The position numbers and the translations under genes are program-made. Of a stretch of DNA of 32,032 bases, positions 1-32,032 are shown in pieces (within the stretch, counting starts at the first letter, position 1; every line of letters begins with the position of its first letter). The notes under the pieces were generated by a model. It was not told where the DNA came from. It ran no database searches and saw nothing but the letters and a program-made list of their open reading frames with translations. The stretch is from IMG/VR virus record IMGVR_UViG_3300027736_000150, positions 1-32,032 of that record; one strand, given 5' to 3'. This DNA comes from a virus.

Positions 1-37
1 TGACTAGGCGCATAGCGTAAACGTAGGTAATGATCAT
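1..37 (-). CDS. Unknown protein, N-terminal 12 residues only (runs off left edge)
   Basis: Only the first twelve codons lie in the window (MIITYVYAMRLV). The ATG is supported by a GGAG Shine-Dalgarno sequence six bases upstream and by overlap with the stop of the preceding 29-codon gene (TGATG), the coupling seen throughout this phage. Nothing can be said about function. It is the third gene of a leftward minus-strand operon that continues outside the window. Confidence 0.45.
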   Translation of the reverse strand, partial: MIITYVYAMRLV

Positions 38-126
38 CACATTCTCCAAAAATAGAGGGCGAAGGGAAAGAACAGCAGCCCAGCGAAAACAAGGGCTTGG
101 AATAGGTCATTTAAAAACGTTTTCAT
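37..126 (-). CDS. 29-residue single-span membrane peptide
   Basis: A 29-codon reading frame starts with ATGA overlap of the stop of the gp88-like gene. It has AAGG seven bases before its ATG and ends by overlapping the next start. The product reads MKTFLNDLF followed by a hydrophobic stretch rich in Leu, Phe, Val and Ala (about residues 9-26) and ends WRM, so it looks like one short transmembrane helix with a basic C-terminus. Very small phage membrane peptides may be holin-like, superinfection-related or regulatory; the sequence does not say which. The case for it being real rests on both overlaps and the two ribosome binding sites, not on homology. Confidence 0.5.
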   Translation of the reverse strand: MKTFLNDLFQALVFAGLLFFPFALYFWRM

Positions 127-779
127 TGTTGTGCCTTGATAGAGATTACTTTCATCATTTTGCGCCCGTGCGCTGGATAGCAAATTAAATCGATCGATTT
201 ATTCCAGCAAGCCCTACAGCCACTGCATTTGCCATCGTTCTCATATGCTTGGCAAAGGGATGCACCAGGGAATGCCTGGAATGTCGCTGCATCTGGCCCT
301 ATAACGCTACCATGCAATCCAGGCGTAAATGATCCATCAATGGAATCAGCACTAAAACGAACTGAAACATTTTCTAATTGTTTCATTTGGTCGAATACCA
401 TGCGAAATTTGGGGAATTTATGCATCCTTGTGGGCAACCAATGTTTGCACCAAGGTGTGCGCTGCATAATCTCGAGCACTTTTTCAGCCAGTGCCAGGGA
501 ATATAGGTCCCCACTATCCAGCCAGCGAAAATAACGATCGGTTTCCAGTGCTGCAACCATATCGTCAACCCATTCCACACGCTGCCAATCTTGTTTGTTT
601 TCGGCCCTTGGGGCTTTCACGTTTGGATAGTTGTAGTTTCCAGTAGTAGCGTAACAACCTTTGCAAGCATCTACTAGCACACCAGGGCTTTCAATTGAAC
701 CGGGGCACGTTTCAATGGCTTGCAAGGACCACGAACGGATTCCATCTAATTTAGATGTAACGGAAATACGTATTGACAT
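123..779 (-). CDS. Gp88-like cysteine-rich phage protein
   Basis: This 218-residue protein resembles the phage 'Gene product 88' family known from mycobacteriophages and many environmental phages; its biochemical role is not known to me. Cysteines form two groups: C25, C39 and C42 in an ACKGCYA context near the N-terminus, and C176, C185, C188, C191 and C200 around GKCSGCRACW near the C-terminus. Such clusters suggest metal or Fe-S binding, which is inference. An upstream in-frame ATG at 818 exists, but ATG at 779 is preceded by CTGGAG at good spacing and gives the conserved-looking start MSIRISVTSK. It is the first gene of the left minus operon, divergent from the late genes, and its stop overlaps the next start (ATGA). 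Confidence 0.72.
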   Translation of the reverse strand: MSIRISVTSKLDGIRSWSLQAIETCPGSIESPGVLVDACKGCYATTGNYNYPNVKAPRAENKQDWQRVEWVDDMVAALETDRYFRWLDSGDLYSLALAEKVLEIMQRTPWCKHWLPTRMHKFPKFRMVFDQMKQLENVSVRFSADSIDGSFTPGLHGSVIGPDAATFQAFPGASLCQAYENDGKCSGCRACWNKSIDLICYPAHGRKMMKVISIKAQQ

Positions 780-889
780 TTGACAATCTCCAGTAGCAGT
801 GCAATAGCGCACACACACAATGTAACGCTAAATAAACGTTTTTAGCATAGGTATAAACCCTAGGTTGTACGACATAAAAGTAATAAGCG

Positions 890-911
890 CTTGAATTTAT
901 ATTCTTTCAAG
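890..911. repeat. Inverted repeat CTTGAA-N10-TTCAAG
   Basis: Perfect 6-base arms, CTTGAA at 890-895 and TTCAAG at 906-911, with an AT-rich 10-base centre. It sits just downstream of the proposed start site of the leftward promoter and could be an operator. This is inference from symmetry and location; arms of six can arise by chance. Confidence 0.35.
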
Positions 912-929
912 ATAGCACTAAAACTAGTC

Positions 930-958
930 AGTAAACCGACACTTAGATGCATGGTCAA
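930..958 (-). promoter_or_regulatory. Candidate sigma70 promoter for the left minus operon
   Basis: On the minus strand TTGACC (958-953, 5 of 6 to the -35 consensus) is followed after exactly 17 bases by TTTACT (935-930, 4 of 6 to the -10 consensus). Transcription would start near 923 and give a leader of about 145 bases before the gp88-like start at 779. The leader would carry the CTTGAA/TTCAAG repeat. No other candidate of this quality was seen on that strand in the gap. Confidence 0.4.
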
Positions 959-1148
959 CACAACCATAAAACCCTAGTCAATTGGCACTGATAAACGATA
1001 GGGGAATCGGCGCAAACCCCAGCACTTGGGCCGGTGTTTCATTCGAGAGGGTATAGAAATGCCGTAGGGAAGCATAGAGACTAGAGACTCTCACCGGATA
1101 GCTGCGCTCACCGTTCGCTCACGTTAATAAACGCAACAAAACCCCAAA

Positions 1149-1270
1149 GTGATAGGGCTCTCTTGTTCCGACAAATCAGCGGCTTACCCCCTCCCCTCAA
1201 ACGTTTTGCCCCGTACAATCAGCAGGGGGGGTAGGACTGGAATGGCATCAGAAGAGGGGGGCCCTATCAC
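1149..1270. repeat. Nested inverted repeat before the packaging genes
   Basis: Outer arms GTGATAGGGC (1149-1158) and GCCCTATCAC (1261-1270) are exact 10-base inverted copies 102 bases apart. Inside them lies a second inverted pair, TACCCCC (1185-1191) and GGGGGTA (1227-1233). AATCAGC occurs twice in direct orientation (1174-1180 and 1217-1223). The block ends 35 bases before the -10 box of the late promoter candidate. It could be a structured RNA, a protein-binding site for packaging or replication, or a transcriptional silencer; which is unknown. Confidence 0.5.
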
Positions 1271-1282
1271 CCATTCCCAAAA

Positions 1283-1311
1283 TTTCTACAAAAACTTTTT
1301 CAACGTATAAT
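1283..1311 (+). promoter_or_regulatory. Candidate promoter for the rightward structural operon
   Basis: A perfect TATAAT at 1306-1311 has a weak -35 match (TTTCTA, 1283-1288, 17-base spacer) and lies in an A/T-rich stretch. Start of transcription near 1318 would leave an 11-base leader that contains the AAAGGA ribosome binding site of the gene at 1329. The weak -35 would fit dependence on an activator, but that is inference. It is the only convincing plus-strand -10 box before the late genes. Confidence 0.45.
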
Positions 1312-1328
1312 TGCGAAAAGGAATCGCT

Positions 1329-1826
1329 ATGGAATGGACATTGGCTCACCCGTTACGGGATGTGGAAGATATCGTAGAGATGGCTGACGAATACTTTGTG
1401 GACACTGGGGGAGTACTCCAGAAGAGCAAAGACTTGTTCCGCAAGAATGTGACTATGGTATCTACCCTACAGTTGTTCGACAGGAGTAAGGAGTTCCTTG
1501 CGGTTTGTCGGGATGAGAAGATGGTGGGGTACTGTTGGTTTGACAGGTACGGATATACGACTTACTCTGCAGAGGAGATATCCAATGCCAAGTTTCACCA
1601 TGTTGACCACAAGCAAAGTCCCAGGGTTAAAATACGTTTGATAAACGAAATGATTGACCAACATATACTATGGGCGTACAGTAACGGTGTGCCGGTTATC
1701 TGTTCAACTAGTATTCGTCCAGAGCATGAGGTATTTATGAAGATCCACAAAAAACGTGGATTTATCGTAAATGGGTCTTATGCCTGGTTACGGACTGAGG
1801 AAGGAATTAAATGCTTGATGAAATAA
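1329..1826 (+). CDS. GNAT-like (N-acetyltransferase fold) protein
   Basis: The 165-residue product follows a GNAT outline: an N-terminal helical part, a strand with FLAVCRDEKMVGYCWF typical of the central sheet, a long helix over the RVKIRLINEMIDQHILWAY region where acetyl-CoA would bind, and a late HKKRGF turn as in GNAT motif B. The canonical Q/RxxGxG/A acetyl-CoA loop is not obvious, so activity is uncertain. A frame upstream to TTG at 1311 exists, but ATG at 1329 has AAGGA six bases before it. It is the first gene of the late operon and overlaps TerS by 16 bases. It may modify a host or virion protein, or be a non-catalytic structural protein of the same fold. Confidence 0.55.
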   Translation: MEWTLAHPLRDVEDIVEMADEYFVDTGGVLQKSKDLFRKNVTMVSTLQLFDRSKEFLAVCRDEKMVGYCWFDRYGYTTYSAEEISNAKFHHVDHKQSPRVKIRLINEMIDQHILWAYSNGVPVICSTSIRPEHEVFMKIHKKRGFIVNGSYAWLRTEEGIKCLMK

Positions 1827-2269
1827 GACCAGAGGGTAGTCATGTATCCTCTGAGGCCAAGAAGGCTGATAGCAGGGCTCGTGCTGCCAAGAAGAAGGCG
1901 GAGAAACGGGCTATGGGCTTGGTTACTGGTAAGGTAGAGCCCAGACAGAGTTTTAACCCTGCTGGACGGCCTAAGTCTATTGTCAACAGGGTGACGGAGT
2001 ATGGTGCGTTGTTTAACCGCCTTAATGACGAACACGTTGCCAAAGGGTTTGCCCCGCTGAAGACGGCAATGGAGGTTTTGATTGAAGCTATGCAATCTGA
2101 CGAACTGGATATTCAGCAGAAATCCAAGATTGCTGAAAAGCTGGCTACCTTTGAATCGTCCAGAGCGCCTATAATTTCCATAGAACACGTTCAGAATATC
2201 AATAAGGAAGAAGAGATTGATGCTGATATGGCTCTGGAAGACTTTATGAATTCACTTAGAAAGGTATAA
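1811..2269 (+). CDS. terS: Putative terminase small subunit
   Basis: A 152-residue protein. The N-terminal 45 residues are very rich in Lys, Arg and Ala and probably bind DNA. A FNPAGRPKSIVNR motif follows, like the F-x-PGxxGRPKGxxN signature of DUF5681 small terminases. The C-terminal half is helical (KTAMEVLIEAMQ, then QQKSKIAEKLATFESSRAP), as expected for oligomerisation and TerL contact. TerS recognises the packaging site and delivers DNA to TerL. Start ATG has AAGGA before it. Unusually, about 1.5 kb of small genes separate it from TerL at 3807. The assignment rests on motif and position; a small basic DNA-binding protein of another kind is the alternative. Confidence 0.6.
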   Translation: MLDEIRPEGSHVSSEAKKADSRARAAKKKAEKRAMGLVTGKVEPRQSFNPAGRPKSIVNRVTEYGALFNRLNDEHVAKGFAPLKTAMEVLIEAMQSDELDIQQKSKIAEKLATFESSRAPIISIEHVQNINKEEEIDADMALEDFMNSLRKV

Positions 2270-2270
2270 A

Positions 2271-2471
2271 ATGCCGTTGGTTAAATCTAAATCAAAAGCT
2301 GCATTTGGTAAGAATATTAAAACTGAGATTAAAGCTGGTAAACCAAAGGACCAGGCAGTTGCAATTGCTTACTCTATGAAGAACGCTGCTGCACATAAGC
2401 GTACCGGTGAAGAGCGTGGTGAGAAAAAGCGTGATAATGAAAAACGTGAAACTAAGAAAGGCTACAAATGA
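2271..2471 (+). CDS. Small basic conserved phage protein (DUF6496-like)
   Basis: A 66-residue, Lys-rich protein. The pattern MPLVKSKSKAAFGKNIKTE with KAGKPKDQAVAIAYSMK is recurrent in small proteins of environmental phages (DUF6496-like), usually near the packaging and head genes. The function is unknown. The C-terminus is an almost continuous run of charged residues (R, K, E, D). AAAGG lies six bases before the ATG. It overlaps the next gene by ATGA, so it is probably translated with it. Confidence 0.65.
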   Translation: MPLVKSKSKAAFGKNIKTEIKAGKPKDQAVAIAYSMKNAAAHKRTGEERGEKKRDNEKRETKKGYK

Positions 2472-2749
2472 GCTATACCTCTGATAACAATGCACCAACA
2501 TTGATGGCTCAATCGCCTAATCGTGTTGGAAACAAATCTACACGCACTCCCAGCCATACTGGTGGTGTTACTTCTATTACTAACCCCAAAGGTTCGGTAA
2601 TGTATTGCTCGGATCATCAAGGTCCCCCGTCTGCAAGCGGAACTGTTCACGGTGGTCGCCATCAGAAAGTTTTACTTAACAAGCCTGAAGGTTATGCTGG
2701 CCTGATTAAAAATGATGGCTATCTAAAAAACTCTTCTTTTTTGAAGTGA
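2468..2749 (+). CDS. Small hypothetical phage protein
   Basis: A 93-residue polar protein rich in Ser, Thr, Gly and Asn, without predicted membrane segments. The central GSVMYCSDHQGPP motif contains one Cys and one His. No family recognised. It begins inside the stop codon of the previous gene (ATGA), which supports translational coupling. Location between TerS and TerL hints at a head-related or decoration role, but nothing in the sequence proves it. Confidence 0.6.
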   Translation: MSYTSDNNAPTLMAQSPNRVGNKSTRTPSHTGGVTSITNPKGSVMYCSDHQGPPSASGTVHGGRHQKVLLNKPEGYAGLIKNDGYLKNSSFLK

Positions 2750-2756
2750 GAATATT

Positions 2757-2978
2757 ATGTACGGTACAGTAATCTCTGGCGGCAAGCAAATGAGCAAGGG
2801 CTTGACCAAGGGCATTAACGACAAACTCAAAGGCCGTGCTGGCGATGATAGCCGCCGTGAGTCTGTTGCAGGTGCAGTTCGTGAGGCTTTCACAGTTCGT
2901 CACTTGTCTGACCAAACAACCAATAACGTAAGTAAGGGCGGTAAGTTTAAGACCCCGTCTGTCCCAGCAAAAGTATAG
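2757..2978 (+). CDS. Small basic hypothetical phage protein
   Basis: A 73-residue basic protein with Gly/Lys-rich N- and C-terminal parts (SGGKQMSKGLTKG; SKGGKFKTPSVPAKV) around a short amphipathic middle (SRRESVAGAVREAF). The composition would suit nucleic-acid or capsid-interior binding, but no family was recognised. It sits seven bases after the previous gene, with only a weak GAG-type ribosome binding site visible. Confidence 0.55.
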   Translation: MYGTVISGGKQMSKGLTKGINDKLKGRAGDDSRRESVAGAVREAFTVRHLSDQTTNNVSKGGKFKTPSVPAKV

Positions 2979-2990
2979 AAAGGAAATAGT

Positions 2991-3632
2991 ATGGCAACGT
3001 ATGACATCGCCTCTTTGAAGGCAGACTTACCCACGGCTAAAGAGTTATCCCAGTTTGTCTATGACAAGGTTGGGATTGCTCTTGACCTTATTGGTAAACC
3101 AAAAGAAGACCAGTACATGGTCGCCAAGACGGCATTGGAAGGGAAGAAAGTCCCTGCTGAGTTCCTGACGGACGAGAACCCTTATGTTGACAAAAAGGAA
3201 TTGATTCCTGTTGACGATATTCGGGTTCTCCCTCCCCGCAATAAAGATCTGCCTCCTCCCGAGTCGCAAGTTCATTTCTTTGGTGCTACCAATATGCCAC
3301 ACCCGCTTGATCCGCAATCGGACAAGAAGGTTGGGATTAACTTTCGTAAGTATGAGAATGGTCTGATTACTTACCAGGTTATGGGTCCCCTCGAGCAGGT
3401 TTCTATCGGTACTCGTATGAACAAGTACGGACAGCCTACACCCGAGCGTATTAGCTGGATTGATCCACGTACCGAGGAACTGGTTATGCGCCGTCCTGAC
3501 GGAACCTTTAGCGAAAAGGGCCGTGGTCTGTATACCTACTTGATCGGTGAAAAAGGCGGCGGTGTCTGGAATCTGATTGACCGAGACATCGTTAGTATTT
3601 CTCAGAAGAATATTGCTGACCCCTGGGCCTAA
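2991..3632 (+). CDS. Conserved hypothetical phage protein, head region
   Basis: A 213-residue soluble protein of unknown function. The N-terminus is helical (SLKADLPTAKELSQFVYDKV). A proline-rich middle (RVLPPRNKDLPPPESQ) leads into a C-terminal domain with many Gly/Arg turns (RRPDGTFSEKGRGLYTYLIGEKGGGVW). An AAAGGAAA ribosome binding site precedes the ATG. It lies immediately before a 62-codon gene and TerL, with TAATG overlap. That position suggests a role in the packaging complex or head, but this is inference. Confidence 0.6.
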   Translation: MATYDIASLKADLPTAKELSQFVYDKVGIALDLIGKPKEDQYMVAKTALEGKKVPAEFLTDENPYVDKKELIPVDDIRVLPPRNKDLPPPESQVHFFGATNMPHPLDPQSDKKVGINFRKYENGLITYQVMGPLEQVSIGTRMNKYGQPTPERISWIDPRTEELVMRRPDGTFSEKGRGLYTYLIGEKGGGVWNLIDRDIVSISQKNIADPWA

Positions 3633-3820
3633 TGGAAAATATCCATTCAGCCTTTAATGAAAGGCTTTCCTCTCAAGCAGAAGTTTGCGCTCGAAAGAGT
3701 TTGGAATGGTTGCAAAAAGACCTCCAATCTACGCACAAACTTCTGCCAGAGGATGTCTATTATTTGGCCTGTGCAGCGCAAATCTTTCTAGAGATACGAG
3801 ATCGCTATGGCAAAGAGTGA
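3632..3820 (+). CDS. Small hypothetical protein upstream of TerL
   Basis: A 62-residue helical protein, mixed charge, with two Cys (ARKSLEWLQKDLQ; EDVYYLACAAQIFLEIRDRYGKE). The start overlaps the previous stop as TAATG and the end overlaps the TerL start by 14 bases. Translation of the three genes is therefore probably coupled. No family recognised. The tight coupling makes a packaging accessory plausible. Confidence 0.6.
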   Translation: MENIHSAFNERLSSQAEVCARKSLEWLQKDLQSTHKLLPEDVYYLACAAQIFLEIRDRYGKE

Positions 3821-5399
3821 AGCCAGTGATTACATCTTACCGGTCTACAAAAACCGAGCCTTAAAGTATCTGGTTAAACTGGCTGGTGGCAAACAATACA
3901 TCAAGTATTTGGATGCTGACCAACTGCGGTCCATGCATCGTGCCAGGGATAAGATTGCCTATGATATGCAGTTCAATGCTATCAAGTGGTTCAAACCCTT
4001 TGACTACCAAAAGAAGTTTTTTGAAACCGGTGCAAATTATTCCCGCCGTGGAATGATTGCTGCTAACCGTGCCGGTAAAACAATTGCCTCCACCTACGAA
4101 ACTGCTTACCATCTGACCGGCAGATATCCTGATGACTGGAAGGGTAAACGCTGGGACAAGCCAATTATTGCTATGGCGGCAGGTGAATCCTGGGAACAAG
4201 TTGCAAAAACGCTACAGTCCAAACTGCTGGGTTGTGATGATATCAAGCAATCCTATAAGCTAGGTTCTGGGTCTATTCCAAGGGATGCTATTGATGAAAA
4301 ATCCATACGAACGGACGGAGCGAACGTGCTGGCTATTGAAGTCTGGCACATCACTGGGGGAAAGTCCAAACTCTATTTCTCCAACTACACCCAACAAGTC
4401 CGTCACTTGCAGGGTTTTGAACTTGACCTCGTTGTCCTGGACGAACAACCACCAGACGAAACCTTCTCAGAACTTGTTGTCCGGACGGCTGCTAGGGATG
4501 GACAAGTCATATGCTCATTTACCCCGCTTAAAGGACTCTCAGGACTAGTCCGCAAGTTCTGGGACAACGTTGAAGGTTACTGCCATGTACGGGTAACCTG
4601 GGACGATATTCCCTACGAGAACGAATGGGGTGAAGTATTCTTTTCCAAGAAAGAACGAGAGCAATTAGCCCGAGACTTTATGCCTTGGGAAAGGGAATGC
4701 CGTATGAACGGTATACCTTTGGTCGGAAAAGGTGTAGTATTTCCATTGTTAAAATGGCCTACTTACAAATCTACCGACATTAATTTGCGGGAAAACGACA
4801 ATCTGGAACGATTGATATCATTTGACTTGGGGATTAAAAATGACCCTACCGTTATTTCGTTTTTCTTTCGGGACCCTGTGGAACAGATTATCTATTTGCA
4901 CCGACAAGTTACTGTGGATAAGGGAGAAACTCCTGATGAGTATGTCCACTATTTGCTTGACCGTGACTCCAGAAACGTTCCTATTGCTTTGCCCCACGAT
5001 GCTGCTACTGCTGGCAGATATACCTTGACAGAACAATCTGTCCGTGAAGTATTTGAAGACAGTTACAATTTAAACTGTATTGCTGGTGCTATTTTGAACC
5101 CGCCAAATGACCAGGGCAAGGTAACTAACCACAAAGCCTACGGAATAAACGTAATGCGAATGGGTATGGAACGGCAGACTTTTATGATTAACGAGTCCTG
5201 CGTCCAGTTCCTTGACGAGGCCAGAAATTATGCAATTGACGAAAATGGCAAGTTTTCTGATCCAGACGATCACATTGATTCTGCTCGTATTGGTATACTC
5301 GCATTAATTCAAGGTCACGGTGAATCTGTGGTAAGCAGATCAAACAACTTTACCGCCCGTCGATTCGCCCCGCTAGAAGGCAAGGCACAAAGGATTTAA
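3807..5399 (+). CDS. terL: Terminase large subunit (packaging ATPase-nuclease)
   Basis: A 530-residue terminase large subunit, a usual length for the family. It powers DNA translocation through the portal and cuts the concatemer. The Walker A loop is AANRAGKT (residues 85-92), and Walker B is LVVLDEQPPDE (208-218) with the catalytic acid after the LD pair. A C-motif-like SFTP follows at about 237-240. The C-terminal RNase H-like nuclease shows ISFDLGIKND (D340), LPHDAAT (D398) and DPDDHIDSARIG (around D488 and D491), the usual acidic triad. It starts inside the previous gene and ends one base before the portal ATG. The assignment is secure; whether packaging is headful or cos-type cannot be told from this. 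Confidence 0.93.
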   Translation: MAKSEASDYILPVYKNRALKYLVKLAGGKQYIKYLDADQLRSMHRARDKIAYDMQFNAIKWFKPFDYQKKFFETGANYSRRGMIAANRAGKTIASTYETAYHLTGRYPDDWKGKRWDKPIIAMAAGESWEQVAKTLQSKLLGCDDIKQSYKLGSGSIPRDAIDEKSIRTDGANVLAIEVWHITGGKSKLYFSNYTQQVRHLQGFELDLVVLDEQPPDETFSELVVRTAARDGQVICSFTPLKGLSGLVRKFWDNVEGYCHVRVTWDDIPYENEWGEVFFSKKEREQLARDFMPWERECRMNGIPLVGKGVVFPLLKWPTYKSTDINLRENDNLERLISFDLGIKNDPTVISFFFRDPVEQIIYLHRQVTVDKGETPDEYVHYLLDRDSRNVPIALPHDAATAGRYTLTEQSVREVFEDSYNLNCIAGAILNPPNDQGKVTNHKAYGINVMRMGMERQTFMINESCVQFLDEARNYAIDENGKFSDPDDHIDSARIGILALIQGHGESVVSRSNNFTARRFAPLEGKAQRI

Positions 5400-5400
5400 T

Positions 5401-7584
5401 ATGCTGGACAAACAAAACCTCGTTGTTGAAAGCCTAGAAAGCCCAACGGGTAATCGTGGGATTACAGAGCAAACCGTACATGAGGTTTATGTCAAGATGG
5501 TCGATTATCTTCGACTGACACAATCCAAAAATACCTACAACCGTTTTAGCGACTACCATTATCTCAACATTCCGGTATCAAACTCTACTGAACCGGTACG
5601 AGGGATTGATTACATTCACCCAGTAGTAACCCCTGGCATTGATTATGCAACTGCCATTATTACTAAATGTTTGATGCCCAACGGAAAAGTAAACTTTGAG
5701 TTTGAACGGTTTACAGAAAACGACAGTGACCAGGCTCGACAAGCCACCGAGATGGTCAAATATATGATTAACAGCAAGAATGATTCATATCAAATCATTC
5801 GTGACTGGGCTCAAGATGCCCTGCTGCATAAAAACGGCATTGTGATGCTTTCCCCTGTGCGTGAGCCTATCACGCAGTACAAGGAAGTTGAAGGCACTAA
5901 AGATCAATTGCGTACATTTGAGACACTTGCCGGTGAAAAGGGTCTTACTGCCAAGCGTCAAAATATGCGTAAGATTGACGTTGACTTGCATGGTGCAATG
6001 CAGGAAATGATGTCTCCTGACGAACAAGAATCTCAACAAATGGTTGAACAAGAAGACCAGAGTGATGAGGTTTCAGAAGCAATTCGTAAAAATACTATTT
6101 ACCGTGCCAAGTACAAGCTGACTGGTTACTCAACCAACATCAAAATTAAGCACGTTGCTCAACATTATTTTGTCTGTAATCCGACAATCTCCACAATCCA
6201 AGATCAGGACTTTGTTGGTTTTTACGATCCAATGACGATCCATGAGTGCAAGGCCCAGTTTCCTTTCGTGGATCTCGAGAAATTAGCCGATCACGCTGCC
6301 TACGGACCCGCTGGAGCCTATCAAGCTGGCGCTTTAGAGAACGATCTGGCTCTCCATGCTCGTGACTCTACCCCAGTGCCAGGACAAGGCGTTATTGCAT
6401 CCCAAGGAGCAGACCGGTACAGCCGAGTCATTATGCTGACCACCGCCTGGATTCGCAAGGACGTTGACGGTGATGGCGAGGAAGAGATCATTGAGGCTTG
6501 CTTCTCTGGTTCTTACATCTTGTACGTCAAGGAAGTTGATTTTATTCCTTTGGCGAATATGTGTCCCAAGCCTATTGTTGGCAACTTCTTTGGATACTCT
6601 CTGGGTGAGCGCCTGGTTCCGATGCAGGAATACGCTACGGCTATCCGCAGGGCAGAAATGGCTTTTGCCATGCAATCATCTACTCCACGTATCGGTGTCA
6701 ACCCCGAGTTCTTGGATGCCGAGGAAATCCAGCGTGGTGTAAGCGCAATGTTTATCTTGGACCGCAAGTTTGATCCGTCCAAGCACATTTTTGAGTTCCA
6801 GCCAATGCAGGGTAATCTTGCTTACGTCCAGTCCTCTATGGACCGGTTCGATGCTGACAAGATGGCAATGATTGGTATGACCAGCCCTGGTGACGTATTG
6901 AATCCAGAGGTTATGAAGGATGGCAATAGCGGTTATAAGTTGCAACTGGCTATGGGTCCCAATCAACTGATCCAAGATGAGATGGTCAAGAACTGTGCCA
7001 TTGGTCTGCGTGAAGTTATCTACATTATGTGGAAAACTTTGGTTCAGTATTCTGACGATTACAACATCCAGCAATTGGCTAACACCTGCCTACAAGGCCA
7101 GCCTTTTCTAGATGCCAAGTCGGTAGAGAATTTCGAGTTTATTGACCGCAAGATGATTAACATTGATCTGGCGTTGGGCTTTATGTCGGATGAAAACCGC
7201 CTTACCCGCCAGCAAATGATTATCCAGGCACAACAAGGTTTTGCTCAATCCATGATGCAAATTGACCCAAGCGTTCCTGAGTTGTTTGTCAAGGTTCGCC
7301 GTCCGTTTGAGGATACCCTGCGAGTCTTGGGAGTCAAAGACGTTGACGCTTACTTGCCGACAATGGAAGAAGCAACCAAGATGGCTACAGCTAAATCACA
7401 AAAGCCGCCAAGCCCAGAAGAGCAAGAGTTGAAATCTAAGACTGATTTGAACAATGCTCGCACTGGAGAAACCCAGGCCAAGGCTGGTTTGATTGCTGCC
7501 CAGACAAAAGACATAGCTATTGATGACCAATTTACCGCAATGGCGGCAAGGGCAGGAAAGTTAAAGGCCGTTGAAATAGATTAA
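5401..7584 (+). CDS. Portal protein (P22-like size)
   Basis: A 727-residue protein, close to the length of the P22 portal. It would form the dodecameric ring at one capsid vertex, through which TerL pumps DNA and to which the adaptor docks. Evidence: position directly after TerL; an early TPGIDYATAIITK helix; an acidic DVDGDGEEEIIEA strand near residue 356; a MCPKPIVGNFFGYSLGERL segment; and a helical C-terminus from about 590 with long Gln/Ala/Lys stretches that resembles a portal barrel. A Glu/Gln-rich linker (about 200-235) may be a flexible wing. No missing parts. The next gene follows after eight bases with AAGGA. Confidence 0.88.
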   Translation: MLDKQNLVVESLESPTGNRGITEQTVHEVYVKMVDYLRLTQSKNTYNRFSDYHYLNIPVSNSTEPVRGIDYIHPVVTPGIDYATAIITKCLMPNGKVNFEFERFTENDSDQARQATEMVKYMINSKNDSYQIIRDWAQDALLHKNGIVMLSPVREPITQYKEVEGTKDQLRTFETLAGEKGLTAKRQNMRKIDVDLHGAMQEMMSPDEQESQQMVEQEDQSDEVSEAIRKNTIYRAKYKLTGYSTNIKIKHVAQHYFVCNPTISTIQDQDFVGFYDPMTIHECKAQFPFVDLEKLADHAAYGPAGAYQAGALENDLALHARDSTPVPGQGVIASQGADRYSRVIMLTTAWIRKDVDGDGEEEIIEACFSGSYILYVKEVDFIPLANMCPKPIVGNFFGYSLGERLVPMQEYATAIRRAEMAFAMQSSTPRIGVNPEFLDAEEIQRGVSAMFILDRKFDPSKHIFEFQPMQGNLAYVQSSMDRFDADKMAMIGMTSPGDVLNPEVMKDGNSGYKLQLAMGPNQLIQDEMVKNCAIGLREVIYIMWKTLVQYSDDYNIQQLANTCLQGQPFLDAKSVENFEFIDRKMINIDLALGFMSDENRLTRQQMIIQAQQGFAQSMMQIDPSVPELFVKVRRPFEDTLRVLGVKDVDAYLPTMEEATKMATAKSQKPPSPEEQELKSKTDLNNARTGETQAKAGLIAAQTKDIAIDDQFTAMAARAGKLKAVEID

Positions 7585-7592
7585 GGATTGAA

Positions 7593-7913
7593 ATGAAAAG
7601 ACTAGTATCGAATATACGTGCTTATTTTAATAAGCGAACCCGAGCAACAGATACACACAAGGAGGCAAGTGCAAGTCGAAAGGCTCTAATAATGGAAAAC
7701 GGGGAATCAGCCTCCCGTTTACTTCGTAATGAAGATTTTGCATTAATGTTTAACCTTTATCGGTTTCACATACTTGAGCGTCTAGAAGAGAGTACGGACG
7801 ATTCACAAAGAATTGGCAACGCATATTATGTTGCTGGAGCCCGAGATTTCATTGACTTCATTGAGAAAAATGAATATCTCGTCAAGATGGCTAATAAAAA
7901 AGCCGAAACTTAA
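7593..7913 (+). CDS. Hypothetical protein between portal and scaffold
   Basis: A 106-residue soluble protein, basic in its first 30 residues and then helical (ASRLLRNEDFALMFNLYRF, YYVAGARDFIDFIEKNEYL). AAGGA five bases before ATG. The C-terminal part resembles small phage head proteins of unknown function found between portal and scaffold, but I cannot name a family. No membrane segment or catalytic motif is visible. Confidence 0.6.
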   Translation: MKRLVSNIRAYFNKRTRATDTHKEASASRKALIMENGESASRLLRNEDFALMFNLYRFHILERLEESTDDSQRIGNAYYVAGARDFIDFIEKNEYLVKMANKKAET

Positions 7914-7929
7914 CGAAATAGGATAAGAT

Positions 7930-9036
7930 ATGTCAGACGTAATTGCAGAAGCAACCGCCCCTGAGCAAACTGGTAGTCAAGTAGATACTATTGCAGCGAT
8001 GATTGCCGCCAACCGGCGTAACAGTCCGCAGCCAGATGGTAGTACGCCACCACCAGCGGGACAAGAAACGAAAGTTTCCCCCGAGGCAACACCTGAAGAA
8101 GGCGTTGAACCTGAAGGTAGTTCGATTGAGACTGAAGAAACTGCGGATGCAGAAGATTCTGGTGAGTCCTCCGATGGAGTAAACGATCCGGTTAATTTCC
8201 TGGAGTTTGCAGAGCAGAATCCCGACATGATGTGGAGGATTCCCAATAAAGACGCAGAAGGCGGTTTTATTGAGATACCCGTATCAAAAGCGGCTGCTAT
8301 CCTTGGTCAAGGTAGTGCTATCCATGAAAACGCTCGCAAACTGAAAGCAGAACGAGCTGATTTTGAAGAGTATGAGTCGAAACGCAAGGCTGAACTAGAT
8401 GGATTGCAAATTGGTCTAGAGTTAACAGTAATTCCGCAGCTTCAAGGAGCCGCAGACGAACTGATAACCCTTCAACAATATAACCAGCAATGGCGGCAAA
8501 TCTACGACAGTGCGACTTCTGAGGTACAGCGTAGCGAGGCTGAAGCAGCAATGCGACAGAACGCTAAGTTGATCGAGGAAAAGTCGCAGTTTATCCAAGC
8601 GAACCGTCCAAAAATTGACTATTTTTATAATCATAGAAGCCAAGTAGTTAAGCAGCAACTAGAAGCTGCTAGACAAAGTTTCACTGATAAAGAACTAGCC
8701 AATAAAGCCAACTTCAACGAACTTCGTGAAAAGCTGGCAAAGGACTGGAAAGGTGCTAACGCAGGGTTTGTCCCTGGTGTACCAAACATTGATTTGGTAT
8801 CCAGTGATGAGTTTATTTTAGGGCTACTCCGAGATGGAATGAAATTCCGTGAAGGGCCTAAAGTACGAAATGTTGGAGGTTCTCTAGCTGCTGCTAGTAA
8901 ATCTACATCACGGGCTAAAACTGCACCTGAAGATAAGACTACAGAACTTCAAAAGAAAGCTAATTCAGGCGATAAGTCTGCGGCCCGTGATCTTTTGGCA
9001 ACAATGTTGGCGGCAAACAAAACACGCCGCCGTTAA
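7930..9036 (+). CDS. Putative capsid scaffolding protein
   Basis: A 368-residue protein immediately upstream of the major capsid gene, the usual scaffold position. The first 90 residues are low-complexity and acidic (Pro, Glu, Ser, Thr). The middle (about 120-255) is predicted coiled coil, with long Glu/Lys/Gln/Ala runs such as NARKLKAERADFEEYESKRKA. The C-terminus is Lys/Arg-rich and ends ANKTRRR, as expected for the capsid-binding tail of scaffolds. It would be in the prohead and leave before DNA fills it. There is no protease motif. The assignment rests on position and composition rather than on a recognised domain. Confidence 0.75.
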   Translation: MSDVIAEATAPEQTGSQVDTIAAMIAANRRNSPQPDGSTPPPAGQETKVSPEATPEEGVEPEGSSIETEETADAEDSGESSDGVNDPVNFLEFAEQNPDMMWRIPNKDAEGGFIEIPVSKAAAILGQGSAIHENARKLKAERADFEEYESKRKAELDGLQIGLELTVIPQLQGAADELITLQQYNQQWRQIYDSATSEVQRSEAEAAMRQNAKLIEEKSQFIQANRPKIDYFYNHRSQVVKQQLEAARQSFTDKELANKANFNELREKLAKDWKGANAGFVPGVPNIDLVSSDEFILGLLRDGMKFREGPKVRNVGGSLAAASKSTSRAKTAPEDKTTELQKKANSGDKSAARDLLATMLAANKTRRR

Positions 9037-9053
9037 TCTTTAGGAGTTTTATT

Positions 9054-10211
9054 ATGGCTACTATCACCTCTGCCGCACTAGGCAATGGTAACGGTTCGTA
9101 CACCACTGACATCGTGGTTAAGGACCTGGATCTGACAGTTTCTAACTATGTTAAAGACCGCACTCCGGTTACCAACATGGCTATGAGCAAAAAGCGCAAA
9201 GTCAATTCGACTCTGCACATCTGGCCCAATGACTATTTCCGTGTACCCGCTTTGAATGCAAAGTTGGAAGGTGCTTCGGTTGCTGCATCTGATGCCGCTT
9301 CTAACACCCGTTCTAACTTGGGTAACTACACCCAGATTTTCACAACCACAATCGGTGCTACTGGTACTGCTCGTGCTGTGGAACAGGCTGGTGGTGATCC
9401 CCAGGCATACCAAGAAGTCAAGCAGTTGACTGAGATTATGTTTGACGTTGAACTCCAGATGCTTCGTGCTGACGGCGCTTCGATCAAATACTCTGGTCAA
9501 TCCGCTTCGCAAGGTTCTTCGCCCAACAACGGTCGCCGTTTTGGTTCGCTGTTTGCCTTTGCTGGAACTCGTTCCGGTAACGACACAGACGGCACTTCGG
9601 TTCTGAACCTGGCTTCGTCTGATGGTACTGATACCACAACCGCTACTGACACCAATACCCCGTTCAACGGTGTTTTGGCTAATGCCGGTTTGGGTTATTT
9701 CACCTTCAGCACTGGTGTGACGCTGCAGCAATTCAGCCCGTACCTGTACAAGCAGTTGGTTACTGTTGCCGAGCAACGTTTCAACGCCAAGATCACCAAC
9801 ATGGTGGTCCCAACGTCGATGCGTACTCACATCAGCGACATGATGCCCACCAGCCGTTCGATCAACCGTTTCAACCCTGCTGACAAGGGCGACACGATTG
9901 GTACTTACGAGGGTGACTTCAACTACACCTACCAGATCGACGATTCATGGGTCATGGACCAAACCGGCTCGGATAACACCTCCGCTTTGTTTATGAATCC
10001 TGACGTTATCCAGTGGGGTTCGTTGCGTGAACTGGGACCAAACAATGAAGTATTCAGCAATGCTGACGCTTCGTTGGACCAGTACATCATGGAAGGTACG
10101 CTGATTGTGCGTAACCCTGCCGGTGTGGGCGTTTTGGCTGCTATCAGTTCTACTGGTGCTGCTGTAACCGGTCCTCGTCCGACTGCCCAGGTCAAGCGTT
10201 ACCTGGCATAA
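9054..10211 (+). CDS. Major capsid protein (SU10/DUF5309 type)
   Basis: A 385-residue HK97-fold-type capsid protein. It resembles the SU10 major capsid family: DRTPVTNMAMSKKRKVNSTLHIW (36-57), an EGA segment (72-74) before NTRSNLGNYTQIFTTTI (84-100), then GTARAV and an AYQEVKQLTEIMFDVELQML helix (118-137). A Ser/Thr/Asp/Gly-rich stretch (about 150-210) may be a surface insertion. It has the strongest ribosome binding site of the cluster (TTAGGAG before ATG), and its codons are rich in C-ending forms compared with neighbours, both fitting very high expression. A hairpin directly follows its stop. Confidence 0.87.
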   Translation: MATITSAALGNGNGSYTTDIVVKDLDLTVSNYVKDRTPVTNMAMSKKRKVNSTLHIWPNDYFRVPALNAKLEGASVAASDAASNTRSNLGNYTQIFTTTIGATGTARAVEQAGGDPQAYQEVKQLTEIMFDVELQMLRADGASIKYSGQSASQGSSPNNGRRFGSLFAFAGTRSGNDTDGTSVLNLASSDGTDTTTATDTNTPFNGVLANAGLGYFTFSTGVTLQQFSPYLYKQLVTVAEQRFNAKITNMVVPTSMRTHISDMMPTSRSINRFNPADKGDTIGTYEGDFNYTYQIDDSWVMDQTGSDNTSALFMNPDVIQWGSLRELGPNNEVFSNADASLDQYIMEGTLIVRNPAGVGVLAAISSTGAAVTGPRPTAQVKRYLA

Positions 10212-10231
10212 ACCTCTTCGTAGGTTTTCTG

Positions 10232-10257
10232 AAGGAAATCCCGAAAGGGGTTTCCTT
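10232..10257 (+). terminator. Hairpin after major capsid gene (partial terminator or mRNA stabiliser)
   Basis: An 11-base-pair stem: AAGGAAATCCC at 10232-10242 pairs with GGGGTTTCCTT at 10247-10257, with one T-G pair and a GAAA tetraloop. It begins 20 bases after the capsid stop. Only three T follow (counting the stem end), so termination would be leaky. That would lower the genes downstream of the capsid gene, or protect the 3' end of capsid mRNA. Confidence 0.7.
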
Positions 10258-10278
10258 TGGAAAGACATGGAGCAAAGT

Positions 10279-10785
10279 ATGGAACTAAACCTAAACAATG
10301 AAGAGGCCAAGGTCAATGAGGATTACTTCCTCAAAGGCAACCTTGAGGCCGGCATTGAAGGCGCATTGATTAAGAATGACAAGATGTTTAATGAGATCAA
10401 GTCTGGCACTTGGTCCCAAACATTTAACACAAAGAATATTGACTACAAAATTGGCGCTATTGACGGCGAACGTTATGTTCAATATAACCAAAAAAACGTA
10501 GAAGCAATACGACAGGCTTGCAAAGATAGGCGTGAGTTTTACAAAGAACACGGTACTGATAACCCATTTTTTGCTGGAACATTTCATGCAATGGAGTTGC
10601 CAAAGTGTTTTGCCCACGAAATCAGTTCCAAATGGTTTAATAACCGTCCTTGGGAATTAATTAAACAGGTAAAAGCAGACAAGATTCTGTTTTACGCTAT
10701 TGTCAACGAATATTATTCTGACTTTGTATGTCACCCCACGGGTAAAATACCTTTACCCTATAATCCAGCTATTCCGACAAAGTAA
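10279..10785 (+). CDS. Hypothetical structural-region protein
   Basis: A 168-residue soluble protein of unknown family. It is acidic at the N-terminus and has a basic, aromatic-rich remainder (KEHGTDNPFFAGTFHAMELPKCF; SSKWFNNRPWELIKQ). ATG at 10279 has GGAG six bases upstream. ATG at 10267 is possible but worse placed. It lies between the major capsid gene and the adaptor-like gene, so a head-completion or decoration role is possible, but no sequence feature proves it. The hairpin after the capsid gene lies just upstream and may reduce its transcription. Confidence 0.6.
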   Translation: MELNLNNEEAKVNEDYFLKGNLEAGIEGALIKNDKMFNEIKSGTWSQTFNTKNIDYKIGAIDGERYVQYNQKNVEAIRQACKDRREFYKEHGTDNPFFAGTFHAMELPKCFAHEISSKWFNNRPWELIKQVKADKILFYAIVNEYYSDFVCHPTGKIPLPYNPAIPTK

Positions 10786-10794
10786 GGAACGAAC

Positions 10795-11778
10795 ATGGCC
10801 CTTTTCATCCAATCCGCTAACGCTTTGGTTAGTCGAGTAGCACAGTGGGTAGGGGCCATTCCTTCCTCAATCTCAATTAACGCTACTGCAGTTAATACTT
10901 CTACCAACGTTATTACAACGTCTGCTTCTGCTGTCTCATCTTTGATTGTTGGCGACTTTATTGGCCCATCTGCTATTGGGCCTTATACAGCCGTTACAGC
11001 CGTAACCAGTACATCTGTCACAGTTTCAGATCCAGACGGCGTATGGGCCGGTTTAAGCCTTCCTGTAGCCATTCTTAAAGTGCCTACCCAATCTTCTATT
11101 GAAATTCTGGGTTGTGTGCAAATGGCTGAACTAAAAATGCGGACAATTGAGTTGCCAGCATTGCGTTCTGATCCATACAGCTTAACAAGTCCTTCAATTC
11201 TTACTGTAAACCCTCAAGGTTTGGCTCCTATCCCTGCGGATATGAATATGCCAATCCTTTTCTTTCAGGAAACTTACAGTACAACATCACAGACAACCAC
11301 TGGAAATGTTGGTCCTTGGATTATTTATGATCGTGTTGGTGATCGAGAGATTATTCGCCGTCGAATGATTGACCAGTTGTACGTCAAACCTTTTGGAGTA
11401 CCAAGGGTTATTCGTGCATCATTCTCTGAAGTAGGTCCTAACTATGTATTTACTCCCAACCCTGGTGAAAATACAGTAATCAAGGCTTATTACCAAAAGA
11501 CATTCCCATTTTTGTTTAGCCCTACTGCGGATACATTAAATCCGTTGATTCAAAACAACTCTGTGTTAGCTTCTTTTCCAGAAGGCTATTTCTACGGAAC
11601 GTTGTGGGCTTACTATGACAAAAACAAAAACGTAGATGAAGCACAGAAATGGATAGCACGATTTGATGATTCGTATGGATTGATTGAGGATCAGAACTTC
11701 AAGAACAAATGGCGTGGTGGAGATCAGCACTTAACAAGTGAATATCAACCTCGCAATTACCGTTACTCATTCAAGTAG
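10795..11778 (+). CDS. Putative head-tail adaptor / tail tubular-type protein
   Basis: A 327-residue protein. Residues about 20-100 are a Ser/Thr/Val/Ile-rich beta domain (repeated TSTSVTVS-like strands). The rest has the layout of adaptor proteins of short-tailed phages: a helical middle (RDREII-like GDREIIRRRMIDQ), a strand-rich VIKAYYQKTFPFL segment, and a C-terminal FPEGYFYGTLWAYYDK helix followed by HLTSEYQPRNYRYSF. The last motif recurs at the end of such proteins in aquatic phages. It would bind under the portal and start the tail. The beta N-terminal domain is an addition that may be surface-exposed. The adaptor role is inferred from motif and position. Confidence 0.55.
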   Translation: MALFIQSANALVSRVAQWVGAIPSSISINATAVNTSTNVITTSASAVSSLIVGDFIGPSAIGPYTAVTAVTSTSVTVSDPDGVWAGLSLPVAILKVPTQSSIEILGCVQMAELKMRTIELPALRSDPYSLTSPSILTVNPQGLAPIPADMNMPILFFQETYSTTSQTTTGNVGPWIIYDRVGDREIIRRRMIDQLYVKPFGVPRVIRASFSEVGPNYVFTPNPGENTVIKAYYQKTFPFLFSPTADTLNPLIQNNSVLASFPEGYFYGTLWAYYDKNKNVDEAQKWIARFDDSYGLIEDQNFKNKWRGGDQHLTSEYQPRNYRYSFK

Positions 11779-11786
11779 GAATTAAT

Positions 11787-14700
11787 ATGGCTACAGGCGG
11801 TCTTTACGGAACTAGCGCAGAATCAGTTGGCCTATACGGCAATACAACTGTTTTTGGTGGAACATACTTTGAATGGTTTATCTTCCAAGAATCTGCAACA
11901 GCACCAGCCACTCCAACCGGTGGTTCTTGGGACTTTACAACCAATGTTGGTGTTCCTCCTAGTGGATGGTCTACAACGCCTCCTACCAGCCCCACAAATA
12001 TTGTGTGGGCATCTATTGCGATTGTTAACTCCAAAACAACGTCTAGCTTTACTTGGTCAGCACCTGCAACTTGGGTTCGTGCTGGAACGCCTGGAACAGC
12101 AGCCACTATTGCAGTAGGAACCACCACCACTCTTTCCCCTGGTGCTTCTGCAACTGTTGCAAACTCTGGGACTTCTACCGCTGCCGTATTTAACTTTGGA
12201 ATCCCGCAAGGCGCTGTTGGAGCCACTGGTCCTACTGGAGCCACCGGACCCACCGGAGCCACTGGATCTGCCGCCACTGTTGCAGCAGGTACAACTACTA
12301 CAGGCGCTGCTGGCACTTCAGCAAGCGTTACAAACTCTGGCACAACTTCTGCTGCTGTATTTAACTTTACCATTCCTCGTGGTGATACTGGAGCAACAGG
12401 GCCTACAGGTGCTACGGGCTCTACTGGAGCAGCGGCAACTATTGCGGCTGGCACAACCACAACGTTAAGCCCTGGTGCTTCTGCTACTGTTACCAATGTA
12501 GGTACATCAAGTGCTGCAACTTTTAACTTTGGCATTCCTCAAGGCGCTACTGGTGCGACAGGAGCAACTGGAGCCACAGGAACTGCTGCAACAATTGCTG
12601 CTGGAACAACAACAACATTGTCTTCTGGTTCATCTGCAACCGTTACCAATGTTGGTACATCTTCTGCTGCTGTTTTTAATTTTGGCATTCCTCAAGGACC
12701 AACAGGACCCACCGGAGCAACAGGTGCTACTGGAGCCACTGGTCCAATTGGTATGAACTGGAAAGGTAACTGGTCCAGTGCTACTACCTATGCTATCAAT
12801 GATGGCGTATTTGATTCAACTAGCGGTAGTTCCTACATTGCAATTGCTGCAAATACAAATCAACAGCCTCCTAATGCTACATATTGGAATCTTCTTGCCC
12901 AAAAAGGTGCAAATGGATCTGGTAGCGGAACAGTTAGTTCTGTTGCTTTAACTGCTCCTGCGTTTTTGTCTGTAAGCGGAAGTCCAATTACCAGCACTGG
13001 AACATTGGCATTGTCTTATTCCGGCACTGCTCTTCCGGTGGCAAATGGTGGTACAGGTGTAACCACATCTACAGGCTCTGGAAACGTTGTTTTATCTACT
13101 GGTCCTTCATTGGGAAGTGCAACTGTTTCTGACTATGAAACCTTTACAAGTGTTGCTGCTCCAACATACACAGAAGGCCGTATTTGGTATGACTCAACAC
13201 AAAAAGCATTAACTTACAACAGTGATATTTCTGGAAATGCACTTCATGTTGGTCAAGAGACACAATTAAAAGTTAGAAACAGTACGGGTGCAACAATTGC
13301 AAAAGGCGCTCCTGTTTACATTACTTCTACATCTACCGGAGTAAGTTTTCCTAACGTTGCATTGGCAAAAGCTGATACATTGGTTACAGGTAACTGCATT
13401 GGTTTGGCAAATGAAGCAATTGCTAATGGTGCAGATGGATATGTTGTTATAAACGGAATATTGAATGGAGTAAACACAGGAACGTTTACTGTTGGAGACA
13501 TTCTTTACGTTAGTCCATATTCTGCCGGTCAACTAATGAATACATATCCTCCAACTGGTTATCCGGTTCGGATTGGTGTGGTTTCATACGTTAATAGTTC
13601 TACTGGCAGTATTTACATTAACCAATCAAATTCGTTTGTTCAAGCCTCTTCTGTTGTTGGAGCAGTTGCTATTGCCAATGGCGGTACTGGACAAACAACC
13701 GCAGCAGCAGCAATCACAGCTTTGGCTGGTACGCAAACATCTGGTTACTATCTTCGTTCTAATGGCACAAATACATTGCTGGCTGCAATTCAAGCCGCTG
13801 ATGTACCTACATTAAATCAAAACACCACAGGAACCGCTGCTAACGTAACAGGTACAGTGGCAATTGCTAATGGTGGTACTGGATCTACCACAGCATCTGC
13901 TGCACTTACTGCTTTAGGCGCTTATCCTGCATCAAATCCCTCTGGATATGGAACAGGTACTGTAACTTCAGTAGCAGCATTAACTCTTGGTACAACAGGT
14001 ACTGATGTTTCTTCTACGGTAGCAAACGGAACAACAACGCCGGTTATTACTCTTAATTTGCCATCATCTTCTGCAACAAATCGTGGATTGTTGACTGCTG
14101 CTGATTGGACTACGTTTAATAACAAAGGTTCTGGAACTGTAACTTCTGTAAGTTTTACAGGTGGCGTGGTATCAGTTGCTACAGGAACTACAACTCCTGC
14201 ATTTACAGTTGCTGGTACGTCTGGCGGTATTCCATACTTTTCTAGCGCATCAACCTGGGCAACATCTGCCGCATTAGCCGCAAATGCTTTAGTTATTGGT
14301 GGTGGCGCAGGTGTTGCTCCAAGCACTACAACAACGGCTACTGGCGCTTTGACGTTCCTTGGAACACCTACCAGCGCAAACTTGGCAGCTTTGCTGACAG
14401 ACGAAACTGGCACAGGCGCAAACGTATTTGCAACAAGCCCAACACTGGTAACTCCGATTCTTGGAACTCCAACATCTGGAACATTAAGTAACTGTACTGT
14501 TGACGGCACAAATTCAGTTGGCTACCTTAACATTCCGCAAAACAGTCAATCTGCTGCTTACACATTAGTTTTGTCAGATGCTGGTAAGCATATTTATCAC
14601 CCGACAACAGATGCAAATGCACGGACTTACACAATCCCTGCAAATAGTAGCGTTGCATACCCAATTGGGACGGCAATCAGTTTTATTAACATGACAAGCC

Positions 14701-14849
14701 AAGTGGTGACAATTGCAATCACCACAGACACAATGTATCTTTCTAGTGCAGGAACCACAGGTTCACGTTCTTTGGCTCAGTACGGAACAGCAACTGCTGT
14801 AAAAATTACTTCAACTTCTTGGATTATTTCTGGGAGTGGTTTGACATGA
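11787..14849 (+). CDS. Collagen-like repeat tail fibre
   Basis: A 1020-residue fibre. Residues 1-100 likely anchor it to the tail (FQESATAPATPTGGSW and PPSGW modules). From about 105 to 303 come four copies of a ~37-residue beta module ending FNFGIPQG or FNFTIPRG. Each is followed by a Gly-X-Y tract (GATGPTG type, about 141-160, 198-212, 252-263, 303-320), which would form triple helices. Then comes a W..Y.. ND..Y..P..W module (about 322-372) resembling CBM5/12 carbohydrate-binding domains. After that are three VANGGTG/IANGGTG repeats and a C-terminal domain (from 927, DAGKHIYHPTTDAN) of a type found at fibre tips. It probably recognises the host surface. It shares its last bases (ATGA) with the glycine-rich gene. 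Confidence 0.82.
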   Translation: MATGGLYGTSAESVGLYGNTTVFGGTYFEWFIFQESATAPATPTGGSWDFTTNVGVPPSGWSTTPPTSPTNIVWASIAIVNSKTTSSFTWSAPATWVRAGTPGTAATIAVGTTTTLSPGASATVANSGTSTAAVFNFGIPQGAVGATGPTGATGPTGATGSAATVAAGTTTTGAAGTSASVTNSGTTSAAVFNFTIPRGDTGATGPTGATGSTGAAATIAAGTTTTLSPGASATVTNVGTSSAATFNFGIPQGATGATGATGATGTAATIAAGTTTTLSSGSSATVTNVGTSSAAVFNFGIPQGPTGPTGATGATGATGPIGMNWKGNWSSATTYAINDGVFDSTSGSSYIAIAANTNQQPPNATYWNLLAQKGANGSGSGTVSSVALTAPAFLSVSGSPITSTGTLALSYSGTALPVANGGTGVTTSTGSGNVVLSTGPSLGSATVSDYETFTSVAAPTYTEGRIWYDSTQKALTYNSDISGNALHVGQETQLKVRNSTGATIAKGAPVYITSTSTGVSFPNVALAKADTLVTGNCIGLANEAIANGADGYVVINGILNGVNTGTFTVGDILYVSPYSAGQLMNTYPPTGYPVRIGVVSYVNSSTGSIYINQSNSFVQASSVVGAVAIANGGTGQTTAAAAITALAGTQTSGYYLRSNGTNTLLAAIQAADVPTLNQNTTGTAANVTGTVAIANGGTGSTTASAALTALGAYPASNPSGYGTGTVTSVAALTLGTTGTDVSSTVANGTTTPVITLNLPSSSATNRGLLTAADWTTFNNKGSGTVTSVSFTGGVVSVATGTTTPAFTVAGTSGGIPYFSSASTWATSAALAANALVIGGGAGVAPSTTTTATGALTFLGTPTSANLAALLTDETGTGANVFATSPTLVTPILGTPTSGTLSNCTVDGTNSVGYLNIPQNSQSAAYTLVLSDAGKHIYHPTTDANARTYTIPANSSVAYPIGTAISFINMTSQVVTIAITTDTMYLSSAGTTGSRSLAQYGTATAVKITSTSWIISGSGLT
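12101..12750 (+). repeat. Four imperfect ~150-170-bp coding repeats in the fibre gene
   Basis: Each unit encodes A-A-T-I-A-x-G-T-T-T-T, then a Ser/Thr/Val strand region, F-N-F-x-I-P-x-G and a Gly-X-Y tract. Copies begin near 12101, 12271, 12430 and 12586. Copies 3 and 4 are most alike (TNVGTSSAA at both). Spacing differs because the Gly-X-Y tracts vary in length, which suggests gain and loss of GATGPT units by recombination or slippage. Confidence 0.8.
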
Positions 14850-15595
14850 GCGGAATTCAACAAGCGTTTGCATTTATTCGTAGTTCTGGCCCTGTTATTG
14901 GGCAACAAGCCTACACAAGCCCCGGGACTTATTCTTGGACTGCTCCAGCAGGAGTTACCAGTGTAAGCGTGGTTTGTGTTGGAAGTGTAAGACAAGGAGT
15001 TACAGAATCTCTTGGTGGCGCTGGATTGGGATATACAAATAATTACACAGTAGTTCCGGGAAATAGTTATTCGGTAGTAGTCGGTAGTACGTTGGGAAGT
15101 GATTCGTATTTTGTTTCTACGGCAACCGTAAAAGGTGGAGGCACATCTAGCACAACTGGCGGGACTAAAACAGGAACAGGCGGTGGTAATGGCGGTAATG
15201 GATATGCTTATGACCCCGCAAATTACATACCCGGTGCTGGAGGTGCTGGAGGTTATGCTGGAGCCGGTGGAGATGGGGGCATAGATTTTGGCGGTGGTAC
15301 TTATGTTGCGGGTAACGCAGGAGCAGGTGGCGGGGGTGGCGGTAGTGCATCCTCGGGAGGAACTCCTGGCGGCGGCGGCGTTGGTATTTTAGGCCAAGGT
15401 TCAAACGGTGCTGGTGGAAACACTGGGCATGACACAGGATATGGCGGTAGCGGAGGCACTAGTGGTAGTGGTGCTAATGGCGGTTTATATGGCGGTGGAA
15501 ATAATTGGGGCGGCACTGGTGGTGGTGGTGCAGTTCGTATTATTTGGCCTGGAAACACACGCAGTTTTCCCTCAACAAATACAGGTAATCTTTAA
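14846..15595 (+). CDS. Glycine-rich tail adhesin-like protein
   Basis: A 249-residue protein. The N-terminal part has a PGTYSWTAPAGVTSVSVVCVG motif seen at the start of phage glycine-rich domains. From about residue 92 to 230 the chain is dominated by GGxGG, GAGG and GGGG runs. This composition is known from receptor-binding adhesins built from polyglycine-II helices (for example phage S16 gp38), so distal host recognition is plausible. ATG at 14846 overlaps the fibre stop (ATGA) and has GGGAG upstream, which places the two in one translation unit. A 27-base longer frame upstream exists but lies entirely within the fibre gene. Attachment to the 1020-residue fibre is inference. Confidence 0.7.
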   Translation: MSGIQQAFAFIRSSGPVIGQQAYTSPGTYSWTAPAGVTSVSVVCVGSVRQGVTESLGGAGLGYTNNYTVVPGNSYSVVVGSTLGSDSYFVSTATVKGGGTSSTTGGTKTGTGGGNGGNGYAYDPANYIPGAGGAGGYAGAGGDGGIDFGGGTYVAGNAGAGGGGGGSASSGGTPGGGGVGILGQGSNGAGGNTGHDTGYGGSGGTSGSGANGGLYGGGNNWGGTGGGGAVRIIWPGNTRSFPSTNTGNL

Positions 15596-15604
15596 GGATA
15601 AATT

Positions 15605-16018
15605 ATGTGGATAAATGAACAAACTCAAGGTGTTTTTAAGTTGCATTCAGATATTCGTTATGAATGCTGGAAAGATGGTAAAGAACTTCCCGGCATTTTG
15701 ACTGATGAAGTGTTGGCAGCTAATGGGTATGCGGTAATTAATCAAGTTGTTCCTCCTTTTGATTGGGTTACTCAAAAACTTGTAGAACAGGCTCCAATTA
15801 AAGGAGATAACGGCTGGACTCAAAATTTTAATATTGTTGAACTTGACTCAACAACTATTGCAAATAATCAAAATATAGTTGAAGTTCAAAGAGTATCAAG
15901 CATTAACGCACAAATTGCTGCTGGTGACCTTGCTGTTGTTAGTGCTATGCTTGAAAACGATACTGCTAGTATTGAAGCGTGGAAAACAAAAAGAGCAGAA
16001 TTGCAAGCGCAACTGTAA
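15605..16018 (+). CDS. Putative tail fibre assembly/chaperone-like protein
   Basis: A 137-residue protein following the fibre and adhesin genes. It has a W-aromatic N-terminus, LTDEVLAANGYAVI, then VPPFDWVTQKLVEQAPIKGDNGWTQNFNIVELD. This pattern recurs in small proteins next to phage tail fibres, commonly annotated as fibre assembly proteins. The C-terminal third is helical and ends AWKTKRAELQAQL. It would help fold or trimerise the fibre, or be part of it. AAGGA six bases before ATG. The chaperone role is inference from position. Confidence 0.5.
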   Translation: MWINEQTQGVFKLHSDIRYECWKDGKELPGILTDEVLAANGYAVINQVVPPFDWVTQKLVEQAPIKGDNGWTQNFNIVELDSTTIANNQNIVEVQRVSSINAQIAAGDLAVVSAMLENDTASIEAWKTKRAELQAQL

Positions 16019-16144
16019 CTTTAAATCCATCATAAATTAAGGAAATGATATAAATAAATATGCAATTAGGTTTAATAAGTCCCGTGGCATGTAATGACTA
16101 TTGACCGAGAGACTTCAACGGCAATTATTAACTTGAAGTAATTT
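16019..16144. other. 126-base gap with a hairpin over the start of the next gene
   Basis: This is the longest gap within the plus-strand late operon and contains no credible gene; a 14-codon frame from 16061 is too short to support. ACTTCAA (16112-16118) and TTGAAGT (16133-16139) form an exact 7-base inverted pair with a 14-base loop. TTGACC at 16101-16106 with TATTAA at 16126-16131 is a weak promoter-like pair (19-base spacer). Confidence 0.5.
16112..16139 (+). promoter_or_regulatory. Stem-loop that could hide the ribosome binding site
   Basis: The right arm TTGAAGT contains the only Shine-Dalgarno-like bases (GAAG, 16135-16138) before ATG 16145. Folding would therefore reduce translation of the stabilisation protein until the stem is opened. 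Stem of seven pairs, mostly A-T, so weak; stability needs calculation. Confidence 0.35.
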
Positions 16145-17764
16145 ATGACCGACTACTCTAGACTCCGCACTCCGTTTGTAAACATGAGTTTTACACCGGA
16201 TGTGCCATCCAATGCTCTTGGACCCAATGAATACAACAGCGGTTTAAACGTTGAGGCTGATGTTCGTGGGATTAAAAAGGTTTCTGGAGAACAGGAAATC
16301 TTGTCTACCATTCCTGGTAACGTGGTCTTTATGGATGGTGGATTCCGCAACAACAATGCTTGGGTCTACATTGCTGCTACCCGTGAAGGTAAATGGTACA
16401 TGGTTACCGCCAGTGGCATTAGCAATATCACTCCTGGCGTTGGAGCAAATCCCAACGTAGCATTGTCCGGTTACTCTGATGATATTAATATCACCACATC
16501 ATGGGTGGGTGAAGTGTTTTTCATCAACGATACTTTGCGCTCTCCAATGTATTTCCTGCCAACAGCAACGGAAATTTATTTGTACGATGCTGCTCCAGAC
16601 AATTACATTTGGAATTACGACATTGGAGTGTCTGCAACTCGTGCTGAATTTGTACGCAACTACTGTTCTCCAAACGTTGGCAATATCCTGATTGCTGGCA
16701 ACATCACTAAAGATTACACAAGCAGCGGATTGACAGTTAACTACCCAACTACTGTTCGTTGGTCCCAAGCCTTTGCCAATACCGGTGTAGCAGCCTCCTG
16801 GATGCCTACTCTTACCAACGTAGCCAATGAACAAGAAATCCCTGTTCGTGGTCCTATTGTTGACGGTTTTTTCCTTGGTGGAAACTTTTACATTTGCTCT
16901 TATTGGGATACAGTAGTTTTATCCCCTATTGCTTATCAAAACAGTACAGCGCCTGTATTTGGCATTCGTCTGTTTAATCAAGGCCGTGGATTGATTAACA
17001 ACAATTGCTGGTCCAATACAGACGCAAACGTTTATGGCATTGATAGCAGGGATATTTGGATATTTGACGGCTCCAACTTTAATCCGCTTGGCAATCAACG
17101 AGTTCGTGATTACTTTTTTACCAATCTAAGTACAACGTATTCTGATCGTGTGTTTATGATTAACAACACACAAAAAAATCAGATTGAGATTTATTACCCA
17201 GATCAAACGTCCACCGGCTGGTGCAACAAGATGTTGTCGTGGAGATACGATCTGCAGGTCTGGAATGCCCCCAAGGACGTAGCAAACGCCTGTAGTGGGT
17301 GTGAAGCCCCCAAGCTGGTAAGCGGAGCCTTTAAATACGCTTCTAGGACGGTTACATATGCTCGTGGTGGAACAGCTAATTCTAAGCTAGTCCAGACCGG
17401 TGTAGGTAATTCGTTTATTAACAGTGCTGCTATTCCCACGTTGTTTGAGCGTAACAACCTTACGCTTCAGACTTCAAATGGTCCAGTTCCGTACAGTTCT
17501 AAACTTTATGTTCACAGATTGCTTCCTGAAATCTCAGGTAGCGGGACTATCAACATTACTACTGGTGGCTCAAACTCCACCGCCCAGGATCCTACTTATG
17601 GTCAGACTGGCAAAGTTGCTGTAGTTACGGATAATCCTTGGGTTACTACCCAGCAAAACAACGTAAGAACGGTTTCTGTTAAAGTCGAATCCAATGATGC
17701 AACAGATACTTGGAATCTGACTGCAATTAACTGGCAAGCAACCGTTGTCGAGGATGCGTTTTAA
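16145..17764 (+). CDS. Tail/portal stabilisation protein (P22 gp10-like)
   Basis: A 539-residue protein, beta-rich throughout, with repeated strand-turn patterns such as RDIWIFDGSNFNPLG, DRVFMINNTQKNQIEIYYP and WRYDLQVWNAPKDV. These match the propeller-type tail hub proteins that close the portal channel and anchor the fibres, best known as P22 gp10 and T7 gp12. The N-terminus (YSRLRTPFVNMSFTPDVP) and the Cys pair CSGC near residue 385 are typical of such proteins in aquatic phages. No clear strong ribosome binding site; the GAAG before ATG is within a stem. The stop overlaps the next ATG as TAATG. Confidence 0.7.
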   Translation: MTDYSRLRTPFVNMSFTPDVPSNALGPNEYNSGLNVEADVRGIKKVSGEQEILSTIPGNVVFMDGGFRNNNAWVYIAATREGKWYMVTASGISNITPGVGANPNVALSGYSDDINITTSWVGEVFFINDTLRSPMYFLPTATEIYLYDAAPDNYIWNYDIGVSATRAEFVRNYCSPNVGNILIAGNITKDYTSSGLTVNYPTTVRWSQAFANTGVAASWMPTLTNVANEQEIPVRGPIVDGFFLGGNFYICSYWDTVVLSPIAYQNSTAPVFGIRLFNQGRGLINNNCWSNTDANVYGIDSRDIWIFDGSNFNPLGNQRVRDYFFTNLSTTYSDRVFMINNTQKNQIEIYYPDQTSTGWCNKMLSWRYDLQVWNAPKDVANACSGCEAPKLVSGAFKYASRTVTYARGGTANSKLVQTGVGNSFINSAAIPTLFERNNLTLQTSNGPVPYSSKLYVHRLLPEISGSGTINITTGGSNSTAQDPTYGQTGKVAVVTDNPWVTTQQNNVRTVSVKVESNDATDTWNLTAINWQATVVEDAF

Positions 17765-19932
17765 TGCCTTTTTTACTTGATAGTGACCCCTCAACTTCAG
17801 AGTTGTCTGATGCGGTAAATTATTTACTTTCAAATTTCAACACAACTGTAAGTAGCAATGCAGTTACTGGAGAAGTAAAGGGTCCAACAGGTGCAATTCT
17901 TGGTTACTTGTATAAGTACATGGCAATCAAGTATGCAGATTCTTTTGATGGTTCTGTGGGATTTAGCGATACTCCTACCAATAAAGCATACTTTGGCATT
18001 AGAAATACCAATAGTTCAACAGAATCTACAAATCCTACAGATTACATTTGGAATAAAGTAACAGGTGGATTTGGCACTACCAAATTTCTTTATTACCTAA
18101 CAACAGGTGGTAGGCAAATACAGTTTTCTGTAGCTACAACCGCCCCTGATGGTGGCTGGTTAGTTGATCCAGCAACTGCTATTGATTTAGATGTCGTAAC
18201 GTCCACTTCAATTATTGCGTTTGCTGCTTACTTTTCTCCCAGTGTTTATCAAGTTCCTCGAGCAGGAGGTCCACTTGCTCCTATATTTACATCAATCACA
18301 CCAGCTTTGTATGCAACAAACAAAGGTGTAATTGTTCAGTTTTCTAATGGGCAAACAGATTCTGCAAGCACATTTGTAAATAACACTTGGCGTATTGGTG
18401 CTTCTTCCACTACAGGAAACGCAGACATTATGTATACCAATATTACTATTGGTAGTCCGTCTGTTTTTGGAGACCATGCGCTTTGGCCCAATCCAACGGC
18501 AATGTCTGCAAGTCCTGCGTACATGGCAGTGCCAATACGATATAAAACAAGTGCTGGCGTTGTTATTCAATCGGTTGTATTAAGCACACAATTCTTGTTT
18601 TCTGATCCTGGTTCTACAGGTTCTACTGGTGCAACTGGAGCAACAGGTGCATCTGGAACAAAGTCCATAACCGTAAGCGCATTCCAGTGGGCTACATCAA
18701 CTCCCAGTGTGCCTTCACAAGCATTTACCTATACATGGAGTGGCGGTTCAATTAGTGCTTTTCCAACAGGATGGACTGCTGCTGCATCAACAGCCCCTGC
18801 TACTGGCTATACGCTTTACCAATTAAATCTGGTAATCACAGACACTGCTACTGCAACCACAACAGCAACCAACTGGAGCGGTGGATCAATCGGAAGCATT
18901 GGTTACCGGCAAGACGGAAGCATTGGACCCCAGGGTGATGGCGCTAGGATTGCATACACCAAAAGCACTATTGCTTCACCAGCAGGAACCACAACTAGTA
19001 CGGGATCTACATCACTTCCTGCTACAGGTTCTTTTGGTTTAACAGGATCTACTTTTTCAACTTCTCCTCCAACATTAACAACGGCTGGAGAATATCTATA
19101 TCAAACTGATGGTATTTATGTTTTAAGCACCAATACTATTTCTTGGTCTACTCCATACCTTAGTAACTTAAAAGTTGGTTCACTATCTGCTATTTCTGCC
19201 AATCTTGGTATTGTGAATATTGCCACATCAGGAAATCTTAATTCTGGCAAAACATCATTTGCAGATACTACTGCTGGTTTCTTTTTGGGCAATGATTCGG
19301 GAACACCAAGGCTGTCTATTGGTACATCAACCAGTTATTTTAATTTTGATGGAACAAACGTAACCGTTGGTGGAAACATTAATACCACAGGATATGCTGT
19401 TATTTCTGGAAATTACACGCTTTATTCTTATTCAGCAGCAGCGCATATTAATGGATCTGGAAGTGCGCCTAATGGACTTGTAGCTTATTCTGGAACATCT
19501 GGCACTGGAATATTTGGTATTAGTAGTGGTGCAGGAACTGGATTAAATGCTTCTAGTTCTAGTGGAACAGGTGCAATAGTTAGTTCTGGATCAGGACAAG
19601 CATTAACAGCATCTAATATATCTAATTCTATTGCAACAGGATATTTTTATAATGCTGTTTCAGGTAATGCGTTAACACTAACATCATCTGGCGTTCCTCT
19701 TAATTTAACTGGTGGTACATCTGTTGCCCCAATGACAATTAATAGTAATGTTCTTGTTACTAATTTAAATGCTCAATATTGGTCTGGAGTTAAAGGTGTT
19801 ACAACAGTAAACAATGGAACAATTGGAGTATTGCCTATGGCTTATCCACCAGTTACATTGACATATAACCTTGTTAAATATTTGCAAGTAGATGTTGGCG
19901 GTATTACTGGTTATATACCTGTTTATATTTAA
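17764..19932 (+). CDS. Second tail fibre / tip protein with collagen-like tract
   Basis: A 722-residue protein. The N-terminal region (1-280) has beta-rich segments (TTGGRQIQFSVATTAPDGGW; YMAVPIRYKT). A short Gly-X-Y tract (GSTGSTGATGATGASG, about 282-298) follows, then a module FQWATSTPSVPSQAF...FPTGW which resembles the PATPTGGSW..PPSGW module at the start of the 1020-residue fibre. The C-terminal half (about 400-722) is Ser/Thr/Gly/Asn-rich and beta-helical in character. It starts in the stop of the stabilisation gene (TAATG). It is probably a second fibre or a tail tip that carries the first one. Its exact role is unproven. Confidence 0.6.
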   Translation: MPFLLDSDPSTSELSDAVNYLLSNFNTTVSSNAVTGEVKGPTGAILGYLYKYMAIKYADSFDGSVGFSDTPTNKAYFGIRNTNSSTESTNPTDYIWNKVTGGFGTTKFLYYLTTGGRQIQFSVATTAPDGGWLVDPATAIDLDVVTSTSIIAFAAYFSPSVYQVPRAGGPLAPIFTSITPALYATNKGVIVQFSNGQTDSASTFVNNTWRIGASSTTGNADIMYTNITIGSPSVFGDHALWPNPTAMSASPAYMAVPIRYKTSAGVVIQSVVLSTQFLFSDPGSTGSTGATGATGASGTKSITVSAFQWATSTPSVPSQAFTYTWSGGSISAFPTGWTAAASTAPATGYTLYQLNLVITDTATATTTATNWSGGSIGSIGYRQDGSIGPQGDGARIAYTKSTIASPAGTTTSTGSTSLPATGSFGLTGSTFSTSPPTLTTAGEYLYQTDGIYVLSTNTISWSTPYLSNLKVGSLSAISANLGIVNIATSGNLNSGKTSFADTTAGFFLGNDSGTPRLSIGTSTSYFNFDGTNVTVGGNINTTGYAVISGNYTLYSYSAAAHINGSGSAPNGLVAYSGTSGTGIFGISSGAGTGLNASSSSGTGAIVSSGSGQALTASNISNSIATGYFYNAVSGNALTLTSSGVPLNLTGGTSVAPMTINSNVLVTNLNAQYWSGVKGVTTVNNGTIGVLPMAYPPVTLTYNLVKYLQVDVGGITGYIPVYI

Positions 19933-19940
19933 GGTGCAAA

Positions 19941-20294
19941 ATGAATTACAACGAAAGCAACGTTTCTGGTACATCATGGACAAGATGCCGTGCTGTAACT
20001 ATTAACAATCCATTGTCTGGCAAAGGAGCAATTAGTTTGCTTACTGGACAACCAATTGGTCCAAATTGCGTTTTTACAGAAGAAACTGCTGTAGCTTTGG
20101 ATACGGAAACGTTGACATTTGATTCTGGTGCTTGCCAGACTTTATATGTACCAAGTGCTGTTATTCAGATTCTTGACCCTGCAACCAATAATCCAACTGG
20201 TGAAACTGTTACCCAGCAGAATTTATACAATATTTTGTATAGTCTTTATATTGCGACAGCTAAAGCACGAGATGCTGCAAACCCTGTAAAATAA
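19941..20294 (+). CDS. Hypothetical tail-region protein
   Basis: A 117-residue protein, polar and Thr/Asn-rich, with three Cys. The N-terminus NYNESNVSGTSWTRCRAVTINNPL recurs after tail genes of similar phages, as far as I can tell, without known function. The middle contains EETAVALDTETLTF and the C-terminus a helix (YNILYSLYIATAKARDAA). AAGG is seven bases upstream of ATG. No membrane segment or catalytic motif is visible. Confidence 0.55.
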   Translation: MNYNESNVSGTSWTRCRAVTINNPLSGKGAISLLTGQPIGPNCVFTEETAVALDTETLTFDSGACQTLYVPSAVIQILDPATNNPTGETVTQQNLYNILYSLYIATAKARDAANPVK

Positions 20295-20315
20295 CTTATC
20301 TTCAAAGGACAGATC

Positions 20316-20783
20316 ATGGGCCAAGCCACAATGTCAAACCAATCCCCACAAACAGGTGGGAAAACAGGCCAGTACGGTCAACCAGGACAAGCTGGGGGAA
20401 AAGGTATGGCAGGTGGAATGATGAATGCTGCTTCTAATCCGCAACAAATGCAGCAATCAATGCCGCAACAAGCTGACGGAAATAGTCAAATGGGCGTTCC
20501 TTTGCCTCCTATGGGTGGTCCTATGCAGCAAACAAACTCGCAACAACCTGTTGGCGCTTCAGGATCTGCTGGTGCAATAGGTCAAGGAATGGGTCAAGGA
20601 AACGTAACTTATCCAAGCCAAAGTGGTCAGCCAATGATGGGAATGCCAAACCAATATTCAAACACTGTTGGACAATTTGGACAAGGAATGGAAGAAGGTT
20701 CTGCTTATCAAGGAACTGGTAGCGGTAAAAATGCTAGTAGTGGCAAAGGTGCTGGTAACTCAAGCCGCAGTTCTGGCGCTTAA
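20316..20783 (+). CDS. Low-complexity Gly/Gln/Met-rich protein
   Basis: A 155-residue protein made almost entirely of Gly, Gln, Met, Ser, Asn and Pro (for example GQYGQPGQAGGKGMAGGMM and PQQMQQSMPQQ). It ends in a Ser/Gly/Lys tail and contains no predicted helix or domain. AAAGGA before ATG and strong colinearity with its neighbours support expression. Such chains are often disordered. It may be ejected with the DNA or pack around it, or be a flexible linker in the virion; this is inference. Confidence 0.6.
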   Translation: MGQATMSNQSPQTGGKTGQYGQPGQAGGKGMAGGMMNAASNPQQMQQSMPQQADGNSQMGVPLPPMGGPMQQTNSQQPVGASGSAGAIGQGMGQGNVTYPSQSGQPMMGMPNQYSNTVGQFGQGMEEGSAYQGTGSGKNASSGKGAGNSSRSSGA

Positions 20784-20794
20784 AGGAGTAAATC

Positions 20795-21880
20795 ATGGGA
20801 ATGGGTAAATCATCGGGTAGCCAGCAAACCACTGTTCAGATGACTCCTGAACAACAGGAAACGCTTCGTATTCAAAATGATGCGTTAAAGAACACGTTTC
20901 TTCCTGCCTATCAAAATACTGTTGGTGGTGCTTCAAACCTTTATAACCAAATTGCTCCTGGATTTAATACTGCTGCACAAAATGCTGCTGCTATTACTGG
21001 TAACAATGCAGCGCAGCAAATAAATGCTGGTCAATATGGTTTGGTAAAAGGGACTTTAGGACAGGGTACTCTTGCAGACCAATTGCAAAAAACTGGTGAA
21101 GGCATGACTACTGCTGGTCAAGGAACCGCAGGAACCATTGCCCAGGATCAAAATGTTGTTGGTAACAAGCTGCAAACTTTTGGTGGTGCAGGTGCTGGCA
21201 ATACGGCAGACTATCAACAACGTATTGGTCAAAACTTTACCAATGCTGGTGCTACTGCTCTTGCTGGTTTGTTTTCTCCTGAATACAAAAACGCTCAAAT
21301 TGAGGCTTCTTTGCAACCGGCTAGGGAAGCTATCCGTGAGCAGCTTGGATCTCAAAATGCCATGTATGGTGCTGCTGGAGGACTAGGTTCTTCTCGCATG
21401 GCTTTAGCTGACCAAAACTTATCCCAACTTGGACAACAACGTCTAGCTTCTACTGCAGCTTTGACAAACGCTGCTATTGAAACGCAAAAGCAAAATGCTG
21501 CAAACTCCATACTTGGAGCCGGTCAAACCGCTACTACCGGTGCTGGTAATTTGTACAGCACTTTGTTGGGTGGTGGTCAGAATGCTATTGGTCAAGCCAA
21601 TACTGCTGCAAATAACTTGATGAACTATGGTCAAGGTTCTTCTGCTCTTGCCTCTGGCTTGTATGGAAATCTAGCTACTCAAGGCACAAACAATCTTAAT
21701 TCTGCTAATACCGGTGTTGGCGCTCAAGTTAATTATGCTGGAGCCCCACAAGACTTGTTCTCTAAATACGCAGGTATCGTATTTGGTACACCTCAAGCAT
21801 CTACTGTTCCAAACTATGCTGGCACTCAAGGCGGTACGTCTACGGGTAACAGCAAAGGTTTTGGCATAACTAAAGCATAA
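20795..21880 (+). CDS. Putative internal virion/ejection protein
   Basis: A 361-residue protein, Ala/Gly/Gln/Asn-rich and mainly helical (QQTTVQMTPEQQETLRIQND; PAREAIREQLGSQNAM), with a GLGSSRMALAD motif near residue 198 that recurs in a family of phage virion proteins of the P22-type ejection region. It carries no signal peptide. AAAGGAG before ATG is strong. It lies with four others of similar composition between the tail genes and lysis. Delivery into the host envelope with the genome is a reasonable inference, not proved. Confidence 0.55.
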   Translation: MGMGKSSGSQQTTVQMTPEQQETLRIQNDALKNTFLPAYQNTVGGASNLYNQIAPGFNTAAQNAAAITGNNAAQQINAGQYGLVKGTLGQGTLADQLQKTGEGMTTAGQGTAGTIAQDQNVVGNKLQTFGGAGAGNTADYQQRIGQNFTNAGATALAGLFSPEYKNAQIEASLQPAREAIREQLGSQNAMYGAAGGLGSSRMALADQNLSQLGQQRLASTAALTNAAIETQKQNAANSILGAGQTATTGAGNLYSTLLGGGQNAIGQANTAANNLMNYGQGSSALASGLYGNLATQGTNNLNSANTGVGAQVNYAGAPQDLFSKYAGIVFGTPQASTVPNYAGTQGGTSTGNSKGFGITKA

Positions 21881-21882
21881 AA

Positions 21883-22191
21883 ATGAGTTACTTACCTCAA
21901 CTTCCAGGTGTTCCTCCTCCTATGTCCTATGGTCAAAACTATGGGAACTGGCAGCAGTATGGAGGCTTTAATCGTTCCAATCCATATGGTGGAGGAGCAG
22001 AGGTTATGCAAAAGCAACCTTCTATGGGTGTGGCTCCTAAAACTCCAATAGAAGATCGTTCTTATACACAGCCAGTTCCTACATCAACTTTCGGTGTTTC
22101 ATCTGAAGGATCTATGGGAGCATCATCTACTGGAAACATGGGTATGCCAATGGATGTTTCTGATGTAATTACTCATCTGACAGGAGATTAA
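21883..22191 (+). CDS. Small Pro/Gly/Tyr-rich hypothetical protein
   Basis: A 102-residue disordered-looking protein (LPQLPGVPPPMSYGQNYGNWQQYGGF, then Met/Gly/Ser-rich). Only the last 15 residues (MDVSDVITHLTGD) look ordered. It begins two bases after the previous gene, with no good ribosome binding site, so it is likely translated by coupling. Similar composition to the protein at 20316 suggests both are part of one particle component. No family recognised. Confidence 0.55.
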   Translation: MSYLPQLPGVPPPMSYGQNYGNWQQYGGFNRSNPYGGGAEVMQKQPSMGVAPKTPIEDRSYTQPVPTSTFGVSSEGSMGASSTGNMGMPMDVSDVITHLTGD

Positions 22192-22192
22192 T

Positions 22193-23698
22193 ATGCCGAT
22201 GGATAGAACAGATTTAACTCCTCCTCCTTCTGCTGGATGGGATGAAAACCCTCAATTGGGATTGGTAAATCAACAAGCTGCACAAGATCATGCGGAAGAG
22301 TTTTTTCCTCATGTTCAGAAATTAATTAAAAGCGTTTTGCCCACAGCCACACCTCAAGACAGAATGGCTGCTGGTGAAAGCATGAAAGCATTACAAAATT
22401 CCAATGAGGCTCGTATTGGTGATGTATTGGGTGCGCTTGTAAATCTTGATCCAAAGGCTCTTTATGTTGCCGCTACTGGTGGCGCTGACGTTAAAGAAGA
22501 GGCTTACAACAAAGCTGGTCAACGTTACTTTAAAGTTTATAACCAGCGTGATGAACTTCGCCGCTATGAAGATGGCAAAGGCAATGCTTTGTCTGACAAA
22601 GACATGGAGTCTATTGGCCCATTGACTTCTAAACGAGACATCACCGCCGAACGTCTTCCTGCATGGGTTGCTTCCGGTCAAACGTTTAAAGATGTTGCTG
22701 CTGCTCAAGCTGCAAACTGGAATAAAACTTTAAAAACTGGTGCTGCTGCTTTAACAAACTCTGGTGTTATTAAAGACGCATCTGTAGACAATCAAAGCAT
22801 TTTGCCTGACCTTTACAAAGTATCGCTTGATCCAAATGTTCGTGCCATTCTTTCAGGTGCAGCTACTATTTCTACTGGAAATCAAAAAGATATTAGCACT
22901 GCAAATCAAACTGCTTCCAAAATGGAAAATGGAACAGCAACATCTTCAGATTTATCAAATCTTATAAATTCTGCTGTTGGCGTTCAATTAGGTTTGAAAT
23001 ACAGTGAAGATAAAGGTCTTACAAATAGCAAAGGCGAAAGAGTAACGTCTTCAGATATTAAGTCTGCTGCTAATAGCTACGCTACTTCTCAGTCATCCAA
23101 AGATGCAATCAATGCTCGACAAACAGATTTGCTGGCAAAAGCACAATTGCTTAAAGCTGCAAATATTCCTAACATTGACAAGATCCAACGTTTTATCAAC
23201 AACAATCATCAGATTGCTTTGGCTCAAAAAGACATTGAGGACAATGGTGGTATCGGTATTGCAAAACCAAATCTTCCTTATTCGCAAGGAGATTCTTTTA
23301 CTCTTGCTCACATCAAAGCAGTAAACGACGAGCAATATGCTGACTTAGCAAGCAAATATGGTCAGACAGTGATGAAGCAATCTCAATCATTGCCTCCTGG
23401 AACAACTCCTCCTATCGGCACTGTAGAGGCTCAACTATCTATTGATCCAGAAGTCATCAATAGAAAACTCAAAGCACGGCAAACCATGAAAGATGTTGTG
23501 GCTAATACAGAAGCGCAAATGAATGCGATACCAACGCAAAGTGCTACTGACGTAAGTCCTGCGTTAACTAATGCTGGTCCTGTTGCTCCTCCTGCTGCTG
23601 TTACTCCTGCTACCAAGCCAACTGTTGCAAAAAGCAAACCTCCAGCGCCAGTAACGGAAAAGAAGAAAATCCTCAATAGCATTTTTGGAGGCCAATAA
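22193..23698 (+). CDS. Large helical protein, putative ejection protein
   Basis: A 501-residue soluble protein rich in Ala, Lys, Asn and Ser with long helical stretches (HAEEFFPHVQKLIKSVLP, AKAQLLKAANIPNIDKIQRF) and a Pro/Ala/Thr C-terminus (APPAAVTPATKPTVAKSK). AGGAG before ATG lies in the end of the preceding gene. The stop overlaps the next start (TAATG), so it is translated with a 497-residue partner. Size, composition and position between tail and lysis fit P22 gp16/gp20-type ejection proteins, but no transglycosylase or other enzyme motif is visible. Confidence 0.5.
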   Translation: MPMDRTDLTPPPSAGWDENPQLGLVNQQAAQDHAEEFFPHVQKLIKSVLPTATPQDRMAAGESMKALQNSNEARIGDVLGALVNLDPKALYVAATGGADVKEEAYNKAGQRYFKVYNQRDELRRYEDGKGNALSDKDMESIGPLTSKRDITAERLPAWVASGQTFKDVAAAQAANWNKTLKTGAAALTNSGVIKDASVDNQSILPDLYKVSLDPNVRAILSGAATISTGNQKDISTANQTASKMENGTATSSDLSNLINSAVGVQLGLKYSEDKGLTNSKGERVTSSDIKSAANSYATSQSSKDAINARQTDLLAKAQLLKAANIPNIDKIQRFINNNHQIALAQKDIEDNGGIGIAKPNLPYSQGDSFTLAHIKAVNDEQYADLASKYGQTVMKQSQSLPPGTTPPIGTVEAQLSIDPEVINRKLKARQTMKDVVANTEAQMNAIPTQSATDVSPALTNAGPVAPPAAVTPATKPTVAKSKPPAPVTEKKKILNSIFGGQ

Positions 23699-25191
23699 TG
23701 AGTGACGAACTTAACTCGCAAATCCTTGATGCTTTAAATCAAGGTATTGGACCTCAAGATATTATTGACCACTTGGCTGCTTCTAAAAATCCAGAGCATC
23801 AAGCATGGGTTAAGAACTATCGTGCCAATGCTGCTCAACAGGAAAGTTCTATTCCTGCTCCAAGCGCAACAATGGATACACCATTGCTAAGTGCTGGACA
23901 AAAAGCTGCAGGACAGGCTGCTCAAGCAACCAACGATATGACCCTTGGTCAAAAGATGGCCTTGGGTGCTGCGGCTGCTGGTGCTGCTGGTGTTGCTGGT
24001 CTTGGTGGATATGCTGCTAAACAACGTATTGACACCAATGAAGAACTTCGCCGTAAACGTTTGTTGGGCGAGGATGTTTCTCCTGCTGTTCGTGTCCAGC
24101 AAGCACAACTTGAACTGCAACAAAAGCAATTTGAAGCATCCCAGGCTGGTGGACTATCACCGCTCGAGCAAGCAAAAGTAGAAACCGAGAAAGCCCGTAA
24201 AGCAAGCCTTGAGTTGGACGCTGAGATCAAAAGACAGCAGTTAATTGACAAAGCAAAAGCAACAGAAGTTGCTACAGCTAAAAGAGCCGCCGGTATCCCC
24301 GTGGAAACACCTAAACCTACTGTTCAACAAACAGCGGCAAAGCTAGGCATTGTTCCACCTACGGCAGCACCGGCAGCACCTGTAGAAGCTGCACCTGTTC
24401 AGCAAGCCCCTGTTGCACCGGCTGAAGCTGTTGCACCTCCTGCACCTGTTGCACAAGCACCCATTGAAACTCAACCTGTCGCAAAAACTTCAGTAGAGCA
24501 ACCTGTTGCTACTGAGGCAGCAGTACCACCTCCTGTGCAGGAATTAAGGACTGGCACTAATAAACCTGCATTTGCTGGTCAAGGTCCTGAAAATCCCAAG
24601 AAATTTAAAACGGAATATGCAACAGTCAATGATGTTCCAAAAGGATTTGCTTTTGTTCCTGGCGCTCAATCTATTGACACTGTGCGAAACAATTTGGGTC
24701 AAGATGTATATACACGGGAATTTACTAATCGTGATCTTCCTGCCAGTTATGAAGAAGCAATACAAACTGGAAACGAAATCAATCGGTCTTTAAATCGTCC
24801 AAGCCGTGAGCAAATGAAAGCCCAGGGCATTGCTCCTCCAGAGCCAGTAGAAGGTATTACAAAACGTATTGCTGGTTACAAACTGGTAAAAGTGGGCGGT
24901 ATTGCTGGAGCATTGGTTGCAGTTACAGATCTTGCTAAAGCTGCTCAAACCGGTGATCGTAATGCAATGGGGGAAATAGCTATGGGTGCATTGCCTGGTG
25001 CTGGTCCACAAGCTGCTTTGTACAGTTCTTCTCTTAATCCCAACGAACAAAATCAGTTAAATTACTTGCGTAGAATGCAAGCTGCGAAAGAACGTGGTGC
25101 TGGTAATCGTGGTCAAGCCTACGATCCTCGCAAGTTTTATTCACCAATGGCAGGTTCACTAGATGTGCCTGGTATACCACCGTATCGTTAG
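23698..25191 (+). CDS. Large Ala/Pro/Gln-rich protein with hydrophobic helices
   Basis: A 497-residue protein. A hydrophobic, Ala/Gly-rich helix (about 82-108, KMALGAAAAGAAGVAGLGGY) is followed by a charged coiled-coil-like region (about 113-200) and a Pro/Ala/Val/Gln linker (about 200-275). A second hydrophobic segment (about 396-414, VGGIAGALVAVTDL) precedes a polar C-terminus. Proteins that enter the envelope during genome ejection often have such helices. It overlaps the upstream partner (TAATG). It could be an ejection-channel component; no enzyme motif is visible. Confidence 0.5.
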   Translation: MSDELNSQILDALNQGIGPQDIIDHLAASKNPEHQAWVKNYRANAAQQESSIPAPSATMDTPLLSAGQKAAGQAAQATNDMTLGQKMALGAAAAGAAGVAGLGGYAAKQRIDTNEELRRKRLLGEDVSPAVRVQQAQLELQQKQFEASQAGGLSPLEQAKVETEKARKASLELDAEIKRQQLIDKAKATEVATAKRAAGIPVETPKPTVQQTAAKLGIVPPTAAPAAPVEAAPVQQAPVAPAEAVAPPAPVAQAPIETQPVAKTSVEQPVATEAAVPPPVQELRTGTNKPAFAGQGPENPKKFKTEYATVNDVPKGFAFVPGAQSIDTVRNNLGQDVYTREFTNRDLPASYEEAIQTGNEINRSLNRPSREQMKAQGIAPPEPVEGITKRIAGYKLVKVGGIAGALVAVTDLAKAAQTGDRNAMGEIAMGALPGAGPQAALYSSSLNPNEQNQLNYLRRMQAAKERGAGNRGQAYDPRKFYSPMAGSLDVPGIPPYR

Positions 25192-25199
25192 GACTTAAT

Positions 25200-25436
25200 A
25201 TGAGCCCAGAAGAACGTAAAGAATTAATTGTCGAGTTGATGGACCAACTCAAAACGGTTAATTCGTTGACCGATGATGAACAACGTTGGGTTCGTATGGC
25301 AATAGAAAAAGAGGCTCAGTCTATTGCCCTTCGTAAAGCAATCATTGAGAAGACTTTGACTAGTCTGATCTGGATGATTGTTGTTGGCATTGGTTACGTT
25401 TTTCTTGATTTCCTTCGGGATCATGGATTTAAATAA
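25200..25436 (+). CDS. Small single-TM protein, start of the lysis region
   Basis: A 78-residue protein. The first 50 residues are charged and helical (SPEERKELIVELMDQ; RMAIEKEAQSIALRKAI). A C-terminal transmembrane helix (about 53-71, LTSLIWMIVVGIGYVFLDF) follows, ending RDHGFK. AGGA six bases before ATG. It lies directly before other membrane proteins and the lysozyme, so a lysis function (holin, pinholin or spanin-like) is plausible. No lipobox and no Rz-type family were recognised. Its last 14 codons or so overlap the next frame. Confidence 0.6.
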   Translation: MSPEERKELIVELMDQLKTVNSLTDDEQRWVRMAIEKEAQSIALRKAIIEKTLTSLIWMIVVGIGYVFLDFLRDHGFK

Positions 25437-25599
25437 CCAGATTGCTTCTGGTGAAAATCCCTGGCCCAATACTCAGCAAAAAATAGAACTGGTTTGTAAA
25501 GAATTAAAACCCGATCAAAAGATTGGTGTAAACGAATTTGTAAAGGATGGCAAACTCTGCCAATGGACACTGGTACTGAAACATGAGCCCAAGAAGTGA
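25423..25599 (+). CDS. Small hypothetical protein in the lysis region
   Basis: A 58-residue soluble protein from ATG 25423 (MDLNNQIASGENPWPNTQQ, two Cys). The frame is open upstream to TTG 25378, which would add the hydrophobic MLLALVTFFLISFG as a membrane anchor or signal and overlap the TM-coding part of the previous gene in a different frame. The ATG start is preferred because of the 14-base overlap typical here, although its GGGATC upstream is weak. Its stop overlaps the next start (GTGA). Function unknown. Confidence 0.5.
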   Translation: MDLNNQIASGENPWPNTQQKIELVCKELKPDQKIGVNEFVKDGKLCQWTLVLKHEPKK

Positions 25600-26090
25600 T
25601 AGACCCCATCAGCATTACAGTGGCATTTGCTACGGCACAGTCCGTGGTGAAGCACATCAAGGATGCGGTGGCCTTGGGCAAGGATGTAAAGTCACTGTAT
25701 GGGCAATTCTCTGCCTTTTACACAGCAGCGGACCAAGTTCACTCGGCATCAACTAAAGCCCGAATAGCTGACCTACAAAAGACCGATGCACAAATAAACT
25801 CAGAATCCCTCAAGATAGCAATGGCCTCCAAGGCTTTGAGGGACCATGAAAGGGAATTAAAGGATTTGTTGTTTATGACCGGCAATGCTCCGGTCTGGGA
25901 AGAGATGATGGCAGAGAGAGTCCGGATGCACAAAGAACGTGCCGAAATGGAACGTGTAATGGCTGAGAAGAAGCAAAAGGACAAAGAGGCATTTGGTGAG
26001 GCAATAATGAATGCCTTGCTATTTGTGGCTGGTATAGCAGTTTTGGTTCCTCTGAGCGGTTTGGCATGGCAGTTTTTGATTGAGAGGTAA
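25596..26090 (+). CDS. Coiled-coil protein with C-terminal TM helix, lysis region
   Basis: A 164-residue protein starting at GTG in GTGA overlap. An N-terminal helix (PISITVAFATAQSVVKHIKDAV) leads to a charged coiled coil (about 55-135, many E, K, R, such as AERVRMHKERAEMERVMAEKKQ) and then one transmembrane helix near 138-160 (ALLFVAGIAVLVPLSGLAWQF). A tail-anchored protein with a long coiled coil is unlike standard i-spanins, which have the TM at the N-terminus. It directly precedes the three-TM holin-like gene. Conserved in other environmental phages to my knowledge, but its role is not known. Confidence 0.6.
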   Translation: MIDPISITVAFATAQSVVKHIKDAVALGKDVKSLYGQFSAFYTAADQVHSASTKARIADLQKTDAQINSESLKIAMASKALRDHERELKDLLFMTGNAPVWEEMMAERVRMHKERAEMERVMAEKKQKDKEAFGEAIMNALLFVAGIAVLVPLSGLAWQFLIER

Positions 26091-26092
26091 TT

Positions 26093-26587
26093 ATGTTTGA
26101 GATACTTTCTGGCGGTATTTTTGGCTCATTGCTTGGTGGCATATTCCGTTTAGCCCCTGAAGTCCTGAAGTGGTTGGACAAAAAGGATGAACGAGCCCAT
26201 GAGTTGCTAATGTTTGGTCAGCAATGCCAACTGGAAACTCTTCGTGGTCAACAGAAGCTGGCAGAGATTGGAGCCCAACGGGAGGCCACTGTAGACGCAG
26301 GGGTGATGAATGCCTTCAATTCAGCCATAGAACAGCAAACAGAAATGGTTAAAGCTGCTGGTGGATGGGTAGCCAGTCTTTCTGCTTCTGTACGTCCTAT
26401 CGTTACTTACTGGATTCTGTTTATCTGGTCCTTTATCCATGTTTGGTTTGCGTGGAATTCCTGGTTGTTGGGTGATCCACCTGCCGTAGTGTTCAACTTG
26501 ATGATGTCCGGAGACTTTGCTGCTCTGGTTTCTGGTACTTTGAATTACTGGTTCCTTGATCGTACATTGTCTAAACGTGGACTATGA
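26093..26587 (+). CDS. Putative three-TM holin (GTA-holin-like)
   Basis: A 164-residue protein. A hydrophobic N-terminus (about 2-20, FEILSGGIFGSLLGGIF) is followed by a helical, charged loop and then SASVRPIVTYWILFIWSFIHVWFAW (about 99-122) and a final hydrophobic region (ALVSGTLNYWFLDRTLSKRGL). The ASVRPxxTYW motif followed by W-F-x-x-R-T-L matches the three-TM holin family first described in gene-transfer agents. It would permeabilise the inner membrane to let the lysozyme out. The ATG of the lysozyme overlaps its stop (ATGA), the usual holin-endolysin pairing. Confidence 0.7.
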   Translation: MFEILSGGIFGSLLGGIFRLAPEVLKWLDKKDERAHELLMFGQQCQLETLRGQQKLAEIGAQREATVDAGVMNAFNSAIEQQTEMVKAAGGWVASLSASVRPIVTYWILFIWSFIHVWFAWNSWLLGDPPAVVFNLMMSGDFAALVSGTLNYWFLDRTLSKRGL

Positions 26588-27024
26588 ACCTCGATATAGC
26601 AGCAGCACTATGTAAGCAGTTTGAGGGGTTTAGAAGTAAACCCTATCTCTGCCCTGCTGGTGTACCCACTATTGGATATGGGTCTACCTATTACGCAAGT
26701 GGTGCAAAGGTTGCACTATCTGATGAGCCGATTAGTGAAGCAATTGCTGCAACGTTATTGCTCCACGAATTGCAATTTACCTATCTGCCAGGTGTGTTGC
26801 GTAATTGTCCTATTTTGTTAACAGATGAACGTAAGTGTAATGCCATCATAGACTTCTGTTATAACCTTGGAGTTGGCAGACTCCAAACCAGTACATTGAA
26901 GCGAAAAATCAATGAGCAAGACTGGGAAGCCGCCAAGGAACAATTGTTATTGTGGAACAAAGGCGGTGGCAAAGTCCTTCCAGGATTAGACAAACGCCGA
27001 AAAGCAGAAGCCCTGCTCCTATAA
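26584..27024 (+). CDS. Endolysin, GH24 lysozyme
   Basis: A 146-residue muramidase of the T4/lambdoid-P21 lysozyme family, which cuts the MurNAc-GlcNAc bond of peptidoglycan. The catalytic signature is E14-x8-C23-x5-T29 (FEGFRSKPYLCPAGVPTIGYG region), the variant with Cys in the position of the T4 Asp. The C-terminal domain has NAIIDFCYNLGVG and LPGLDKRRKAEALLL, also typical. The N-terminus (MNLDIAAALCKQ) has no signal-anchor, so it needs a holin to leave the cytoplasm. It overlaps the holin-like gene by ATGA. Full length; assignment secure. Confidence 0.9.
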   Translation: MNLDIAAALCKQFEGFRSKPYLCPAGVPTIGYGSTYYASGAKVALSDEPISEAIAATLLLHELQFTYLPGVLRNCPILLTDERKCNAIIDFCYNLGVGRLQTSTLKRKINEQDWEAAKEQLLLWNKGGGKVLPGLDKRRKAEALLL

Positions 27025-27032
27025 GGATTTGT

Positions 27033-27986
27033 ATGATTTCTGAAGAACAGTTTTTGGAATCTTGGAATAGATTAAAGTCTGCAAAGTTAGTGGCAGACGA
27101 ACTGGGCGTTACGGAAAGAGCAGTGCATGGAAGACGTAGGAGACAAGAAGAAAAGCATGGGAAAGTATTGCCGGTAAACGATCAGCGTTGGGTTTATCGG
27201 CAGCATATCTTCCCAAACAAAGTTGATCTGGGGATAGAAAATGGCACAGTCATCGTTTTTTCGGACGCTCACTTTTGGCCTGGCATTCGTTCAACGGCGT
27301 TTAAGGCTTTACTATATGCGATTGAAACGTATTCCCCAAAAGCAGTTATTTGTAATGGGGATGCCTTTGATGGCGCTGCTATATCTCGTCACCCGCCTAT
27401 GGGTTGGGAAAAACTTCCATCTGTAATACAAGAACTGAATGCCTGTAAAGCAATGCTGTCGGAAGTTTCGGAGACTGCTAAACAAGCCAGACGAAATGTA
27501 AAGCTGATATGGACAATGGGCAACCATGATGCAAGATTTGCTGCGAGATTGGCATCCAATGCACCACAGTATGTTCAGACCCCTGGATTTAAGCTGGAAG
27601 ACCACTTTGAAGACTGGAATTTTTGCTGGTCTGCCTGGATAACAGAAGACCTAATCGTAAAGCACCGCTACAAGGGTGGAGTCCATGCCACCCACAACAA
27701 TACTGTTGGAGCCGGTACGTCCATCGTTACAGGCCATTTGCACAGCCTCAAGGTGACTCCATACGCTGATTACAACGGCAATCGGTTTGGGGTGGATACA
27801 GGCACTTTAGCGGACCCTTATGGACCACAATTCTCGTACTCGGAACATAATCCGTTGAATCACCGGTCTGGGTTTGCCATGCTGACGCTCAAGAATGGGC
27901 GTTTATTGTGGCCTGAGTTATTCCATTTCTGGAATAAAGATGAGATTGAGTTTAGGGGTGAGGTTATAAAAGTAGGCGGTTATTAG
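27033..27986 (+). CDS. HTH-metallophosphoesterase fusion
   Basis: A 317-residue calcineurin-like metallophosphoesterase. Metal motifs in order: SDAH (D78, H80), NGDAFDG (D110), MGNHDAR (N164, H165), GVHATHNN (H218 or H221) and GHLHS (H235, H237), so the active site looks complete. Residues about 13-40 form a helix-turn-helix (AKLVADELGVTERAVHGRRRR) with a basic end, so it may bind nucleic acid. ATG at 27033 has AAGGA upstream; longer frames upstream lie inside the lysozyme gene. It is the last gene of the plus operon. Substrate unknown (DNA, RNA, cyclic nucleotide or phosphoprotein). Confidence 0.82.
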   Translation: MISEEQFLESWNRLKSAKLVADELGVTERAVHGRRRRQEEKHGKVLPVNDQRWVYRQHIFPNKVDLGIENGTVIVFSDAHFWPGIRSTAFKALLYAIETYSPKAVICNGDAFDGAAISRHPPMGWEKLPSVIQELNACKAMLSEVSETAKQARRNVKLIWTMGNHDARFAARLASNAPQYVQTPGFKLEDHFEDWNFCWSAWITEDLIVKHRYKGGVHATHNNTVGAGTSIVTGHLHSLKVTPYADYNGNRFGVDTGTLADPYGPQFSYSEHNPLNHRSGFAMLTLKNGRLLWPELFHFWNKDEIEFRGEVIKVGGY

Positions 27987-27991
27987 CCGCC
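27975..27991. terminator. Hairpin between convergent operons
   Basis: GGCGG (27975-27979) pairs with CCGCC (27987-27991) around a 7-base loop that includes the stop of the phosphoesterase gene. On the minus strand it is followed by TACTTTT, fitting an intrinsic terminator for the leftward operon; on the plus strand only a T-poor tail follows. Five pairs is short, so confidence is moderate. Confidence 0.45.
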
Positions 27992-28008
27992 CACTCTTAT
28001 GGACAAAA

Positions 28009-28224
28009 TTAAAACTCGTATTCAATTTCGTCTTCGCATTCGTACCAGTCATCCGACTCCTCGTCGTACCAGTACCACACATCATTTTCCTCATCGAACC
28101 AATACGCTGTACCTTCGTCGTCGTACTCGTACTCTTCTTCGACTTCTTCGTCTTCAATGATCTCTTCAAAGCCCATTAGATCCAGCAAGTCTTCGAAATC
28201 AAAAACAATAGCAAACGTATACAT
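28009..28224 (-). CDS. Extremely acidic, aromatic-rich mini-protein
   Basis: A 71-residue protein from ATG 28224, which has GGGAG five bases upstream; the longer frame to 28266 lacks one. It contains 32 Asp/Glu, no Lys, Arg or His, and 18 aromatic residues. Residues 41-60 hold two near-identical decapeptides, YWFDEENDVW and YWYDEESDDW, with a weaker related stretch before them (33-40). A chain this acidic resembles phage DNA-mimic proteins that block restriction or nucleoid proteins, but no homology was recognised. It could equally be a metal-binding or disordered protein. A hairpin separates it from the upstream gene, and it is the last gene of the leftward operon. Confidence 0.65.
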   Translation of the reverse strand: MYTFAIVFDFEDLLDLMGFEEIIEDEEVEEEYEYDDEGTAYWFDEENDVWYWYDEESDDWYECEDEIEYEF

Positions 28225-28237
28225 AAAAACTCCCAAA

Positions 28238-28268
28238 ATGTGGTTACAGCAAGTCGCTGCACCCACAT
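28238..28268 (-). terminator. Stem-loop in front of the acidic gene
   Basis: On the minus strand ATGTGG and CCACAT pair, as do CAGC and GCTG, with a small internal loop between them and a 5-base apical loop. The stem is followed by TTTTGGGAG. It could end part of the leftward transcripts before the acidic gene, or act as an attenuator or RNA processing site. The short T-run makes complete termination unlikely. Confidence 0.5.
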
Positions 28269-28274
28269 CCTAGC

Positions 28275-28442
28275 CTATTCTTTTGCGGTTTCCATGTCAG
28301 ACAATAAGTCCTTTATAGCCAGCAAACATAGTTTTATACGTTGTAATTCTTCCTGCTGTTCTTGCATACGAATGTATGAATCTTTGCAGAAATTAGCCAA
28401 GTTTTCGTTGGACCAAGCACCAAAATTGGGCAAATCATTCAT
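28275..28442 (-). CDS. 55-residue helical hypothetical protein
   Basis: A 55-codon frame whose ATG overlaps the previous stop as TAATG. The product begins MNDLPNFGAWSNENLANF and continues with an amphipathic, Gln/Glu/Leu-rich helix (QEQQEELQRIKLCLLAIKDLLSDM) ending ETAKE. A short coiled coil is likely. No family recognised. It was missed by an ORF length cutoff, but the overlap and the filling of an otherwise empty 167 bases support it. Confidence 0.6.
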   Translation of the reverse strand: MNDLPNFGAWSNENLANFCKDSYIRMQEQQEELQRIKLCLLAIKDLLSDMETAKE

Positions 28443-28684
28443 TACGTTTTCCTGTTTGGTTTAGGACAGTTCTCCGGTATGTTGGCAACACACCACACTG
28501 CTTGTTCTCGTAATCCCTGTCGTGCTTCTAACCATCTGTCTATGTAGACATCAGGCATAAAGGTTAATGCGTTTCTAATTGAATCCTTGTTAAGTTTAAG
28601 TAATTCGCCTATTTCATTTGCTGTCAGGCCATCTTCGTGCTGTTTAAGCACGTTTCTGATGTCTGGATGCCTCGATTTGCTCAA
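28442..28684 (-). CDS. Small HTH protein
   Basis: An 80-residue protein with a helix-turn-helix at about residues 18-43 (GLTANEIGELLKLNKDSIRNALTFM), preceded by a basic N-terminus (SKSRHPDIRNVLKQH). It looks like the DNA-binding half of a small winged-helix regulator or a phage replication-organisation protein. The start is TTG at 28684 with AAGGA eight bases upstream; no in-frame ATG precedes the HTH. It overlaps the previous gene by 41 bases and the next by TAATG. Target unknown. Confidence 0.6.
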   Translation of the reverse strand: MSKSRHPDIRNVLKQHEDGLTANEIGELLKLNKDSIRNALTFMPDVYIDRWLEARQGLREQAVWCVANIPENCPKPNRKT

Positions 28685-28868
28685 TTTGTAATTCCTTATC
28701 TTTATTTCTTTTGGGGAGGGGTAACCAGCCTAAGTAGAAAAAATCATTCCATGATCCAACAACACATACACCACCTTTGGTTAACAGGATCACCTTATGA
28801 TCCTCTGGTGGTCTAGGGTCACCTGCAACTGGGTACAAAAATTCCTGTCCGTCTGCAAAGTAATTCAT
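28644..28868 (-). CDS. DUF551-like small protein
   Basis: A 74-residue protein. A strand pattern KVILLTKGGVCVVGSW, an aromatic stretch (NDFFYLGW) and GWLPLPKRN recall the DUF551 family of small phage proteins, in which a W-x-PLP motif ends the domain. The tail (KDKELQIEQIEASRHQKRA) is a charged helix. Function unknown. The start overlaps the upstream stop (ATGA). Confidence 0.5.
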   Translation of the reverse strand: MNYFADGQEFLYPVAGDPRPPEDHKVILLTKGGVCVVGSWNDFFYLGWLPLPKRNKDKELQIEQIEASRHQKRA

Positions 28869-29065
28869 TTTCCTTTGATCCTTTTGTAGTCCAAAGCACC
28901 AGAACGAACGTATTCGTCTTTAGGCGGTTGATAGACCGGTTGCGCCCAGATGTTTATAGAGTTTGCTAAAGCTTCGTTTTGAACCCTTTCACGGCGTTTC
29001 CAGGGGGTAACTATGTTTAACGTCTTACGGGCTGAATCTGACTCAATTTTTAACGTAAAAGTCAC
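28865..29065 (-). CDS. Small basic hypothetical protein
   Basis: A 66-residue basic protein (TPWKRRERVQNEALANS; PPKDEYVRSGALDYKRIKGK) with no clear family or membrane part. The start is GTG at 29065 in GTGA overlap with the preceding stop; a GAAGAAG stretch upstream serves as weak ribosome binding site. It is part of the coupled cluster of small early genes. Confidence 0.5.
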   Translation of the reverse strand: MTFTLKIESDSARKTLNIVTPWKRRERVQNEALANSINIWAQPVYQPPKDEYVRSGALDYKRIKGK

Positions 29066-29217
29066 AGCATTGCTTCTTCATGGTTGTTGGGATTAAATGG
29101 TAATTTACCTACGGGTTTTGTTGGACGTAATGCAACAGGAAATGGCCATTGGATTGGTTTACGTTTTTCCATCAGCTTGTCTTGGGCTGCTGCTTTTTTG
29201 CTTTGGTAGCCTGTCAT
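29062..29217 (-). CDS. Small basic hypothetical protein
   Basis: Fifty-one residues from ATG 29217 (MTGYQSKKAAAQDKLMEKRK, then Pro-rich PFPVALRPTKPVGKLPFNP). A longer frame to GTG 29247 exists, but that part overlaps the upstream membrane-protein gene, and ATG 29217 is exactly the ATGA overlap with its stop. Basic and proline-rich, without recognisable domain. Confidence 0.5.
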   Translation of the reverse strand: MTGYQSKKAAAQDKLMEKRKPIQWPFPVALRPTKPVGKLPFNPNNHEEAML

Positions 29218-29369
29218 TTCAGCATCACCGCTGCAACAAGCATCCACACACCTACAACGATGGCTGCAAAGGCCAGGATGCCTTTAATCTGCTGGGCAAG
29301 AAACTCCCAAGGGTCATGGTCCTCCTCGGGGACTTCGTAAGACATATACGCTTTGTCTGCTTCAGTCAT
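29214..29369 (-). CDS. 51-residue single-TM protein
   Basis: A 51-codon frame with ATGA overlaps at both ends, missed by a length cutoff. The N-terminal half is acidic (EVPEEDHDPWEFLAQQ), followed by a transmembrane helix at about residues 30-50 (GILAFAAIVVGVWMLVAAVML) and a final Lys. It would sit in the inner membrane with the acidic part in the cytoplasm or periplasm. Function unknown; early phage membrane peptides often affect host division or superinfection. Confidence 0.65.
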   Translation of the reverse strand: MTEADKAYMSYEVPEEDHDPWEFLAQQIKGILAFAAIVVGVWMLVAAVMLK

Positions 29370-29572
29370 TTATTGCGCTCCTCAAGCATTGCGTCTGCCA
29401 TCATGTAAGCGTACTTCGCATGATCTTCGTCACACAAAAGGCCACTACTTGGTCTTGCCAACTGCCCTTGCATAGCCAGCCCAGCAAAGTGATCTCGCAG
29501 CGTCATGTCCAAAGCGTCTCCACCTGTCTTTTCAAGCCAATTAGGGTCGATTTGTGCGGTATTTTCTTTCAT
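29366..29572 (-). CDS. Small conserved phage protein
   Basis: A 68-residue protein containing MTLRDHFAGLAMQG and a C-terminal YAYMMADAMLEERNK helix. This MTLRDxFAxxAxxG pattern is recurrent in small early phage proteins of unknown function. ATG has AAAGGA six bases upstream. Both ends overlap neighbours by ATGA. Confidence 0.6.
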   Translation of the reverse strand: MKENTAQIDPNWLEKTGGDALDMTLRDHFAGLAMQGQLARPSSGLLCDEDHAKYAYMMADAMLEERNK

Positions 29573-29760
29573 TTGTATTCCTTTAAACGTGTTGTTAAAC
29601 GCTCTATACGGGCCAAATTTAGATCCAAAACAGCAGATGCGTACTCACAAGCGTTTTCAGCTTCTAGTCGGTCAAGATGTGCTTGGGCTAATTCCCTAGA
29701 AATTACTTCAATGGGTGTCAGTTCACGCCAGAAATCTTTAAAGTGCTTTAAGAATTTCAT
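29569..29760 (-). CDS. Small helical conserved phage protein
   Basis: A 63-residue protein, almost fully helical and charged (ISRELAQAHLDRLEAENACEYASAVLDLNLARIERLTTRLKEY). This resembles a common short phage protein with a RELxxAxxxLLEAQ...EYAAxxVxxNxARIxRL pattern, function unknown. The start overlaps the MazG-like stop (ATGA). Confidence 0.6.
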   Translation of the reverse strand: MKFLKHFKDFWRELTPIEVISRELAQAHLDRLEAENACEYASAVLDLNLARIERLTTRLKEYK

Positions 29761-30062
29761 GCTTTGACAAACACACCGTTTTCACGGAGGGTCCCTTTGC
29801 GGTTTTTGATGGCATCGTAGGCCACTTCCATGCAGTCAACCAGGTTAAGGTTCTGCAAAGCACAGTAAATAATCAAGCAAACCATCGTATCGCCAACAGC
29901 ATCCACGATATCTTCTCGGTTACCCTTGATGGTGGCATCAGCCAATTCACCGATTTCCGATACAGCTTTTAACAACTGTGTTTCAGGTGTTGAGTTTGGC
30001 ACGATCTTTCGAGCCTCTGCCCAACGTACTATGTCCATCTCTACCATTGCGTAAGTAGTCAT
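29757..30062 (-). CDS. MazG-like NTP pyrophosphohydrolase
   Basis: A 101-residue all-alpha NTP pyrophosphohydrolase of the MazG type. Such phage enzymes hydrolyse NTPs or dNTPs, or lower host (p)ppGpp, during infection. Metal-binding residues are recognisable: E36-x2-E39 (SEIGELADA) and D51, D54 and D58 (EDIVDAVGDTMV), followed by a hydrophobic dimer helix. ATG at 30062 is chosen; the frame continues upstream into the previous gene. AGAAAG is the ribosome binding site. A strong hairpin lies directly upstream, in the only real gap of this operon section. Confidence 0.8.
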   Translation of the reverse strand: MTTYAMVEMDIVRWAEARKIVPNSTPETQLLKAVSEIGELADATIKGNREDIVDAVGDTMVCLIIYCALQNLNLVDCMEVAYDAIKNRKGTLRENGVFVKA

Positions 30063-30074
30063 ACAATTCTTTCT

Positions 30075-30091
30075 GGGGGGATATTCCCCCC
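30075..30091 (-). promoter_or_regulatory. G6/C6 hairpin before the MazG-like gene
   Basis: GGGGGG (30075-30080) and CCCCCC (30086-30091) flank ATATT; the A-T pair next to the stem can add a seventh pair. It ends 13 bases before ATG 30062, next to the AGAAAG ribosome binding site. No T-run follows on the minus strand, so RNA stability, processing or control of translation is more likely than termination. Confidence 0.5.
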
Positions 30092-30096
30092 TTTGG

Positions 30097-30243
30097 TTAT
30101 TCTTCCACCGGAGTTGGTGTAACTTGGGATTGGCCTTGCTCTTGAATCTTCTCAATCAAGCCTTTGACCTGTTCGTAAGGAAACTTAGACAAGGCTGCAA
30201 GGATGGCGTTTACTTCGTCAATCGAAAATACTAAAGTAATCAT
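30097..30243 (-). CDS. Small conserved phage protein
   Basis: Forty-eight residues from ATG 30243 (MITLVFSIDEVNAILAALSKFPYEQVKGLIEKIQEQ). The S-x-E-E/D-V-N-x-I-L-A-A-L-x-K-x-P-Y-E-Q-V pattern is very common in phages and is of unknown function. A longer frame to 30285 exists, but that part lies inside the preceding 55-codon gene. No strong ribosome binding site; the 26-base overlap suggests coupling. Confidence 0.65.
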   Translation of the reverse strand: MITLVFSIDEVNAILAALSKFPYEQVKGLIEKIQEQGQSQVTPTPVEE

Positions 30244-30385
30244 TTTTGGGTTTCTCGTTAAACATTGAAATGGGTTTGTCTTCAATCGGTGTGGTTTTCA
30301 ACCATAGTGTTCCATTAGAAGACAACCAGGCTGCTGGTGTCTCCACAATGATTTCACCGGTTTCAGGGTTAAGTAGCGTGTTCAT
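30218..30385 (-). CDS. 55-residue hypothetical protein
   Basis: A 55-codon frame that begins in the stop of the SSB-like gene (TGATG) and runs into the next gene. It was too short for an ORF cutoff. The product starts MNTLLNPETGEIIVETPAAW, with the LNPETGEII pattern often seen in small phage proteins, and ends NEKPKNDYFSIFD. It fills what would otherwise be a 141-base gap. Function unknown. Confidence 0.6.
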   Translation of the reverse strand: MNTLLNPETGEIIVETPAAWLSSNGTLWLKTTPIEDKPISMFNEKPKNDYFSIFD

Positions 30386-30636
30386 CAGAATGGCAGATCA
30401 TCATCTGGTTTTGCTTTGCGTGTAGGCGCAGAACTTTGGCGAGGGGAGTCTTGCTTTTCTTTGACTGACAAAGAGAAAAACTTGGTCCCATCTTTCTTTG
30501 ATTCTTTGATCCAGGCATTGAGCCAGTACTCAGTACCCTCGACATTTATAGACCCGTTGTAATCGGGGTGACGGTCTTCCTCTTTCTTTGTGTTCTTAAA
30601 AAGTGAACCTCGGTTTGTGTTGTCAAATTCAGCCAT
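30385..30636 (-). CDS. ssb: Putative ssDNA-binding protein with acidic tail
   Basis: Eighty-three residues from ATG 30636, which has GAGG six bases upstream. The core (about 22-60, HPDYNGSINVEGTEYWLNAW, then KDGTKFFSLSVK) has the strand pattern of a small OB-like single-strand DNA-binding protein of phages. A disordered Ser/Pro/Lys linker leads to the C-terminal DDDLPF, the acidic tip by which SSBs recruit partner proteins. It directly follows the annealase gene (8-base overlap), a typical recombination pairing. Confidence 0.7.
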   Translation of the reverse strand: MAEFDNTNRGSLFKNTKKEEDRHPDYNGSINVEGTEYWLNAWIKESKKDGTKFFSLSVKEKQDSPRQSSAPTRKAKPDDDLPF

Positions 30637-31204
30637 TTTTTTCCTCATCAAGTTTAGATTTGTACGCTTTGATAGCAGAGCGCACCTTACTGTCAATCTT
30701 TAGTGCTTCCCACACTGCAAGACGAACCTCGTTGTCGGAAATGGATTCCCATTCCCCATACATTCCAGCCATGTCACCTTGGGCGTGTAAACCTTTAATG
30801 GCCTCCACCACCTGGTCAATCAGACTGGTATCCATCTGCGGCAGGTCTTCACCGGCATAGATATACAGACCCAATCCATGCAGCGACAATGCTTTGGTCA
30901 TGCAACGCATGATGGCTGTATTGACGGCAAAAGCATCAGGGTGCTGGATAGCCTTGTTGCGGTGGTCCATGACCGGCAATTGGCACGTTATAGGCTTGTT
31001 AAACAGGGTTACTGTTACCCAAACCATGTAAGTGCCATTAATGTCGATCCAGCACTTGTCGCCAAACATCTGCACCTGGAAGTGAGCATTGGGATCTGCT
31101 TTGAGTGCTTCAGCCCATGCCCAAGCCCATGACAGGTAAGTAAGGTTGCCCTTCTTTTCGGTATGCTCATTTACGTTGAGCTTGAGCAGTGTATTAACGT
31201 CCAT
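30629..31204 (-). CDS. Single-strand annealing protein, DUF1071/Sak3 type
   Basis: A 191-residue protein. LTYLSWAWAWAEALKADPNAHF (about 21-42), the strand YMVWVTVTLFNKPITCQLPVMD and DAFAVNTAIMRCMTKALSLHGLGLYIYAGEDLP (about 101-133) match the DUF1071 family, grouped with phage single-strand annealing proteins (Sak3). It would anneal complementary ssDNA during phage recombination and replication. ATG 31204 has GAGGA eight bases upstream; the longer frame to 31303 overlaps the zinc-ribbon gene. Followed by an SSB-like gene and preceded by RusA two genes upstream. Confidence 0.8.
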   Translation of the reverse strand: MDVNTLLKLNVNEHTEKKGNLTYLSWAWAWAEALKADPNAHFQVQMFGDKCWIDINGTYMVWVTVTLFNKPITCQLPVMDHRNKAIQHPDAFAVNTAIMRCMTKALSLHGLGLYIYAGEDLPQMDTSLIDQVVEAIKGLHAQGDMAGMYGEWESISDNEVRLAVWEALKIDSKVRSAIKAYKSKLDEEKNG

Positions 31205-31412
31205 TGCGTTTTTCCTCTTGTTTAGCGGCAATTTCTGCCCACTGGATTTCTTCATTGATGATGTCCATCTGTTCGCTGGTTTCCAGGTCTTGGAACGGAA
31301 CAAAGTGGTTTTCTTTGCAACAGTGGTATTTGTCGCCTTTGGGCTCGAGACAGTAGCAGCAGTACTCTATGTCTTGAAACTCTTCCCGATACATTTCAAA
31401 TGCCGTTTTCAT
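31194..31412 (-). CDS. Small Cys/His (zinc-ribbon-like) protein
   Basis: A 72-residue protein with C18, C19, C21, H30, C31, C32 and H36 in YCCYCLEPKGDKYHCCKENH, which probably binds zinc. The rest is a charged helix (NEEIQWAEIAAKQEEKRNGR). ATG 31412 has AGGAG six bases upstream, so the TTG at 31418 is unlikely to be used. It overlaps the annealase gene by 11 bases. Function unknown. Confidence 0.6.
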   Translation of the reverse strand: MKTAFEMYREEFQDIEYCCYCLEPKGDKYHCCKENHFVPFQDLETSEQMDIINEEIQWAEIAAKQEEKRNGR

Positions 31413-31506
31413 ATTCAACTCCTATGCAATATTAAAGTCTGAGTTCCTCGAGGTGAGGAGCCTGTATCCTAACGCAGATTTCCGTTTTTTTTCTAGGTGT
31501 TTTCCC

Positions 31507-31926
31507 CTATGGCAAAACTTCGTGAATTGTGATATGGACACCAGGCTCTATGCTGTACTTCTTGTAGACATGGAGACGGATCACTTGGACATCATCCTTG
31601 TATACAATCCCGTTCATTGCATCCAAGAATGCTTTGGCAATATTGTCTATGTCGGGCTTCTTTGTAGGCCATTCTTCGCCTGTTAAACAAGCCGTAGTAC
31701 GTTTTTTAGAGTAAGACGCTGGCACTCCAACATGGACAATCAGGGTAACACTTAGAGGTGTTTCTAAGGGCTCTCTGGGGAACATATGCAGTCTGGCAGC
31801 ACTGGCTATGCTTTCCTCATACATCTTAGTCTTGGCATCGGTGTAGGTCTTGGTGAACTTTCCTACCCTGGAAAACCTTGGTCTTCCCTTGCCTTTAGGT
31901 TCACTGAGTACTTTAAAGTAGATCAT
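31507..31926 (-). CDS. rusA: RusA-type Holliday junction resolvase
   Basis: A 139-residue RusA-family endonuclease that resolves four-way DNA junctions. The N-terminal PKGKGRPRF loop (10-18) and the catalytic PDIDNIAKAFLDAMNG (D92, D94, K98) with YKDDVQV (D111, D112) match the DxDNxxK and D motifs of RusA. Length fits the family. Its ATG overlaps the upstream gene by 14 bases, and an 88-base gap follows. Confidence 0.88.
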   Translation of the reverse strand: MIYFKVLSEPKGKGRPRFSRVGKFTKTYTDAKTKMYEESIASAARLHMFPREPLETPLSVTLIVHVGVPASYSKKRTTACLTGEEWPTKKPDIDNIAKAFLDAMNGIVYKDDVQVIRLHVYKKYSIEPGVHITIHEVLP

Positions 31927-32032
31927 TGAGTAATTCTTCCTGGTCGATTTGTCTCATGTAACCTCTGACTCGTTTATCAAAGTCAAAGCCGTAATGACGT
32001 TGTATAACTCGTATACGTTTTGATAGCCTTTC
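31913..32032 (-). CDS. C-terminal 39 residues of an unknown protein (runs off right edge)
   Basis: The visible chain reads ERLSKRIRVIQRHYGFDFD, continues DKRVRGYMRQIDQEE and ends LLNDLL. It is basic, then acidic, and helical. The stop lies inside the RusA gene (14-base overlap). Its function cannot be assigned from this stub. It belongs to the same leftward operon as RusA. Confidence 0.55.
   Translation of the reverse strand, partial: ERLSKRIRVIQRHYGFDFDKRVRGYMRQIDQEELLNDLL

Follow-up and report, generated by a model that had tools for sequence, protein, structure and literature searches.

Conserved inverted arms preceding the packaging operon in a family of uncultured podovirus-like phages: probable terminase sites at the boundaries of a predicted direct terminal repeat

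The DNA analysed here, a virus record of 32,032 bases (the window, that is, the whole stretch), comes from an uncultured phage that resembles podoviruses and whose portal and capsid proteins are of the SU10 type. Two inverted arms upstream of its packaging operon are, on balance, probably terminase cutting sites on either side of a direct terminal repeat of ~110 bp (~1155-1264). In the relatives this conserved inverted pair is essentially single-copy and always lies upstream of the packaging operon. According to the proposed mechanism, terminase would cut or nick the concatemer at the left arm, which would yield one genome end, and the other end would result from a cut or nick at the right arm on the opposite strand. 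Fill-in would then duplicate the stretch between the arms, so that every virion genome would begin and end with the repeat; the small terminase subunit could be loaded at the block of the right arm (GGGGGTAG..CTGGA plus a G-run). Cutting at the motifs, the exact cut bases, fill-in and loading of TerS are all steps that we infer for the family. An earlier note on this DNA had pointed out that the region lies where packaging sites of the cos or pac type are usual; the genome is indeed probably cut here, and cos and pac are less favoured than paired sites bounding a terminal repeat.

The arms are located between a leftward gp88-type gene and a rightward operon consisting of an ORF, a putative terS, small ORFs, terL and the portal gene (Table 1). 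By comparison with relatives, the window is probably a fragment of a genome of ~41 kb; the sole close annotated relative in the phage collection is MW202484 (41.8 kb, Manatee Spring). The putative terS product shows a weak match to PHROG 15261, a family of unknown function. The earlier placement of the region immediately upstream of terS is loosely true, yet the first ORF of the operon intervenes.

Table 1. Features of the window around the inverted arms and in the packaging operon (a slash marks a predicted cut).
Feature	Position	Strand	Basis
gp88-type gene, leftward cluster	123..818	-	Pfam GP88, E 6e-31
Left arm motif CAAAGTGATAGGGCTCTCTT (family consensus AAAGTGATcGGGCCCC)	1145..1164	+	66 of 73 relatives; contig starts of relatives
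Predicted left cut, start of repeat	between 1154 and 1155		predicted, GTGATA/GGGC
Predicted direct terminal repeat, ~110 bp	1155..1264		predicted from the bounding inverted arms
Conserved element GGGGGTAGGACTGGA, right part of predicted repeat	1227..1241	+	near-invariant; spacing to the G-run fixed at 14-16 nt
Right arm block GGGGGCCCTATCACCCATTCCCA (family GGGGGCCCACTCMCCCATTCCC)	1257..1279	+	near-invariant in ~70 genomes; one contig start
Predicted right cut	between 1264 and 1265		predicted, GCCC/TATCAC
Promoter-like A/T-rich tail AAATTTCTACAAAAACTTTTT...TATAAT, joined to right block	1280..1311	+	conserved with the block; by eye
First ORF of rightward operon	1329..1826	+	conserved in relatives; without Pfam or PHROG match
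Putative small terminase subunit (terS)	1811..2269	+	label from position and size only; conserved in family
Large terminase subunit (terL)	3807..5399	+	Terminase_6N, E 7e-11; relatives LUZ24, phiEco32, P22
Portal protein, SU10 type	5401..7584	+	Pfam SU10_portal, E 2e-55

The repeat geometry described earlier was recovered in full: exact 10-base arms (GTGATAGGGC, 1149-1158, and GCCCTATCAC, 1261-1270) separated by a spacer of 102 nt, an inner inverted pair (TACCCCC, 1185-1191, and GGGGGTA, 1227-1233) and a direct repeat AATCAGC (1174-1180 and 1217-1223). Extended arms (1149-1171 and 1248-1270) are 78% complementary. Taken alone, the exact arms are unremarkable, because the window contains 4 exact inverted 10-mers with loops of at most 150 nt and 4.0 ± 2.3 are found in shuffles, as expected for its size and composition; when only the intergenic region is counted, P = 0.05 for such a pair. 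The reality of the site rests on its conservation in ~70 relatives and not on the exact repeat.

To establish this conservation we used a family set of ~70 distinct podovirus sequences that contain the region, obtained by TerL and DNA-pattern scans of IMG/VR. Throughout this set there is hardly any change in the right block, which consists of GGGGGTAGSRCTGGA-N(14-16)-GGGGGCCCACTCMCCCATTCCC and then AAATTT..AAAACTTTT; it is single-copy in nearly every genome searched, and wherever flanks are available its orientation and gene context are constant, with the leftward gp88-type cluster on one side and the rightward gene-terS-terL operon on the other. The distance from the block to the first gene ranges from ~70 to more than 1,500 nt through inserted ORFs, with the block itself intact, and since this distance varies through inserted sequence, a role as simple leader of the first gene does not fit the block. 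In 66 of 73 relatives an upstream motif search recovered, at more than the 99% shuffle level, the left motif AAAGTGATcGGGCCCC, inverted with respect to the right arm and 94-270 nt from the right anchor; overall, left motif and right block are 90-270 nt apart. The spacing equivalent to the predicted repeat is 92-267 nt in relatives (median 158), in the range of known repeat lengths. The earlier note had made its reading depend partly on whether relatives keep the arms, and in this respect it held: they do.

How the two arms vary relative to each other bears on the nature of the site. If they were the stem of a structured RNA or of a DNA cruciform, changes in one arm should be matched in the other. 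In RNA folding the window's own sequence does form a long hairpin (1140-1280: -57 kcal/mol, z -3.15 on the + strand and 0.04 on the - strand), yet covariation over 66 genomes is near zero, the left arm changing without matching changes in the right arm, and the region has no Rfam match. On average 9.94 of 14 arm pairs form; re-dealing the arms among genomes gives 9.80 (p 0.014), and all 14 pairs form in the window only. As arm changes hardly compensate, the exact match in the window is best seen as the extreme of a loose inverted repeat. A structured RNA, which the earlier note had offered as an alternative, was rejected for want of covariation and of an Rfam match. We consider this whole group of readings, including a replication origin built on such a structure, very improbable. 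The arms look like two DNA recognition sites, and the missing covariation would fit two protein sites. The region had also been called the most structured non-coding stretch, which the folding does not bear out in general; in an RNA fold scan of the window with 140-nt frames and 70-nt steps, which missed framing the arm hairpin, at least 15 other frames reach z -3.6 to -7.4.

Contig ends of relatives point partly, but not uniformly, to the predicted cuts. Of eleven linear contigs that begin in the arm region, G012 and G026 start right at the predicted left cut, L033 starts 2 nt later and G047 1 nt from the predicted right cut; among the others, six start within the G-rich part and the last 40 nt before the left arm. 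We estimate that four or more of the 11 starts would fall near the cuts by chance ~8 times in 10,000 for a region of 240 nt, but the cut position was chosen after G012 had been seen. Some of the ends are perhaps assembly breaks at G/C-runs, because about half of the contigs start inside the G-rich part. A scan through gp88 for contigs that reach the right arm from the left and stop there gave mostly other phage groups and none from the family. Three contigs of other gp88-bearing phages (L244, L293 and L312) end ~40-60 nt past a G-rich element of similar kind (GGGGGGGAGGGGGT...), perhaps an end site equivalent to this one.

Contigs starting inside the right block had initially led us to a cos site, with one staggered cut near GGGGGGCCC in this block and with the left motif and GGGGGTAG..CTGGA as terminase binding sites. 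This would agree with the right block being by far the best conserved element, essentially single-copy and upstream of terS, and with several contigs that start within 50 nt of it. The lead was weakened by ~15 near-full-length contigs that are circular assemblies crossing the right block, which would be expected if the phages had terminal repeats or packaged by headful, less so with a cos site, and by the contig starts at the left arm, which cos does not predict. Moreover, where ends have been mapped in phages with kindred terminases, they are terminal repeats, and phage Delta did not uphold the cos claim made for PaP3-type phages (PMC8540360); the 20-base cos of PaP3 was compared with the site and then dropped. 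The start of contig L207 in the block was discounted, as that contig does not end there. A cos site therefore appears unlikely, and a pac site of the P22 style, with one initiating cut per concatemer, headful cuts after it and permuted genomes, hardly less so. The latter is in line with the circular contigs and with the relatedness of the P22 TerL to that of the window, but the P22 site is short and lies inside the small terminase gene (annotated 4-25 of BK000583) instead of forming an intergenic inverted pair, and headful cutting needs no paired inverted sites.

The location between divergent gene clusters could alternatively point to a regulatory region, in which the arms would be operators for a phage or host regulator beside a late promoter. 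Consistent with this, the right arm is followed by a promoter-like tail (AAATTT..AAAACTTTT..TATAAT), relatives have a similar module before the first gene, and Fur-box-like and parS-like sites occur between the arms (see below). The tail at 1280..1311 was recognised by eye and not detected by a sigma-70 scan; it is probably the promoter of the packaging operon. On the other side, the block stays intact at distances of ~70 nt to 1.5 kb from the first gene, and the contig ends at the arms are left unexplained. We regard regulation as the main function of the arms as quite improbable, although a regulatory role can coexist with a role in packaging. The module AAATTTTT-N4-AAAACTTTTT-N5-10-TATAAT is found just before the first rightward gene in six genomes (L009, L011, L014, L015, L023 and L027) and is also joined to the right block. 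Three genomes (L022, L036 and L037) have tRNA-like inserts between the block and the first gene, with an anticodon loop CTGTTAAT that appears tRNA-Asn-like by eye.

The inter-arm spacers of relatives, which correspond to the predicted terminal repeats, contain several kinds of sites. Fur-box-like palindromes AATGAGAATGATTCTCATT (at most 3 mismatches, in block orientation) occur in the spacers of 8 genomes (L049, L060, L012, L054 and L105 among them), and parS-like sites TGTTTCACGTGAAACA (at most 2 mismatches) in those of 3 genomes, L200 (with an exact 16-mer), L094 and L017; neither is found in the remaining sequence of the respective loci. By their resemblance to the consensus sequences, these are candidate Fur boxes and candidate parS sites for host ParB. 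Likewise, ATTGGGGACAGGTCAA is present in the spacers of 3 genomes and absent from the remaining sequence of those loci, and words of CCCCCCTAG occur in the spacers of 14 genomes, with 26 in spacers compared to 3 elsewhere in the loci. Repeated CCCCCCTAG words directly precede the right block in L023, L071, L085, L095 and others. A tentative and rather speculative explanation for these sites is that the terminal repeats carry exchangeable binding sites for host proteins, whereby abundant host proteins might bind the entering genome ends, for protection, segregation or the timing of early transcription.

Beyond the family, a scan of bacterial genomes for the right block gave 5 matches, the one in Acidovorax lying inside a motA-type flagellar gene; phage genes were found near none of the 5, hence they identify neither a prophage nor a host. 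At ~865-900 of L203, a (pro)phage locus of Gram-positive type, CTCCCCCATTCCCAAATTTT has an HNH gene on one side and a small terminase-like ORF on the other. This 20-mer match was considered as a shared cos motif and rejected: the rest of the block is absent, ~1 such match is expected by chance according to our estimate, and it is probably a coincidence.

If paired terminase sites bounding a terminal repeat are indeed what the arms represent, genome-end coordinates would become available from sequence only for a common family of uncultured aquatic phages. For phages of this terminase group a rule would follow, namely to seek an inverted motif pair upstream of terS, and this can be checked in phages for which reads exist. 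It would also show that conserved inverted repeats close to terS do not have to be cos sites or RNAs. In addition, the interchangeable Fur-box-like and parS-like sites in the predicted repeats would make the protection and handling of incoming phage DNA testable.

The closest annotated TerL proteins outside the family are those of LUZ24-like phages (31-34% identity), followed by phiEco32-like and P22-like ones. In the TerL tree the family is on its own long branch, outside the LUZ24 (repeats), phiEco32 (repeats) and P22 (headful) groups, and because it nests in none of these the phylogeny does not decide the packaging type. Concatemer junctions were rebuilt from the records of LUZ24, tf and phiEco32, whose repeats are 184, 186 and 193 bp long, respectively; both repeat boundaries were compared with each other and significance was determined by shuffling. 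With a slash at the boundary, LUZ24 has GGGAT/ATTCCCCCC and, reversed, GGAATATC/CCCCC (inverted core P 0.004), tf has GGGAT/ATC and GGATATCC/CCCC (P 0.003), and phiEco32 has AGTGCT/AGCC and GTGCCT/AGCC (P 0.017). T7, a repeat phage with another terminase, showed a weak inverted match (P 0.10). This small test is not clean, because the LUZ24 and tf boundaries also share a long match in direct orientation. The record of phage 7-11 has no end repeat and that of UFV-P2 only a 22-base end overlap, so that neither contributed to the comparison. The authors of the tf study measured its ends and put forward GATATCcc as the terminase core at both of them (PMC3517423). In phage Delta, a PaP3-type relative, there is a terminal repeat of 182 bp and no cos, and the terminases of the Delta/PaP3-type group resemble the headful terminase of P22 (PMC8540360).

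Among these systems, tf resembles the window in having an inverted core at both boundaries, a repeat in a divergent intergenic region upstream of terS and a related TerL. Its core differs (GATATCC, compared to GTGANNGGGCCCC in the window), its ends were measured whereas those of the window are predicted, and it has no recognised counterpart of the near-invariant right block GGGGGTAGSRCTGGA-N15-GGGGGCCC. LUZ24 (Bruynoghevirus) likewise resembles the window in its inverted boundary motif, a C-run lying just inside the left end and a G-run just inside the right end. Its repeat, like that of tf, occupies the place where the arms of the window are found, with divergent early genes on one side and terS on the other. 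The LUZ24 TerL is ~31% identical, and the repeat predicted for the window is shorter (~110 compared to 184 bp). In phiEco32 (Kuravirus) the inverted boundary core is GTG(C)CT/AGCC and TerL is related, and the Pfam families matched by the portal and capsid proteins of the window take their name from SU10, a phiEco32-like phage, but the phiEco32 genome is 77 kb long, the core is different and the ends are without G/C-runs. P22 likewise has a related TerL and differs in its pac site, within the small terminase gene and without paired inverted sites. T7, finally, is similar in having a short direct terminal repeat (160 bp) and dissimilar in its TerL, which was not recovered as a relative, and in its weak boundary match.
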